From contig NZ_MTBC01000004.1 of the NCBI RefSeq assembly GCF_002072105.2, positions 62,001-126,000 of the forward strand: a DNA stretch of 64,000 bases. The letters are read 5' to 3'. This document shows, in pieces, positions 1-64,000 of this stretch. Positions within the stretch are counted from its first letter, which is position 1, and each line of letters begins with the position of its first letter. The translations under genes and the position numbers were made by a program. The notes below the pieces were generated by a model. That model was given only the letters and a program-made list of their open reading frames with translations. It was not told the origin of the DNA and searched no databases. This DNA comes from Croceivirga radicis. Its GTDB lineage: Bacteria > Bacteroidota > Bacteroidia > Flavobacteriales > Flavobacteriaceae.

Positions 1-386
1 ATTATATTCTCTACACCAGATTCAAATTCAGCATCCGATACAATAGATAATTCAATAGTACCTGTAGTTGAGCCTGCGGCTATAGAAATAGATTCACTGC
101 TAACAGTATAATCTTCTCCTAAGGTAGCCGATCCATTAAAATTAAGATTGATTTCAGCAGTTCCCTCAACAGCATTTGGAATAGTTGCTGTAAGAGTAAT
201 AACTTCAGCATCTGCTTCTGTAGTCATGGTTGAAGTACTACTAAGGCTAACTGTTTCAGGTTCTATGTAAACAGGAACTTCTACTGGAACCTCTACCGGA
301 ACTTCTACAATTTTTTCTTCAATTTCTGTTTTTGTACAAGAAGCAAAAATTGCAACAGCACCTAGTGTTAAAAGGGATTTTCTCAT
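1..386 (-). CDS. Lipoprotein with Calx-beta-like repeat, 3' end outside window
   Basis: The reading frame opens at ATG 386 and runs off the window edge, so only about 128 residues are visible. It starts with a short hydrophobic signal ending in a lipobox (FASC, Cys at about residue 17), so the protein is probably an envelope lipoprotein. After the Cys comes a linker repeating the four residues EVPV three times. The region after it is rich in Thr/Ser/Val/Ile, with a stretch (about residues 75-125) like a Calx-beta or other immunoglobulin-like strand pattern: TLTATIPNAVEGTAEI, then GEDYTV and GSTTGTIELSI. Such domains occur in secreted adhesin-like proteins. The function is unknown; the domain call is by eye. 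Confidence 0.6.
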   Translation of the reverse strand, partial: MRKSLLTLGAVAIFASCTKTEIEEKIVEVPVEVPVEVPVYIEPETVSLSSTSTMTTEADAEVITLTATIPNAVEGTAEINLNFNGSATLGEDYTVSSESISIAAGSTTGTIELSIVSDAEFESGVENI

Positions 387-495
387 GTTTTTAGATAGAT
401 ATAAGTTAATTGACAGGCTAATAATCCACTAACCCTTATGCATAACGTTATAAATCTAAAAATATTCTTAAAATAATTAAAAATGTAGAAAATAA

Positions 496-1959
496 TTACA
501 ATCCGCTAATGTAGTTTCCATACAAGTCGTTGAATTGCAACCCCTTATTAATACGTTGTTTACTTAATTTTTTATAAGCCACTAACCCCCATAGTAACAA
601 TTCCTTTAAAAAATACTGGTCTTGTTGGCTAACATCATGTCCATATTCCTGTGCCAAATCGTTTAAAGGAGCAATTGCGTTTAATTTTTGCTGATATTCT
701 TTGTCGCTATCACCATCTATCAGTTCAAATCCGTCTTGATCAAAAAACCAACTTATAATATCATCATAAGCAGTAGGCTCCCCTTTACGCTCTAATTTGC
801 TTATCTCAGGAAAATACTTGGGAAAAATGGATTTTATAGCCTCTTCTATTAGTGTTTCGGCTACAAAGGCGGCGCCTTCTTGTTCGCCCTCATAAACCAA
901 TTCTATCTTTCCTGTAATAGCGGGAATAATACCCATAAAATCCGTTAAACGTACTTGTGTTTCTGAATCACCATTAATTAGCATTCTTCTTTTAGCGGTG
1001 CTCAACAAGTTTTCATAAGCGGTAATACTCATACGAGCACTTACACCACTTTTGGCATCTACATATTCACTATCTCGCGCTTCAAAGCTTATCTGTTCCA
1101 ATACATCTTTCGCTAATTCTGGCACATAAATTTCCTTATTTTCAGAAAGTAGCGCACTTACTTCTTGTTGTGTGATTTTTTTAGCGACCTCTAATTCCTC
1201 TGGATAATGTGTCAGAATTTGAGAACCAATCCTGTCTTTCAGCGGAGTTACAATACTACCTCTATTAGTATAATCTTCTGGATTAGCGGTAAATACAAAT
1301 TGGATATCTAATGGCAATCGTAATTTAAATCCACGTATTTGAATATCGCCTTCTTGTAAAATATTAAACAAAGACACTTGGATTCTTGCCTGCAAATCTG
1401 GTAATTCGTTAATCACAAAAATACAACGATTCGCGCGTGGTATCATTCCAAAATGGATTACCCTATCGTCTGCATAACTCAGTTTTAGATTTGCTGCTTT
1501 TATAGGATCAACATCTCCAATTAAATCAGCTACCGTCACATCTGGCGTTGCCAATTTCTCGTAAAAACGGTCTTCTTTTGGTAACCAAGAAATGGGGGTG
1601 TCATCCCCTTTTTCTGCTATAAGTTCTTTTGCAAATCGGGATAAAGGATTAAACGGATCGTCATGGATTTCTGAACCTGTTACATACGGAACATAATCAT
1701 CCAATAGGTTAAGCATTTGCCTGGCCAAACGTGTTTTTGCTTGCCCTCTTAAACCTAACAAATTAATGTTATGCTTGGATAAAATGGCACGCTCTAGCTC
1801 TGGAATTACAGAATCCTCGTATCCCCAAATACCCTCAAAAACAGTTTCTTTACTTTTGATTTTACCAATGAGGTTATCCCTTAATTCGTCCTTAACCGAT
1901 TTTGTGACATAACCAACTTTTTTTAAAGCTCCCAACGTTTGAATGTTCTCTATATTCAT
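496..1959 (-). CDS. AAA+ ATPase, magnesium-chelatase I / MoxR-like
   Basis: This 487-residue protein has a Walker A motif GLRGQAKT (residues 69-76), a Walker B-like CIFVINE, and the sensor-region text FVFTANPEDYTNRG, all typical of the helix-2-insert AAA+ clade that includes BchI/ChlI and MoxR. It lies 59 bp downstream of a VWA-domain gene on the same strand. AAA+/VWA pairs of this clade remodel or activate partner proteins, and in Mg chelatase they correspond to subunits I and D. No large H subunit (BchH/CobN) is nearby, so a chlorophyll or cobalamin role is not supported. The family call is firm; the substrate is unknown. Confidence 0.85.
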   Translation of the reverse strand: MNIENIQTLGALKKVGYVTKSVKDELRDNLIGKIKSKETVFEGIWGYEDSVIPELERAILSKHNINLLGLRGQAKTRLARQMLNLLDDYVPYVTGSEIHDDPFNPLSRFAKELIAEKGDDTPISWLPKEDRFYEKLATPDVTVADLIGDVDPIKAANLKLSYADDRVIHFGMIPRANRCIFVINELPDLQARIQVSLFNILQEGDIQIRGFKLRLPLDIQFVFTANPEDYTNRGSIVTPLKDRIGSQILTHYPEELEVAKKITQQEVSALLSENKEIYVPELAKDVLEQISFEARDSEYVDAKSGVSARMSITAYENLLSTAKRRMLINGDSETQVRLTDFMGIIPAITGKIELVYEGEQEGAAFVAETLIEEAIKSIFPKYFPEISKLERKGEPTAYDDIISWFFDQDGFELIDGDSDKEYQQKLNAIAPLNDLAQEYGHDVSQQDQYFLKELLLWGLVAYKKLSKQRINKGLQFNDLYGNYISGL

Positions 1960-2018
1960 ATGTATTTTTTTATTACCCTAACGCTTCAGGGTTTTATAGC
2001 CCACAACGTGTGAGGCTT

Positions 2019-3179
2019 TTATTTAATTCTCTTTCTTCTATTGTTTTCGTAGTCTTCAAAAATCATTTCTCCAAGACCTTTGAGACCTGTATAAAATGCT
2101 TTTCCTTTATTTGCTGCGGTAAACTCCCGTACAAACTGCATTAAATAAGGGTCTTGCGCAATCATAAAGGTAGTAATGGGTATATGTAATTTTCTTGCTT
2201 GTGCGGCCATATTGTAGCATTTCTCCACTATATACTCGTCCAGACCAACGCTGTTTTTATAGTAATCACCATTAGGCAAACGCAAACAACTTGGTTTGCC
2301 ATCCGTTATCATAAATATTTGTTTATTGGTATTACGCTTTCTACGTAACATATCCATAGCCAATTGCAACCCAGCCACTGTATTAGTATGGTATGGACCT
2401 ACCTTTAGGTAGGGTAAATCCTTGATGGGAATTGGCCAAGCATCGTTCCCAAAAACCAGAATATCCAAAGTGTCCTTTGGGTATCTAGTGGTGATTAATT
2501 CTGCCAACGCCATGGCCACTTTTTTAGCAGGAGTTATCCGGTCTTCTCCATACAAAATCATTGAGTGACTTATATCTATCATAAGCACGGTACTCATTTG
2601 TGCTTTATGCTCTGTATCCTCTACCACCAAATCATTTTCGTCTAATATAAAATTACCTATGCCATGGTTTATTTGTGCATTGCGTAAACTCTCTGTCATA
2701 GAAATATGCTCTAGACCATCTCCGTAGCGGTATTCTCTAAAATCGCCCGAGTGTTCATCCCCTTTCCCTAATTTTCCGGTCTTATGATTGCCAGAGCCAC
2801 TACGTTTAATTTTACCAAAGATTTGGTCCAACGCACGTTGGCGTAGCATCCGTTCTAATTTAGCCGTGATAATTATGGTGCCACCGCCTTCACCATCTTG
2901 TCCTTCCTCACCTTCACCTGCCGTTCCATCACCTTGTTCAAACTCTTCACGGATATAACCTTTCTTTTTAAGGTCTTCTATAAAATCGTCTATAGTATAG
3001 TCTGGAGTAGTTAATTGGTATTCTTCATCTAACTGACGCAACCAATCTATTGCCTCATCAAAATCACCGGAAGTATGTGTGATTAGCTCTTGAAAAATAT
3101 CAAACAATTTTTCAAACGGACTTTGGTCTGGCGCACTATACGTGGTAAAAAGGAATCCTTTTTTTGTTTTCATAGCCAT
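2019..3179 (-). CDS. VWA-domain protein, partner of the AAA+ ATPase
   Basis: The 386-residue protein has a von Willebrand A domain from about residue 195 with a complete MIDAS signature DISHS (202-206) and downstream MITDGKPS. The N-terminal ~80 residues are helical and followed by a Gly/Glu/Asp-rich linker (about 84-100). There is no signal peptide, so it should act in the cytoplasm. It is the first gene of a two-gene unit with the Mg-chelatase-like ATPase, matching the D-subunit/CoxE-like role of a metal-dependent scaffold that couples the ATPase to a target. The start ATG at 3179 is followed by a second in-frame ATG two codons later, which is also usable. Confidence 0.82.
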   Translation of the reverse strand: MAMKTKKGFLFTTYSAPDQSPFEKLFDIFQELITHTSGDFDEAIDWLRQLDEEYQLTTPDYTIDDFIEDLKKKGYIREEFEQGDGTAGEGEEGQDGEGGGTIIITAKLERMLRQRALDQIFGKIKRSGSGNHKTGKLGKGDEHSGDFREYRYGDGLEHISMTESLRNAQINHGIGNFILDENDLVVEDTEHKAQMSTVLMIDISHSMILYGEDRITPAKKVAMALAELITTRYPKDTLDILVFGNDAWPIPIKDLPYLKVGPYHTNTVAGLQLAMDMLRRKRNTNKQIFMITDGKPSCLRLPNGDYYKNSVGLDEYIVEKCYNMAAQARKLHIPITTFMIAQDPYLMQFVREFTAANKGKAFYTGLKGLGEMIFEDYENNRRKRIK

Positions 3180-3242
3180 ACCTTAAAATTACTGTATAAT
3201 GCTTAGTTGTCGGTATTTTTTATAAAAACTTAACGCTTTCCG

Positions 3243-3250
3243 TAAGTTTG
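3243..3250 (+). promoter_or_regulatory. Possible -7 promoter element TAAGTTTG
   Basis: TAAGTTTG matches the Bacteroidota -7 consensus TAnnTTTG and lies 7 bp before the ATG of the DUF1853 gene. This would give an almost leaderless transcript. No good -33 TTTG was found at the usual spacing, so this is tentative. Confidence 0.3.
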
Positions 3251-3257
3251 TTTAAGG

Positions 3258-4061
3258 ATGAAAGAATTGATACAAGCATTTTACAATACCAAGCCCCTAT
3301 GGACCCATGAACAATTTGGATTGCAACAATTTGAATTTCCTTCAATTGACATGGCTATAATAGAAAATGTTGCCATTCCAGAAAAACTGCGTTTAGGGCA
3401 CCAAATGGAATACGTGTTTAAACACCTAATTACACTAGCTAAAAACTATCAAGTAATTGCATCTAATATTTTAATAGATGAGGGAAAAGTGCGTTTGGGG
3501 GAGTTAGATTTTATATTGAAAGATATCAGTAGCAACAGCTATCTGCATGTAGAATTGGCGTACAAATTCTATATCATAAATCCTGATATCTCGGAGCCAA
3601 TTCACCGACTCATGGGCCCAAACAAGCGAGATATGTTTTATACCAAATTGGACAAGGTTAAGGAAAAACAATTTCCACTCCTACAGCATCCCAGTCTTAA
3701 ACAAAAATGGGTAAGTTTAGACATTGACCCTTTAAAGGTGAAACAACAGTGTTGTTTTAAAGCGCAATTATTTTCGCCATTTAAGGAAGAAAAGTTGGCA
3801 ATAAGACCACTAAATACAGCTTGCCATGCAGGTTATTGGGTACGCTTTGAGCAATTCAACAGTATTGCATTTAAAAAGTATCAATTTTATATTCCTACCA
3901 AAAGGGAATGGCCGTTACAAGTACATAATCAAGTATTGTGGAACAACCATTACAACACATTATTAGACATCAATTTAAAACACCTAAAACAGTATGCTCC
4001 TATGGTTTGGGTGCAAACTACAGAAGGCGAATTATTTAAGTTATTTGTAGTATGGTGGTAG
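3258..4061 (+). CDS. DUF1853 family protein
   Basis: The 267-residue protein matches what I know of DUF1853: an early GHQMEYVFKHLI segment, then a GELDFIL / YLHVELAYKFY pair of strands with acidic residues, and GPNKRDMFYTKLDK. The spaced Glu/Asp-Asp-Glu-Lys pattern (GELDF...HVELAYKF) resembles a PD-(D/E)xK nuclease core, but that is inference from the pattern. There is no signal peptide or membrane segment. It is the only plus-strand gene between two minus-strand blocks, and its stop is one base from the convergent stop of hisIE. Confidence 0.7.
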   Translation: MKELIQAFYNTKPLWTHEQFGLQQFEFPSIDMAIIENVAIPEKLRLGHQMEYVFKHLITLAKNYQVIASNILIDEGKVRLGELDFILKDISSNSYLHVELAYKFYIINPDISEPIHRLMGPNKRDMFYTKLDKVKEKQFPLLQHPSLKQKWVSLDIDPLKVKQQCCFKAQLFSPFKEEKLAIRPLNTACHAGYWVRFEQFNSIAFKKYQFYIPTKREWPLQVHNQVLWNNHYNTLLDINLKHLKQYAPMVWVQTTEGELFKLFVVWW

Positions 4062-4062
4062 T

Positions 4063-4659
4063 CTAATGTCTATCTATAAGTACCTTTTCAATATCTTTTA
4101 AGGTATACCCTTTAGCTTGCAATAAGATTAAATAATGAAAAAGCAAATCAGCACTCTCATTTAAAAACAATTCTTCATTATCGTCTTTTGCTTCAATTAC
4201 CGTTTCTACAGCTTCTTCCCCTACTTTTTGAGCAATTTTGTTTATACCTTTTCTAAAGAGGGATGCTACATAGCTTTTTTCATCCTCTTTATTTTCTTTT
4301 CGGGAAGTAATAACATTTTCTAACTCAGACAAAAAGCTAAAATTTGCTACGTTTTCTTCGTCCCAACAGGTGTCTGTACCTGTATGGCAAGTAGGCCCAA
4401 TTGGTTTCACTTGCACTAACAGGGCATCCTTATCACAATCCACCTTCATAGAAACCAGTTCTAAAAAGTTGCCACTTTCCTCTCCCTTGGTCCATAATCT
4501 ATTTTTAGAACGACTAAAAAAAGTGACTTTACCTGTTTCTTGGGTTTTATTAAATGCTTCTTGGTTCATATACCCTAGCATCAACACGTTTTTTGTGCGT
4601 GCATCTTGAATTATTGCGGGTACTAAACCGTCCTTATCTTTTGAAAAATCGATTTTCAT
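4063..4659 (-). CDS. hisIE: Bifunctional phosphoribosyl-AMP cyclohydrolase / phosphoribosyl-ATP pyrophosphatase
   Basis: This 198-residue fusion catalyses steps 2 and 3 of histidine biosynthesis in the cytoplasm. Residues 1 to about 105 are the cyclohydrolase (HisI): FFSRSKNRLWTKGEESG, the metal-binding DCD at 74-76, and zinc cysteines C91 and C98 in CHTGTDTCW. The C-terminal part is the MazG-like pyrophosphohydrolase (HisE) with KVGEEAVETVIEAK. It is the last gene of the his operon, 61 bp after hisF. Its stop abuts a convergent gene, which leaves no room for a terminator between them. Confidence 0.96.
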   Translation of the reverse strand: MKIDFSKDKDGLVPAIIQDARTKNVLMLGYMNQEAFNKTQETGKVTFFSRSKNRLWTKGEESGNFLELVSMKVDCDKDALLVQVKPIGPTCHTGTDTCWDEENVANFSFLSELENVITSRKENKEDEKSYVASLFRKGINKIAQKVGEEAVETVIEAKDDNEELFLNESADLLFHYLILLQAKGYTLKDIEKVLIDRH

Positions 4660-4720
4660 TATGCTGTATTCTCTTGTTTATTTTATATAATCTTTTTGAA
4701 TTTACATAGTATGTGAACCA

Positions 4721-5476
4721 TCAAATCCGTACGGGTATTCCTTCTTTTTCTAATTGTTGTTTTAAATCTGGAATGGCTATTTCTTTAAAGTGAAATACAC
4801 TAGCCGCTAAAGCTGCATCTGCTTTACCTTTTATAAAGGTATTTGTAAAATGAGAAACCGCTCCCGCACCACCAGAAGCAATTACAGGAATGTTCACCAA
4901 ACTAGAGAGTTTTGCTAATTCCCCATCAGCAAAACCATTTTTAGTGCCGTCATGGTCCATGGAGGTAAACAGAATTTCGCCAGCGCCACGCTGCTCTACC
5001 TCTTTTGCCCAGTCAAACAAATCCAATTCCGTAGGTACTTTACCGCCTACCAAATGCACTTTCCAGCCATCATCGGTTTTACGGGCATCTATGGCCACAA
5101 CAATACATTGCGAACCAAATTTGGCAACCAACTCATTGATTAAATCTGGATTCTTAACCGCTGAGGAATTGATAGAAACTTTATCAGCGCCGTTTTTAAG
5201 TAAGATATCCACGTCTTCCACGGAAGAAATTCCACCCCCCACAGTAAAGGGAATATTTAATTTTTCGGCAACATTGTAAACTAGTTCGGCTAAAGTTTTA
5301 CGTTTTTGTTCAGTAGCAGAAATATCGAGAAAAACGAGTTCATCTGCACCCTCATCCGCATAACGCTGTGCCAATTCTACAGGGTCACCCGCATCACGTA
5401 AATCCACAAAGTTGACACCTTTTACGGTTCTACCGTCTTTTATATCTAAACAGGGTATAATTCTTTTTGTAAGCAT
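4721..5476 (-). CDS. hisF: Imidazole glycerol phosphate synthase, cyclase subunit
   Basis: This 251-residue TIM barrel has the catalytic aspartates at D11 (PCLDIKDG) and D130 (VAIDARK). It also has phosphate-binding glycine loops such as TVGGGISS and IASGGAG. It works with HisH to turn PRFAR plus glutamine-derived ammonia into imidazole glycerol phosphate and AICAR. It lies 14 bp after hisA and before hisIE, the usual operon order. Confidence 0.97.
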
Positions 5477-5490
5477 AATTTATATCGTTA

Positions 5491-6264
5491 TTACAACGAA
5501 AGAATATATCCTTCCAATTGTTTTAAACTAATTCTATTTTCATAAATGGCTTTGCCAATAATTACTCCTTCACAGCCTATTTCTTTTAATTTTGGAAGCT
5601 CATCAAAAGTAGAAATGCCACCACTGGCAATCAATTTTATTTGATGCTCAAAATCTTGTACACCACTACCCGTAATTTCTGTTGTTACCGTTTTTGTTTC
5701 TTTTAATATTTTCTGATACAAATCAAATGCCGGCCCTTGCAACATGCCATCTTTCGAAATATCTGTACAAATAACATAAGATATGCCCTTGGCTTGATAT
5801 GCTTTTATAAAGGGAATTAATTCTTGGTCCGATTCTTCTTGCCATCCAGAGACCGCAATTTTCTCATTATTGGCATCCGCACCGAGAATTATTTTATCGC
5901 TACCATGTTGTTTGATCCACCCTAAAAAAGTGTCAGGGTCTTTAACCGCAATACTACCACCAGTAATTTGATTTGCACCACTTTCAAAGGCAATACGTAA
6001 ATCTTCATCTGTTTTTAATCCGCCTCCAAAATCTATTTTTAAATCAGTTTTTGTTGCAATTTGTTCTAATACCTTATGGTTTACAATATGCTTGGACTTA
6101 GCACCATCTAAATCCACCAAATGTAAGTATTGAATTCCGTGATCTTGAAACTCTTTAGCTACTTCTAGCGGATTCTCATTGTATATTTTTTTGGTGTCAT
6201 AATCACCCTTAGACAAGCGAACACATTTACCGTCTATAATATCTATTGCTGGGATTATTCTCAT
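5491..6264 (-). CDS. hisA: ProFAR isomerase
   Basis: HisA (257 residues) isomerises ProFAR to PRFAR. Visible marks are the first catalytic Asp D8 in PAIDIIDG, the loop DFGGGLKT, the second catalytic Asp D168 in CTDISKDGM, and the phosphate-binding IASGGIST. It is slightly longer than the ~245-residue norm. The extra length is around residues 190-208 (a Thr-rich stretch plus SGVQDFEH) just before the IASGG strand. The gene sits between the GNAT gene and hisF in the operon. Confidence 0.96.
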
Positions 6265-6292
6265 TTTTTATAGTATTAAGTACTTAAAACAG

Positions 6293-6712
6293 CTAATCTA
6301 ATTTTGCCTTATCTATTGCCATCCATAATTCTGAATTGCCTACAGATTTAAAACCATATTTTTCATACAGTTTATGCGCATCTTTAGTTTTAAGACTAAT
6401 GGTTAGTACATTTTTTAGGCTATCATCTTCTAAAATATGGGCAACTAGCCATTTGCCCAATCCTTTACCTTGATATCCATCAAATATGATAACGTCCATG
6501 ATATAAGCAAAAACAACTTGGTCTGTTAGTACTCTTGCAAAACCTACCTGTTCCATATTATTGTTGTAAACACCAAAGCAAATCGTGTTTTCAATGGTAG
6601 TTTTAGTTTGCTTTTCGGTTCTATATCCACCCCAATACGATGTTTTTATCGTCTTATGGATTTTATCGAATTGCAATAAATTCTTATCCTTGGAAATGGT
6701 GTAACCAATCAT
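6293..6712 (-). CDS. GNAT-family N-acetyltransferase inside the his operon
   Basis: This 139-residue single-domain GNAT protein has the acetyl-CoA-binding motif A (GYQGKGLGKWLVAHIL, with the Q/RxxGxG/A core), a preceding strand VVFAYIMDVIIF, and a C-terminal YEKYGFKSVG typical of the fold. The acyl-acceptor is not predictable. It lies between hisH (2 bp downstream of it) and hisA (28 bp upstream), so it should be co-transcribed with histidine biosynthesis although it is not a known pathway enzyme. Confidence 0.85.
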   Translation of the reverse strand: MIGYTISKDKNLLQFDKIHKTIKTSYWGGYRTEKQTKTTIENTICFGVYNNNMEQVGFARVLTDQVVFAYIMDVIIFDGYQGKGLGKWLVAHILEDDSLKNVLTISLKTKDAHKLYEKYGFKSVGNSELWMAIDKAKLD

Positions 6713-6714
6713 AA

Positions 6715-7293
6715 CTAGAGACTCAGGAAGTTATTAAGTATTTGAGCGCCATATTGGCCCGACTTTTCTGGGTGAAACTGCACCCCGTAAAAGTTGTCTT
6801 TTGCCAAAGCTGCTGCGTATTCTAGTCCGTAGGTACAGGTAGCTATGGTTTCCTCACACTTTGGAGCATAAAAACTATGAACCAGATATATAAAATCGTT
6901 TTCCAAATTTTTAAACAAGGGCGACTGCAGATTTTCAATCTTATTCCACCCAATCTGAGGTACTTTTACATTAGAATCAAACTTAATTACATCCACGTCA
7001 AATATGCCCAACCCCTTAGTATTGCCTTCTTCCGAAGCATTACACATAAGCTGCATACCCAAGCAGATACCCAAAACAGGTTGTTTTAGGGTTGGAATAA
7101 CAGTGTCTAAACCGCTTTCTCTTAGCTTACGCATAGCGGAACTTGCTTCCCCTACTCCAGGAAAAATAACTTTTTCTGCCTTACGGATAACTTCTGGGTC
7201 ATTACTTAGCACAGCACTTACCCCCAAACGTTGAAAGGCAAATTTGATGCTTTGTATATTCCCAGCTCCATAATCTATGATTACCAAACTCAT
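6715..7293 (-). CDS. hisH: Imidazole glycerol phosphate synthase, glutaminase subunit
   Basis: HisH (192 residues) is a class I glutamine amidotransferase that feeds ammonia to HisF. The catalytic triad is visible: nucleophile C77 in GICLGMQ and H174/E176 in QFHPEKSG. An oxyanion-loop-like FPGVGEA precedes it. The start overlaps the end of hisB by 4 bp, so translational coupling is likely. Confidence 0.97.
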
Positions 7294-8426
7294 AACATTC
7301 CTTTTGTAGATGGTAAAATCATTTTTTCTTTGTCTTGTTTTACCGCCATTTTTATAGCCTTTGCCAACGCTTTAAAGATTGCCTCTATTTTGTGGTGCTC
7401 GTTGGTACCTTCTGCCTTAATATTTAAATTCGCCTTTGCACCATCTGTAAACGATTTAAAGAAATGATGAAACATTTCTGTTGGCATATCTCCTACCTTT
7501 TCTCGTTTAAAATCGGCTTCCCAAACCAACCAATTTCTACCACCAAAGTCTATAGCTGCAGAAGCCAAACAATCGTCCATAGGCAAACAAAATCCGTAAC
7601 GTTCTATGCCCAACTTATTTCCTAGCGCTTTGTGGAAGACTTCGCCTAGGGCTATACCGGTATCTTCAATGGTGTGGTGTTCATCTACCTCCAAATCACC
7701 ATTCACTTTTATATCCAAGTCCATTTGACCATGGCGTGCAATTTGGTCTAACATATGGTCAAAAAACTTTAAACCAGTATCTATACTAGCTTTACCAGTA
7801 CCATCTAGATTTACTTTAATATGAATTTTGGTTTCCTTGGTTTCTCTTTTTATTTCGGCAACTCTATCTTGTACCTTTAAGAACTCATAAATAGCTTGCC
7901 AATCATTGCTTTCTAAAGCAATGTAGTCATCCAAATCTTTACGGTCTACTGTAATTTCGCCAGTACCCAAATTGGTGTTATCATTGATAAAAATACCCTT
8001 TGCACCTAAATTTTTTGCCAACTCCACATCGGTTAGCCTATCTCCTATTACAAACGAATTTTCTAAGTCGTACGCATCAGAAAAATATTCCGTTAACATT
8101 CCAGTGCCTGGTTTACGGGTATCTGCATTTTCATGCGGAAAAGTTCTATCAATATAAACCGCATCAAAGTGTACGCCCTCATTTTCAAATGCCGTGATGA
8201 TAAAGTTATGCACGGGCCAAAATGTATCTTCAGGAAACGCTTCTGTACCCAAACCATCTTGATTGGTTATCATGACCAAGGTATAGTCTAACTCTTTAGC
8301 AATTTTACCCAAATAGGTAAACGCTTTAGGATAGAAAATCATTTTTTCAAAGGCATCTATTTGCTCATCAACAGTTTCTTTGATGATGGTGCCATCACGG
8401 TCTATAAATAATACTTTTTTAGCCAT
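7290..8426 (-). CDS. hisB: Bifunctional histidinol-phosphatase / imidazoleglycerol-phosphate dehydratase
   Basis: This 378-residue fusion carries steps 6 and 8 of the pathway. The N-terminal HAD phosphatase (to about residue 165) has the nucleophile motif FIDRDGT with D9 and D11. The C-terminal dehydratase has the two metal-binding motifs DEHHTIEDT and NEHHKIEA. A small linker contains [12 protein letters not shown], where stand-alone HisB enzymes normally begin. It directly follows hisC, with no spacing between the stop and the ATG. Confidence 0.97.
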
Positions 8427-9473
8427 TTATAGGGCTTTAAGGGTTGAAATTAGTTTGTCGTTCTCTTCTATTGTACCAACGGTTAGTCTAAGCGTATTTT
8501 CGCACAATGGTTGTGTACTCCGGTTTCGTATTACGATTCCTTTTTCTAACAATTGGTTGTATCGCTTATTGGCATCATCTACTTTAATTAAAATGAAATT
8601 AGCGTCGCTATCATAAATTGTTTCGATGTACGGAATTGTAGCTATGGCTTCTGATAATCGCTTACGTTCTTTAAGTAAGGTTTGCACCTGCTCTTTTACC
8701 GTTTCATAATTCTCCAAAGCTTCAAATGCCTTTTGTTGCGTCAATTCATTTACGTTATAGGGCGGTTTAATTTTCTTTAAAACCGCTATGATTTCTTCCG
8801 AAGCAAAACACAAGCCAAGACGAATACCCGCCATAGCAAAAGCTTTGGAAAGTGTCTGTGTTACAATAAGATTAGGGAAATCGTTTAAACGAAAACTCCA
8901 ACTACCATTTGTTGCAAAATCGATGTAGGCCTCGTCTACAACAACTAATCCAGGAAACTCAAACAACAAGCGTTCTATCGCTTCAAAATCAAAACTATTT
9001 CCGGTTGGATTGTTTGGGGTGCACAAAAATAACAACTTGGTATTTTCATCTGTAGCAGCCAAAATTTCATCCACATTGGGTTGAAACTTATCTGTTAGCA
9101 GTACTTCTCTATTCTCAATATTGTTGATACCAGAAAGCACCTTGTACATACCGTAAGTTGGTGGCAAGGTTATAATATTGTCTTTCCCTGGTTCACAGAA
9201 AGCTCTAAAAATTAAATCGAGTACTTCATCGCTACCATTACCTACTAAAATCTGACAGGCCTCTACTTGCTTTACCTTAGAAATCAGTTGTTTTAAATTA
9301 CGCTGGTGTGGATCTGGATATCGATTTAAACCATTTTCAAACGGATTTTCATTCGCATCTAAAAAAACCATCTGTTCACCAGAAGAAACATACTCGTCTC
9401 TAGCAGAAGAATATGGTTTTAATGCCTTTACGTTTTCACGAACCAACAGGTCCAAATTAAATAGTGTATTCAT
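8427..9473 (-). CDS. hisC: Histidinol-phosphate aminotransferase
   Basis: This 348-residue fold-type I PLP enzyme converts imidazole acetol phosphate to histidinol phosphate using glutamate. Visible motifs are DANENPF near residue 40, VGNGSDE at 78-83, TPNNPTG, DEAYIDF, and the PLP lysine K210 in TLSKAFAMAG. It lies 2 bp after hisD and is immediately followed by hisB. Confidence 0.97.
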   Translation of the reverse strand: MNTLFNLDLLVRENVKALKPYSSARDEYVSSGEQMVFLDANENPFENGLNRYPDPHQRNLKQLISKVKQVEACQILVGNGSDEVLDLIFRAFCEPGKDNIITLPPTYGMYKVLSGINNIENREVLLTDKFQPNVDEILAATDENTKLLFLCTPNNPTGNSFDFEAIERLLFEFPGLVVVDEAYIDFATNGSWSFRLNDFPNLIVTQTLSKAFAMAGIRLGLCFASEEIIAVLKKIKPPYNVNELTQQKAFEALENYETVKEQVQTLLKERKRLSEAIATIPYIETIYDSDANFILIKVDDANKRYNQLLEKGIVIRNRSTQPLCENTLRLTVGTIEENDKLISTLKAL

Positions 9474-9475
9474 TC

Positions 9476-10762
9476 CTATTCCTCTAGAGCTTTAAGGCGC
9501 AAGGTAACCGCATTTTTGTGTGCTTGTAACCCTTCTGCTTCTGCCATTAATTCTATACTTTTTCCTAGTTTTTTAATCCCTTCCTTGCTCAAACGTTGGA
9601 ACGTCATGCTCTTAGTAAAACTGTCAAGATTAACCCCACTATATTGCTTAGCATAACCGTTAGTTGGTAAGGTATGGTTGGTGCCAGAGGCATAATCTCC
9701 CGCACTTTCTGGCGTATAATTGCCTATAAACACAGAACCCGCATTATAGGTGTTTTCTACATAAAAATCTTCATTTTCTACACAAACAATGTAGTGTTCT
9801 GGTGCGTATTGGTTGATTATAGCCAACGCAGTTTCATCATTATCTACAATAATTAGCTTGCTATTTTCGATTGCCTTTGCTGCAATTTCTTTTCTTGGCA
9901 AAACCGCCAATTGCTTTTCCAATGCTACAGTAACCTTAGAGGCAAAGGCTTCTGATGTGGTTACCAAAACCACCTGACTATCCACCCCGTGTTCTGCCTG
10001 ACTCAATAAATCTGAAGCTACAAAATCGGCATTTGCAGTATCATCTGCCACTACTAACAATTCGCTAGGACCTGCCGGCATATCTATACTTACTCCAAAT
10101 TTGGTTGCCATTTGTTTGGCAGTGGTTACGTATTGGTTCCCAGGGCCAAATATTTTATACACCTGTGGCACGCTCTCCGTACCAAAGGTCATTGCACCAA
10201 TAGCTTGTATACCACCAACCTTTACAATTTTGGTAACCCCGCATAATTGAGCAGCAAATAAAATAGCAGGATTCAATTTCCCTTCTTTATTAGGCGGGCT
10301 ACATAGTACAATTTCTTGACAACCTGCAATTTTTGCAGGTAGGGCTAGCATTAAAATGGTAGAAAACAAAGGTGCTGTGCCACCAGGAATGTAAAGACCA
10401 ACTTTTTGTATAGCTCGTTTTTCTTGCCAACAGTCTACACCTGGCATGGTAGTAACCGCTACGCGTTCTGTTTTCTGTGCTTGGTGAAATGCTTCAATAT
10501 TAGCTTTAGCAACTTTAATCGCCTCTTGCAAATCTGTTGAGACCAAGGATACACCCTCTTTAATTTCTTCTTCAGAAACCAATAAGTTATCCAGATTGGC
10601 ACCATCAAATTTTTGAGTGTACGCCTTTAAGGCTTCATCTCCTTGGTCTTGAATAGCATCAAAAACCTCTTTTACAATGGGCTCTAAAGCTTCATAAGAT
10701 TGTGTAGGTCTTGCTAAAATGGTAGCCCATTCACTTTTAGGCGGATTTGTATAACTTTTCAT
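9476..10762 (-). CDS. hisD: Histidinol dehydrogenase
   Basis: HisD (428 residues, the normal length) oxidises histidinol to histidine in two NAD-dependent steps. Seen directly are the glycine-rich VGLYIPGGTAPL, the GPGNQYVTTAK segment, MPAGPSELLVVAD, the zinc-site text SQAEHGVDSQ, and the catalytic APEHY and GTNHTLPT motifs. It is one base from hisG and two from hisC. Confidence 0.98.
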   Translation of the reverse strand: MKSYTNPPKSEWATILARPTQSYEALEPIVKEVFDAIQDQGDEALKAYTQKFDGANLDNLLVSEEEIKEGVSLVSTDLQEAIKVAKANIEAFHQAQKTERVAVTTMPGVDCWQEKRAIQKVGLYIPGGTAPLFSTILMLALPAKIAGCQEIVLCSPPNKEGKLNPAILFAAQLCGVTKIVKVGGIQAIGAMTFGTESVPQVYKIFGPGNQYVTTAKQMATKFGVSIDMPAGPSELLVVADDTANADFVASDLLSQAEHGVDSQVVLVTTSEAFASKVTVALEKQLAVLPRKEIAAKAIENSKLIIVDNDETALAIINQYAPEHYIVCVENEDFYVENTYNAGSVFIGNYTPESAGDYASGTNHTLPTNGYAKQYSGVNLDSFTKSMTFQRLSKEGIKKLGKSIELMAEAEGLQAHKNAVTLRLKALEE

Positions 10763-10763
10763 T

Positions 10764-11618
10764 TTAAAGCACCATTTTTTCTATAGGACAAACTAAAATA
10801 CCTTCTGCCCCAGCCTGTTTTAATTCGTCTATAACTTCCCAAAAAGTATCTTTATTAATCACTGTGTGTACAGAGCTCCAACCCTCTTCTGCCAAAGGCA
10901 AAACCGTAGGGCTACGCATACCTGGTAAGATGTTGAGTATTGTATCTAAACTATTATTAGGTACATTCATTAAAACGTACTTGCTCTGCCTTGCTTTTAA
11001 AACGGATTGAATACGAAATAATAATTTATCTAGAATAACCTTGCGTTCGTTATCAATCTTTGGAGAAACCGCTAAAACTGCCTCACTCTTTAGTAAAACT
11101 TCAACTTCTTTAAGATTATTCTTGAACAACGTGCTACCACTAGAAACAATATCACAAATAGCGTCTGCAAGACCAATATTTGGTGCAATTTCTACAGAAC
11201 CATTAATTAGATGAATATCCGCATTAATTCCATTTTGCTCTAGAAATTTATTTACGGTGTTTGGGTATGAGGTAGCAATACGTTTACCTTCAAAATCTTT
11301 AAACGAAGTGTACTGTTTACCTTTAGGAATAGCCATACTTACCTTGCATTTAGAAAACCCTAGTTTTTCCGCTACGGTAATGCCTTCCCCTTTTTCAAAC
11401 AGTACATTTTCACCAATAATTGCAATGTCTACCACACCATCTTTAAGGTACTGTGGAATATCTCCGTTACGCAGGTAAAAAACTTCCATAGGAAAATTAC
11501 GGGCAGAGGCCTTTAATTGGTCTTTACCATTATCTATGGATACGCCGCAATTCTTTAAGATATCTAGAGAATCTTCATTTAAACGGCCGCTTTTTTGAAT
11601 AGCAATTCTTAGTTTCAT
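10764..11618 (-). CDS. hisG: ATP phosphoribosyltransferase, long form
   Basis: HisG (284 residues) catalyses the first committed step, ATP plus PRPP to phosphoribosyl-ATP. The length and the C-terminal ACT-like regulatory region (from about residue 210, with GMRSPTVLPLAEEGW and AEGILVCPIEKM) mark it as the HisG-long class, which is normally feedback-inhibited by histidine and does not need HisZ. The periplasmic-binding-like catalytic core includes SGSTLFKN, the PRPP-loop region. It is the first structural gene, 120 bp after the stop of the leader peptide. Confidence 0.97.
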   Translation of the reverse strand: MKLRIAIQKSGRLNEDSLDILKNCGVSIDNGKDQLKASARNFPMEVFYLRNGDIPQYLKDGVVDIAIIGENVLFEKGEGITVAEKLGFSKCKVSMAIPKGKQYTSFKDFEGKRIATSYPNTVNKFLEQNGINADIHLINGSVEIAPNIGLADAICDIVSSGSTLFKNNLKEVEVLLKSEAVLAVSPKIDNERKVILDKLLFRIQSVLKARQSKYVLMNVPNNSLDTILNILPGMRSPTVLPLAEEGWSSVHTVINKDTFWEVIDELKQAGAEGILVCPIEKMVL

Positions 11619-11677
11619 TTTAAGTTTACGTGTTTCGCTTTACGCTTGTTTTACTTTTCTTTTTCAGTTATAGACAT

Positions 11678-11707
11678 AAAAAAACCCGTTTGAATGCTCA
11701 AACGGGT
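11678..11707 (-). terminator. his attenuator terminator hairpin
   Basis: On the minus strand ACCCGTTTGA-gcat-TCAAACGGGT forms a perfect 10-bp stem with a 4-base loop, followed by seven T residues. It lies between the leader peptide and hisG, so its use would block expression of the operon. It is also the only strong terminator after the upstream prohibitin gene. Confidence 0.9.
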
Positions 11708-11752
11708 CTTTATTATTTTGATATACACAAAATACAGTTACCTCGCTTGAGC
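11696..11752 (-). promoter_or_regulatory. Candidate his antiterminator pairing
   Basis: GCTCAAGCG (11752-11744, inside the leader coding sequence) can pair over 9 positions (one G-T) with CGTTTGAGC (11704-11696), which includes the left arm of the terminator. The two structures are therefore exclusive. A ribosome stalled on the upstream His codons would leave GCTCAAGCG free. A ribosome reaching the stop codon would cover it and allow termination. The pairing was worked out by eye; no folding energies were computed. Confidence 0.75.
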
Positions 11753-11791
11753 GATTGTAAAAGTATGATGATGTACATGGTTTCTTTTCAT
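11738..11791 (-). CDS. hisL: his operon leader peptide
   Basis: A 17-codon open frame reads MKRNHVHHHTFTIAQAR and stop. Four of its first nine residues are histidine, three in a row (His-Val-His-His-His). It sits just before an antiterminator/terminator pair and hisG, the arrangement of a classical histidine-attenuation leader. The role in E. coli-type attenuation is established; its operation here is inferred from sequence layout. The ATG is 7 bp downstream of a TAnnTTTG promoter element, so the transcript leader would be very short. Confidence 0.9.
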   Translation of the reverse strand: MKRNHVHHHTFTIAQAR

Positions 11792-11798
11792 AATGCAT

Positions 11799-11825
11799 CA
11801 AAAGTAAAACGAAAATCTTTTACAA
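11799..11825 (-). promoter_or_regulatory. Candidate his operon promoter
   Basis: TACTTTTG (11806-11799) matches the Bacteroidota -7 consensus TAnnTTTG, and a TTG lies 16 bp upstream of it (11825-11823), slightly closer than the usual 19-21 bp. It falls in the 45-bp gap between the prohibitin stop and the leader ATG. Confidence 0.5.
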
Positions 11826-11836
11826 AAAAGAAAATT

Positions 11837-12652
11837 TTAGTTATTTCCTAAAATTAATGGTAAACCATCGTCTCCAGAACCAACTACTACCACTTTAGAA
11901 TTAGGGCTTTTAGCTAATTCTAACGTGGCTTCAATTCCTTTATCCTGTAGAATTTTATCTGTTAAAGAAGCGCTTAAAATTTTATTAGCGTCTGCTTTAC
12001 CTTGAGCTTCTATACGTTGACGTTCAGCTTCTTTTTCCGCGGTTACCAATCTAAACTCGTACTCTAAAGATTCTTGCTCTTGCTTTAATTTACGTTCTAT
12101 TGCGTCTTTTATTGTTGGTGGCAAGGTAACATCACGTACCAAAATTTCATCTAGCACAATAAATTGCTTGTCCACAATTTTTTTAGTTTCCTCAAAAATT
12201 TCACGTTGTATGGCATCTCGCTTACTAGAATACAATTGTTCTGGTGTATAGCGGCCTACAACACTTCTTGCCGCAGAGCGTATGGTGGGTAAAATAATCC
12301 GTTGCAAGTAATCTTCGCCAATTTCTTGGTGTAATTTACCTAAATTAACAATATCTGGTTTGTACCAAGCAGAAGCATCTAACTGAATATCTAATCCGTT
12401 AGAAGAAAGTACTTTCATTTTTTCAAAAATCTCTTGTCTTCTTACTTCATAAACATAAACTTTGTTCCAAGGAGCTACTAAGTGAAACCCTTCTCCTAAA
12501 GGCGGTTTTTCTGTTACTACACCACCTCCAAAGGTTTGATAGAGCACACCCGCCTCTCCCGATCCAATGGTAATGGCAGATTTTGATATTAATATGATTA
12601 ACAAAATAATTGCGAATACCACAGGTAAGGCAATCTTGGGTAATTTATCCAT
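11837..12652 (-). CDS. Prohibitin-like SPFH/band 7 membrane protein
   Basis: The 271-residue protein has one N-terminal membrane segment (about residues 8-24) and an SPFH/band 7 domain: GEAGVLYQTFGGG, VYVYEVRRQEI, then RSVVGRYTPEQLYS and the RQRIEAQGKADA coiled region typical of prohibitins. Such proteins form large ring or cage assemblies at the membrane and often shield proteases. It is the last gene of the fabG-VWA-prohibitin set, 10 bp after the VWA gene. No FtsH or rhomboid partner is adjacent. Confidence 0.85.
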   Translation of the reverse strand: MDKLPKIALPVVFAIILLIILISKSAITIGSGEAGVLYQTFGGGVVTEKPPLGEGFHLVAPWNKVYVYEVRRQEIFEKMKVLSSNGLDIQLDASAWYKPDIVNLGKLHQEIGEDYLQRIILPTIRSAARSVVGRYTPEQLYSSKRDAIQREIFEETKKIVDKQFIVLDEILVRDVTLPPTIKDAIERKLKQEQESLEYEFRLVTAEKEAERQRIEAQGKADANKILSASLTDKILQDKGIEATLELAKSPNSKVVVVGSGDDGLPLILGNN

Positions 12653-12662
12653 AATTAAAATA

Positions 12663-14684
12663 TTAAAGTAATCCGTTGTATTTTCTAATAAACCATTCTG
12701 CTGTCAACGTTATACATAAAATAACCAGCAGCCATTTAAAACCTATTAAAGGTACTACATTTTTAGTGCTTCTCTGAATTGGTTTAAAGCTATCATCTTC
12801 TAAAAGTTGTTCTTTTAGATTGGCAAGCTGATTGGGATAATAGACTTTTCCGTTATTATTGTTTGCAATTTGGGTTAACCTGGTTTTATCCGTAGTATTT
12901 ACTTGCGCTTCTAAACTAAACATGGAAATCTTAAACGATCCAGAAGTTGATATCCCCTCTTTTTTTTCTTTGACGGTAAACGTATAATCACCGGCTTCCA
13001 GATTACTTAAATCTACTTGATAGCTTGAGTTTTTTAGCACAAAAGGCGTTTTTTGGCTAAAACCATCTGTTGTTCTGCTTACCGTAATCTCTAATTGCGC
13101 TTTTTCATCAAAACGATATGTTTTGTCATAAAATGTTGCAGAAATAAGCGCTTGTTTAGGCGTGGGAAAAACTTTGTCATAATTTAATTGGAGCCTGTTT
13201 TTCTGTTGGCTGGAGGAAAGATAAAAAGCTATTTTCCCCATAAAGCTATCAAAAGATGTAAAGTCGTTTTCGTTTCTATAAGTTTGCATACGCCATTTCC
13301 AAATATCCGAAGCAAACAAAACCGCTACTTTATGTTCTCCCGTAAAAAAGGCTAACAATGGGTCTTTTAAATCAATTCCTCTGATTTTTTGAAAAAATAA
13401 TATTTCATGTGGATCGGTAATTAGAATATCTCCTAGCTCACCTGATAAAGGTGGATAGTTGGTGGGAGTGAAATCAGAAACGTCAAAAAGTGAAAATCCT
13501 TGGTTGTCCGAAGCAAAAATTGCCTCCTTTTGTCCCAAATCTTCTTTCTCGAAACCTAGGTTTAACTTATTTACTCCATTCCAATCTGTATTTGCTCCAA
13601 AGATGAAAAAGCTGCCTACAATTTTGGATTTTGCATATTCGACAACACGCTTATCGCCAGCTCCAATTTGATAAAAAATGAACAAATCTATATCTGCAAG
13701 CTTTTCGTCTGTATACGGCTTATCTAAAAACAATACTTCTCGTTGTTTATTGGCCTCTATACTTGTCTTTAGCGTTCCTAGATCTGGATGTTTATAATCT
13801 GATATGATACCAACCTTAGTACGTTCATCTATAACCTCTACGGCCGTTTCCAAAGAATTATTTGTTAGATTTTTCTCATTTAAGGAAGAAGAGACGGTAA
13901 CTGCAATATTTTTGATTCCAGCGCTAGCGGCCTTAAGCGTTGTACTAAAATTTTTCGTACTATTATTTTTATCTAGGGTGATATTCTTTTTAGCAACCTC
14001 TTTATTGTTCATAGTTACACGAATAACAGCCTTAACAGGTTGTTTACCCGTATAAGCAATATTAGCTTCTAAAGGAAATTGATTGCCAACAAACGAATAG
14101 TCATTGGCAAATAGGGAAACAACATTTAAATCGTCATACTGGGTGGTATCTCCTATAGCAATAGCATCTAAGCTAAAATTTTCGCCTAATTGTAGGTACT
14201 GGTATTCTTCACCGATATTTTGTATACCATCTCCAAACAATACTATTTTAGTTTGCTCTGTTGTATAAATCTGTTCTATATTTAGTAAGGCACTAGCAAT
14301 ATCAGTGGTTTCGTCTGTAAAGCTAATAGAGTCCAGTTCTTTAAAATCAGCACCGTATGTAAAAGATTTTATTGTAAAGCGCTTATCTACCTTTGCATCT
14401 TGGCTTAGGTCATTGTAGACTTTTAAAAGCTCTTGTTGATAAGGCTTAATGGATTCAGAATTATCTACTAGTAAAAAAAGATTGGGTTTAATTATAGTAT
14501 TGCTTGTACTATTAAATTTTGGATTTAATAATAATAAAAAGACGGTCAACAGACTTACAAAACGCAAAACGGCCAAGATGTTCTTCCATCTAGACCGTTT
14601 TTCCTTGTACTTATATTGAAACACCGAAATTGCAAAAGCCAAAACACTAGCTAAGATTATAAGCAATACGGTATAACTATTCAT
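12663..14684 (-). CDS. Membrane-anchored VWA-like protein of unknown role
   Basis: The 673-residue protein starts with two membrane segments (about 4-22 and 36-54), then a VWA-like domain with DNSES (residues 74-78) and a later FGDG strand. Long strand-rich domains follow, and one C-terminal membrane helix (about 650-665) ends with a short basic tail. The arrangement resembles Bacteroidota periplasmic-facing VWA proteins (Bat-like) in which the domains sit outside the inner membrane. A glutamine amidotransferase-like module may lie in the middle (about 290-480, VGIISDYKHPDLGTL...FFTGEHKVAVLFA), but this is a weak impression. It is in tight order with fabG and prohibitin. Confidence 0.65.
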   Translation of the reverse strand: MNSYTVLLIILASVLAFAISVFQYKYKEKRSRWKNILAVLRFVSLLTVFLLLLNPKFNSTSNTIIKPNLFLLVDNSESIKPYQQELLKVYNDLSQDAKVDKRFTIKSFTYGADFKELDSISFTDETTDIASALLNIEQIYTTEQTKIVLFGDGIQNIGEEYQYLQLGENFSLDAIAIGDTTQYDDLNVVSLFANDYSFVGNQFPLEANIAYTGKQPVKAVIRVTMNNKEVAKKNITLDKNNSTKNFSTTLKAASAGIKNIAVTVSSSLNEKNLTNNSLETAVEVIDERTKVGIISDYKHPDLGTLKTSIEANKQREVLFLDKPYTDEKLADIDLFIFYQIGAGDKRVVEYAKSKIVGSFFIFGANTDWNGVNKLNLGFEKEDLGQKEAIFASDNQGFSLFDVSDFTPTNYPPLSGELGDILITDPHEILFFQKIRGIDLKDPLLAFFTGEHKVAVLFASDIWKWRMQTYRNENDFTSFDSFMGKIAFYLSSSQQKNRLQLNYDKVFPTPKQALISATFYDKTYRFDEKAQLEITVSRTTDGFSQKTPFVLKNSSYQVDLSNLEAGDYTFTVKEKKEGISTSGSFKISMFSLEAQVNTTDKTRLTQIANNNNGKVYYPNQLANLKEQLLEDDSFKPIQRSTKNVVPLIGFKWLLVILCITLTAEWFIRKYNGLL

Positions 14685-14696
14685 AGTTTAGCTATT

Positions 14697-15443
14697 TTAG
14701 GTTAGCATACCTCCATCTACATTTAATACTTGACCGGTAACATACGCAGAAAGATCTGACGCAAAAAACAGGCATGCGTTAGCAACATCGTCAGGAGAAC
14801 CACCTCTTTTTAAAGGTATGCCATCTCGCCAACTTTGAACTGTTTTTTCATCTAGTTTTTCGGTCATTTCTGTTTCTATAAAACCAGGGGCAATAGCATT
14901 ACAACGTATGTTTCTAGAACCTAATTCCAAGGCTACTGATTTGGTAAATCCAATCATACCAGCTTTAGATGCAGCATAATTGGTTTGCCCTGCATTACCT
15001 TTTACCCCAACTACGCTACTCATATTTATAATAGAGCCCTTACGCTGCTTAAGAAAAGTACGTTGTACCGCTTTGGTCATGTTAAAGACAGATTTAAGGT
15101 TTACTTCTATAACCTTGTCAAAATCTTCTTCACCCATACGCATCAACAAATTATCTTTGGTTATACCTGCATTATTAATCAATACATCTATACCGCCAAA
15201 ATCTGATAAAACATCTGCTACTAATTTTTCCGCTTCTGCAAAATCGGCAGCATTACTTTTGTATGCCTTAGCCTTAACACCTAAGCCAGTTAATTCTTTT
15301 TCTAATTCTAAAGCAGGTGCCTCACTTGAGCTAAAAGTAAATGCCACATTGGCTCCATGATTGGCAAAAACTTCAGCAATACCCCTACCAATACCTCTAC
15401 TGGCCCCGGTAATGATTACATTTTTATCTTGAAGTAATTTCAT
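14697..15443 (-). CDS. fabG: 3-oxoacyl-ACP reductase
   Basis: This 248-residue short-chain dehydrogenase has the NAD(P) loop TGASRGIG (12-19), the NNAG motif near residue 91, and the catalytic Ser (142/143), Y156 and K160 in YAASKAG, with a C-terminal GQVLNVDGGM typical of FabG. It reduces 3-oxoacyl-ACP in fatty acid elongation. It begins a close-packed minus-strand set with the VWA and prohibitin genes. Other SDR activities cannot be fully excluded, but the match to FabG is strong. Confidence 0.92.
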   Translation of the reverse strand: MKLLQDKNVIITGASRGIGRGIAEVFANHGANVAFTFSSSEAPALELEKELTGLGVKAKAYKSNAADFAEAEKLVADVLSDFGGIDVLINNAGITKDNLLMRMGEEDFDKVIEVNLKSVFNMTKAVQRTFLKQRKGSIINMSSVVGVKGNAGQTNYAASKAGMIGFTKSVALELGSRNIRCNAIAPGFIETEMTEKLDEKTVQSWRDGIPLKRGGSPDDVANACLFFASDLSAYVTGQVLNVDGGMLT

Positions 15444-15481
15444 TTGATATGATTTTAGTTGGTGGACAAATATATCAATTA

Positions 15482-15507
15482 AAAACCCTGTTAAAAAACA
15501 GGGTTTT
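15482..15507 (-). terminator. Terminator after the M16 peptidase gene
   Basis: AAAACCCTGTT and AACAGGGTTTT pair as an 11-bp stem around an A-rich loop, 14 bp past the stop of the M16 gene and before fabG. The A/T flanks would let it work on either strand. Confidence 0.75.
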
Positions 15508-15520
15508 AAAGAAATAAAAA

Positions 15521-18481
15521 TTAGTTTTTTATAGGAGGTGGCGTTTCAAAATTGAACAAATAGTCTACGTCTAATTCTTTTACCTTGCCTAATTTCTCTA
15601 ACGCCTTGACATCCAAATCTTTCTTATTACCAACAACAAGAATGTTATAGTCTGTCTTTGCTATATTATCTGTAAAGAAAGTAGATAGATCTTCAAGCTC
15701 CATTTGTTGTACTTCATTATAAATGGCCTTGGCGTTATTCTCTGTTATACCACGCTTTTTTAATGATTCATAATTCCAGAAAATATCTTTATCCAATACT
15801 CTTTCTGCTGCCATTTTATTTAATGTCGCCTCTTTTGCCGCATCAAAATTTGCTTGCACTTCGGGCATTTTTGTCATTAAATCTAGCATAGCATCTACGG
15901 CCTGATTTAACTTATTGGCCTGTGTGCCAATGTAGGCATACGTGTAATTGGGCTCTCCTTTTTTAGAAGCTAAACTATGTGCCGCAAAAGCTGAATAAGC
16001 CAAGGATTGAGATTCCCTAATTTCCTGGAACACAATAGAAGATAGACCCGAACCAAAATAAGAATTGAACACTTGGGCTTTTGCCATTTGGTCCGCGTTG
16101 AATGTATCTCCTTTTCCTAAGAATACCATTTCTGCTTGTACCATATCATAGTTGGTAAAGAACACATTATCCCCAGTTGCAACCTTAGTATATTCTTTCT
16201 TAGCAGGATAGTCTTTTAATTCACTTACCTTATGGTTTTCTTGGATTGCTACTTCTGCCTCTGCCAAATCTTTGCCATAGTAGAAGAAACGATGCTTATA
16301 ATCCTTAAGACCTTTAATAATTGCTACCAATTCTTGAGGATTCATTTGTTTCAATTCTGCAATGGTAAAAATATCCCTTGTAGGGGAATCTTCACCATAT
16401 TGCCCATAATTGAACAATCCGTTCCATAAAATAGCTCCTTTATTAGACTTGGTATCCTCCCTTCCTTTAGCAATTTTTAGCACATACTTATCATATGCAT
16501 TCTGGTCTGGCACTGCATTGGTCCATAAATTTTCTAGTAATTGCAAGCCTTTGCCTAAATTTTCCCTTAATCCATTAAGATATATGACCGTTTGTTCTCC
16601 CCGAGTTCGAACACCGTATTCCACACCCAGTTTATAGAATTCTTTGCTAATCTCTTCTGCAGACAATTCATCTGTTCCCAAATATTCCAAATAATTTAAG
16701 GCGATTGGTAATTTTTTATCATGCTCGCTACCCATATCAAAAATGATATTCAGCTCCATTAAATCGTTCTTTTCATTGGCAACATAAGAAAGTGGCACAT
16801 TATTTACCTCACTATTGGTTATTGCTTTTTCATAATCGATAAAAACAGGTTCTAAATTGGGCATTTGTATACTATCTAATTGCACAAAAAAATCTGACTT
16901 TTTATCCCTATTTAATTCAACTGGAGTAATACCGGGATTCTCTACTTTAACCACATTAGACGGTTCTCCTTGTCTCTTATATACCACCACATAATTGTCC
17001 TTATAAAAATCGTTTGCATACGCTACTAATTCTTCCTTAGTAACTTTTTTCATTTTATCTAAAAGAGCAAGCCTATCTTCCCAATCCTGAAAATGTACAA
17101 AAGACTGTACCAGTTCATAAGCAACATTAGATGCTTCCTCAAAGTCTTTCATTTTCTTAAGTTTAAGGTCATTAACCACAGCATCCGTTAACCAATCGTC
17201 AAAATTACCCTTCTTTATTTCGTCTAATTGCGAAAGAATTAATTCTTCTACCTCTTCTAATGTTTGTCCAGACTTGGGGTTACCGTAAAAAACGTGCATC
17301 CCGTAATCGTTCAAAAATTGTGTATAGCTACCAGACTGTTGAACTTTTTGTGCTTTATTTAAATTTAAATCCATTAGACCTGCAGTAGAATTATTTAAAA
17401 TCATATCAATCATCATGATTTTAATTTCATCTTCTGTCCCCATAGCTGGAGTTCTAAATGCAATGTTTATGCGTTCACTTTCTGGCCCAAACACTTCTCG
17501 TTTAACAACACTAGTTAAAGGGTCTTCCGTAGGTCTTTCTGGATGGTTAACCTCTTTATACTTCATTTTGCCAAAGGTTTCGTTTACCATTTTAATGGTA
17601 TTGTCAAAATCCAAATCGCCCACCAAAATAACGGCCATATTATTGGGAACGTAGTAGGTATTAAAATAATCTCGAATTGCTACCATGGACGGATTTTTTA
17701 AATGCTCAGAGGTGCCAATAGTAGTTTGTTGTCCGTAGGGGTGTTTAGGAAAAAGAGCATCGTTCATTGCAAAGCTAGAACGTCTAAAGTCATTGTCCTG
17801 ACTTCGGTTAAACTCTTCATAAACCGCTTCCAACTCGGTATGGAAAATGCGTAATACCAATTCACCAAAGCGTTCACTCTCCAACAACAACCATTTTTCT
17901 AGTGCGTTGGAAGGTATTTTATTGGTATATACGGTCTCTTCGTGCCAAGTCCAAGCATTTGTACCTTGTGCGCCATAGGAGGCCACCATTTTATCATATT
18001 CGTTAGCAATGGATACGGTAGAAGCTTCGTAGGATACTTTGTCTATTTGCTTGTAAATTTCCTTTTTCTTTTCTTCATCGTTTTCCGCTTTATGCAATTC
18101 GTATAAATTAGCAATAGAATCTAGCAGTACTTTTTCTGTTTTCCAATCCGAAGTTCCAAATTTAGATGTTCCCTTGAACATCATATGCTCTAAGTAATGC
18201 GCCAAGCCCGTATTATCTACGGGGTCATAGACCGATCCAGCCCTTACTGGTACAAATGTTTGAATTTTTGGTTCCGATTTGTTTTGGCTTAGATAAACGG
18301 TTAGGCCATTTTCTAATTTGTAAATACGTGTACCAGTGGGATCATTACTAACGGTTGTGTAAGAAAATCCATTTTGATCCGTTTGCTCGCTTACAGCAAA
18401 ATCTTGTTTTTCAGTTGTTTTTTTACAGGATTGGAGCGCGACAAAAGCCGCAACCATTCCTAAGAAGAGCGTTTTTTTCAT
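15521..18481 (-). CDS. M16 family zinc metalloprotease, lipoprotein
   Basis: The protein (986 residues from ATG 18481) has a lipoprotein signal ending LQSC and then two pitrilysin/insulinase halves in one chain. The zinc motif HYLEH lies at about residues 95-99 in GLAHYLEHMMFKG, with the downstream Glu region LEAVYEEFNRSQ. The C-terminal half lacks the motif, as usual for these two-domain enzymes. It likely degrades peptides in the periplasm or at the outer membrane. A frame-consistent ATG at 18508 lies in the sucD terminator T-run and would add residues before the signal, so 18481 is preferred. Confidence 0.9.
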   Translation of the reverse strand: MKKTLFLGMVAAFVALQSCKKTTEKQDFAVSEQTDQNGFSYTTVSNDPTGTRIYKLENGLTVYLSQNKSEPKIQTFVPVRAGSVYDPVDNTGLAHYLEHMMFKGTSKFGTSDWKTEKVLLDSIANLYELHKAENDEEKKKEIYKQIDKVSYEASTVSIANEYDKMVASYGAQGTNAWTWHEETVYTNKIPSNALEKWLLLESERFGELVLRIFHTELEAVYEEFNRSQDNDFRRSSFAMNDALFPKHPYGQQTTIGTSEHLKNPSMVAIRDYFNTYYVPNNMAVILVGDLDFDNTIKMVNETFGKMKYKEVNHPERPTEDPLTSVVKREVFGPESERINIAFRTPAMGTEDEIKIMMIDMILNNSTAGLMDLNLNKAQKVQQSGSYTQFLNDYGMHVFYGNPKSGQTLEEVEELILSQLDEIKKGNFDDWLTDAVVNDLKLKKMKDFEEASNVAYELVQSFVHFQDWEDRLALLDKMKKVTKEELVAYANDFYKDNYVVVYKRQGEPSNVVKVENPGITPVELNRDKKSDFFVQLDSIQMPNLEPVFIDYEKAITNSEVNNVPLSYVANEKNDLMELNIIFDMGSEHDKKLPIALNYLEYLGTDELSAEEISKEFYKLGVEYGVRTRGEQTVIYLNGLRENLGKGLQLLENLWTNAVPDQNAYDKYVLKIAKGREDTKSNKGAILWNGLFNYGQYGEDSPTRDIFTIAELKQMNPQELVAIIKGLKDYKHRFFYYGKDLAEAEVAIQENHKVSELKDYPAKKEYTKVATGDNVFFTNYDMVQAEMVFLGKGDTFNADQMAKAQVFNSYFGSGLSSIVFQEIRESQSLAYSAFAAHSLASKKGEPNYTYAYIGTQANKLNQAVDAMLDLMTKMPEVQANFDAAKEATLNKMAAERVLDKDIFWNYESLKKRGITENNAKAIYNEVQQMELEDLSTFFTDNIAKTDYNILVVGNKKDLDVKALEKLGKVKELDVDYLFNFETPPPIKN

Positions 18482-18513
18482 AATAGTTTGATGATTGTTG
18501 ATTGACATAAAAA

Positions 18514-18540
18514 AAGCCGTAGAAAAATGTCCTACGGCTT
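18514..18540 (-). terminator. Terminator after sucD
   Basis: AAGCCGTAG and CTACGGCTT form a 9-bp stem with a 9-base loop, followed on the minus strand by a run of seven T. It lies 30 bp past the sucD stop and closes the lipid A-sucD block. Confidence 0.85.
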
Positions 18541-18570
18541 TAAAATACTTAGAAGGAAGTTGTTACACAA

Positions 18571-19443
18571 TTAACTTACCACTTCTTTAACTTTTTTACC
18601 TATTTCCGCAGGGGAATCTACTACATGAATTCCACAATCTGCCATAATTTTTTTCTTAGCTTGTGCAGTATCATCACTACCACCTACAATTGCACCAGCA
18701 TGCCCCATAGTTCTACCGGCAGGAGCAGTTTCACCAGCAATAAAACCAACAACTGGTTTTTCACTTCCGCTCTCTTTATACCATTTAGCAGCTTCTGCTT
18801 CTAATTGACCGCCAATTTCGCCAATCATAACTACACAATTGGTTTCTGGATCATTAACCAGCATTTCCAATGCTTCTTTAGTTGTAGTACCAATTATTGG
18901 ATCACCACCAATTCCAATAGCAGTAGATATACCCAATCCTTGACGTACAACTTGATCAGAAGCTTCATATGTTAAAGTACCAGATTTAGATACGATACCT
19001 ACACCACCTTTTTTAAATACAAAACCAGGCATAATACCAACTTTAGCTTCTTCCGGCGTAATTACACCTGGACAGTTAGGACCTATTAACCTACAGTCTT
19101 TACTTTGAATGTAATCATATGCCTTAACCATATCGGCAACTGGAATACCCTCTGTAATGGTAATAATTACTTTAATACCTGCATCTGCAGCTTCCATAAT
19201 AGCATCAGCAGCAAATGCCGGTGGTACAAAAATAATAGTGGTATCCGCACCAACTTTCTCTACTGCTTCTTCAACTGTGTTAAATACCGGTTTACCAAGA
19301 TGCTCTTGACCACCTTTTCCTGGAGTTACACCACCAACAACATTGGTACCGTATTCTATCATTTGCTCTGCATGGAAAGTTCCTTCGCTTCCTGTGAAGC
19401 CTTGAACAATTATTTTTGAGTCTTTGTTGACTAGAACGCTCAT
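18571..19443 (-). CDS. sucD: Succinate-CoA ligase, alpha subunit
   Basis: This 290-residue protein has the CoA-binding Rossmann fold ([10 protein letters not shown], then [10 protein letters not shown]) and the phosphohistidine H248 in [13 protein letters not shown]. It forms succinyl-CoA synthetase with SucB/SucC, which is not in the window. It lies 62 bp after the second lpxD-like gene and ends in its own terminator. The TCA-cycle role is well established for the family. Confidence 0.97.
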
Positions 19444-19505
19444 ATTATCTTGTTTGTAAGTTGTACAAAAATATGGTATTACCTATGAAAAATAAAGTAT
19501 CCCTT

Positions 19506-20441
19506 TTAAATGTTTTTTAATTTTTGAATGATTCCTGGTATTTGCTTCACATGTGCCAATTGTTTCAGCTTTTCCCGGGCCTCCTCTACGGGGCTTCCAA
19601 AATAGGTCTTATGTCCTTCAAGAGATTTGGAAATTCCAGTTTGGGCCAAGACTACGGCCTTGGTTCCAATAGTTATACCACTGGTAACACCAACTTGCCC
19701 CCATAACGTAACTTCATCTTCTATAACCACACAACCAGCAATTCCACATTGGGAAGCAATTAAGCACTTTTGTCCTATAACCGTATCATGCCCTACCTGT
19801 ATTTGATTGTCTAACTTGGTGCCTGATTTAATGGTAGTATCTCCTGTAACGCCGCGATCTATGGTACAACCTGCCCCAATGTCAACATTATTTTCAATCA
19901 CAACCCTACCTCCAGAAAGTAATTTATCAAAACCTTCTGGCCTTTTTTTGTAGTAAAAAGCATCTGCACCTAACACCGTTCCAGCATGTATGGTAACATT
20001 ATCCCCAACAACACAATCATCATAAATGGCAACGTTGGCCTGTATTAAACAGTTTTTTCCAATTACTACATTATTACCAATAAATACGTTGGGCTGCACA
20101 ATAGTACCGGCACCAATAACAGCGTTGTCCGCAATGTTTTTATTTGATTGATTAAACGGTTTAAAATATTGGGTTAACTTATTAAAGTCCCTAAAAGGGT
20201 CATCAGAAATTAAAAGTGATTTCCCCTTAGGACAGTCTACCTTTTTATTAATAAGTACAGTAGTGGCATTAGATTCCATTGCCTTATTGTAATATTTAGG
20301 ATGGTCTACAAAAACAATGTCCCCCTTCTCCACCACATGAATTTCATTCATGCCCGTAATGGGAAAGTCTTCTGGACCTACATACTCCGCATTAATTAGC
20401 TGAGCAATTTCTCCTAAATTATAGGTTTTTGGGAATTTCAT
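19506..20441 (-). CDS. Second LpxD-like acyltransferase
   Basis: The 311-residue protein shares LpxD architecture: an N-terminal Mur-ligase-like domain (about 1-95, with NEIHVVEKGDIVFVDHPKY) followed by hexapeptide repeats forming a left-handed beta-helix. The first conserved LpxD histidine is present (H218 in QVGHDT), but the position of the second is glycine (G255, in VTSGI) where the neighbouring LpxD has VGH. It is shorter than the neighbour and is separated from lpxA by efp. It may acylate a different substrate or use another acyl-ACP; it could also be non-catalytic. The fold is sure, the exact role is not. Confidence 0.8.
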   Translation of the reverse strand: MKFPKTYNLGEIAQLINAEYVGPEDFPITGMNEIHVVEKGDIVFVDHPKYYNKAMESNATTVLINKKVDCPKGKSLLISDDPFRDFNKLTQYFKPFNQSNKNIADNAVIGAGTIVQPNVFIGNNVVIGKNCLIQANVAIYDDCVVGDNVTIHAGTVLGADAFYYKKRPEGFDKLLSGGRVVIENNVDIGAGCTIDRGVTGDTTIKSGTKLDNQIQVGHDTVIGQKCLIASQCGIAGCVVIEDEVTLWGQVGVTSGITIGTKAVVLAQTGISKSLEGHKTYFGSPVEEAREKLKQLAHVKQIPGIIQKLKNI

Positions 20442-20450
20442 TTAAGCCAA

Positions 20451-21017
20451 TTATTCTTTAGCTCGTTCCATATAGGCACCTTTTTCAGTGTCTATCTTTA
20501 TTTTATCTCCTTCATTGATAAATAAAGGAACATTGATACGAGCACCCGTTTCTACCGTTGCCGGCTTAGTAGCATTTGTAGCCGTATTACCCTTAACCCC
20601 TGGCTCTGTATGCGTTACTTCCAAAACAACACTGGCAGGCATATCTACAGATAATGGCATTTGATCTTCTGCATTAAAGATGATAGTAACCACTTCACCT
20701 TCTTTTAATAAATCTGGCGTATCCAAATTATCTTTTTGCAGGGCAATTTGGTTATAATCATCCGTATTCATGAAATGAAAGGTGTCACCTTCTGGATATA
20801 AAAATTGATACGATCGTGTTTCTACTCGAACATCTTCTATTTTATGCCCGGAAGAAAAAGTATTATCTATAACCTTGCCCGAAGTAACACTCTTAAGTTT
20901 TGTTCTAACAAAAGCAGGTCCCTTACCTGGTTTTACGTGCAAAAACTCTATGATTTTATAGATATCATTGTTGTAACGGATACATAACCCTTTTCTAATG
21001 TCTGATGTACTTGCCAT
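20451..21017 (-). CDS. efp: Elongation factor P
   Basis: EF-P (188 residues, standard length) relieves ribosome stalling at polyproline stretches. The N-terminal KOW-like domain carries the tip loop VKPGKGPAF with K32 at the position that is modified in many bacteria. The two OB domains follow, and the C-terminal signature GARINVPLFINEGDKIKIDTEKGAY is recognisable in part. It lies 6 bp after lpxA and 9 bp before the second lpxD-like gene. Confidence 0.97.
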   Translation of the reverse strand: MASTSDIRKGLCIRYNNDIYKIIEFLHVKPGKGPAFVRTKLKSVTSGKVIDNTFSSGHKIEDVRVETRSYQFLYPEGDTFHFMNTDDYNQIALQKDNLDTPDLLKEGEVVTIIFNAEDQMPLSVDMPASVVLEVTHTEPGVKGNTATNATKPATVETGARINVPLFINEGDKIKIDTEKGAYMERAKE

Positions 21018-21023
21018 ATTCTA

Positions 21024-21809
21024 TTAATTGTTGCTAAAATAACCTTTCATGATTCCTCGTTGTGAATCACGGATAAATTGAAGTATTTCATCTCTTTCTG
21101 GAGTTGCCTCCATCTCTGCCTCTATAATTTCCGCAGCTTGAGAATTATTATAATTTCCTTGATATAAAATTCTATAAATGTTTTGGATTTCACGTATTTT
21201 TTCTGCGGTAAAACCTCTTCTACGCAATCCTATTGAATTAATGCCAACATAGGAAAGTGGTTCTCTAGCGGCCTTAACAAAAGGGGGTACGTCTTTACGA
21301 ACTAAAGAACCTCCCGTAACGAACGCATGATGCCCAACAGACACAAATTGATGTACGGCAACCATACCTGCCAGAACAACGTTATCTCCTATGGTTACAT
21401 GACCAGCAAGTGTAGAGTTGTTACTAAACACACACCCATCTCCTACCAAACAGTCATGGGCAATATGGCTGTAGGCCATTATAAGGCAATTGTTTCCAAT
21501 TACCGTTTTCATACGATCTGTGGTACCTTTATTTATAGTTGCACATTCTCTAATTGTGGTATTATCACCAATATGCACCGTAGTTTCTTCTCCTTGGTAT
21601 TTTAAGTCTTGTGGCATAGCCGAAATAACGGCACCAGGAAAAATGTTGCAATTTTTACCGATGCGCGCCCCTTCCATTATAGTTACATTGGAACCAATCC
21701 AAGTACCTTCACCTATGGTGACATTATTATGAATAGTGGTAAAAGGCTCAATTACAACGTTTTTGGCAATTTTTGCCCCAGGATGTACATATGCTAATGG
21801 CTGATTCAT
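21024..21809 (-). CDS. lpxA: UDP-N-acetylglucosamine acyltransferase
   Basis: LpxA (261 residues) adds the first 3-hydroxyacyl chain to UDP-GlcNAc in lipid A synthesis. Hexapeptide repeats run through most of the chain. The catalytic histidine motif is SHIAHDC with H115 and H118 (equivalent to His122/His125 of E. coli), followed by the GDNVVLAG and HQFVSVGHHAFV segments. It lies 3 bp after lpxC-fabZ. Confidence 0.97.
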   Translation of the reverse strand: MNQPLAYVHPGAKIAKNVVIEPFTTIHNNVTIGEGTWIGSNVTIMEGARIGKNCNIFPGAVISAMPQDLKYQGEETTVHIGDNTTIRECATINKGTTDRMKTVIGNNCLIMAYSHIAHDCLVGDGCVFSNNSTLAGHVTIGDNVVLAGMVAVHQFVSVGHHAFVTGGSLVRKDVPPFVKAAREPLSYVGINSIGLRRRGFTAEKIREIQNIYRILYQGNYNNSQAAEIIEAEMEATPERDEILQFIRDSQRGIMKGYFSNN

Positions 21810-21812
21810 CTC

Positions 21813-23219
21813 TTAATTTCCTTTAGTTTTTACAATTTGGGCCATTAACTCTGCTTCCGATACCAACTTGCCATTGGCGTAAGCATAGGCTTGCATATGG
21901 CAAATTCCCCTACGAATTGGTGATATTAAATCACATTTAAATATTAACGTATCTCCTGGTAAAACTTGTTGCTTAAACTTAACCTTATCTATTTTCATGA
22001 AGAAAGTTAAATAGTTTTCCGGGTCAGGCACCGTACTTAGTACTAAGATACCACCTGTTTGCGCCATTGCTTCTACCTGTAGCACGCCCGGCATAACCGG
22101 AGCACCAGGAAAATGCCCAACGAAAAAGGGCTCGTTCATGGTTACGTTTTTAACACCTACTACATGCTTATCTGACAATTCCATGATTTTATCTACCAAC
22201 AAAAATGGTGGCCTGTGTGGCAACATATCCATGATTTGATGAATATCCTTCACAGGCTTTGCGTGCAAATCAATATCCGGAACATTATTTCGCCTTTCTT
22301 GCTTAATAATTTTCTTTAGCTTTTTGGCAAATTGAGTATTTACAAAATGTCCTGGCTTGTTGGCTATTACTTTACCTCTTATTGGAGTACCTATTAAAGC
22401 AAGGTCTCCAATAACATCTAAAAGTTTATGCCTGGCTGCCTCATTAGGTTGATGCAGGGTTAGGTTATCTAAAATACCGTTTGGCTTAACCGACAGTTTT
22501 TCTTTGTCAAAAGCTTTTTCGAGCTTTTTCATGGTGCTTTCAGAGATTTCTTTATCTACATATACAATAGCATTGTTTAAATCTCCTCCTTTTATCAAAC
22601 CATGCTCCAACAGTGCTTCCAACTCATGCAGAAAGGAAAAAGTTCTTGCATAGGAAATCTCCTTCTTAAAGTCTGACATCTTTTCCAAAGTGGCATTTTG
22701 GGTACCTAAAACCTTGGTACCAAAATCAACCATTGTAGTAACTTGATATGTATCTGATGGAATAATAGTAATTTCACTTCCGGTATTTTCATCACGGTAA
22801 GAAATAACATTTTTCACCACATATTCGTCTCTTTCGGCGTCTTGTTCTACGATACCGGCTTCTTCTAAAGCTTCTACAAAATATTTAGAAGAACCATCCA
22901 TAATTGGTGGTTCAGGAGCGTTTAACTCTATAAGTACGTTGTCTATACCTAAGCCTACCAAGGCTGCCAATACATGTTCTGAAGTCTGTATTTTAACACC
23001 TCTTTTTTCTAAATTAGTACCCCTTTGGGTATTTACTACATAGTTGGCATCTGCCTCTATAATAGGTTCTCCTTCTAAATCTACACGTTTAAAAGCGAAT
23101 CCCATGTTTGGCTCTGCAGGTAAAAACGTCATAGTTACATCTTCACCGGTATGTAGACCAACACCTTTTAGGGTAATTGGTTTAGATATTGTTTTTTGTT
23201 TTGTCTTAATGACTTCCAT
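21813..23219 (-). CDS. lpxC/fabZ: LpxC-FabZ fusion
   Basis: This 468-residue fusion is typical of Bacteroidota. Residues 1 to about 305 are the zinc deacetylase LpxC, with HTGEDV near the start, the metal-region text [12 protein letters not shown], and [25 protein letters not shown] in pieces. From about residue 312 comes FabZ, a hotdog-fold 3-hydroxyacyl-ACP dehydratase with [12 protein letters not shown] and the catalytic His/Glu helix [17 protein letters not shown]. One protein thus makes the committed lipid A step and a fatty acid step. The start overlaps the end of lpxD by 14 bp. Confidence 0.97.
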
Positions 23220-24237
23220 TTTGTGTTCTCTTTTCTAATTCAGAAATCTTTTGAACTATTTTTGGTAAATTTTTAAAGTGTACATAAGACTTGTTGTAAT
23301 CACCATAATTTAGTGCTGGTGAACCTTGTAACACTTCATCATCTTTTATATTGCGTCCTATACCAGACTGTGCTTGTATTTTAACCCTGTCTCCAATTAC
23401 AATATGGCCTACAATACCAACTTGACCACCAATTAAGCAGTGTTTTCCAATCTTTGTAGACCCAGCAACCCCCGTTTGTGCAGCAATCGCCGTATGTTCT
23501 CCAATTTCTACATTATGGGCAATCATTATCTGATTATCCAATTTTACTCCATTTCTAAGGATAGTAGAACCTAAGGTTGCCCTATCTACGGTTGTGCCCG
23601 CTCCAACGTCTACATGATCTTCAATGATAACGTTGCCGGTTTGTGGCACCTTTTTGTAAACACCGTTTTCATCTGGAGAAAAACCAAATCCGTCTGCTCC
23701 AATGATGGCTCCACTATGTATAACACATTCCTTACCAATACTACAGTCAGAATATATTTTTGCTCCAGCAAAAACTACACTGTTATCGCCTATGGTTACA
23801 TTGTCTCCAATGTATACATTAGGATATATTTTAACATTATTGCCAAGTTTAACGTTCTCTCCTAGATATGCAAAAGCCCCTAGGTAAATATCGGTTCCAT
23901 AGGTGGCACTTTCTGCAATGTAGGATGGATTTTCAACGCCTACTTTATTGTTTTTAACTTGATTGTAATATTCCAGAAGTTTGGAAAATGCATTGTACGC
24001 GTCCTCAACCTTAATAAGTGTAGTACTCAAATCTTGCTCTGGTTCAAAGTCTTTATTAACTATGGTAACCGATGCCTTTGTACTATAGATATAATGGGTA
24101 TATTTTGGATTTGCTAAAAAGGTTAAAGAACCATTTTCCCCTTCTTCAATTTTAGAAAGTTTATGAACGGTGATTTCAGGATTACCTAGAACCTCTCCTT
24201 CTAAAATGCCGGCTATTTGAGTGGCTGTAAATTTCAT
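23206..24237 (-). CDS. lpxD: UDP-3-O-acylglucosamine N-acyltransferase
   Basis: From ATG 24237 the protein is 343 residues. The N-terminal domain (about 1-95) is followed by hexapeptide repeats with the two conserved histidines H241 (MIAHNVEIG) and H278 (IVGHIV), which correspond to His239/His276 in E. coli. It adds the second 3-hydroxyacyl chain to lipid A precursor. A longer frame from GTG 24285 would overlap the upstream HD gene and add an unusual N-terminus, so the ATG, which gives the standard MKFTATQI start, is preferred. Confidence 0.95.
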
Positions 24238-24260
24238 TGCCGCAAAAGTAAGAAAATTTG

Positions 24261-25487
24261 TTATACGCTTATCTTTGGGTAACACGCATAGTATTTGGTA
24301 ACTTTTTCAGAAAGTGCCGCCAAATTAAAGTGGTCCGATGCTTTTGCAACGTCTACCAACTTTCCGTTTTTGGAAAGAATATGAATGTTTTCATTTTCTA
24401 TGTTATAGGCCTGATTACCCACAGCCCCCGTGAAAACCAAATAATCTACTTGTGAATCATCTAGATTAAATTCTTTTTTTACCAATTCTCTTTTGTGATT
24501 AAGTTTTGCTTGATTAAACGGCTTATTCTTGACTTTTACCTTCAATAAATTCCTGTTCAAAATAATTTTTGATAATTCCGAAAGGATAAAATCCTCATGA
24601 AACTGCCAACCTTTAAGAGCAGCCAATACATCTACATCGTCTAGTTGGGTAAACATTAACAAAGCATCTTGATCAAGTAGGGCATCTTCTTCTCTGGTTA
24701 TAAAAAACTCTAGCGTTTTAGAAATATTTAGTGGAACGCCACTAGCTGCAAGTTCTCTTGCTCTGTTCAAAATACGCACCAAAAGCTGTTCTGCCGCTAA
24801 GCTTGTTTTATGCAAATAAACCTGCCAATACATAAAACGACGAGCCATCAAGAATTTTTCCACAGAATACAGTCCTTTTTCTTCAACAACTAACTCATTG
24901 TTTTTTACATTAAGCATGGTAATTAATCGTTCAGAACTTATATTACCCTCGGTGACTCCTGTGTAAAAACTATCCCTTCTTAAATAATCCAACCGATCCA
25001 TGTCTAATTGACTGGATACTAGCTGATTTAAAAATTTCTTATCGTGCTTATTTTGAAATATTTGAATTGCCAATGTTAATCGTCCATTGAATTCTTTATT
25101 CAACTCCTCCATTAATCGCAAAGAAAGACTTTCATGACTATGACCCAAAACTAAAGTGTGTTCTAATGCATGAGAGAAGGGGCCATGACCAATATCATGT
25201 AATAAAATGGCACACAACAGTGCGTTTTCTTCTTCTTGAGAAATAGCAACTTGCTTAAATCGGAGAATTTCAATTGCCTTTCGCATAAGGTGCATGCAGC
25301 CTAAAGCATGATGAAACCTAGTATGGTGCGCTCCAGGATACACCAAATAAGATAGCCCCATTTGACTAATACGCCTTAATCTTTGAAAGTAAGGATGAGC
25401 TATTAGGTTGAAAATAAGTTCGTTAGGCGTGCCTATAAACCCGTAAATTGGGTCATTAAATATTTTGAGCTTGTTGGTCTGTGCCAA
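24261..25487 (-). CDS. HD-domain phosphohydrolase
   Basis: The 408-residue protein has an HD domain with H59/H60, then HD at 97-98 in [12 protein letters not shown] and a further [12 protein letters not shown] segment typical of the dGTPase-like/YdhJ branch. Substrates are probably nucleotides, but none can be named. An in-frame stop lies just before the first codon, so translation must begin at TTG 25487 or later. The TTG start gives the family-like N-terminus [13 protein letters not shown]. It heads the lipid A operon, 23 bp before lpxD. Confidence 0.85.
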
Positions 25488-25506
25488 GGTTTATATTTTT
25501 ACCTAA

Positions 25507-25514
25507 CAAAGATA
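25507..25514 (-). promoter_or_regulatory. Possible -7 element TATCTTTG for the HD-lpxD operon
   Basis: On the minus strand TATCTTTG fits TAnnTTTG and lies 19 bp before the TTG start of the HD gene. No clear -33 TTTG was seen at the standard spacing. Confidence 0.4.
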
Positions 25515-25601
25515 ACACACTCCTTTAAATGGTTGTAGTTTCTTTACACACCTTACCAAGACCAAAAAAAAGTAATACGAACAGTACAGTTAAAATTGGA
25601 A

Positions 25602-27143
25602 ATGAAAGAATTTATCATTTTATGGGTCGATGACGAGATTGACTTGTTAAAACCACACATACTTTTTTTGGAGAAAAAAGGATACAAGGTAATTACCGCA
25701 CCGAGCGGGCAAGAAGCCCTTTCCGAAGTAAAGGAAAATAATTTTGATATAGTTTTTCTAGACGAGAATATGCCAGGCCTTAGTGGCTTAGAAACCCTAT
25801 CTGAAATTAAATTAATTGATAGCACTTTGCCAATTGTCATGATCACAAAAAGCGAGGAAGAATACATAATGGAAGAAGCCATTGGTAGCAAAATTGCAGA
25901 TTATCTTATAAAACCGGTTAACCCAAATCAGATATTACTTTCTTTAAAAAAGAACTTAGACCATTCTAGGTTAGTTTCTGAAAAAACAACTGCTAACTAC
26001 CAGCAAGAGTTTAGAAAAATAGCTATGGACTTAGCTATGGTCAATATCTGGGAAGAATGGGTTGATTTATATAAAAAACTTATGTATTGGGAGCTTCAGT
26101 TAGAAGCTATTGAGGACAACAGTATGTGCGAAATTTTAGATTCTCAAAAAACTGAGGCAAACCATCAATTTAGCAAATTTATAGATGCTAACTATCCAGA
26201 TTGGTTTGCTAATAATGGACCTATTTTAAGCCATACCTTATTTAAAACTTTAATTGCACCTGAAATTGAAAAAGACAAAACCCTATTGGTTGTGATTGAC
26301 AATTTAAGATATGATCAATGGTATGCATTTGAAGAAACGTTGAGCAACCATTATAAAAAAAGACAAGAAAACGCCTATTGTTCTATTCTACCTACGGCAA
26401 CCCAATATGCCAGAAATGCTATTTTTTCAGGATTAACACCACTAGAAATGTCTAAGAAACATCCAAATTGGTGGAAAAATGACACGGATGACGGAGGGAA
26501 AAATCTACACGAAGCCGACTTTTTAGGCGCACAATTAAAACGACTGAGACTAGATATTAATTGGGAATACCATAAAATTAGCAGCTTAAAACAAGGGAAA
26601 CATTTGGCCTCTAATTTCAATAGTCAAAAAAACAATGATTTAACAGTGGTTGTTTATAATTTTGTAGATATGCTTTCGCACTCAAAAACTGAAATGGATG
26701 TGATACAAGAGTTGGCTGGCGACGATAAAGCTTACCGTAGTTTAACTTTAAGCTGGTTTAAAAACAGTCCCCTTTTAGAAATTATACAACAAGCCCAACA
26801 GTTGGGATTAAAATTGATTATAACCACAGATCATGGTACCATTAATGTTAAACAACCCTCAAAAGTTATAGGCGACAAACAAACAAGCCTAAACCTTAGG
26901 TATAAAACCGGTAAAAGTCTAACATTCAACGAAAAAGATGTTTTATCGGCAACTAACCCAGCAAACATACAATTGCCAGCAATAAATGTAAGTAGTTCAT
27001 ATATTTTTGCTAAAAACGATTTGTTTTTTGCATACCCGAACAACTACAACCATTATGTTAGTTATTATAGAAATACGTACCAGCATGGGGGTATATCTTT
27101 AGAAGAGATGATTGTACCATTTATTATTCTAGACCCAAGGTAA
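25602..27143 (+). CDS. porX: PorX, response regulator with PglZ/alkaline-phosphatase-like domain
   Basis: From ATG 25602 the protein is 513 residues. Residues 1-120 are a receiver domain with acidic pocket D10/D11, phospho-acceptor D54 in VFLDENMPG and the conserved Lys in LIKP. From about residue 200 is a PglZ-type domain with VVIDNLRYDQ, LPTATQYARNA and TTDHGTINV, like alkaline-phosphatase-superfamily metal sites. This architecture is PorX, which with PorY and SigP controls type IX secretion and gliding in Bacteroidota. No porY or T9SS structural gene lies in the window. A TTG two codons upstream is not needed. Confidence 0.92.
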   Translation: MKEFIILWVDDEIDLLKPHILFLEKKGYKVITAPSGQEALSEVKENNFDIVFLDENMPGLSGLETLSEIKLIDSTLPIVMITKSEEEYIMEEAIGSKIADYLIKPVNPNQILLSLKKNLDHSRLVSEKTTANYQQEFRKIAMDLAMVNIWEEWVDLYKKLMYWELQLEAIEDNSMCEILDSQKTEANHQFSKFIDANYPDWFANNGPILSHTLFKTLIAPEIEKDKTLLVVIDNLRYDQWYAFEETLSNHYKKRQENAYCSILPTATQYARNAIFSGLTPLEMSKKHPNWWKNDTDDGGKNLHEADFLGAQLKRLRLDINWEYHKISSLKQGKHLASNFNSQKNNDLTVVVYNFVDMLSHSKTEMDVIQELAGDDKAYRSLTLSWFKNSPLLEIIQQAQQLGLKLIITTDHGTINVKQPSKVIGDKQTSLNLRYKTGKSLTFNEKDVLSATNPANIQLPAINVSSSYIFAKNDLFFAYPNNYNHYVSYYRNTYQHGGISLEEMIVPFIILDPR

Positions 27144-27144
27144 A

Positions 27145-27555
27145 ATGCCAAAAATCAATTTTAATAAAAGCGAACTACCCAATATAGCCAAAAAGTTATT
27201 AATGGATATTAATGATAACGTACTATGTTTTAAAGGTGAAATGGGAGCAGGAAAAACTACGACTATTAAACATTTGTTAAAAGAATTAGAAGTGGTTGAC
27301 CAAGGTAACAGTCCAACATTTGGAATTGTTAATGAATACCATAATAAAAATGGTGAAATAATAGCATATCATTTTGATTGTTATCGTTTAAACTCAGAAG
27401 AAGAAGCGTTTGATTTAGGGATTGAAGAGTATTTATATTCTGGTAAATATGTATTCATAGAATGGCCAGATGTAATAGCTAATTTATTACCAACGGTTAG
27501 GTCTATTATAAAGCTGTCGTTTATCGATGAAAATACAAGGTCTATCGAGTATTAA
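27145..27555 (+). CDS. tsaE: tRNA t6A threonylcarbamoyl biosynthesis ATPase
   Basis: TsaE (136 residues) is the P-loop ATPase that supports TsaB/TsaD in making t6A37 in tRNAs. Walker A GEMGAGKTT is at 31-39, followed by SPTFGIVNEY, the HFDCYRL strand and the conserved IEWPD motif near residue 115. It begins one base after the porX stop, so the two genes are probably co-transcribed. Confidence 0.95.
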   Translation: MPKINFNKSELPNIAKKLLMDINDNVLCFKGEMGAGKTTTIKHLLKELEVVDQGNSPTFGIVNEYHNKNGEIIAYHFDCYRLNSEEEAFDLGIEEYLYSGKYVFIEWPDVIANLLPTVRSIIKLSFIDENTRSIEY

Positions 27556-27676
27556 TTTTTTCTTAAATAGATTTTTTCTATATTCAAAGCAACAAAAATT
27601 CCCTCGATGAATAGATGATATTATCGTTTAAAAGCTAAATATGTCGACTAAACGCTTTTTAAGTGAAATATTTTCC

Positions 27677-27684
27677 TACATTTG
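27677..27684 (+). promoter_or_regulatory. Possible -7 element TACATTTG
   Basis: TACATTTG fits TAnnTTTG and lies 46 bp upstream of the small peptide gene at 27731, within a gap after tsaE. It would allow separate transcription of that gene. The -33 region is only AT-rich. Confidence 0.45.
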
Positions 27685-27730
27685 TTGTGAATTGATTCAA
27701 TTTATTTATTAACCAATTACTTTTATTACG

Positions 27731-27868
27731 ATGAACACTAAAAAAGTATTATTTGGCATGATGGCTGTAGCATTTTTAGCCATGGCGACTGTTTCAACTA
27801 CAGTTCTTAACGAAGACACTGTTAAACAAGAAACCAGCATCAAGAGAAAAGGTCAAATACAAATTTAA
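27731..27868 (+). CDS. 45-residue small membrane or secreted peptide
   Basis: An ATG-started frame encodes 45 residues with a basic MNTKKVLF start, one hydrophobic stretch (about 6-26, GMMAVAFLAMA core) and a short polar tail ending KRKGQIQI. It looks like a signal peptide plus tiny mature part, or a single-pass membrane peptide. It has a promoter-like element 46 bp upstream and a strong terminator 22 bp downstream, which supports it as a real monocistronic gene. I recall short peptides of similar style in Flavobacteriaceae, but no function. Confidence 0.65.
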   Translation: MNTKKVLFGMMAVAFLAMATVSTTVLNEDTVKQETSIKRKGQIQI

Positions 27869-27890
27869 TTTGCATCTTTTCTGAATTAAA

Positions 27891-27919
27891 AAGCTCCATT
27901 AGTATGGAGCTTTTTTTTT
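27891..27919 (+). terminator. Terminator after the small peptide gene
   Basis: AAGCTCCAT-tagt-ATGGAGCTT is a perfect 9-bp stem followed by nine T residues. It is a strong intrinsic terminator on the plus strand. Confidence 0.92.
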
Positions 27920-27957
27920 GAACAATAATTTTAAAGTTTCTTAGTTATCATTACTAT

Positions 27958-28500
27958 ATGGCAAAAAAAAACACACTTAGAAATAAATTTTTAATCGAAG
28001 GATTGATTTCAGTCATTATTGTTGTATCTCCTTTACTTCATTATGCTTGGAAATACATCCCATATGGAATTCAAGAAATATATTTTTTTGGTATAAAGAT
28101 AGACGCAAATGGTTTTGATGATATTAATAATGCTATTTATTACTACCTAATGAAGTTTGTACCATTGATGCTATTATTGATATGGTTTATAACCTGCAAA
28201 GAGTGGTGGTATCATGCAATTATATTACCAATTACCATGTATGCTTTTCAGCTTCTTTATGTATTAACATTCGAATCCAATATCATGGACGAAAATGAGA
28301 TTTTATATATTGTTGCTATAAGCATGGTAATCACGCCTATCATATATTTTATTCGATTAAAATTAGTGGATAAATATGTGCATGGTATTGATTTAAAAGC
28401 CATGGACCAAGAATTAAAATTTTTAAAGGAAAAAGAAGCACTTAAAAAAGAATGGGAAAAGCTAGAGCAACAAAAAGCTGCCCTTTTAAAAAAAATGTAA
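27958..28500 (+). CDS. Inner-membrane protein of unknown function
   Basis: The 180-residue protein has four likely membrane segments: about 13-30, 65-79, 86-105 and 112-132. A charged helical tail (about 145-180, LKEKEALKKEWEKLEQQKA) should form a short cytoplasmic coiled coil. I do not recognise a domain. It ends 26 bp before alanine dehydrogenase, so it may share its transcript. Confidence 0.65.
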   Translation: MAKKNTLRNKFLIEGLISVIIVVSPLLHYAWKYIPYGIQEIYFFGIKIDANGFDDINNAIYYYLMKFVPLMLLLIWFITCKEWWYHAIILPITMYAFQLLYVLTFESNIMDENEILYIVAISMVITPIIYFIRLKLVDKYVHGIDLKAMDQELKFLKEKEALKKEWEKLEQQKAALLKKM

Positions 28501-28526
28501 ATTTGTCTTCCTAGTGCGATAGATTT

Positions 28527-29723
28527 ATGGACCAACCCTTTCCTTTTAGTAAACAACAACTTTTACCACAAGAAGAAACTTTAGAAGTATTAAAACAAAA
28601 AGGAGAGCTCTTTATAGGTTTACCTAAAGAAAATCAATATCAAGAAAAAAGAATTTGCTTAACACCGGATGCCGTCAATGCATTAACATCCAACGGGCAC
28701 CGCGTTTTAATTGAATCAGGTGCAGGCGAAGCTGCCAATTATACGGATATAGATTATACCAATGCCGGCGGAGAAATTACTAATGATATTAAGAAAGTAT
28801 TTTCCTGCCCTTTAATTTTAAAGGTGGAGCCACCTACCTTGGCGGAAATTGAACTTATTAATCCGCAAACAATAATAATCTCTGCATTGCAGATTAAAAC
28901 ACAAGAGAAAAAGTATTTTGAGGCCTTAGCAAAAAAAAGAATAACAGCAATAGCTTTTGAATATATAAGAGATGAGGATGGTAAGTACCCAGCCGTTAGA
29001 TCTTTAAGCGAAATTGCTGGAATTTCTTCCATACTAATTGCATCAGAATTAATGGCTACTTCTAATGGCGGCAATGGTCTTATGTTTGGTAATATTAGTG
29101 GCGTACCACCAGTTGAAGTTGTTATTATTGGGGCAGGTACCGTAGGGCAATTTGCTGCTCGATCCGCGCTGGGTTTAGGTGCCAATATTAAAATCTTTGA
29201 CAATAGCATAACAAAACTTAGAAATATCCAGACCAACTTAAATCAGACTGTATACACTTCTACCATACAACCCAAAAACTTGCTTAAAGCGCTAAAAAGG
29301 TGCGATGTTGCGATTGGAGCCGTAAGAGGTAAGGACCGTTCACCGGTAGTAGTTACCAATACTATGGTAGAGCATATGAAAAAGGGGGCCGTAATCATAG
29401 ATGTAAGTATTGATATGGGTGGTTGTTTTGAATCTTCAGAAATTACTACCCACAAAAAGCCAGTTTTAGAAAAGTATGGCGTTTTACACTACGGTGTTCC
29501 CAATATACCGTCTAGATATCCAAGAACTTCTTCTATTTCTATAAGCAATATTTTTACACCGTATCTTTTAAAAATAGGAGAAGATGGCGGATTAGAAAAT
29601 TCACTGCGCTTTGACCGTGGGTTACGAAATGGCCTTTATATGTATCATGGTATTTTAACTAACAAAAGTGTTGGCGATTGGTTTGGACTCTCGTACAATG
29701 ATATTAATTTCTTGATTTTTTAA
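28527..29723 (+). CDS. ald: Alanine dehydrogenase
   Basis: The 398-residue protein belongs to the AlaDH/PNT family. It has the N-terminal substrate segment GLPKENQYQEKRICLTP, VLIESGAGE, and a central NAD-binding Rossmann loop VIIGAGTVGQFAAR, with KKGAVIIDVSIDMGG and the C-terminal YGVPNIPSR typical of alanine dehydrogenases. It converts alanine to pyruvate and ammonia, or the reverse. The N-terminus is about 30 residues longer than many family members, as in other flavobacterial versions. A following small membrane protein is only 2 bp away. Confidence 0.9.
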   Translation: MDQPFPFSKQQLLPQEETLEVLKQKGELFIGLPKENQYQEKRICLTPDAVNALTSNGHRVLIESGAGEAANYTDIDYTNAGGEITNDIKKVFSCPLILKVEPPTLAEIELINPQTIIISALQIKTQEKKYFEALAKKRITAIAFEYIRDEDGKYPAVRSLSEIAGISSILIASELMATSNGGNGLMFGNISGVPPVEVVIIGAGTVGQFAARSALGLGANIKIFDNSITKLRNIQTNLNQTVYTSTIQPKNLLKALKRCDVAIGAVRGKDRSPVVVTNTMVEHMKKGAVIIDVSIDMGGCFESSEITTHKKPVLEKYGVLHYGVPNIPSRYPRTSSISISNIFTPYLLKIGEDGGLENSLRFDRGLRNGLYMYHGILTNKSVGDWFGLSYNDINFLIF

Positions 29724-29725
29724 GA

Positions 29726-30085
29726 ATGTTCGGATTTATTAAACGTTTAGGCTGGTACCTTGTGGGACTGTCTATAGGATTGGTTTTCTTTGTCTTTATT
29801 CTTAAGCAAACTTCTGGCGGCAAATCTTTAGATTTTTGTTATTTGCCCAATTGCAGGGTGTTAAAAGACATTAGAAGCAAAACATTTGTTTATGAAGATA
29901 ATATGCAACAGTTTCTGGCTAACGACAGTATTGCCTGGAAAGCCTTTTTTGAGGAAGGCAATGTTGACTTTGGCGCCAGTGACACCAAAGCCGAGCCTTG
30001 TAAATTTTATATTATAGAAAATGATAAAGGCGAAAAAATCAAAGCAACCAATTGTAAAGATAAAGTTACCATAAACAAGCCATAA
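29726..30085 (+). CDS. Single-pass membrane protein of unknown function
   Basis: The 119-residue protein has one N-terminal membrane segment (about 8-26) and a small soluble part with four cysteines (CYLPNC near 38-43, then C around 93 and C around 110). I do not recognise the fold with certainty; it may be a DUF4258-like domain. It starts 2 bp after ald, so it is probably translated from the same message, and it converges on the proline dehydrogenase gene. Confidence 0.6.
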   Translation: MFGFIKRLGWYLVGLSIGLVFFVFILKQTSGGKSLDFCYLPNCRVLKDIRSKTFVYEDNMQQFLANDSIAWKAFFEEGNVDFGASDTKAEPCKFYIIENDKGEKIKATNCKDKVTINKP

Positions 30086-30087
30086 CC

Positions 30088-31254
30088 CTACATCTTCCTT
30101 CTATTTCGCTCTTTTCTAAGAAGCTCTAATTCTCTAGAGGTCTGTCCGGCAACCGAAGTATTCTCCTCTGCCCTTCTAATCAAATAAGGCATAACATCTC
30201 TTACGGGACCGTAGGGCAGGTATTTTGCCGCATTATAGCCATTAGCTGCTAAATTATAGCTTATATTATCACTCATACCATAAAGTTGACCAAACCATAT
30301 GGATTGGTCACTGTTATCAATACCTTTGTCTGCCATTATTTGCATTAGCTTGTAAGAACTCTCCTCGTTATGGGTACCTGCAAAAATGGTAAACACATCC
30401 AAACGCTCTGCCATAAATACAATGCCTTCATCAAAATTTATGTCCGTTGCCTGTTTAGATTCGCAAATTGGGCTTTTGTAATTATGTTCTTCTGCCCTAT
30501 TATTTTCCTTTTCCATATAAGCACCCCTAACCGCCTTAATACCCACTTTTACACCATACTCTTTGGCATTTTGGTATAACCGATTTAAGAATTCCAAACG
30601 ATCCCAACGGTACATTTGTGCTGTATTAAAAACTACAGGCTTTTCTTTATTGTACTTTAACATCATTTCCCATGCTAAAGTGTCTGCTGCTTCCTGTATC
30701 CAACTTTCCTCAGCATCTATCAACAAAGAAACATCTAACTGATGTGCTTTTTTACAAACCTGATCGTATCTATTTACCACGCGTTGCCATTCAGCTTTTT
30801 CATCTTCAGAAAGATTGGCTTTCTGGTTAACCTTTTCTAATAACCCAAAACGCGCAAAAGCGGTAGGCTTAAAAACAGCAAATGGTATGGCTTGCTTTTC
30901 CTTAACAAAGTCTAAAACTTTTAAAATTTTTCCTAGGGCATGGTCTAATTGATTCTCTACCGTTTTACCTTCTACAGAATAATCTAAAATCGAATAAACC
31001 CCTGCTTCGTACATGTTATCAATTACAGACATGCAATCTTTTTCATTTACACCTCCACAGAAATGATCAAAAACAGTTGCTCTTATTAAACCTTCAACGG
31101 GTAAATGTGCATTCAATGCAAAGTTGGTCACCGCTGTACCAATCTTAACCAGAGGTTGGTTCGCAATTAGTTTAAATAAAAAATAAGCTCGCTCTAATTC
31201 AGAATCGCTTTTTAGACGAAAAGCAATTGAAGTATCCTCAAAAATTTGCTTCAT
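30088..31254 (-). CDS. Proline dehydrogenase
   Basis: The 388-residue protein is an FAD-dependent ProDH TIM barrel without the P5C dehydrogenase half. Visible marks are ATVFDHFCGG, LLIDAEESW (flavin/substrate strand), VGIKAVRGAYMEKE, GTHNEESS and the C-terminal YLPYGPVRDVMPYLIRRAEEN, where the R-R-E pattern binds proline. It makes pyrroline-5-carboxylate and passes electrons to the quinone pool. It is divergent from aroB. Confidence 0.93.
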   Translation of the reverse strand: MKQIFEDTSIAFRLKSDSELERAYFLFKLIANQPLVKIGTAVTNFALNAHLPVEGLIRATVFDHFCGGVNEKDCMSVIDNMYEAGVYSILDYSVEGKTVENQLDHALGKILKVLDFVKEKQAIPFAVFKPTAFARFGLLEKVNQKANLSEDEKAEWQRVVNRYDQVCKKAHQLDVSLLIDAEESWIQEAADTLAWEMMLKYNKEKPVVFNTAQMYRWDRLEFLNRLYQNAKEYGVKVGIKAVRGAYMEKENNRAEEHNYKSPICESKQATDINFDEGIVFMAERLDVFTIFAGTHNEESSYKLMQIMADKGIDNSDQSIWFGQLYGMSDNISYNLAANGYNAAKYLPYGPVRDVMPYLIRRAEENTSVAGQTSRELELLRKERNRRKM

Positions 31255-31344
31255 TTTTACACATTCAATAAAGTTGCGAATATAAGCAAGGAATACATAA
31301 ATATATCTTCAAAATATTTCTTTCTTTGAAAATAAAACTAAACT

Positions 31345-32403
31345 ATGCAGTCTGTAATTACAACCTCCCATGAGGTACATTTTGATGCGGTTGCTAAAGA
31401 AGCTTTAAACCAAAGTATTAAAGCCAATACTTACTCCAAAATATTTGTTTTGGTAGACCAGAATACCAATACGTATTGCCTTCCATTATTTCATAAGATG
31501 TTTGATGGCGAAGTTGATGCTATAATCACCATTGCACCGGGAGAACCAAACAAACATATAGAAACCTGTCTTAAAGTTTGGGAATCTTTATCAGATTTAG
31601 GTGGAGACCGAAAAAGTTTATTAATAAATTTAGGAGGAGGTGTTGTAACTGACTTAGGCGGTTTTGTTGCCTGTACCTTTAAAAGGGGAATTGACTTTAT
31701 AAATATACCCACAACTTTACTCGCCATGGTTGATGCTTCCGTTGGCGGCAAAAACGGTGTAGACCTTGGTCCTCTCAAAAATCAAATAGGAGTAATTCGA
31801 CAACCAAAAATGGTCTTGGTTTTGCCCAGTTTTCTTAAAACCTTACCCGAAAGAGAAATTATAAGTGGTTTTGCAGAAATGCTTAAACATGGATTGATTG
31901 TTGATCGGGAATATTGGAACACACTAAGAAGTAATGGAGTTAGTAAGGATGTACAGTCTATACTCAAATCTGTAAACATTAAAAGTGATATTATTACCGA
32001 AGATCCAAGAGAAAACGGCGTTCGTAAAAAACTCAATTTTGGACACACTCTTGGCCATGCTGTAGAATCTTTTTTTCTAGAGTCTAATAATAGAGATACT
32101 TTGCTACATGGAGAAGCTATTGCTATTGGTATGATATTAGAAGCTTATCTAGCTCACAAATTAACTGGATTATCTAAATTAGATTTAGATGAAATAAAAG
32201 AAACATTTCTAAGGTTCTACCCTAAAGTGGATATTTCAACTAAAGAAATTTCAAAAATCAAATCCTTATTAATCCATGATAAAAAGAACAGTCATGGTAA
32301 TATAAATTTTGTTCTTTTAAATGAAATTGGAGATGCAGTGGTAGATATAAAAGTTCCTGATGAATTGATAGATGAAGCTTTTACTTACTACAAATTACCC
32401 TAG
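31345..32403 (+). CDS. aroB: 3-dehydroquinate synthase
   Basis: AroB (352 residues) makes 3-dehydroquinate from DAHP in the shikimate pathway. The NAD-binding GGGVVTDLGGFVA, the TTLLAMVDASVGGKNGVD segment, and the zinc-binding residues in GFAEMLKHG, FGHTLGHAVE and LLHGEAIAIGM are all present. It is a single gene between proline dehydrogenase and a small unknown. Confidence 0.97.
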   Translation: MQSVITTSHEVHFDAVAKEALNQSIKANTYSKIFVLVDQNTNTYCLPLFHKMFDGEVDAIITIAPGEPNKHIETCLKVWESLSDLGGDRKSLLINLGGGVVTDLGGFVACTFKRGIDFINIPTTLLAMVDASVGGKNGVDLGPLKNQIGVIRQPKMVLVLPSFLKTLPEREIISGFAEMLKHGLIVDREYWNTLRSNGVSKDVQSILKSVNIKSDIITEDPRENGVRKKLNFGHTLGHAVESFFLESNNRDTLLHGEAIAIGMILEAYLAHKLTGLSKLDLDEIKETFLRFYPKVDISTKEISKIKSLLIHDKKNSHGNINFVLLNEIGDAVVDIKVPDELIDEAFTYYKLP

Positions 32404-32498
32404 GTTTCCCAACAAATATTTAGGCTTATACAACTAATATTAAATAGAAAACGTTGGTTTTTAGTAGCTTAGGTGTATAACCTAAACCACATTACACC

Positions 32499-32774
32499 AT
32501 GCAACGTAAAATAGTAAGTTACAAGAATTTAGACCACAAAACAGCTTCTTTATTACTTGATAAATATCCTCATGGATATGGTGATGAAGACATCTACACC
32601 TTAAAAAAACCAAATGGCGAAATAATTGAAGCCGTAGAAATAAAAACAGAAGATACTATCTACCTCGTCAAAATCAGCAATAGTCTTACCGCCTTTATAG
32701 AAAACTTTGATAAAGTTATTGAAGCGGAATTAAATAAAGAGTTAGGTCAAGTAGATTTACCTTTAACAGATTAA
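32499..32774 (+). CDS. Small conserved-looking protein of unknown function
   Basis: The 91-residue protein has no signal or membrane segment. It is acidic with alternating strands and helices and contains DKYPHGYGDEDI and the strand pair EAVEIKTEDTIYLVKI. I do not recognise the family. Its stop overlaps the convergent dinB stop by 4 bp. The orderly codon use and ATG support a real gene. Confidence 0.6.
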   Translation: MQRKIVSYKNLDHKTASLLLDKYPHGYGDEDIYTLKKPNGEIIEAVEIKTEDTIYLVKISNSLTAFIENFDKVIEAELNKELGQVDLPLTD

Positions 32775-33292
32775 AGGTTTAAATAACGTTCTCGCAATAT
32801 TTTTTCATGATGGACCACATGACCGGCCAACATGAAAAGTATTGCACGAACAGACATTGAACCACCGCTTACATTGCCCATGTATTCTAATGAAGATTGG
32901 GTCAAGCTTTCTTTCAACAAAATGCTTGAATCGCGCACTACATCAAATTCTTGTATTAAACTTTCTAGCGTTCTATTTTCAGCATTGCTAAAGTTGATAT
33001 AATCGTCCTGTTCAAAACCAGGTAATTTGGTTTTATCATTACGAGCCAACCTTAACACCCGATATTGAAAAATACGTTCTGTATCAATAATATGAATCAA
33101 TAATTCTGCTACAGACCATTTTCCCTTAGCATATCTAAAATTTAAATCTGTTTCTTTTAAAAGAGATAGCGTTTCTAAAAAAGAAGATTTGGAATGAACC
33201 AAAATTTGATCCAATTCCAAATCTTTTAAAGCAATTATATAAGGTTTATAGAATTGTGGATATTCTATTTCCGGTAAATCTGATGCTTTCAA
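32771..33292 (-). CDS. DinB-family protein
   Basis: The 173-residue protein fits the DinB/YfiT four-helix bundle, with metal-ligand-type histidines in WSVAELLIHIIDTER and a C-terminal HVVHHEKILRERY. Members include thiol S-transferases and other metal enzymes; the substrate here is unknown. No ATG is in range. The first codon is TTG 33292, and a stop codon lies a few codons upstream in frame. The start is 2 bp past the Lrp gene stop, so the pair is likely an operon. Confidence 0.8.
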   Translation of the reverse strand: MKASDLPEIEYPQFYKPYIIALKDLELDQILVHSKSSFLETLSLLKETDLNFRYAKGKWSVAELLIHIIDTERIFQYRVLRLARNDKTKLPGFEQDDYINFSNAENRTLESLIQEFDVVRDSSILLKESLTQSSLEYMGNVSGGSMSVRAILFMLAGHVVHHEKILRERYLNL

Positions 33293-33294
33293 AT

Positions 33295-33774
33295 TTAAAG
33301 CTCATTAAAAATTGTATGCATTAAGCGCTTCTTGTCGTTGATACTTTCTTCAAGAGATATCATGGTCTCAGTTCTACTAATCCCATCAATATCATCAATT
33401 TTAAAAATTATATTTTTTGCGTGTGTTGTATCTCTTGCTCGTATTTTACAAAAGATATTGAATTTACCTGTTGTAATGTGAGCCACTGTCACATAGGGAA
33501 TTTGAGATAAACGCTCCAAAACAAATTTGGTTTGGTGGGTTTTCTCCAAAAAGATACCTACGTAGGCAATAAAAGAGTAACCTAATTTTACATAATCCAA
33601 GGTTAAGGAAGAGCCTTTTATAATACCAGCCTCTTCCATTTTCTTTACTCTAACGTGAACAGTACCAGCAGAAATCAACAATTTTTTTGCGATATCCGTA
33701 AAAGGAGTTCTCGTATTGTCAATCAGCATATCTAATATCTGATGGTCTATTTCGTCAAGCTTAACTTTACTCAT
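33295..33774 (-). CDS. Lrp/AsnC-family transcriptional regulator
   Basis: The 159-residue protein has an N-terminal winged HTH (DEIDHQILDMLIDNTRTPFTDIAK, seen in pieces, then ISAGTVHVRVKKMEEAGII) and a C-terminal RAM/ligand-binding domain with VTTGKFNIFCKIRARDT-like strands. Such regulators respond to amino acids. It is the first gene before dinB and faces an AT-rich 349-bp gap that may hold its own operator. The target genes are unknown; nearby amino-acid genes (ald, proline dehydrogenase) are candidates only by location. Confidence 0.9.
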   Translation of the reverse strand: MSKVKLDEIDHQILDMLIDNTRTPFTDIAKKLLISAGTVHVRVKKMEEAGIIKGSSLTLDYVKLGYSFIAYVGIFLEKTHQTKFVLERLSQIPYVTVAHITTGKFNIFCKIRARDTTHAKNIIFKIDDIDGISRTETMISLEESINDKKRLMHTIFNEL

Positions 33775-34123
33775 TATTAAAATATTTTGCAGTAAAAGTA
33801 ATTAATTAAGAAATATAACATAATAAAATGTATGGTTTTTTGAGTATAATGTAAGTTTTTACCGATAATCGACACAAAAAAAACAATAATCCGAACATTT
33901 TAAACAATCATTCCTATCAAATTGAAAAAGGCAGCATCCATACTTCTGAATTTCAATGTTTACAATTGTAACTATTTCTGCATCCAAATATTTATATAGT
34001 TATATTTCAGCTAATTAAATTATTTTACATGTATTTTTAATTTAAATAGTAATTATTGATATTATTCAAATAAATTGATAAATTTTCTAGATATTTACAG
34101 GTAATTTACATTTGTAAACATTT
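33775..34123 (+). other. AT-rich intergenic gap between Lrp and Xre genes
   Basis: This 349-bp divergent gap is very AT-rich and has no open frame of convincing quality. The right end holds the palindrome and -7 element listed separately. The rest carries A and T runs and no hairpin that I would call. Confidence 0.6.
34105..34118 (+). promoter_or_regulatory. Candidate operator/promoter before the Xre gene
   Basis: TTTACA-tt-TGTAAA is a perfect inverted repeat. Within it TACATTTG (34107-34114) fits the -7 consensus. The end of the palindrome is 5 bp from the ATG at 34124, so the transcript would be nearly leaderless and repressor binding would cover the promoter. A further TTTACA copy lies about 11 bp upstream (34094-34099). 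This is a likely autoregulatory site, by inference. Confidence 0.5.
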
Positions 34124-34474
34124 ATGTTAGATAGAATAAAAAATATAATTTCCTATTACGATGAAACCGCATCTAGCTTTGCCGATAAAATTGGGGTGCC
34201 CCGCTCTAGCATTTCGCATATTTTAACCGGTAGAAACAAACCCAGTCTTGATTTTATATTAAAACTATTTGAAGCTTTTCCTGATATTAATCTACATTGG
34301 TTTTTATATGGTAAGGGAACTATGCATACAATTTCAAATAAAGAAAAAGAACAAGGGCCAAATAAAGAGATTAAGACAAAAAATGAGATTAACATTAGAA
34401 ATTCAGTAGCTGTTAAAAACATTGTAATTTTTTACGAGGATGGAACGTTTGAATCTTATTTGCCTAAAATTTAG
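34124..34474 (+). CDS. Xre-family helix-turn-helix protein
   Basis: The 116-residue protein has an N-terminal Cro/C1-type HTH (about residues 5-65) with FADKIGVPRSSISHILTGR as the recognition part and NKPSLDFILKLFEAFPDIN after it. The remainder is a Lys/Glu/Asn-rich linker and a short strand-rich C-terminus. Flavobacteria carry several such small regulators; the target is unknown. The gene is followed 32 bp later by a lipoprotein gene. Confidence 0.85.
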   Translation: MLDRIKNIISYYDETASSFADKIGVPRSSISHILTGRNKPSLDFILKLFEAFPDINLHWFLYGKGTMHTISNKEKEQGPNKEIKTKNEINIRNSVAVKNIVIFYEDGTFESYLPKI

Positions 34475-34476
34475 GG

Positions 34477-34484
34477 TATTTTTG
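34477..34484 (+). promoter_or_regulatory. Possible -7 element TATTTTTG
   Basis: TATTTTTG fits TAnnTTTG and lies 22 bp before the ATG of the lipoprotein gene, so that gene may have its own promoter. TTTG boxes upstream are at non-standard spacing (14 or 25 bp). Confidence 0.35.
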
Positions 34485-34506
34485 TAATCTTAAATAGAAC
34501 TAGATT

Positions 34507-34878
34507 ATGAAGTACTTTACCCCTCTTGTCTTTATATATTTATTTACTTCATGCTTAAAGCAACCAGAAAGGGATTGCAAAAAACACCAAACGGGAACTT
34601 ATAATTTTTCTAGTGTTGTAAATGGGGATACCCTGCACACTAAGTTTACCAGAAACAAAAATTTTGAGATAGACTATTTTAATGGAAATATAGACACTAG
34701 TTCCGTTAGGTGGATAAATGATTGCGAATGTATTTTAAAAAATACCAATCCAAAAAACAGGTCTGAAGAAAAAGCTGTACATATTAAGATATTAACAACA
34801 ACAGACAGTTCTTATACTTTTGAATTTAGTGCTGTTGATGAAACCAACAAACTAAAAGGAACCGCTATAAAGGATTAA
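34507..34878 (+). CDS. Small lipoprotein of unknown function
   Basis: The 123-residue protein has a signal peptide ending LFTSC, so it should be lipidated. The mature part has further cysteines (DCKK near 23 and NDCECIL near 74-78) and is strand-rich. I recall that similar short flavobacterial proteins near parC/parE carry the database name DNA topoisomerase IV. The sequence shows no topoisomerase feature, so that name should not be copied. Confidence 0.65.
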   Translation: MKYFTPLVFIYLFTSCLKQPERDCKKHQTGTYNFSSVVNGDTLHTKFTRNKNFEIDYFNGNIDTSSVRWINDCECILKNTNPKNRSEEKAVHIKILTTTDSSYTFEFSAVDETNKLKGTAIKD

Positions 34879-34922
34879 TTTTTACAAGCTATTATAAATT
34901 TCAATGATACCATGGTAAACTA

Positions 34923-34953
34923 AAAATGGCGCGGTTAATATCCGCGCCATTTT
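34923..34953. terminator. Bidirectional terminator between lipoprotein and desaturase genes
   Basis: AAAATGGCGCGG and CCGCGCCATTTT pair over 12 bp around a 7-base loop, with A and T tails on both sides. It sits between convergent genes and can serve both. Confidence 0.9.
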
Positions 34954-34956
34954 TAG

Positions 34957-35910
34957 TTAATTTGGTCTCTTAAAAGCAAACCCTTTTTTCTTATGTTCTT
35001 TAAACTCTGCCTGTTGTTGTTTAACCGTCATTGTGCTACCATCATGGCTCCAACCAGGAGGACCAAATATGTACATTAATTTATGGGATAGCTTATCTAC
35101 TTTTTTAACATCATTCCAGATGTCTTTAAATTCATGTGTTAAAATAACGATAGGATTGTAAGAATTTGGCGCGTGTATTACCCCATACTTTACCTCTATT
35201 TCTTCATCGTACTCTTTCCAAGTACCAAATAGTTTATCAAAGATATTTAGAAAACCGCCGTGGTTTTTATCTAAATATTCTACGTTCTGTGCATGATGCA
35301 CCTGGTGCATAGTATGTGTATTAAGGATTTTTTCTAAAAAACCCATTTTAGGAATGTACTGGGAATGGAGTTGAAACTGCCATAGCGCTTCTATACCCAA
35401 GCAAACGATTACCATTTCTGGCGGAAAACCAATGGCAGGCATCCACATGTAAAATAATGGCTTATAAAGAATAGTGAACCAGCCATTTCTAATAGCAGTG
35501 CCCAAATTAAAGTTATCTGAAGAATGATGAACTATATGTGCAGCCCATAATATTCTTATTTCATGGTTAGCCCTGTGAAACCAATAATACGTAAAATCAT
35601 CTGCCAACATACAAAGCAACCAAACATACCAAGCATAACCAAAGGATTGATAACCCAGAATATTAGTGCGCACACCATCTATAGTTTCTGGATTAAAGAA
35701 ATTATAGGTAGCATTAAATAGGACCACCATAAAAATAACTTTAAAAAGAGGCCCTAAAATTGCAGAGCCAATACCCATAAAACCACTAGCGGCTAAATCT
35801 TTCCATTCATAAATATGATCATCTCCATGTGTTTTGCTATAGGTAAGCTCTACCAATATAAAAGCTATAAATACTGGCACACCGTATACTAACGGGTTTG
35901 TAAAATCCAT
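34957..35910 (-). CDS. Sterol desaturase / fatty acid hydroxylase family protein
   Basis: The 317-residue membrane protein carries the histidine clusters of the di-iron fatty acid hydroxylase superfamily: HRANHE, HHSSDNFN and HQVHHAQN, in the usual order across hydrophobic helices. It probably hydroxylates or desaturates a lipid, but the substrate is unknown. Its promoter side faces parC 59 bp upstream. Confidence 0.88.
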   Translation of the reverse strand: MDFTNPLVYGVPVFIAFILVELTYSKTHGDDHIYEWKDLAASGFMGIGSAILGPLFKVIFMVVLFNATYNFFNPETIDGVRTNILGYQSFGYAWYVWLLCMLADDFTYYWFHRANHEIRILWAAHIVHHSSDNFNLGTAIRNGWFTILYKPLFYMWMPAIGFPPEMVIVCLGIEALWQFQLHSQYIPKMGFLEKILNTHTMHQVHHAQNVEYLDKNHGGFLNIFDKLFGTWKEYDEEIEVKYGVIHAPNSYNPIVILTHEFKDIWNDVKKVDKLSHKLMYIFGPPGWSHDGSTMTVKQQQAEFKEHKKKGFAFKRPN

Positions 35911-35969
35911 AAATTAAAATTGTAATTAGTGTTAATATTCAAGGACGGTAATATAGATTTAATATTGAT

Positions 35970-38588
35970 TTAAAACAACGTTGTTTGGTCAGATTCGTCA
36001 TTGTTTGTATCAATTTTGGTATTGTCCTCGCTTATAGCCTCATTGCTGTCCTCTTCCACCTCCGCTTCTTCTTCTATTTCAAAAGGCAACGCTTCCAAAA
36101 CGTTTACGTTCTTTAATTTATCTGTAGTTAATTGGTTTCCTTGGGCTTTTATTCCTTTAATAGCTATAAATTCTTCTACATTAACCGTTTCGTTAGGTTT
36201 TGGGTCTTTTCCTCTTGGTTTTACAAACTCCAATTCCACCATAGGTCTCCAATCTGTTAAAATTAACTCTAACTGTGTTTTAGAATGTTCACTTATTACA
36301 AGCTCTTCTTTGTTTGTGTTCTCTATTAAAAAACGTTTTAGGTAATATCTTTCCTTTTCACCATCATAGTAGATTACGGAGATGGGTTTTTCTGGAACCC
36401 ATTTTTCCAACACAATCATATCGTCATCAAAACGTGTATTTAAGTCTGGAGCAATGGTCTTAACAACACCTTTTTGATTGGCCACCAAAAGCAAATCTTC
36501 CCCTTTAAAAGCACCTAAAAGCTCGCCTCGCTCATCGGTATTTAGACGGCGTACAACATCATCGAACCAAATTTTTCTAGGTTTTAAGGTAGAAACTCCT
36601 TTTTCTTTAAGCTCTATACGTTTAACTGCATATTTGGATACCGTATTACCTTTAGAGCTTCTCCCTTTAATAAGAATATCGGCAAAATCAATGTCCCACT
36701 TTAACTTTTTTATACTTCCAGATTGCCTCAAATGCACCGTAATAACCTCTGCCTCCCCGTTAGGGTTTGCAGAAAAATACAGTAATTCACTACCTGCTTT
36801 CCCGTTGGTTAAATCATACATTTTATCCCTAGTTATACTAGTAACATTAAATCGTTTAATATAACTGGGGCCACCTTTACCATCTTTATAGACCATATTA
36901 TAGGTTGTACGCTTGTCTTTTTTCTTAAAGACGGCCACATGTATAATACCTTTCTCAACAAATGTCTTACTATCCACCTTGGTTACCATCATTTTACCAG
37001 ATTGCGTAAAGACAATGATATCGTCAATATCACTACAATCGGTAACATATTCATCTCTTCTTAAAGATGTGCCAATGAAACCCTCTTCCCTATTTACATA
37101 AAGTTTGGTATTTCTTATAACCACTTTGGTTGCTTCGATATCATCAAAGATTCGAATTTCAGATTTACGCTCCCTACCTTTACCATACTTCGTCTTCAAC
37201 TCTTTAAAGTAGGCTATTGCAAAATCGATTAAATTATCTAAATGATGTTTTGTTTCTGCAATGCGGTCTTCTAAACTCTCTAAGTATTGTTTAGCCTTAT
37301 CCAAATCAAATTTAGAAATACGTTTGATTCGTATTTCTGTTAAACGGACAATGTCATCTTCGGTTATAGCTCTTTTAAGATGACCAATATGCGGCTTTAA
37401 ACCTTTGTCTATAGCAGCTATTACTCCCTCCCAAGTTTCTTCCTCTTCTATTTCGCGGTAAATTCTGTTTTCAATAAAAATGCGCTCTAAGGAAGAAAAA
37501 TGCCATTGCTCTTCTAATTCGTGTAACTGAATTTCCAATTCTTGCCTTAGCATGCTCACGGTGTTGTCCGTAGAACGTTTTAGAATCTCAGAAACCCCCA
37601 TAAATACGGGCTTATTATCTTCAATAATACAAGCCAGTGGAGAAATAGACGACTCACAAGAGGTAAATGCATACAAAGCATCAATACTTTTGTCTGGAGA
37701 AAGTCCGCTTGGTAAATGCACCAAAATCTCTACCTCTGCCGCCGTATTATCCTCTATTTTTTTAACCTTGATTTTACCCTTATCATTGGCCTTTAAAATA
37801 GAATCGATTAAGGAAGAGGTATTGGTACCATAGGGTATTTCCTTAATTACCAATGTGTTTTTATCTAAACTTTCTATTTTAGCCCTTACCCGTATTTTAC
37901 CGCCCCTTAGACCATCATTATAATTACTTACGTCTATGATACCCGCCGTTGGAAAGTCTGGATACAGCTTAAAGCTCCTACCTTTTAAATGACTAATAGA
38001 CGCATCTATAAGCTCATTAAAGTTATGGGGTAAAATTTTGGTAGATAGCCCCACCGCAATTCCTTCCGCACCCTGTGCCAACAACAACGGAAACTTAACG
38101 GGCAGGTTTACAGGTTCTTTTTTACGGCCATCATAAGATTGTTGCCACTCGGTAATTTTAGGACTAAAGACAACATCGAGAGCAAATTTGGATAATCTGG
38201 CTTCTATGTAACGTGATGCCGCTGCCCCATCTCCTGTCAATATATTACCCCAGTTTCCTTGAGTATCAATTAATAAATCTTTTTGGCCAATTTGAACCAT
38301 TGCGTCACCAATACTAGCATCACCATGAGGATGGTACTGCATCGTGTGCCCTACCACATTGGCAACCTTGTTATACCTACCGTCATCTAATTCTTTTAGC
38401 GAATGCATAATTCTACGTTGAACTGGCTTAAAACCATCTTCAATTGCAGGCACGGCACGCTCTAAAATTACATAGGATGCATAATCTAAAAACCAATCTT
38501 TGTACATTCCCGTAACCCGGGTCAATGCTTCTTCTTGTTGATTTTCTGATTGTCCTTCGCCATTATTCAAGGCTTCATTTTCTTCCAT
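35970..38588 (-). CDS. parC: DNA topoisomerase IV subunit A
   Basis: This 872-residue type IIA topoisomerase A subunit has a winged-helix/breakage domain with RVTGMYKDWFLDYASYVILERAVP at the start (in pieces) and the active-site Tyr in SRYIEARLSKFA. The C-terminal beta-pinwheel is less regular than in GyrA, without a clear GyrA box, and the tail is acidic (about 830-865). It relaxes and unlinks DNA together with ParE, 30 bp upstream. The pairing with a 616-residue B subunit argues for topo IV rather than gyrase. Confidence 0.92.
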   Translation of the reverse strand: MEENEALNNGEGQSENQQEEALTRVTGMYKDWFLDYASYVILERAVPAIEDGFKPVQRRIMHSLKELDDGRYNKVANVVGHTMQYHPHGDASIGDAMVQIGQKDLLIDTQGNWGNILTGDGAAASRYIEARLSKFALDVVFSPKITEWQQSYDGRKKEPVNLPVKFPLLLAQGAEGIAVGLSTKILPHNFNELIDASISHLKGRSFKLYPDFPTAGIIDVSNYNDGLRGGKIRVRAKIESLDKNTLVIKEIPYGTNTSSLIDSILKANDKGKIKVKKIEDNTAAEVEILVHLPSGLSPDKSIDALYAFTSCESSISPLACIIEDNKPVFMGVSEILKRSTDNTVSMLRQELEIQLHELEEQWHFSSLERIFIENRIYREIEEEETWEGVIAAIDKGLKPHIGHLKRAITEDDIVRLTEIRIKRISKFDLDKAKQYLESLEDRIAETKHHLDNLIDFAIAYFKELKTKYGKGRERKSEIRIFDDIEATKVVIRNTKLYVNREEGFIGTSLRRDEYVTDCSDIDDIIVFTQSGKMMVTKVDSKTFVEKGIIHVAVFKKKDKRTTYNMVYKDGKGGPSYIKRFNVTSITRDKMYDLTNGKAGSELLYFSANPNGEAEVITVHLRQSGSIKKLKWDIDFADILIKGRSSKGNTVSKYAVKRIELKEKGVSTLKPRKIWFDDVVRRLNTDERGELLGAFKGEDLLLVANQKGVVKTIAPDLNTRFDDDMIVLEKWVPEKPISVIYYDGEKERYYLKRFLIENTNKEELVISEHSKTQLELILTDWRPMVELEFVKPRGKDPKPNETVNVEEFIAIKGIKAQGNQLTTDKLKNVNVLEALPFEIEEEAEVEEDSNEAISEDNTKIDTNNDESDQTTLF

Positions 38589-38618
38589 TGAAAGATTAGT
38601 TTGGTATATGGTATTGGG

Positions 38619-40469
38619 TTAGTTCTCTTCTACTAGATCAAGCTCTACTTTAAGGTTGTTTATGATGAATTTTTGACGGTCTGGTGTGTTCTTTCCCATA
38701 TAGAACTGTAACAATTGGTCTATAGACATGGCTTTGTCTAACATTACAGGTTCTAGACGAATATCATCTCCAATAAAATGCTGGAATTCATCTGGCGAAA
38801 TTTCACCCAAACCTTTAAAACGTGTTATTTCTGGTTTACCACTTAATTTATTTATGGCGTTGGCCTTTTCTTCATCGCTATAACAGTATATTGTCTCCTT
38901 TTTATTTCTTACCCTAAATAATGGGGTTTGCAATATGTAAAGGTGGTTTTCTCTTATTAGTTCAGGAAAAAACTGTAAAAAGAAGGTTATCAACAACAAT
39001 CTAATATGCATACCGTCCACATCAGCATCTGTAGCAATGACAATATTGTTATATCTAAGGTCCTCTAAGGAATCTTCAATATTCAAAGCTGCCTGCAAAA
39101 GATTAAATTCTTCGTTCTCATAAACAATTTTCTTGCTCATTCCGTAAGAATTCAAGGGCTTACCCCTTAAACTGAATACAGCCTGTGTATTTACGTCCCT
39201 GGACTTGGTAATGGAACCAGATGCAGAATCGCCCTCCGTTATAAACAAGGTAGTTTCTAGACGTCGGTCATTTTTCATGTCGCCTAAATGCACCCTGCAA
39301 TCTCGTAATTTTTTATTGTGCAAGCTTGCTTTCTTAGCTCTTTCTCTTGCTAATTTTCGAATGCCGGAAAGTTCTTTACGCTCCTTTTCGGCCTGTACAA
39401 TCTTACGTTGTAAGGCATCTCTTGTTTCAGGGTTCTTATGCAGATAATTGTCTAAATATTTCCCTACAAAATCGTTTATGTATGTTCTAACCGTGGGTAA
39501 ATCCCCGCCCATATCCGTAGAACCTAGTTTGGTTTTGGTCTGGCTTTCAAACACTGGTTCCATTACTTTAATGGAAATGGCAGAAATTATAGACTTTCTA
39601 ACGTCTGATGCATCGTAGTTTTTACCAAAATGGTCTCTAACTGTTTTTACAACAGCTTCCCTAAAAGCGGCTTGGTGTGTACCCCCTTGTGTAGTGTGTT
39701 GGCCATTTACAAAAGAATGATAGGACTCACTATATTGGGTTTTACTATGTGTAATGGCAATTTCAATGTCATTACCTTTTAAATGGATAATTGGATACAG
39801 AAAATCATCTTCGTTATTATTGTCTTCCAATAAATCCTTTAAACCATTTTCTGAGTAGTATTTTTCACCATTAAAAACTATGGTTAACCCAGGATTTAGG
39901 TATACATAGTTTTTGAGCATACGTTCTACATACTCATTTCGATACTTATACTTTTTGAAAATAGTCTCGTCTGGGGTAAAGGTTACCATGGTCCCTTTAC
40001 GCTTGGTGGAATCTACTAACTCCTCCTCTACCAAATTTCCTACAGAAAATTCAGCACTTTTAGCCTGACCATCCCTTACGGATTCTACCTTAAAAAAAGT
40101 GGACAATGCATTAACCGCTTTGGTACCTACACCATTTAATCCAACAGATTTTTTAAATGCGCGGGTATCATATTTACCGCCAGTATTCATTTTAGACACC
40201 ACATCTACCACCTTTCCTAAAGGAATACCACGACCATAATCCCTAACCTTTACCGTGTTGTCCTTAATAGTGATTTCAATGGTTTTACCAGTACCCATGA
40301 CAAATTCATCAATACTGTTGTCCAAAACCTCTTTTAATAGGATGTAAATACCATCATCAGCAGAAGAACCATCGCCCAATTTACCAATATACATACCGGG
40401 TCGCATACGAATATGCTCTTTCCAGTCTAACGAGCGAATATTATCTTCGGTATATTGTGTTTGTGCCAT
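38619..40469 (-). CDS. parE: DNA topoisomerase IV subunit B
   Basis: The 616-residue GHKL ATPase subunit shows RPGMYIG, the ATP-lid text [23 protein letters not shown], and the TOPRIM acidic motif EGDSASGS with later DADVDGMH. It lacks the long insertion found in many GyrB proteins. The operon order is parE then parC. Transcription starts in the 109-bp gap after the EamA gene. Confidence 0.94.
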
Positions 40470-40539
40470 TATGTAGTAGGATTATCCCAACGAATATAAA
40501 ATTATGTGCGAAAAATAAAAATGGGAGCGCTATAATTTA

Positions 40540-40569
40540 ATCAACAAATAAAAAGCTGCTATTGTTGAT
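40540..40569 (-). repeat. Inverted repeat after the EamA gene
   Basis: ATCAACAA and TTGTTGAT pair over 8 bp with a 14-base loop in the gap between the EamA stop and parE. There is no U-tract, so it is not a clear terminator. Confidence 0.3.
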
Positions 40570-40578
40570 ATGTGATTA

Positions 40579-41481
40579 TCAAGGTTTTTGCTTATTGATC
40601 GACAAATAAATAATTCCCATAATAACTACCAACATTCCCAAAAGCTGCAACCAGGATAGTTTTTCTCCCAAAAATAGATAAGCCAATACTATGGTAGAAA
40701 TAGGCCCAACACTACCAAGAATTGAAAAGCTATTGGCGCCGATTGTCTTGATGGAACAAGATACCAAAAACGAGGGCATCAAGGTTGCAATAATGGCCAT
40801 TCCTAAACCATAAATATATACGGGAGTAGCCAAATTTAATACGGTTTTTAAAGGAGTTGTGGCACTATAATGAATTAGAATGCAAACCGTAGATACAATC
40901 ATTGCGTAACATGTAAAACGTAATACGCCTAATTTTGGAATTAACCAACCACTACCCACTAAATAAGATGCATATGTTATAGCACTGAATATAACTAAGA
41001 GTACTCCTAACCAAACATTACTCCCAGTTACACTCAACTCTTTCCAAAAGGTAATTAATACACCCAGATAAGTGATAGCAATAGCTATTCTCTGTTTTTT
41101 AGAAACTTTAATTTTCAAAAACACATAAGAAAGTAGCACAACTATTGTAGGGTAAATAAATAAAATAATACGCTCTAGACCTGCCTTTATATATTTTAGA
41201 CCTAAAAAATCAAAATAGCTGGCCAGATAATAGCCCACAAAACCAAACAATAGCAGCCATAAAAAGGTTTTAGCACCTATTTTACTGGATTTTTTGTACT
41301 CCAAATAACATAAAATAGCAATGTAAAAAGGAAGCGCGAATCCCATCCTCAAAAGCAATAAGCTCAACGTATCAACTTGATAGAGATACGCAAGCTTTAC
41401 CATAATTGCTTTAGAAGAAAAAAGAACCACTCCTATTAGGCCAATTAGGATTCCAAGATTTTTAGACGCAGGCTTAACCAT
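40579..41481 (-). CDS. EamA-family drug/metabolite transporter
   Basis: The 300-residue protein has ten hydrophobic segments arranged as two EamA halves (about 10-145 and 155-295), the second with GSVGPISTIVLAYLFLGEKLS, a DMT hallmark. It likely exports small metabolites or amino acids; the substrate cannot be predicted. It lies 67 bp after ychF on the same strand. Confidence 0.85.
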   Translation of the reverse strand: MVKPASKNLGILIGLIGVVLFSSKAIMVKLAYLYQVDTLSLLLLRMGFALPFYIAILCYLEYKKSSKIGAKTFLWLLLFGFVGYYLASYFDFLGLKYIKAGLERIILFIYPTIVVLLSYVFLKIKVSKKQRIAIAITYLGVLITFWKELSVTGSNVWLGVLLVIFSAITYASYLVGSGWLIPKLGVLRFTCYAMIVSTVCILIHYSATTPLKTVLNLATPVYIYGLGMAIIATLMPSFLVSCSIKTIGANSFSILGSVGPISTIVLAYLFLGEKLSWLQLLGMLVVIMGIIYLSINKQKP

Positions 41482-41548
41482 AGCGCTAACCTACTTAGTA
41501 AAAAACGTAGGTTTCTATTCTTTAGATAGTAAATGGAATGCCCAAAGG

Positions 41549-42643
41549 TTACACATTAAACCTGAAATGCATTACATCGCCATCTTTAACAATGTATTCT
41601 TTACCTTCTACACGCATTTTACCGGCCTCTTTTACTTTAGATTCACTACCAAATTGAACGTAATCGTCATATGCAATTACCTCTGCCCTAATAAAACCCT
41701 TTTCAAAATCGGTATGGATTACACCGGCAGCTTGTGGCGCTGTGGCCCCTACGGGAATGGTCCACGCCCTTACTTCTTTAACCCCGGCAGTAAAGTACGT
41801 TTCTAAGTCTAGTAATTTATAGGCGCCACGGATTAATTTTGCCGCACCAGGCTCTGTTAAACCTAAATCTTCTAAGAACATTTGACGTTCATCATAAGAT
41901 TCTAGTTCGTTAATATCCGCCTCGGTACCAACCGCCAAGAAAATAACTTCTGCATTTTCGTTCTTAACGGCTTCCTTAACCTTATCCACATAAGCATTTC
42001 CTTCTACGGCGGCCGCCTCATCTACATTACAAACATACATTACGGGCTTATCCGTAATTAATTGTAATGGCTTTACAAATTCTATCTTATCCTCATCAGA
42101 AACCGTAATGGCGCGCACGGATTGCCCCGCCTCTAATCCTTCTTTTAGTTGAATTAAAACAGCTTCTTCTTTTTGCGCTTCTTTATTACCGGTCCTTGCA
42201 GCTCTTTTGACTTTGTCCAGTTTTTTCTCTACACTTTCCAAATCTTTAAGCTGTAATTCCATATCGATGGTTTCTTTGTCCCTTATGGGATCAACGGAAC
42301 CATCTACGTGCACCACATTATCATTATCAAAACAACGTAGAACATGTAAAATCGCATCCGTTTCTCTAATATTTCCTAGAAATTGATTTCCTAAACCTTC
42401 TCCCTTACTAGCGCCTTTTACCAAACCAGCAATATCTACAATCTCTACCGTGGCCGGCACTACTCTTTCTGGATTAACAAGAGATTCTAGTTTTTCCAAC
42501 CGCGGGTCTGGAACATTTACCACACCTATATTTGGTTCTATTGTACAAAATGGAAAATTTGCACTCTGCGCTTTGGCATTAGATAAACAGTTAAAAAGGG
42601 TGGATTTTCCAACGTTTGGTAAACCTACGATACCTGCTTTCAT
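41549..42643 (-). CDS. ychF: YchF/OLA1-family ATPase
   Basis: YchF (364 residues) has G1 GLPNVGKST at residues 6-14, the TIEPNIGVVNVPD switch region, DIAGLVKGASKGEGLGN, and a C-terminal TGS domain ending RFNV. It is an Obg-related P-loop protein preferring ATP, linked to ribosomes and stress response. All G motifs look intact. Confidence 0.97.
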   Translation of the reverse strand: MKAGIVGLPNVGKSTLFNCLSNAKAQSANFPFCTIEPNIGVVNVPDPRLEKLESLVNPERVVPATVEIVDIAGLVKGASKGEGLGNQFLGNIRETDAILHVLRCFDNDNVVHVDGSVDPIRDKETIDMELQLKDLESVEKKLDKVKRAARTGNKEAQKEEAVLIQLKEGLEAGQSVRAITVSDEDKIEFVKPLQLITDKPVMYVCNVDEAAAVEGNAYVDKVKEAVKNENAEVIFLAVGTEADINELESYDERQMFLEDLGLTEPGAAKLIRGAYKLLDLETYFTAGVKEVRAWTIPVGATAPQAAGVIHTDFEKGFIRAEVIAYDDYVQFGSESKVKEAGKMRVEGKEYIVKDGDVMHFRFNV

Positions 42644-42708
42644 AGTTAGAGAAGTTTATTGCTTATTTATTAAAGGCTGCAAAGATAAGTTGAAGAAAAC
42701 AATTTATA

Positions 42709-42834
42709 CTACAACCTATTAAACATTGAATAGGCTAGATAACCCAGAAGAAAAACTATACCCAAAAGTGCTAATGCGGATAGAAAGCATCCTATCTTCA
42801 TCCAAATACCAGAATATTCTTCGTTTTCTTGCAT
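42709..42834 (-). CDS. 41-residue single-pass membrane peptide
   Basis: From ATG 42834 a frame of 41 codons encodes a short acidic N-terminus (MQENEEYSG), a 25-residue hydrophobic span (about 12-37, with CFLSALALLGIVFLLGYL) and a basic end. It looks like a single-pass small membrane protein of unknown role. It lies upstream of ychF on the same strand, 65 bp away. The evidence is the clean start and membrane pattern only. Confidence 0.45.
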   Translation of the reverse strand: MQENEEYSGIWMKIGCFLSALALLGIVFLLGYLAYSMFNRL

Positions 42835-42983
42835 TTTAAAATTTAAGCCACAAATATAAATTAGCCCAGTACTTCTTACCAACAATTAGCATCAAATTAA
42901 TAGCTTATTCCTGCTAATCTAGCTTTAACCTATAATTAACGTTAAATTATTTTTATACATTTAACCACGAGAAGCTATAATTA

Positions 42984-43553
42984 ATGGAAGTAATAGATCA
43001 AATACTCTGGTCAGAATTTAAAAAAGGCAAGCAAGATGCTTTCAAGAGCCTTTTTAAAAAATACTACTCTCCATTATATTTTTATGGATTAAAGTTATCT
43101 GCCAACCAAGATATGACCAAAGAGGTTTTACAAGACTTTTTTGTGTATTTACATACTAACGCTGCTAATTTTTCGCAAGTAGAAAACGTTAAAGCCTATC
43201 TAATGATTTCTTTTAGAAGATTAATTTTAAAGGAAATTGCCAAACAAAGAAAAGTAATGCAACAGACCACATCTATCGAAACAGGGGCTGTTTTCAACTT
43301 TTTAGAAGAAGAATTAAATAAAAATCAAAATAATTCTTTTGCGGATAATGTTACACTTCTTAAGCACCTAAATCAACTACCAGAAAGGCAAAAAGAAGTA
43401 ATTTATTTAAAGTTTTATAACAACCTGTCTGTTAAGCAAATAGCAGATGTTATGGAAATAAGTGCTCAAAGTGTTTCCAACACCCTTCAAAAGGCTTTTT
43501 CTAAATTGAGAAAATCCATAGAATCTGACCAAATTCTGTCTATTCTTAAATAA
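42984..43553 (+). CDS. ECF-type RNA polymerase sigma factor
   Basis: The 189-residue protein has sigma region 2 (about 20-90, with FKSLFKKYYSPLYFYGLKLS and the KEVLQDFFVYL helix) and region 4 (about 125-180, LPERQKEVIYLKFYNNLSVKQIADVM then QSVSNTLQKAFSKLR). There is no region 1 or 3, which marks it as ECF/FecI-like. It is followed by a TonB receptor, then a FecR-like anti-sigma factor and a second receptor, so it is probably the sigma factor of this cell-surface signalling locus. Confidence 0.92.
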   Translation: MEVIDQILWSEFKKGKQDAFKSLFKKYYSPLYFYGLKLSANQDMTKEVLQDFFVYLHTNAANFSQVENVKAYLMISFRRLILKEIAKQRKVMQQTTSIETGAVFNFLEEELNKNQNNSFADNVTLLKHLNQLPERQKEVIYLKFYNNLSVKQIADVMEISAQSVSNTLQKAFSKLRKSIESDQILSILK

Positions 43554-43566
43554 ATTATTCCCTTAG

Positions 43567-43577
43567 TAGGGTATATT
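43567..43577 (+). promoter_or_regulatory. Shared motif TAGGGTATATT, copy 1
   Basis: This 11-bp string lies 121 bp before the first TonB receptor ATG, just after the sigma-factor gene. The same string occurs before fecR at 46705. It is a candidate promoter element for the locus sigma factor; this is inferred from the pair only. Confidence 0.45.
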
Positions 43578-43595
43578 CTTATTTTTTTTGCTCTA

Positions 43596-43603
43596 TAGGT
43601 TTG
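43596..43603 (+). promoter_or_regulatory. Possible -7 element TAGGTTTG
   Basis: TAGGTTTG fits TAnnTTTG and lies 95 bp before the receptor ATG. It could be a housekeeping promoter next to the shared motif. No TTTG is found at the standard distance. Confidence 0.3.
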
Positions 43604-43698
43604 AATACTGAAATTTCAATACGCACTATTTAGCGTTCGCGCTACTTTTAATGCATTTTGAATTTTCTAGTGTGAACATCTAACTCATACTAAATATT

Positions 43699-46566
43699 AT
43701 GAAAAAACCTAAATTAACGTATTGGGGCTTACTTACGGCAGCAATGGTGGCTTTACCCACCGTTACCAATGCCTCCTCAAACCCCATTGCAGAAAACAAG
43801 GAGGAAAAAACAAAAATTAATGTATCCATTAATCGTTATCAAAATGTGGTAACCGGTAAGGTAACCGATGAAAATGGTATTGCCTTAGCAGGGGTAAACA
43901 TTTTGGAAAAAGGCACATCTAATGGAACAACTTCTGATTTTGATGGAAATTACTCCATTTCGGTAGCTAACGATGCCACTTTAGTTTTTAGTTATATTGG
44001 TTTTGGAACCAATGAAATTAAAGTAGCCGGGCAGTCTACCATTAATGTAACATTGAGCGAAGGAGTACAGTTAGAAGAATTTATTGTTGTTGGATCTAGA
44101 ACCGCTCCAAGAAGTAACACAGACACACCTTTGCCTGTAGATGTATTGCCGGCAAAAGAACTTACGTCTACCGGACAAGTTACTTTTGATAAGGCATTAC
44201 AATACAAGATTCCATCTTTTAATACGGTACAAACACCGGTAAACGATGCTACTTCTCTTTTAGACCCATATGAAATTAGAAATATGGGGCCAAGTAGAAC
44301 ATTGATTCTAATAAACGGAAAAAGAAAAAACTTAAGTGCTTTATTATATACACAAACTTCTCCAGGTCGTGGGGAAACCGGTGCGGATATTTCTGCCATA
44401 CCTACAGATGCCATAAAGCGTGTAGAAATACTTAGAGATGGTGCTTCTGCACAATACGGTTCTGATGCCATTGCAGGGGTAATGAACATTATTTTAAAAG
44501 ATAGCCCGGAAACCGGTTCGGCTACACTTAGAGGTGGCATTACCTCTGAAGGAGACGGTGAAATGTATGGAATTGCGGTAAACAACGGCACCCCAATTGG
44601 AGACGATAAGGGATTTGTAAATTATACCGTAGACCTTTCTAAAGTTAATCTTGCAAACAGACCTGGCACTGTAGACGCAGAAGGAGAAGCCGGTGATTTT
44701 GGGGCTGATTTAGCTACGGTTCAAGAGTTTTTAGGTAGAAGACCAGACGCAGGTAACATTAATGGTTCTCCAGAAACAGCAGCTGCTAAATTTTCGGCAA
44801 ATTTTGGATATGATATTAGCGACAACACAGAATTGTACGCAAATGCAGCATATGTCTATAAAAACGTAAACAGTTTTGCCAATTATAGAACTCCTTATTG
44901 GAGAACGGTTGATGATTTTCCTTATTTGGCAGATTTTTTCCCTGGAAATAACCCCAATACCGCTGGCGGTTATGATGGTTATTTACCAACTTTTGAAGGT
45001 TTATTGAGTGATTATAACGGTACGGTAGGTTTTCGTTCTACCATAAACGACTGGAATGTTGATTTAAGTTTCACTACAGGTGGAAATTTGCAAACTTACA
45101 AAGTGAACAACTCGCACAATAGAAACTTTGTGTATTCTCCGTCTACATGGGTAGATGCCAATGGTAATGGAACAATAGACGATGGTGAGGTAACAGAAAG
45201 TTCTCAGCTTTACAGGGAAAATTCTCCACGTTCTTTTGATCCAGGAGGCACACGCTTTTCCCATAACGTTGGAAACATAGATATTTCTAGATTACTTTCT
45301 GATAAGGTAAGTATTGGATTTGGTGCAGAGTTTAGAACAGAAACCTTTGAGGTAATAGAAGGAGGCCTTGCTTCATATGACGGTGGTGGTGCGGATTCTT
45401 TTGCAGGTAACACACCACAAAATTCCGGTAAATTTAACCGTTACAACATTGGTGGTTATTTTAGTTTGGATTATGATGTTACGGATGCTTTCTTACTAAG
45501 TGGTACGGTAAGGGCAGAAAACTACTCAGATTTTGGTGGCGCATTTGTATATAAATTCAGTTCTAGATACAAATTCAGTGATGCATTAACCTTAAGAGGT
45601 TCTGTTTCATCAGGATTTAGAGCTCCTACTCTTCATCAAATTTATACGCAAAAAGCACAATACAGCTTTATTCCAGGTCAAGGTATACAAGTAGGTGGTT
45701 TGGTAAACAACGTTTCCTCACAAGCACAATTATTGGGTATTCCACAGTTAGACGCAGAAACTTCCAATAACTTTACTATTGGGGTTGGTGGCAAAATAAA
45801 CAATCACTTTAGCTATACCTTAGATTACTATAATATAGCGGTAAAAGATAGAATTGTTTTAAGTACGGAGATTGGTCCTACAGAAGCTGGTAATACCGCT
45901 CTAGACCAAGTATTGGCAGACAATAATTTATCCGATGTAAGCTTCTTTGTTAACGCATTGGATACTAGAACTTCTGGATTAGACGTGGTATTTAGCTATA
46001 AAGACATTGCGCTAGGGGCTGGTAATTTAGACTTTAACCTATCTGGAAATTACACTTTTCAAAACGAAAGAGATGGGGCGGTAAAAAATCCAACTTTGGT
46101 AGAGAATGCTGGGCAGTCTGTTGTTAATGACACCCAAGAGGCCCTTTTCTTTACCTCTAGACCTAGAACAAAATGGATTTTAGGCGCTAATTACCAATTA
46201 GATAAATTAGGTATCTCTTTAAACAACACTTACTTTGGCAAAACTACCTTTAAACAACAAGGTATGGACCCAAATATAAGAACAGAGTTTACACCTAAAG
46301 TGGTAACAGATTTAGGGTTCAATTACAATGCTACGGATAAATTGACCCTAGCATTAAACATCAACAACATTTTGAATGTACTACCAGAATGGAGTTTTAA
46401 AGCAGAAAATGCTGCAGGTGAAACCTTACTTGCAGACCCAGCACAAGTTAAAACGCAATCTAACTTAATTACATTCAACCAAAGATATTCCCAAATGACA
46501 TATGATGGTTACCATTTTAGTCAATTAGGGACACTGTTTAATTTGTCTGTGAATTACAAGTTCTAA
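43699..46566 (+). CDS. TonB-dependent outer-membrane receptor, first of pair
   Basis: The 955-residue protein has a signal peptide (about 1-25), a CarboxypepD_reg-like domain (about 50-130, VTGKVTDENGIALAGVNI), a plug domain (about 145-265, with RNMGPSRTLILINGKR and VEILRDGASAQYGSDAIAGVMNI) and a long 22-strand-type barrel ending in the Phe-terminated NLSVNYKF. There is no STN domain before the plug. It should import a ligand using TonB energy. The second receptor in the locus is a clear paralogue across plug and barrel. The ligand is unknown. Confidence 0.92.
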   Translation: MKKPKLTYWGLLTAAMVALPTVTNASSNPIAENKEEKTKINVSINRYQNVVTGKVTDENGIALAGVNILEKGTSNGTTSDFDGNYSISVANDATLVFSYIGFGTNEIKVAGQSTINVTLSEGVQLEEFIVVGSRTAPRSNTDTPLPVDVLPAKELTSTGQVTFDKALQYKIPSFNTVQTPVNDATSLLDPYEIRNMGPSRTLILINGKRKNLSALLYTQTSPGRGETGADISAIPTDAIKRVEILRDGASAQYGSDAIAGVMNIILKDSPETGSATLRGGITSEGDGEMYGIAVNNGTPIGDDKGFVNYTVDLSKVNLANRPGTVDAEGEAGDFGADLATVQEFLGRRPDAGNINGSPETAAAKFSANFGYDISDNTELYANAAYVYKNVNSFANYRTPYWRTVDDFPYLADFFPGNNPNTAGGYDGYLPTFEGLLSDYNGTVGFRSTINDWNVDLSFTTGGNLQTYKVNNSHNRNFVYSPSTWVDANGNGTIDDGEVTESSQLYRENSPRSFDPGGTRFSHNVGNIDISRLLSDKVSIGFGAEFRTETFEVIEGGLASYDGGGADSFAGNTPQNSGKFNRYNIGGYFSLDYDVTDAFLLSGTVRAENYSDFGGAFVYKFSSRYKFSDALTLRGSVSSGFRAPTLHQIYTQKAQYSFIPGQGIQVGGLVNNVSSQAQLLGIPQLDAETSNNFTIGVGGKINNHFSYTLDYYNIAVKDRIVLSTEIGPTEAGNTALDQVLADNNLSDVSFFVNALDTRTSGLDVVFSYKDIALGAGNLDFNLSGNYTFQNERDGAVKNPTLVENAGQSVVNDTQEALFFTSRPRTKWILGANYQLDKLGISLNNTYFGKTTFKQQGMDPNIRTEFTPKVVTDLGFNYNATDKLTLALNINNILNVLPEWSFKAENAAGETLLADPAQVKTQSNLITFNQRYSQMTYDGYHFSQLGTLFNLSVNYKF

Positions 46567-46607
46567 GATGAATTATGATTTCTAATTATTTTTGAGTTAT
46601 TCATGGA

Positions 46608-46636
46608 AAGGCTGCCAATTGGCAGCCTTCTTTATT
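46608..46636 (+). terminator. Terminator after the first receptor
   Basis: AAGGCTGCC-aatt-GGCAGCCTT is a 9-bp stem followed by a T-rich tail, 41 bp past the receptor stop. It separates this gene from fecR, which therefore needs its own promoter. Confidence 0.85.
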
Positions 46637-46704
46637 TAATAGGACAATCAATTTTTAAGAATTATATATTTTCAACTAAAATATTTTAACTTGCTCCGTT
46701 TTAT

Positions 46705-46715
46705 TAGGGTATATT
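46705..46715 (+). promoter_or_regulatory. Shared motif TAGGGTATATT, copy 2
   Basis: This identical 11-bp copy lies 40 bp before the fecR ATG and after the preceding terminator. The position is right for a promoter of the fecR-receptor operon. See the copy at 43567. Confidence 0.45.
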
Positions 46716-46755
46716 TTTGAGATTTTCTCTCTTTACCATAAAGTTGCACAGTTAA

Positions 46756-47814
<1,059 letters not shown>

Positions 47815-47832
47815 AAGCATAGCTTTTATTAT

Positions 47833-50760
47833 ATGACTATAAGAGGCTTATCTAACTTATTGCTTTCTCTAGTATTTTTTTGTTTTTCGACTTTTAACAC
47901 AGCAATTTATGCCCAAAATTTAAAGTCGGAAACAAACCTTGTTACGCTTCTACATCAATTAAGTAAAGATTACAACGTATATTTTAATTACAATCCAGAA
48001 GATTTAAAAAACATTTCCTTAAATACTTCCAGCCTTGAAGGCGTAAGATTAAAAAAGAAATTAAAACAAATTGAACACTTAACGGAATTAAAAATAGAAA
48101 GTTTAGGTTCAAGATATTATGTTATTTATTCTAGTAAAGATTTAAACAAGTCTAACAACAAAATAAAAGGGGGGCTATTAACCCATCAGAATAAATTAAG
48201 GTTGCAAAATAAAGTTATTGGAAAAATAACTGATTTAAACGGGCTACCCTTGGCTGGTGTAAACATTAGAATTAAAGGCACTACCATTGGAACCACAAGC
48301 AATTTTGATGGCAATTATAATTTGGATGCCAACCCCAATGATATGCTGGTTTACAGTTACATTGGATTTAAGACAAAAGAAAGAAAGGCAGATAAAAACG
48401 TAATAAATATAGTATTAATTGAGGGTATATCCTTAAACGAAGTGGTTATGATTGGTAACCGGTCTAAACCAAGAACGGTAATTAATTCGGCCGTACCTAT
48501 AGATAATATTTCTGCTGTTGATTTAAGCAGTACGGGACAATCTACTTTAGACCAGATGTTGAACTATAAGATTCCTTCTTTTAATTCTACAAACCAAGCA
48601 ATATCTGATGCAACGGCACATTTTGACCCAGCCGATTTAAGAGGTCTTGGCCCAAGTAGAACATTGGTATTGATTAATGGTAAAAGAAAAAACCAAAGCG
48701 CCTTGGTCTACATTAATGATACGCCTGGTAAAGGAGAGGTTGGTGTAGATTTAAAAAGTATACCCGCTGCTGCTATTGAACGCGTAGAAGTTTTAAGAGA
48801 TGGTGCGTCCGCACAGTATGGTTCTGATGCTATAGCGGGGGTTTTAAATATAGTTTTAAAAAAGAACAAACAGTATACACAAATAGAGACCCAAACTGGC
48901 ATTACCACTAGAGGTGATGGCTTTAGCAATGGTGTCTCCATAAATTCAGGAATTCCTTTTCAAAATTCAGATGGCTACCTTAATCTAACAGCTGCATTTT
49001 ACCAACAAGATTTTACCAGTAGAACTAATAATTTAGGATTTGATGCACTATATAACATTACTGAAAATGATACGGAATGGGCCAATTGGTTGCAAAAATA
49101 TCCCGATTTAGGCATGACCGTTGGTCAGCCAAAAACCAAAAACTATAATCTAAACTACAATTTTGAATTACCTGTATCCCCCACCTGTAGTTGGTATTCA
49201 TTTGGTGGACTTTCCTATAGAATTGGTGAAAGTTTTGCGCTTTATCGCGCTCCGTATTGGATAGAAGACCCAAACAACCTATTTCATGAGCAAAGCGAAG
49301 CCTACGAGGGGTTTCAACCCACTTTTGAGACAGATATTAGGGATAATTATTTTACACTAGGCTTTAAATGCCAAATTTTAGGTTTTAAAACAGACATAAG
49401 TGCCACTCAGGGCAGGAATGCAGTAGATTACCTTGTAGCGAATAGCCTTAACCAAAGTTTGGGGGCCAATAGTCCTACCCGGTTTGATGTAGGATCATAT
49501 GCCTTTGACCACATATTGACCAATATGGACTTTACCAAGGCATTTGGTAAAACCAATATAAATTTTGGTTGGGAAGTTAGAAAGGAACGCTTTAGGTCTA
49601 CCGCAGGAGAACCTGCCTCCTACTTAGGCGAAGGAACGGTTTCTTTTCCTGGCATACAACCAAGAGATCAACTTATTGCCACTAGAAATAACTTTGGCTC
49701 TTATGCAGAGGTAGACCATGAATTTTCTAAAAGGTTTATGTTAGGAACCGCTATTAGATATGAATACTTTAGTGATTTTGGTAAAAACATCTCTTGGAAA
49801 GCGTCTAGCAGATACACTTTCAAGGAAGATAAAGGCGCCTTACGCGCTTCTGTAAGCACCGGTTTTAGAGCCCCTTCTTTACATCAAATATATTTAAGCA
49901 ATACACAAACATTGGTCTCTGGAGAGTCGGTTTCCAATCAAGGGACTTTTTCTAATCAAGACCCCATTATAAGGGATAATTTAGGCGTTAAACAATTAAC
50001 AGCAGAAAGGTCTAGAAATATTACCGCTGGCATCACCATTAAACCATTGGAAAACTTATTTTTCTCAGCAGATTTTTATAACGTCTATGTTAAGAATAGA
50101 GTGTTATTTACCAATGAAATTGGTTTTGATGAGGATTTTGCGCAAACAAATCCGGTAGAATCTATTTTAATAGCCAATAATATTACTTCTCTAAAATTCT
50201 TTATAAATGCCGTAAATACCAATACAAACGGGTTAGATTTGGTGGGCAATTATACCAATATTAAATTAGGGGAAGGTTGGGGTAAGCTCACATTGGCTGC
50301 TAATTTTAACAAAACCCGTATTGTAGATGATATTGCGGCGCCTACTATTTTAAAAAACAATAATTACGAGATATTCAATAGAAAAGAACAAGCAAGAATT
50401 TTAAGTGCAAGACCAAGGACTAAAGTTTTATTGGGATTTAATTACAATCTTAGAAGATTAAACCTAGGTCTAAACAATACTTTTTTTGGTTCCGTAAAAT
50501 GGCAACATGCAGAAGACCCGGGCAAAGACCAAACGTTTACAGGTAAAATTCTTACCGATATTACCCTAAATTACCAACTAAATACAAATATTAGTTTTTA
50601 CTGTGCCGTAAATAATATTTTTAATGTTTACCCAGATGAATTGGATAATAAAGGTGATGTCTTAACCGATTTGGGTGGACGTTTTAAATATGCTTGGGAG
50701 GTAAATCAATTTGGTTTTAATGGCACTACTTTGAATGGTGGACTAAGAATTAAATTATAA
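47833..50760 (+). CDS. TonB-dependent receptor with STN domain, second of pair
   Basis: The 975-residue protein has a signal peptide (about 1-27), a secretin/TonB short N-terminal (STN) domain (about 38-95, TLLHQLSKDYNVYFNYNPEDL) used for signalling to FecR, then a CarboxypepD_reg-like domain (about 132-210), a plug (about 225-345) and a barrel ending GGLRIKL. It closely resembles the first receptor over plug and barrel (GPSRTLVLINGKRKNQSALV against GPSRTLILINGKRKNLSALL). It starts 18 bp after fecR, so it is probably the sensor. The ligand is unknown. Confidence 0.92.
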   Translation: MTIRGLSNLLLSLVFFCFSTFNTAIYAQNLKSETNLVTLLHQLSKDYNVYFNYNPEDLKNISLNTSSLEGVRLKKKLKQIEHLTELKIESLGSRYYVIYSSKDLNKSNNKIKGGLLTHQNKLRLQNKVIGKITDLNGLPLAGVNIRIKGTTIGTTSNFDGNYNLDANPNDMLVYSYIGFKTKERKADKNVINIVLIEGISLNEVVMIGNRSKPRTVINSAVPIDNISAVDLSSTGQSTLDQMLNYKIPSFNSTNQAISDATAHFDPADLRGLGPSRTLVLINGKRKNQSALVYINDTPGKGEVGVDLKSIPAAAIERVEVLRDGASAQYGSDAIAGVLNIVLKKNKQYTQIETQTGITTRGDGFSNGVSINSGIPFQNSDGYLNLTAAFYQQDFTSRTNNLGFDALYNITENDTEWANWLQKYPDLGMTVGQPKTKNYNLNYNFELPVSPTCSWYSFGGLSYRIGESFALYRAPYWIEDPNNLFHEQSEAYEGFQPTFETDIRDNYFTLGFKCQILGFKTDISATQGRNAVDYLVANSLNQSLGANSPTRFDVGSYAFDHILTNMDFTKAFGKTNINFGWEVRKERFRSTAGEPASYLGEGTVSFPGIQPRDQLIATRNNFGSYAEVDHEFSKRFMLGTAIRYEYFSDFGKNISWKASSRYTFKEDKGALRASVSTGFRAPSLHQIYLSNTQTLVSGESVSNQGTFSNQDPIIRDNLGVKQLTAERSRNITAGITIKPLENLFFSADFYNVYVKNRVLFTNEIGFDEDFAQTNPVESILIANNITSLKFFINAVNTNTNGLDLVGNYTNIKLGEGWGKLTLAANFNKTRIVDDIAAPTILKNNNYEIFNRKEQARILSARPRTKVLLGFNYNLRRLNLGLNNTFFGSVKWQHAEDPGKDQTFTGKILTDITLNYQLNTNISFYCAVNNIFNVYPDELDNKGDVLTDLGGRFKYAWEVNQFGFNGTTLNGGLRIKL

Positions 50761-50762
50761 AA

Positions 50763-50784
50763 AAAGGAGCCCAAGGGCTCCTTT
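50763..50784. terminator. Bidirectional terminator after the receptor operon
   Basis: AAAGGAGCCC-aa-GGGCTCCTTT forms a 10-bp stem between two convergent genes, with A and T flanks on both strands. Confidence 0.88.
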
Positions 50785-50794
50785 TCGCTATTTT

Positions 50795-51148
50795 TTATCC
50801 GTTTGGATGCATAAATTTCTGTTTTGCCAATAGCTCTTCTTCCGTTTCCTCCCTATCTTCATCTGGTACGCAGCAATCTACCGGGCAAACTGCAGCACAT
50901 TGGGGTTCTTCATGAAAACCCATACATTCCGTACATTTATCTGGAGCTATATAATAGAACTCGTCACTTATAGGTTCCTGTACTTCATCGGCATCTACCG
51001 CTTTACCATCTGGTAATACTACAGCACCGTTCAAAGAAGTTCCATCGCTATAACGCCACTCATCTGCACCCTCGTAAATTGCCGTGTTAGGACACTCTGG
51101 TTCACAAGCCCCACAATTTATACATTCGTCTGTTATAATTATTGCCAT
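50795..51148 (-). CDS. 4Fe-4S dicluster ferredoxin
   Basis: The 117-residue protein has a first CxxCxxCxxxC motif (C9, C12, C15, C19) and a second site with an expanded spacing, [25 protein letters not shown] tail follows and an acidic insertion lies between the clusters. It is an electron carrier of the bacterial 2[4Fe-4S] type. It is divergent from an acyl-CoA reductase, to which it could donate electrons, though that is only suggested by position. Confidence 0.92.
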
Positions 51149-51169
51149 TATTTTTGCTTTTTCAATCCG

Positions 51170-51177
51170 TACTTTTG
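51170..51177 (+). promoter_or_regulatory. -7 element TACTTTTG for acyl-CoA reductase
   Basis: TACTTTTG fits TAnnTTTG and lies 38 bp before the ATG. An upstream TTTG (51153-51156) has a short 13-bp spacing. Confidence 0.45.
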
Positions 51178-51179
51178 TA

Positions 51180-51211
51180 CAAAGGTAATCCCTACTAATT
51201 TAGTCTACAAA
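51180..51211 (-). promoter_or_regulatory. Promoter for the ferredoxin gene
   Basis: On the minus strand TTTG (51211-51208), 20 bp and TACCTTTG (51187-51180) match the Bacteroidota consensus TTTG-N19..21-TAnnTTTG. It overlaps the divergent plus-strand promoter region, so the two would compete for RNA polymerase. Confidence 0.7.
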
Positions 51212-51215
51212 TATA

Positions 51216-52259
51216 ATGGCAGATCAGATTCCTCATTTAGAAGCTTTTGTTAAACTCGGCAACTTATTCCAGAATTTTTGTGATAATGATACCTCTAAAG
51301 AGGAAAATTGGCATCATAGATTAACGGAAACAGTTATCGTTGCTGGCAATCATAATGGTTGGTTCACCAAAGAAAATGTGTTATTCGCCTTAAAAAGTTG
51401 GGCAAAAGTCTTAACTTCTGATAGCCTTACCACTTGGTTAAACATTTATAATATTCCTGCTGAACATTCAAAGCGCGTTGCTATAATTATGGCAGGAAAT
51501 ATTCCTCTAGTTGGTTTGCATGATTTTATTTCCGTAGTACTCTCTGGTCATCAAGTAATCGCAAAACTATCTAGTAATGATAAGGTATTGATGCATTTTA
51601 TTGTTGCCTATCTAAAAGAGAATGATGATTTGTTAAGCCAAAAAATTACCCTAACAGAAGATAAATTAGGTGATTTTGATGCCGTAATTGCTACTGGAAG
51701 CAATAATACAGGACGTTATTTTGATTATTACTTTGGAAAGTATCCTAACATCATTAGAAAAAACAGAAATTCGGTAGCGGTTTTATCTGGAACAGAAGGC
51801 GCCGATGATTTACAAAAATTAGGAACGGATATTTTTACCTATTTTGGGTTGGGTTGTAGGAGTGTTTCCAAAATATATGTGCCAAAAGATTATAATTTTG
51901 ACCATTTTTATCAAGGTATTTATAGCTTTAAGACGGTGATAGACCATCATAAATATGCTAATAATTATGACTACAACAAAGCCGTCTATTTAATGTCTGA
52001 TGTTCAAATTCTGGACAACAATTTTTTGTTATTGAAAGAAGATAAAGGTTTTGCCTCCCCTATTGGGTGTTTGTTTTATGAGACTTATGAAACTGTTGAA
52101 GAATTAAACAGTAATTTACAGAAAGAAAAGGAAGCGTTACAATGTGTTTTGTCCAATCTTGAAATTACTAACGCACTTCCTTTTGGCATAAGTCAAAAGC
52201 CCAGTTTAGATGATTATGCAGATGGTGTAGATACCTTAAAATTTTTATCTACACTCTAG
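51216..52259 (+). CDS. Acyl-CoA reductase (LuxC-like)
   Basis: The 347-residue protein belongs to the aldehyde-dehydrogenase-like LuxC family: VAIIMAGNIPLVGLHDF, AKLSSNDKVLM, ATGSNNTGRYFDYYF, and the Cys-bearing YFGLGCRSVSKIYVP. It would reduce an acyl-CoA or acyl thioester to the aldehyde. It is the first gene before serC but has no clear tie to serine synthesis. Members of this family are common in Flavobacteria. Confidence 0.87.
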   Translation: MADQIPHLEAFVKLGNLFQNFCDNDTSKEENWHHRLTETVIVAGNHNGWFTKENVLFALKSWAKVLTSDSLTTWLNIYNIPAEHSKRVAIIMAGNIPLVGLHDFISVVLSGHQVIAKLSSNDKVLMHFIVAYLKENDDLLSQKITLTEDKLGDFDAVIATGSNNTGRYFDYYFGKYPNIIRKNRNSVAVLSGTEGADDLQKLGTDIFTYFGLGCRSVSKIYVPKDYNFDHFYQGIYSFKTVIDHHKYANNYDYNKAVYLMSDVQILDNNFLLLKEDKGFASPIGCLFYETYETVEELNSNLQKEKEALQCVLSNLEITNALPFGISQKPSLDDYADGVDTLKFLSTL

Positions 52260-52319
52260 CGGTCTTTTCTTTAAAATAATTAAAAAAAGTTAGACCTTTA
52301 ACGGCTTTAAAGCAACAGC

Positions 52320-53384
52320 ATGAAAAAGCATAACTTTAGCGCAGGGCCCTGCATTTTACCACAAGAGGTAATGTTAAAGGCGGCCGCTGCAGTCCAAGAA
52401 TTAGATGGTATAGGTTTATCCTTAATAGAAATATCCCACAGAAGCAAAGAATTTGTAGCAATTATAGAAAAGGCCCGCTCCCTAGCGTTAGAATTATTGG
52501 GTTTAGAAAACAAAGGATATCAAGCCTTGTTTTTGCAAGGTGGCGCAAGTACCCAATTTCTAAACGTTGCTTATAACTTATTAGAAAACAAGGCAGGTTA
52601 TATCAATACAGGTACTTGGAGTTTAAAGGCTATTAAAGAGGCTCGTTTGTTTGGAGAAGTTATTGAAGTAGCTAGCTCTCAGGAACAAAACTTTAACCAT
52701 ATTCCAAAAAACATCGTAGTTCCCTCAGATTTAGATTACTTACACTTAACCAGTAACAACACAATTTATGGAACACAATTTAAATCTTTTCCAGATGTAG
52801 CGGTTCCGTTGGTGTGCGATATGAGCTCCGATATATTTTCCAGGCAATTGGATTTTTCAAAATTTGACTTGATTTATGCTGGTGCACAAAAAAATATGGG
52901 TCCGGCAGGTACGGTATTAGTAGTGGTAAAAGAAGATATTCTAGGCAAGGTTTCAAGGAAAATTCCTTCTATGTGTAATTACCAAGTACATATAGAAAAA
53001 GATAGCATGTTTAACACGCCAGCAGTATTTCCTGTATATGTGTCCATGCTTACCATGCAATGGCTCAAAGATTTAGGAGGTATTGCTGCCATTGAGGAAT
53101 TAAACGAAAAGAAAGCTAATCTTATCTATTCAGAAATAGATTTAAATCCTGTTTTTTCAGGTATCGCAAAAAAAGAAGACCGTTCTAATATGAATGCGAC
53201 ATTTAATATTACTGATGATACACTGGTAGAAACTTTTGATAAAATGTGCTTAGAAGCTGGTATTAGCGGCATAAAAGGTCATAGATCCGTTGGTGGGTAT
53301 AGGGCTTCTATGTACAATGCCTTACCTTTAGAGAGCGTGGGTGTTTTGGTAGATATAATGAGCGAAGTAGAACGAAAAGCATAA
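52320..53384 (+). CDS. serC: Phosphoserine aminotransferase
   Basis: SerC (354 residues, standard length) makes 3-phosphoserine from 3-phosphohydroxypyruvate with glutamate. Visible are the start FSAGPCILP, FLQGGASTQFLN, the PLP lysine in YAGAQKNMGPAG, and the C-terminal GHRSVGGYRASMYNA that binds substrate phosphate. It is 5 bp from serA. Confidence 0.97.
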   Translation: MKKHNFSAGPCILPQEVMLKAAAAVQELDGIGLSLIEISHRSKEFVAIIEKARSLALELLGLENKGYQALFLQGGASTQFLNVAYNLLENKAGYINTGTWSLKAIKEARLFGEVIEVASSQEQNFNHIPKNIVVPSDLDYLHLTSNNTIYGTQFKSFPDVAVPLVCDMSSDIFSRQLDFSKFDLIYAGAQKNMGPAGTVLVVVKEDILGKVSRKIPSMCNYQVHIEKDSMFNTPAVFPVYVSMLTMQWLKDLGGIAAIEELNEKKANLIYSEIDLNPVFSGIAKKEDRSNMNATFNITDDTLVETFDKMCLEAGISGIKGHRSVGGYRASMYNALPLESVGVLVDIMSEVERKA

Positions 53385-53389
53385 CTGCA

Positions 53390-54319
53390 ATGAAAATCCT
53401 TAGTAAGGAACCCTTACAGCCTGCTGCAGCTAAATTATTAGAAGATGCAGGTCACGAGTTGATTACCATAAATGTAGCAGATAATCAAATTGTAAATTAT
53501 ATACAAGATAACCAGATTAACGGTCTAATTATCAATACATCCAAATTGGAAACTTCGATTTTAGATCAATTGCAAAATTTAACATTTATTGCCAATACCA
53601 ACCTAAAAGAATGTGCCATTGCTTTATCAGATAAAAAGCAACTTATAAAATTAGACCTTGTTAATGCCAATGCAGTATCAGAATTAGTTTTTGCACATTT
53701 ATTAAATGGTGCAAGAAATTTACATGATGCCAACAGATATATGCCGTTAGAGGGTGATGCTAATTTTAACCAATTAAATACTCTTTATCAAAAAGGAATA
53801 GAATTAGAAGGGAAAACCTTAGGCTTGGTAGGTGTAAACAAAGCCGCAGAAAAAGTAGCAAAAAAAGCAGTGGCTTTTGGCATGCACGTAATTTATTACG
53901 ACCCTTCTTTGGAAAATGTCCAATTATCAATTGAAATTTTAGGCAATTCAATTTCAGTGAATATACCGGCTAAATCAAAATCTGAATTTTTGGGTGAAGT
54001 CGATTTTATTAGTTTTCATACTGGACCAGTAGAGAAACACTGGTTTGGAAAAGATGAACTAGCACAGTTAAAACCAACGGTTGGCATAATAAACGTAGAT
54101 GGAAAGGGAGCTTTGGATGAAGTGGCCCTGGTAGAATACTTGGACAAGAACAAATTGTTGTTTGCAGGTCTAGATACTTTTGAATCAGAACCTAGTCCTG
54201 AAATTCCTATTCTAATGAATCCCAAAATTTCGCTATCGCCAAACATCGCAAAATACACCAAAGATTCTAAAATGAACATGGAAATAGAAATGGCTAAAAT
54301 AATTGCAGAAAGCTATTAA
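53390..54319 (+). CDS. serA: D-3-phosphoglycerate dehydrogenase, short form
   Basis: The 309-residue D-2-hydroxyacid dehydrogenase follows serC, which supports the phosphoglycerate dehydrogenase role. The NAD loop region LGLVGVNKAAEKVAKKAVAFG is a degenerate GxGxxG (GVNKAA), as known in flavobacterial SerA. The sequence also shows FHTGPVEKHWFG and FAGLDTFESEP. It lacks the C-terminal ACT domain of E. coli SerA, so serine feedback by that route is unlikely. A different hydroxyacid substrate is possible but less likely. Confidence 0.85.
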   Translation: MKILSKEPLQPAAAKLLEDAGHELITINVADNQIVNYIQDNQINGLIINTSKLETSILDQLQNLTFIANTNLKECAIALSDKKQLIKLDLVNANAVSELVFAHLLNGARNLHDANRYMPLEGDANFNQLNTLYQKGIELEGKTLGLVGVNKAAEKVAKKAVAFGMHVIYYDPSLENVQLSIEILGNSISVNIPAKSKSEFLGEVDFISFHTGPVEKHWFGKDELAQLKPTVGIINVDGKGALDEVALVEYLDKNKLLFAGLDTFESEPSPEIPILMNPKISLSPNIAKYTKDSKMNMEIEMAKIIAESY

Positions 54320-54393
54320 CATTTCATTATAAGTTTGGCTTAGTTTTTGTAAATTACCAAGTAGAAAATAGTAAACACTAATTATTATATAAA

Positions 54394-55035
54394 ATGTCAG
54401 GATTATTAGATTTAATCAATAGCCCAATTGGACAACAATTGGTAAGTGGGGTTGCAGGACAAACAGGGCAATCTTCCAATAAAACTGCAGAAGTTATTTC
54501 TATGGCTATGCCATTATTAATGGGAGCCATGAAAAAGAATACTACTTCTACGGAAGGAGCTCAAGGATTAATGAACGCCTTAAACTCAAAACATGATGGC
54601 GGCATACTAGATAACCTAACCGGTTTGTTCGGTGGTGGCGTAGACCAATCTGTAATGGATGATGGCGCTGGTATATTAGGTCATATTTTAGGAGGAAAGC
54701 AATCTCAAGTAGAGAACGCCCTAAGTAGTAAAACAGGTATGGATAGTGGTTCCGTGGCACAAATCCTAAAAATTGCCGCACCCATACTAATGGGTTACCT
54801 TGGAAGACAACAACGTCAGCAAAATATAAGTTCCCCAGAAGGTTTAAATGGTTTACTAGGCGGGCTTATGGGTGGAAATGCTGCGGCAAACAAGCAACAA
54901 TCTTTAATTGAATCTTTCTTAGATTCTGATGGAGACGGTAGCATTATAGATGATTTAGCTGGAATGGTATTAAGTGGAAATTCACAGAAAAAAGGTGGTA
55001 TAGGTAGTTTACTTGGCGGCCTTTTTGGAAAATAA
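54394..55035 (+). CDS. DUF937 family protein
   Basis: The 213-residue protein is Gly/Asn/Ser/Met-rich with repeated short helices (LLDLINSPIGQQLVSGVAGQ, MAMPLLMGAMKKNT) in the DUF937 style, and a central GGILDNLTGLFGGG. A short C-terminal DSDGDGSIIDDLAGMV resembles a calcium-binding DxDxDG loop. No signal peptide is evident. The function is unknown. It ends with a terminator. Confidence 0.82.
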   Translation: MSGLLDLINSPIGQQLVSGVAGQTGQSSNKTAEVISMAMPLLMGAMKKNTTSTEGAQGLMNALNSKHDGGILDNLTGLFGGGVDQSVMDDGAGILGHILGGKQSQVENALSSKTGMDSGSVAQILKIAAPILMGYLGRQQRQQNISSPEGLNGLLGGLMGGNAAANKQQSLIESFLDSDGDGSIIDDLAGMVLSGNSQKKGGIGSLLGGLFGK

Positions 55036-55059
55036 TATACCGTTTACACATACATTAAC

Positions 55060-55091
55060 AAGTCGTTTGAAATCTTCAAACGGCTTTTTTT
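55060..55091 (+). terminator. Terminator after the DUF937 gene
   Basis: AAGTCGTTTGAA and TTCAAACGGCTT pair over 12 positions (one G-T) around a 3-base loop and are followed by T residues. Its T-run ends 13 bp before the next ATG. Confidence 0.85.
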
Positions 55092-55104
55092 GTACCTTTT
55101 AGTT

Positions 55105-55545
55105 ATGAAAAAGATTGCATTAATTCTAATCCCGGTATTGCTAGCAGCTTGTACTAGCGCAAAGGAGAACCTAACTATTTCTGATCAGGAAAAAGAAATT
55201 TTAAATAGTAAGGATCAGCAAGAAGTAACCATTGCAGATGAAGAAACCGAGTACGAAATCATCATCATTGAACCTGGCTTTTATGCATGGCTAAATAGTA
55301 TTGCAAGACCAGAGGGTTATTATTCTCAAGATTTTTTAGAAAACAGAAACCAAATATATGTGATGAATTGGAACCAGCGTGTATTAAACCCTACTGCATT
55401 CAACCCCAATTTGTATGAACTACAAATAAATTATGATCCAAATATAGATTATGGTTATGAAGTAAATTATAAACTTTACAATTACTTCATTTTTTTTCAG
55501 CGTAAGTATAACCAAAGACTTGGCCCCTTTTTTCCACGCATATAA
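55105..55545 (+). CDS. Lipoprotein of the DUF6146 type
   Basis: The protein has 146 residues from ATG 55105. It has a lipoprotein signal (IPVLLAAC) and a mature part containing IIIEPGFYAWLNSIARPEGYYSQ and EVNYKLYNYFIFFQ, which I associate with a flavobacterial family (DUF6146). It is probably anchored in the periplasmic face of a membrane; the role is unknown. A TTG five codons upstream lies in the preceding terminator T-run and is not favoured. Confidence 0.65.
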   Translation: MKKIALILIPVLLAACTSAKENLTISDQEKEILNSKDQQEVTIADEETEYEIIIIEPGFYAWLNSIARPEGYYSQDFLENRNQIYVMNWNQRVLNPTAFNPNLYELQINYDPNIDYGYEVNYKLYNYFIFFQRKYNQRLGPFFPRI

Positions 55546-55573
55546 TGCGTAACTTTGCAGCCTTTAAGCAACT

Positions 55574-56089
55574 ATGGAAAAAATAAAAAAACGCTGGGAC
55601 ATAGTTAAAAACTGGCAATTGGTATTCCCTATAATTGGATTTCTATTGACGCTGGCAACTGGTTATTATTTTGCAAGAAAAGTGCTCCATTTAATAGATT
55701 TTAATAATACACCTTGGGAATGGCCAATTACGTTATTGGGTACGTGTCTGTTAACATACCTGTTATTAAAGTTCTTTTTGTGGTGTTTTCAAAAATTAAA
55801 AAACAAATGGGTAACGCAATACCGATGGGAAATGATAGCCATTTTTATTGTATTCGCCATTACCGGTAGTCTTTCTGCAAGATTGGCAGCGCCCCTTGTA
55901 CATTTATTGGGATTAGATTATGAAACCAGCAGTGGTTGGCTCTATTGGCCAGTTCGTATATTAATTATATTTCCCATTTATCAACTATTATTAGTAGCAA
56001 TTGGCTGGTTATTTGGGCAATTTCAATTTTTTTGGGCTTTTGAAAAGCGAATGCTAAAAAAAATGCGCCTTGGTTTTTTGATTCCCTAA
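55574..56089 (+). CDS. Membrane protein, DUF6787-like, with internal duplication
   Basis: The 171-residue protein has four to five hydrophobic segments. Its second half (about 80-171) matches the DUF6787 style: IAIFIVFAITGSLSARL, IFPIYQLLLVAIGWLFGQF, and FFWAFEKRML. The first half starts with a similar text (KKRWDIVKNWQLVFPIIGFLL) that aligns with the KNKWVTQYRWEMIAIFIVF start of the second half, suggesting an internal repeat. No function is known. It lies 28 bp after the lipoprotein gene. Confidence 0.6.
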   Translation: MEKIKKRWDIVKNWQLVFPIIGFLLTLATGYYFARKVLHLIDFNNTPWEWPITLLGTCLLTYLLLKFFLWCFQKLKNKWVTQYRWEMIAIFIVFAITGSLSARLAAPLVHLLGLDYETSSGWLYWPVRILIIFPIYQLLLVAIGWLFGQFQFFWAFEKRMLKKMRLGFLIP

Positions 56090-56129
56090 ATTGTGATTTT
56101 GTTAACAGCCAGTTCAATTATGAAAAGCT

Positions 56130-56137
56130 TAGTTTTG
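56130..56137 (+). promoter_or_regulatory. Possible -7 element TAGTTTTG for the third receptor operon
   Basis: TAGTTTTG fits TAnnTTTG and lies 7 bp before the ATG of the small secreted peptide gene. There is no good -33 at standard spacing. Confidence 0.35.
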
Positions 56138-56144
56138 TGGTAAC

Positions 56145-56444
56145 ATGAAAACAAAACAGATTTTCACATATATACTGTTGTTTACCTTGTTATTCTTTAA
56201 GGTGTCTACTTTTCATGTCTTTTCTCATTCAGAAAACGAAGAAACAGAAATTGAAAATTGTATTTTGTGTGAAGTTACATTTGCACAACAACAAGAGGTA
56301 TTAATAGCGCCTACTACAATTGATTTCAAAGTTGAGTCGTTTACTGCGATTTCAATTCCATTACCAATACAGACGGAAGTACCCTCTACTTCCTATTTTT
56401 ACTTTAGGCATACCTCTCGCCCACCACCAGCCCGCTTTGCTTAA
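56145..56444 (+). CDS. Small secreted His/Cys peptide upstream of a TonB receptor
   Basis: The 99-residue protein begins with a signal peptide (about 1-22) followed by H24, H28 and a C39xxC42 pair in HVFSHSENEETEIENCILC, and it ends in a Pro/Arg-rich tail (RPPPARFA). The His/Cys grouping could hold a metal. It lies 37 bp before a TonB receptor on the same strand. The family is not certain; a metal role is only suggested by residues and context. Confidence 0.6.
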   Translation: MKTKQIFTYILLFTLLFFKVSTFHVFSHSENEETEIENCILCEVTFAQQQEVLIAPTTIDFKVESFTAISIPLPIQTEVPSTSYFYFRHTSRPPPARFA

Positions 56445-56481
56445 GCAAACCTTAGATTAGTAATAATTCAATTTTATTTAG

Positions 56482-58881
56482 ATGAGAACACTTGTGTTCA
56501 CAATATTCCTTTTGGGAATAGTAATAGTTGGCTATGGTCAACAATGCAGCCTTACCTTACAAGGTACTGTAAAAGATTTTCATGATAATTCCTATTTAGA
56601 AGGAGCCACTATAGTAGTTGTGGCTACCAATCAATATGCCGTTACTGATAAAAATGGTTTTTATAAACTTGAAAACTTATGCCCAGGTTCAATAGAAGTT
56701 GAAATTTCACACATTTCATGCAACACGCTATTGCAAGAAATAGAATTAGTAGAAGATTCTACCAAGAACTTTAATCTAGAACACCATTTTGAAGAATTAA
56801 AGGAGGTTAAAGTTATTGGTGATGCTGTACATGACAAGACCAATTCTGGGCAAGAAGCATCAATAACTACTTCAAATTTAGAGGAAAACAGTGCAGGTAA
56901 TCTAGGAGACATCTTAAAGAACATTAGTGGTATTACCACATTAAATACTGGAGCTACAATTTCTAAACCCGCTATTCATGGTTTAAATGGTAGTCGTGTA
57001 CTCATATTAAATGATGGGGTACGTATGCAAGATATGGAATGGGGAGATGAACATGCTCCAAATGTTGACCCCAATAGCGTAGGTAACATCCGTATTATTA
57101 AGGGTGCTTCTGCCCTACAATACGGAGGCGATGCCATTGGTGGCGTAATTGTAATGGACCAAAACAATTATTTTAATAAGGATACCCTTTACGGTAAAAC
57201 TATAGTAAATGGTATAACTAATGGTCGTGGGGGTAATATTACCTCTACCCTTACCAAAGTATTTGAAAACCATTGGCATATAAACGTTAACGGTTCTTAT
57301 AAAAAATTGGGAGACCAAGAGGCTCCAGACTATATTTTGAGCAATACCGGTGTTCAAGAATACGGATTGTCTTTTGATTTTGGCAAGCATGGTTACAAGC
57401 AAGGGTTCAATGCTAAATACTCTTATTTTAATACAGAAATTGGGATTCTAAGAGCCTCTCATATTGGTAGTGTAGACGATTTAATTTTGGCCATTAATAG
57501 CGACACACCTTTGGTGATAAACGATTTTACGCACGATATAAACAATCCACGACAAAAGGTAAATCATCATTTAGCCAAACTAGAATATTACAAACGCTTT
57601 AAAAATCTTGGAAAAATACGGCTACAGTACGATTTTCAATTGAACAATAGAAAAGAGTTTGATATAAGACGAGGCGAAAATGCAGATAGGGCATCCGTAG
57701 ATTTGGAATTAACCACACACACTGCTGGCTTAGACATAGAATGGATAAATTGGGGCAAGTTTAGTTTACAATCAGGAGTAATGGGGCGTTACCAAAAAAA
57801 CTTTCCAGACCCAAGTACCCAAGTACGTAGGTTAATACCCGATTATAAAAAGTATGATGCCGGCCTTTTTAATATTCTTACGTATAATGCAAACGATAAC
57901 TGGACCCTAGATGCAGGTTTTAGGTATGATTTTTCGCATATTGATGCTGATAAATTCTACATAACCACTAGATGGGAACAACAAGGATATGACGAAGAAT
58001 TTGGAGATTGGGTAGTAGAGGACTTAGGCAACCAGCTTTTAACCAATCCAAAATTTGATTTTCATAATATTTCTACTACCATAGGTGCTAAGTATGCGCC
58101 ATCTAATTTTGATAGTTTTAAGGTCAATTATGCGTTAGCACAGCGCGCACCCAACCCTTCAGAATTATTTAGTGATGGGCTACACCATTCTGCATCTAGA
58201 ATAGAGCTAGGAGATTTGCGTATTAAAAGTGAAACTTCGCACAAAATAGCCATCTCCAAAGAGCATGATTATAACCATTGGGGCTATGCTTTTGAGCCCT
58301 ATTATAATTTTATAAATGATTTTATATTGTTAGAGCCTTCTGGTGTTGAATTTACTACAAGGGGCGCGTTTCCTGTTTGGTCTTACAGGCAAACTAATCT
58401 AAGTATGTTTGGGTTAGATGTAAGTACTTATGCCAATTGGTCCAGTAAAATAAGGACCAACCATCTATTCTCCATAGTTAAAGCTAAAGATACCCAAAAA
58501 GATGGACCAGTTGTAAATATACCATCTGCACGCACTACCAACAGTATTAGCTATAAAATCGAGCAACTAAACAATCTAGAACTGAAAATAAGTAGCAATC
58601 TTGTTTTTAGGCAAAATGAAACTCCTGAAAACATAAGTGTATACTCCCCAAGACAAGATCAGGAAGTAGAACTGGACATTAATACGGCGCCAGACACCTA
58701 TCACCTACTAAATTTTAGTTCAAAAATTCAATTTAAACTAAGTGATAAAACCAGGCTAACAACATCATTTATGGTGAATAATATACTAGATACCTCTTAC
58801 AGAGACTATTTAAATAGACAACGTTATTTTGCCGACGATTTGGGCAGAAATTTTCTATTACAATTAAAACTCAATTATTAA
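56482..58881 (+). CDS. TonB-dependent receptor, third in window
   Basis: The 799-residue protein has a signal peptide (about 1-20), a CarboxypepD_reg-like domain (about 27-105), a plug (about 120-225, with KPAIHGLNGSRVLILNDGVRMQDMEWG in pieces and ASALQYGGDAIGGVIVMD) and a barrel ending in NFLLQLKLNY. The plug motif WGDEHAPNVDPNS resembles receptors that carry metal ions, such as ZnuD-type. It has no STN domain. Its neighbours, a His/Cys peptide and an acidic lipoprotein, fit a metal set, but the ligand is unproven. Confidence 0.88.
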   Translation: MRTLVFTIFLLGIVIVGYGQQCSLTLQGTVKDFHDNSYLEGATIVVVATNQYAVTDKNGFYKLENLCPGSIEVEISHISCNTLLQEIELVEDSTKNFNLEHHFEELKEVKVIGDAVHDKTNSGQEASITTSNLEENSAGNLGDILKNISGITTLNTGATISKPAIHGLNGSRVLILNDGVRMQDMEWGDEHAPNVDPNSVGNIRIIKGASALQYGGDAIGGVIVMDQNNYFNKDTLYGKTIVNGITNGRGGNITSTLTKVFENHWHINVNGSYKKLGDQEAPDYILSNTGVQEYGLSFDFGKHGYKQGFNAKYSYFNTEIGILRASHIGSVDDLILAINSDTPLVINDFTHDINNPRQKVNHHLAKLEYYKRFKNLGKIRLQYDFQLNNRKEFDIRRGENADRASVDLELTTHTAGLDIEWINWGKFSLQSGVMGRYQKNFPDPSTQVRRLIPDYKKYDAGLFNILTYNANDNWTLDAGFRYDFSHIDADKFYITTRWEQQGYDEEFGDWVVEDLGNQLLTNPKFDFHNISTTIGAKYAPSNFDSFKVNYALAQRAPNPSELFSDGLHHSASRIELGDLRIKSETSHKIAISKEHDYNHWGYAFEPYYNFINDFILLEPSGVEFTTRGAFPVWSYRQTNLSMFGLDVSTYANWSSKIRTNHLFSIVKAKDTQKDGPVVNIPSARTTNSISYKIEQLNNLELKISSNLVFRQNETPENISVYSPRQDQEVELDINTAPDTYHLLNFSSKIQFKLSDKTRLTTSFMVNNILDTSYRDYLNRQRYFADDLGRNFLLQLKLNY

Positions 58882-58891
58882 TAACTACTTT

Positions 58892-59443
58892 ATGAAAACA
58901 ATTAAATTCTTATCCGTTTTAGCTTCTACAGCGTTCTTTTTGGCCTGTTCTGATGACAATGACACTCCAGAGGTAATTAATGAAGAAGAGACCATTACCA
59001 CAATGAATATAACACTAACACCAGAAGGTGGCGGTGATGTAATTACCTTTACTTCTGTAGATTTGGATGGAGATGGGCCAAACCCACCTGTAGTGTCTGC
59101 CCCAAATTTAGCGGGAAACACTACCTATATGGGTACCATTGAAATTTTGAACGAATCTGAAGAAGAACCAGAAGATATTACAGAAGAAATTAAAGAAGAG
59201 GATGAAGAGCATCAACTTATTTACGAAATAGGTGGAGCATTAGATTCTGTTACGGTAACAGATAGTGACGGAAACGGAGACCCACTAGGACTTGAATTTA
59301 CGTTGGTTACATTAACAGCTGGCGAAGCTAGTTTAAACATCTACTTAAAGCATGAACCAACCAAACCAAACAATGGAACGTTTGAAGGTTCTGGTGGTGA
59401 AAACGAATTTACAGCAGAATTTGATTTTATAGTTGCCGACTAA
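58892..59443 (+). CDS. Acidic lipoprotein next to the TonB receptor
   Basis: The 183-residue protein has a lipoprotein signal (FFLAC near residue 19) and a strand-rich mature part with very acidic stretches (EEEPEDITEEIKEEDEEH around 89-107, and DLDGDGPNP). I recall similar flavobacterial proteins with the database name type 1 periplasmic binding fold superfamily. The sequence does not show that fold clearly. It starts 10 bp after the receptor stop, so it is co-transcribed, and a substrate-capture role is possible. Confidence 0.65.
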   Translation: MKTIKFLSVLASTAFFLACSDDNDTPEVINEEETITTMNITLTPEGGGDVITFTSVDLDGDGPNPPVVSAPNLAGNTTYMGTIEILNESEEEPEDITEEIKEEDEEHQLIYEIGGALDSVTVTDSDGNGDPLGLEFTLVTLTAGEASLNIYLKHEPTKPNNGTFEGSGGENEFTAEFDFIVAD

Positions 59444-59465
59444 CTATTAAAATCATAATAAGAAT

Positions 59466-59490
59466 AAGGCCGCTAAAAGCGGCCTTTTAT
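59466..59490. terminator. Bidirectional terminator
   Basis: AAGGCCGCT-aaa-AGCGGCCTT forms a 9-bp GC-rich stem with T/A flanks, between convergent genes. It closes the third receptor operon and the small membrane-protein gene. Confidence 0.88.
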
Positions 59491-59492
59491 AT

Positions 59493-59792
59493 TTAAACAT
59501 CTATTATTTTACCTACCTTTTTACTAGAAAGTACATAGGTATATAACCACATTATGGTAAATGTAGGTATAACATCCAAACCTGGTACCAGCTCTTCTAC
59601 AAAAGTTATAACACCAGCAGCTTTTCCTGCTTTACCTTTGTACATACGGGTCATGAGCCAGCCGGCAAAAGGAGCCCAAACCACATCTAACATATCACCC
59701 AAACCCGGTAATAATAAAGATGACATGCCTACAAGGTCTAATAAAATTCCAAGAATTAAATATTTGAGCTTTTTATCTTTCGTTTTGGTCAT
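59493..59792 (-). CDS. Small membrane protein of unknown function
   Basis: The 99-residue protein has about two to three hydrophobic segments (about 11-30, 36-47 and 58-88) with conserved-looking LPGLGDMLDVVWAP and PTFTIMWLYTYVL. I do not recognise a named family. It is on the minus strand, 44 bp after folE, and may share its transcript. Confidence 0.6.
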   Translation of the reverse strand: MTKTKDKKLKYLILGILLDLVGMSSLLLPGLGDMLDVVWAPFAGWLMTRMYKGKAGKAAGVITFVEELVPGLDVIPTFTIMWLYTYVLSSKKVGKIIDV

Positions 59793-59836
59793 AGCTGTAA
59801 TTTAACTAAAAACTAGCAATTATCGTTCCAGAAAAG

Positions 59837-60436
59837 TTAAGATAACTTTGCGCTAATCAATTTCAAAAATTCGTTTCTAGTTTCAATTTTTTCAAATTGT
59901 CCCCGAAAACCAGAAGTAGTAGTTACAGAATTTTGCTTTTGAACTCCGCGCATCATCATACACATATGGCTAGCCTCAATTACTACTGCTACTCCCTTAG
60001 GTTGTAATGTATTGTTTAAACATTCCAAAATATCATGGGTTAACCGTTCTTGTACCTGCAACCTTCTGGCAAAAACATCTACAATTCTAGGTATTTTACT
60101 AAGTCCAACAATTTGCCCGTTAGGTATATAGGCCACGTGTGCCTTGCCAAAGAAAGGTAGCATATGGTGTTCACACAAAGAATATAACTCAATATCTTTT
60201 ATGATCACCATGTCATCATAGTCTTCTTTAAACATGGCACTTTTTAAGATTTGTTCTGCGTCTTGTTTATACCCTTGTGTTAAAAAAAGCATTGCCTTTG
60301 CCGCTCGTTCAGGTGTTTTTAATAAACCTTCTCTTGTTACATCTTCTCCAATCTCATCAATAATTTTGGCGTAACGATCTTTTACTTCATTAGCTACTTC
60401 TATATTGTATTCTTCTAAATTTCTATATGGTGCCAT
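59837..60436 (-). CDS. folE: GTP cyclohydrolase I
   Basis: FolE (199 residues) makes dihydroneopterin triphosphate for folate. Motifs include the zinc-site [40 protein letters not shown] in pieces, and [14 protein letters not shown] with the other zinc Cys. It lies 1 bp after msrA. Confidence 0.97.
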
Positions 60437-60437
60437 A

Positions 60438-60989
60438 CTATGCTTTTTCTGTCTTTAGTTTATCCGAAAAATAGTGTTGTATTTTTTTGATTTTTGGATC
60501 AATAATAACCCTACAATAAGGCTGATTTCGATTATCATTATAATAATTCCAATGCTCTTCTTCTGCAGGATAAAATGGTTTTTCTGGACTAACTGCCGTT
60601 ACTATAGGAGATTCAAAAATAGATTTTTCTGTTAACAACGCAATAAAGGCTTCAGCTTGTACGCGCTGTTCCTCTGTTGTATAGAATATTTCACTTCTAT
60701 ATTGTGTACCAACATCATTACCCTGTCTGTTTAGGGTTGTAGGATCATGCGTTGCAAAAAACACCTCTAACAATTCGTTATAGGAAATCTTATTTTGATC
60801 AAATTCAATCTTAATGGCCTCTGCATGTCCTGTTCTCCCCGTACAGATTTCTCTATAAGCTGGGTTTTTAATTGTACCTCCTGTATAACCAGACAAAACA
60901 GACAAAACACCATTAAGTCTCTGAAAAACAGCCTCTGTACACCAAAAGCATCCATTGGCAAAAATAGCTGTTGCTGTATCTTTGTTCAT
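60438..60989 (-). CDS. msrA: Peptide methionine sulfoxide reductase A
   Basis: The protein (183 residues from ATG 60989) has the catalytic GCFWC (13-17, with C14 as nucleophile), [23 protein letters not shown] in pieces, [16 protein letters not shown] and a C-terminal [12 protein letters not shown]. It repairs oxidised methionine. A TTG two codons upstream (60995) is possible but less likely than the ATG. It is divergent from the LolD-like gene. Confidence 0.95.
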
Positions 60990-61120
60990 TTTCAATTTTT
61001 AGAATTTAAATTAGCATTTTTTCTGCTAAGTTAACAGTCGTTATTTTGTAAACGGCTTTACAATGGCCAATTTCTTATAAAACAGTACAATTAGTATTTT
61101 TACCTCTTTATAATTAGTAC

Positions 61121-61780
61121 ATGATAATAGCAAAGAACATTCAAAAATATTACGGGGACTTACAGGTATTAAAGGGAGTAGACCTACATATTGCCAAACA
61201 AGAAATTGTTTCTATAGTAGGTGCCTCTGGAGCAGGTAAAACCACATTACTACAAATTTTAGGAACCCTAGATACACCCAGCAACCCCAGGGAAAGTTCT
61301 TTGGAAATAAATGGTACTTCACTTAATCAATTAAACGATAAGGAACTTGCCAGATTTAGAAACAAACATATTGGGTTTATTTTTCAATTTCATCAACTAC
61401 TACCAGAGTTTACGGCTCTAGAGAACGTTTGTATTCCGGCATTTATCAAGAAAACACCAAAATCTGAAACCGAAAAGAAAGCTAAAGAGCTATTATCGTT
61501 TCTTGGACTATCTAACCGAATTAATCATAAACCCAATGCCTTGAGTGGCGGTGAACAGCAACGGGTTGCCGTGGCACGTTCCTTAATAAATAACCCAGCC
61601 GTTGTATTTGCAGATGAACCTAGTGGTAACCTAGACTCTGAAAGTGCAGATAACTTGCACAATCTTTTCTTTAAGTTAAGGCAAGAATTTGAGCAAACCT
61701 TTGTTCTTGTTACCCATAATAAAGAACTAGCGCAAATGGCAGATCGGTGTTTAACCATGGTAGATGGTAAAATTGTATAA
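61121..61780 (+). CDS. LolD-like ABC transporter ATPase
   Basis: The 219-residue protein has Walker [10 protein letters not shown] (34-42), the Q-loop [16 protein letters not shown], signature [15 protein letters not shown], Walker [15 protein letters not shown] and H-loop VTHNKELA. The last motif group matches the LolD/MacB branch, which moves lipoproteins or releases substrates from the inner membrane. No permease (LolC/LolE) is adjacent. Its stop overlaps the next ATG by one base. Confidence 0.88.
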
Positions 61781-62340
61781 TGAATTTGTTGTCTAAGATA
61801 TGGAAATTTGTAAAAGCTCCCTATTATGGCCCAATCAAGGCAAATAACCGTTTAAAAGCTAAATTATTTCTTAGTTTACTTTTTTGGCAGCTCGTATTGG
61901 CCTTTACAGCAGGTATGGTCATGGGGCTGTTCGTTACTTTTTTTAAACTAGAATTGGGAGAACATGCCATAAGAGAAATGGTTGCAAAAAATTCTTTTTT
62001 AAAAATCTTTTTCTTGACGGTAGTAATAGCTCCAGTTTTAGAGGAATTACTATTTAGAGCACCTCTTGGACTTTTTAGAAACAAAAGCTTCTATACGTAT
62101 TGGTTCTATTTTTTTACCATAGCTTTTGGTCTTGTGCACCTAATGAATTTTGAAAATATGGGTACAGCTATTTGGTTTGCCCCAATTTTGGTTTCTCCCC
62201 AGCTCATAGCGGGTATATTTTTAGGTTATACACGTAATAAACTTGGGCTATTGTATTCTATGGCCTTACATGCATTGTTTAATCTAATTCTTGTTAGTCC
62301 TGTTTTAATTCTTAAACTATTAAAAGGAGTTGTTTCTTGA
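61780..62340 (+). CDS. CPBP-family intramembrane glutamic protease
   Basis: The 186-residue protein has about five to six membrane segments and the CPBP/Abi motifs: LEELLFRAPLG with adjacent Glu residues, FGLVHLMNF and a C-terminal HALFNL. These residues form the catalytic site in the family. It may process membrane proteins or provide CAAX-like cleavage; the substrate is unknown. It is coupled to the LolD-like gene before it and to a TTG-started gene after it. Confidence 0.87.
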   Translation: MNLLSKIWKFVKAPYYGPIKANNRLKAKLFLSLLFWQLVLAFTAGMVMGLFVTFFKLELGEHAIREMVAKNSFLKIFFLTVVIAPVLEELLFRAPLGLFRNKSFYTYWFYFFTIAFGLVHLMNFENMGTAIWFAPILVSPQLIAGIFLGYTRNKLGLLYSMALHALFNLILVSPVLILKLLKGVVS

Positions 62341-63098
62341 AAAAATCCGAATTAAAATCGTTTTTGGACGAAAAGGCCGCTTATTATGAAAATCCAACTT
62401 TTTTGGATTCAGATCCCATTCAGATTCCACATTTATTTTCACTTAAAGAAGATATAGAGATTATTGGCTTTTTAACGGCCACAATAGCTTGGGGCAACCG
62501 TAAAAGTATTATTAACAATGCACATAAAATGGTGGCGTTTATGGGTAATTCGCCCTATGATTTTGTTCTAAACCACACACAAGAAAATTTAGAACCACTT
62601 AGCAATTTTGTTCATAGGACCTTTAACGGAACAGATTTTACATTTTTTATAAAGGCACTACAGCATCTATATACGTTTCACGGTGGGCTAGAAGCAATCT
62701 TTACACAATATCAATCCAAAGACAGTTTGCAACCTGCTATTACGGAGCTAAAAAAGCACTTTTTTGAAATTGAACATTTGCCAAGAAGCCAAAAACACCT
62801 AAGTGATCCAAGCAAAGGCTCTGCCGCCAAACGTATAAACATGTTTTTAAGATGGATGTGCAGACCAGCAACCAAAGGGGTAGATTTTGGGCTTTGGAAT
62901 ATTTCTACTGCTAAACTATCGTGCCCATTGGATGTGCATTCTGGAAATGTTGCACGCAAGCTAAAACTGATTAAACGCAAACAAAACGATGCAAAAACAT
63001 TGTTAGAGCTAGACCATTCCCTTAGAAAATTAAATCATAAAGATCCGGTTAAATATGATTTTGCGCTTTTTGGTCTTGGTGTTTTTGAATCATTCTAA
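62337..63098 (+). CDS. TIGR02757-family protein
   Basis: The 253-residue protein agrees with the TIGR02757 family in FLDEKAAYYENPTF, DPIQIPHLFSLKEDIEI, TATIAWGNRKSII and FLRWMCRPATKGVDFGLW. The fold is helical and the function is unknown. No ATG is near. The start is TTG 62337, overlapping the previous TGA (TTGA), so translation is likely coupled. The first in-frame ATG is far inside the conserved region. Confidence 0.85.
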   Translation: MKKSELKSFLDEKAAYYENPTFLDSDPIQIPHLFSLKEDIEIIGFLTATIAWGNRKSIINNAHKMVAFMGNSPYDFVLNHTQENLEPLSNFVHRTFNGTDFTFFIKALQHLYTFHGGLEAIFTQYQSKDSLQPAITELKKHFFEIEHLPRSQKHLSDPSKGSAAKRINMFLRWMCRPATKGVDFGLWNISTAKLSCPLDVHSGNVARKLKLIKRKQNDAKTLLELDHSLRKLNHKDPVKYDFALFGLGVFESF

Positions 63099-63164
63099 AT
63101 AGTAACACAAGCTTAATGCAGTTAAGATTCAGCTAAACCAATCAAAATATCCACTTAAGATATT

Positions 63165-63179
63165 CTTAATGTTCTCCAG
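63165..63179 (+). repeat. Inverted repeat upstream of the PhoX-like gene
   Basis: TTAAGA-tat-TCTTAA lies 40 bp before the ATG, and another TTAAGA occurs at 63122-63127. This may be an operator; no known consensus is claimed. Confidence 0.35.
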
Positions 63180-63219
63180 GTACTTTTAGCACAATTAAAA
63201 GAAAAACCTTTATTAAAAA

Positions 63220-64000
63220 ATGAGAACACTTAAAAACACCCTAATTTTTATTGGTCTTGCTACATTCGCTTCTTGCGATAGAATTGAAGATTTTATCGGA
63301 GAAGGAGGCAATGAAGGCGAAGAACCAAAAGGTATTGAGCTTGCCAACCACTCTAATACCGCTGCTTACTTTAAAACCATGCCTGGTTTTGAGAACGTTG
63401 AGATTTATTCTTTGTTAAGTTCTGGAGACCAATTACCAGATTCTCCAAATTTTGTTTACGGTTCCATGGCAGATGGTGCTGGTTTAATTGCAGAAGATGA
63501 TGGTACCTTTACGCTTATTAACAACATAGAAGCAGATTATTCCATAGCCAGAATTACTTTAGACGAAACGTTTAAGCCGGTAAAAGGAGAATATATTCTT
63601 AATGCGGAAGCCACTGCATATACAGCCCAATGTTCTGGTTCCTTAATTACTCCAGAAGAACATGGATTTGGTCCTATCTACCTTTCTGGTGGCGAATGGG
63701 GCGGTTCTTCCAAAGGGGTTTTTGCGACAGACCCTTACAAAAGCACCACCAACGCTGGCGTAGCTTCTTTGTTACCAAATTTTGGACAATGGTCTACAGA
63801 AAATGCAGTAGTTATTGGCAAAGATGCTTTTCCTGGTAAAACTGTAGCTTTTATAGGTGATGACCATTCAGACAACGAAGTTCCTTCTGGACAATTGGGT
63901 ATGTACGTTGGTGATCATGGCGATTTAAACGGAGGTAAACTATACACCTTAAAGGTAATTACAGAAGGCATCAACTACGAAATGGATATGGTAGAGGGTG
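63220..64000 (+). CDS. Lipoprotein, possibly PhoX/DUF839-like, 3' end outside window
   Basis: From ATG 63220 the frame runs 260 codons to the window end without a stop. It starts with a lipoprotein signal (TFASC, Cys near residue 19) and an acidic linker (GEGGNEGEEP). The visible mature part includes GSLITPEEHGFGPIYLSGG and QWSTENAVVIG, then GGKLYTLKVITEG. These resemble the early blades of PhoX/DUF839 phosphatases (the LTCEE-like and SHE-like segments). This is a weak match by memory. A calcium-dependent phosphatase role is possible. Confidence 0.5.
   Translation, partial: MRTLKNTLIFIGLATFASCDRIEDFIGEGGNEGEEPKGIELANHSNTAAYFKTMPGFENVEIYSLLSSGDQLPDSPNFVYGSMADGAGLIAEDDGTFTLINNIEADYSIARITLDETFKPVKGEYILNAEATAYTAQCSGSLITPEEHGFGPIYLSGGEWGGSSKGVFATDPYKSTTNAGVASLLPNFGQWSTENAVVIGKDAFPGKTVAFIGDDHSDNEVPSGQLGMYVGDHGDLNGGKLYTLKVITEGINYEMDMVEG

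Follow-up and report, generated by a model that had tools for sequence, protein, structure and literature searches.

Which kind of switch lies ahead of the histidine operon of Croceivirga radicis, and how far is it shared with other members of the phylum? The window, that is, the whole stretch of 64,000 nt of contig NZ_MTBC01000004.1 that was analysed, carries this operon on the minus strand. The first controlled gene is hisG (10764..11618), of the long form with the C-terminal domain, which matches TIGR00070 and TIGR03455 above cut-off. Gene order and profile matches place hisD, hisC, hisB, hisH, a small ORF, hisA, hisF and hisIE behind it (4063..10762, minus strand). The small ORF between hisH and hisA (6293-6712) is GNAT acetyltransferase-like, with all of its NCBIfam matches below cut-off. 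The element ahead of hisG is very probably a ribosome-mediated transcription attenuator of the histidine type. Its mechanism is ordinary, its covarying form is well supported across the phylum, and the new lead is an additional RNA strand, called region 5 here, which is found in relatives, outside the window.

The initial annotation, made from the letters of the DNA, had described a 17-codon leader with four histidine codons (HVHHH), a 10-bp terminator with seven T, and an antiterminator that excludes it; all these details hold. The leader ORF, MKRNHVHHHTFTIAQAR (11738..11791, minus strand), begins with the ATG at 11791 and ends with TAA at 11740-11738. Its sensor, His Val His His His (11765..11779, minus strand), has the histidine codons at 11779-11777 and 11773-11765, and the His cluster is kept in relatives. 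Such clusters are rare: of the window's 1044 ORFs of 6-30 aa that start with ATG, one has at least four His in seven residues, namely the hisG leader ORF itself, and when the 300 nt ahead of hisG were shuffled 5000 times, one shuffle reached this density.

A hairpin scan and the alignment of relatives place an intrinsic terminator with seven T behind the leader (11678..11711, minus strand). Its 10-bp stem, ACCCGTTTGA/TCAAACGGGT, closes a 4-nt loop and lies, with the T run, at 11707-11678; the seven T are at 11684-11678, the first of them paired, and A-T pairs lengthen the stem to 14 pairs (11711-11680). Two terminator-like sites were seen in 11400-12200 vs 0.3 expected in shuffles, the second being the same hairpin read from the opposite strand. 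The antiterminator joins region 2, GCUCAAGCG (11752-11744), which makes up leader codons 14-16, to region 3, CGUUUGAGC (11704-11696), a strand common to antiterminator and terminator, by nine pairs including one G-U; both regions are on the minus strand and were assigned by pairing and covariation. Because the antiterminator takes up the 5' arm and the loop of the terminator, the two structures are mutually exclusive. In the MFE and centroid structures, a leader hairpin (11721..11778, minus strand) pairs the His codons with sequence past the stop codon; it encloses the 5' strand of the antiterminator and, in this model, would leave the terminator free to form unless a ribosome stalls. Folding of the leader, which had been suggested as a check, gave a stable structure: the 188 nt of the leader reach -42 kcal/mol (z -4.15), and 0 of 200 shuffles were as good.

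The initial annotation had also placed the transcript start a few bases before the ATG, and a candidate promoter box would support this. A predicted sigma-A -7 box, TACTTTTG (TAnnTTTG; 11799..11806, minus strand), recognized by sequence and box spacing, ends 7 nt ahead of the leader ATG. In Flavobacterium psychrophilum this box is located at -12 to -5 (PMC9723704), so the start in the window is predicted at about 11794, with a 5' UTR of 3 nt, and the leader mRNA would be nearly leaderless. Over the 177 leaders of the comparative sample described below, the gap between box and ATG is bimodal, with one group at 7-8 nt and another at 17-21 nt; the shorter gap is found in 25 leaders with the exact box and in 51 with a relaxed box, these spacings being counted without a shuffle control. 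Leaderless mRNAs make up 5.5% in F. psychrophilum (PMC9723704), and Shine-Dalgarno sites are absent from Bacteroidota mRNAs (PMC6847099).

From these parts we infer the following course of stalling, coupling and termination. Transcription would begin a few bases ahead of the leader AUG, and a ribosome would trail the polymerase through the 17 codons. When charged tRNA-His is short, the ribosome would stall at the His codons with region 2 just beyond its front edge; region 2 would pair with region 3, the terminator would be blocked, and hisG to hisIE would be transcribed. When histidine is plentiful, the ribosome would reach the stop codon and cover region 2, region 3 would join its terminator partner, and transcription would end near 11678. 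The spacing agrees with this scheme, in that region 2 would be free with a ribosome on the sensor codons and covered with a ribosome at the stop. The gap between the last His codon and the antiterminator approximates the reach of a stalled ribosome, as given by the size of its footprint: it is 12 nt in the window, its median over 161 loci is 11, and 12 is the commonest value (31 loci). Region 2 begins within the leader ORF in 153 of the same 161 loci, and the conservation of the last leader residues (AQAR and similar) is explained by their encoding the antiterminator RNA strand.

For the comparison, DNA upstream of hisG was collected from 201 loci, of which 200 were used since L110 repeats L001. 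The duplicate was excluded from the counts of His clusters, box spacing, loop covariation, antiterminator permutation, gap measurement and flank control, and is included among the 155 loci searched for region 5. The window's genome and its relatives supplied 29 loci (hisG is present in 29 of 40 genomes), named records supplied 80, which are the best 80 of 585 confirmed, and draws from the class and phylum supplied 92 more; the sample is weighted towards Flavobacteriaceae. An ORF of 6-30 aa with at least three His in seven is present in the last 300 nt before hisG in 173 of 200 loci, whereas dinucleotide shuffles give 1.9 and the reverse strand 2, and at least four His in seven are found in 142 loci vs 0.1 in shuffles, so that the conservation of His codons for which the initial annotation had proposed to look is plainly seen. 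Widening the search to 450 nt and to ORFs of up to 60 aa gave 177 leaders with at least three His in seven, and no such ATG-started leader in the other 23 loci. Among these 23, L190 and L192-L194 have five His in seven in a frame that is open but has no suitable ATG; such an open-frame cluster was not found in the rest, including the very distant HisG branches L198-L201. A hairpin with a T-rich tail stands behind 174 of the 180 leaders that have at least two His in seven, the terminator search having failed or scored below 20 for some leaders. In Neptunitalea chrysea (L107) the attenuator has apparently decayed: the terminator is kept, the sensor is reduced to LHHYY, and no ATG-started leader was found.

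The antiterminator, too, has persisted while its sequence changed. An alignment of 115 leaders of the CGUUUGA type shows it paired in 93.0% of cells, whereas a shift by 1-3 columns leaves at most 48.3%; both sides have changed in 41 cells, and 0 of 500 shuffles were as high in pairing. Further pair types show no excess (12 vs 12.8 in shuffles), and 41 of 112 sequences do not form the outermost pair (columns 50/138). The terminator is paired in 99.6% of cells of this alignment, and the consensus fold recovers the terminator only, as is expected when the structures are alternatives. Of the two covariation tests, the stronger is the comparison of 47 loci with divergent terminators, where the energy of the own antiterminator is -13.46 kcal/mol vs -9.44 with permuted partners (sd 0.38; lowest of 5000 permutations -10.95) and 42 of the 47 own pairings beat the median swap. 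In the 114 loci that are alike the gain is small but clear (-13.57 vs -12.50, sd 0.13). Compensatory changes, the other comparative sign to which the initial annotation had pointed, are thus present. With a His-run ORF ahead of a his gene, an intrinsic terminator between the two, and an exclusive antiterminator that covaries, the comparison strongly supports the notion that attenuation by ribosome stalling would operate here as in Enterobacteria.

It is very improbable that the hairpin merely terminates the upstream SPFH/Band-7-like gene (11837-12652), that the His-rich ORF is there by chance and that hisG has its promoter further down. The hairpin does lie downstream of the stop of that gene, the genes share their direction, and the sole scored sigma-70-like site overlaps the end of the same gene; however, loci in which hisG stands behind a different upstream gene or a different terminator sequence still have the His cluster, the order of the parts and the antiterminator, and the rarity of such clusters in shuffles of the upstream region speaks against chance. 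Scarcely credible is a T-box that binds uncharged tRNA, or a histidine-binding riboswitch, in place of a translated leader, since, although both can control amino acid operons through a competing terminator, the conserved feature is a translated run of His codons that uses both CAT and CAC (679 and 115 across the sample), and no Rfam family reaches the gathering score in the window or in seven relatives, the best sub-threshold matches being far below cut-off. This holds for the T-box covariance model in the window and for the enterobacterial His operon leader, which is also not among the 25 matches up to E 10.

The histidine attenuator may be compared with enterobacterial hisL, where a His-codon leader is followed by an antiterminator that shares the 5' arm of the terminator and by an intrinsic terminator before hisG. 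The window has the same parts and the same logic. It differs in its shorter leader with four His rather than seven, in its nearly leaderless predicted start, and in its promoter of the Bacteroidota type, and no sequence relation between the two was found.

A hint of novelty in the initial annotation finds no support: the literature already has leader-peptide attenuation in flavobacteria, as well as a conserved element in the 5' region of hisG. In F. psychrophilum, clues for leader peptide attenuation are described upstream of amino acid operons, and the 5' elements at pheA and hisG are conserved in other genera and have no Rfam match (PMC9723704). They resemble the window's element in these respects, and in gene and bacterial family; a leader sequence, an antiterminator, a spread over the phylum and region 5 do not figure in the section of that paper on the 5' elements. 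Beyond it, we found nothing on a histidine attenuator of this phylum in the open-licence literature. A paper of 2010 added Firmicutes to Proteobacteria and Actinobacteria, until then, in its view, the sole groups with known leader peptide systems (PMC2965389). The present comparison places covariation-supported histidine attenuation across a phylum whose ribosomes use no Shine-Dalgarno sites, and a leader possibly translated from the very 5' end of the RNA would offer a handle on ribosome-polymerase coupling in Bacteroidota.

Region 5 is an antisense copy of the upper part of the terminator that lies, in many relatives, between the terminator and hisG. Against 200 shuffles of the terminator-hisG stretch it is detected in 80 of 155 loci at p<=0.01 and in 90 at p<=0.05, loci without a leader, with a terminator score below 20 or with less than 15 nt of downstream sequence having been kept out; the control flank, 60 nt ahead of the leader ATG, yielded 0 of 153 with 100 shuffles. 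Region 5 occurs in 51 of the 78 tested loci from named records (the best 80 of 585 confirmed) and in loci of at least six further family groups (L022, L023, L024/L143, L026, L113, L168); examples are the stretches L048:1904-1985 and L055:1895-1988. Its end is at most 20 nt from the hisG AUG in 71 loci, and at 12-16 nt in 58 of them. In these 71 the pairing begins sharply at the G of GUUUGA (position 0 is paired in 64 loci, position -1 in 3), spans the terminator loop and extends in about half of the loci into the 3' arm, leaving the CCC/GGG base of the stem free.

Our claim of covariation for region 5 rests on a test anchored by the stem arm alone, in which it follows the loop: the whole loop is paired in 28 of 58 loci, vs 9.2 on average and at most 17 in 2000 permutations confined to loops of equal length. 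The pairing energy, -18.73 for own and -13.19 for permuted partners (sd 0.31), is inflated, as the loci were picked for strong pairing. The terminator ends at most 32 nt from hisG in 38 of 91 loci without region 5 vs 0 of 71 with it, a contrast that is weak evidence because a short gap leaves region 5 no room. A 13-mer of region 5, sought in eight genomes, has 19 sites, 16 of which are the expected pair in the his leader; the three others lie outside it, two in genome G259 and one in G262.

The window's own copy is without region 5 (p 0.69). Among the 11 loci of the same genus, i.e., its own and those of ten further genomes, L005 and L006 gave p 0.005 and L004 p 0.04. We judged these three to be unrelated: the signal comes from GC-rich inverted repeats in an insert, the pairing takes in the CCC base too, and the distances to the AUG are 32, 16 and 32 nt. 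L006 is still counted among the 71 loci, and both L005 and L006 among the 80. The insert in L004-L006, of about 80 nt between terminator and hisG, resembles with its GC-rich inverted repeats a small mobile or repeat element.

Region 5 is transcribed after the terminator, and it therefore cannot decide termination. The likeliest role that these data suggest is a second, post-transcriptional gate on hisG, a function that we infer, as we do its sign. We tentatively propose, as a quite possible but by no means assured reading, that in Flavobacteriales and neighbouring orders a fifth strand, antisense to the terminator apex (the 5' arm from GUUUGA on, the loop and often part of the 3' arm), gates hisG translation on read-through or pre-existing mRNA, either as a cis pseudoknot or by pairing in trans with the terminated leader RNA. 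One leader peptide would then control transcription as well as translation without a Shine-Dalgarno site, and the window's genus would have lost region 5 or never had it. The free CCC/GGG base would suit a pseudoknot as well as trans pairing by terminated leader RNA. If functional, region 5 would make the element a compact two-level switch.

Two simpler forms of such a gate were rejected. As a means of sequestering the start codon of hisG, region 5 does no better than shuffles in 26 loci (mean z 0.32, none below -2); in the 45 loci where hisG begins with ATGAGTA, start-codon pairing does beat shuffles (mean z -2.36). Since this is confined to ATGAGTA genes, the conserved partner of region 5 is the terminator and not the start codon, and pairing with the latter may matter in some lineages only. 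Nor does region 5 appear as a stable cis partner: nested folding with ribosome masks keeps the terminator hairpin (probability >0.5) in 62-67 of the 71 loci, and gives terminator-region 5 pairing a probability >0.3 in only 5-11. This result speaks against a simple cis exchange; a pseudoknot form lies outside the reach of ViennaRNA, which cannot score one. As a bare duplex, pairing with region 5 is stronger than the terminator hairpin in 70 of 71 loci, which had been chosen for strong pairing.

With the terminator hairpin closed in most loci, intermolecular pairing is at least as imaginable, and a more specific alternative is a trans mechanism, with the terminated leader RNA serving as a small antisense RNA against hisG mRNA; we regard this as rather unlikely, if worth serious attention. 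The complementary part of region 5 takes in the terminator loop, and there is precedent in rnTrpL of Sinorhizobium meliloti, an attenuator RNA that acts in trans on trpDC mRNA (PMC7298713). In that system the leader RNA starts at the leader AUG, close to what is predicted for the window, and the terminated RNA is stable and regulatory (PMC7298713); it differs in responding to tryptophan and in having its target elsewhere, whereas region 5 would be a target within the same transcript. Against a trans-acting leader RNA stand the presence of the partner strand in cis and the 13-mer sites, from which no further trans target is apparent.

Less probable again is that template switching between inverted repeats, rather than selection on RNA pairing, has kept region 5 and its partner alike as a quasi-palindrome. 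By copying one arm onto the other, template switching can mimic covariation, and it requires that the partners be near each other, as region 5 and the terminator are. The sharp end of the match at the GUUUGA base, the near-fixed distance to the AUG and the empty control flank all argue against it.

The proposed gate on hisG also invites comparison with the LEU element upstream of leuA in Actinobacteria, where a leader ORF with sensor codons is likewise combined with long-range pairing that reaches the start region of the structural gene (PMC1262725). The LEU element, however, is a pseudoknot in which Leu codons pair with a Shine-Dalgarno box, and its authors thought classical attenuation unlikely (PMC1262725); region 5 is antisense to a terminator and involves no Shine-Dalgarno box. 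The open-licence literature yielded nothing on a terminator-antisense strand of this kind.

Other amino acid operons of the window's genome were inspected as well. Upstream of ilvD, no branched-chain leader was found among the ORFs listed. The pheA gene (L237, G000:C12 near 351749) is preceded by a Phe/Tyr-rich leader, MSKLYFWNRFYFYFFFQRGTGLF, of a kind present in 21 of 24 loci by a hand count without shuffle control. The pheA terminator ends close to the pheA ATG in L237 and its relatives (L222-L245), leaving no room for a region 5. Judging by its leader and terminator, this appears to be a second attenuator of the same design in the C. radicis genome.
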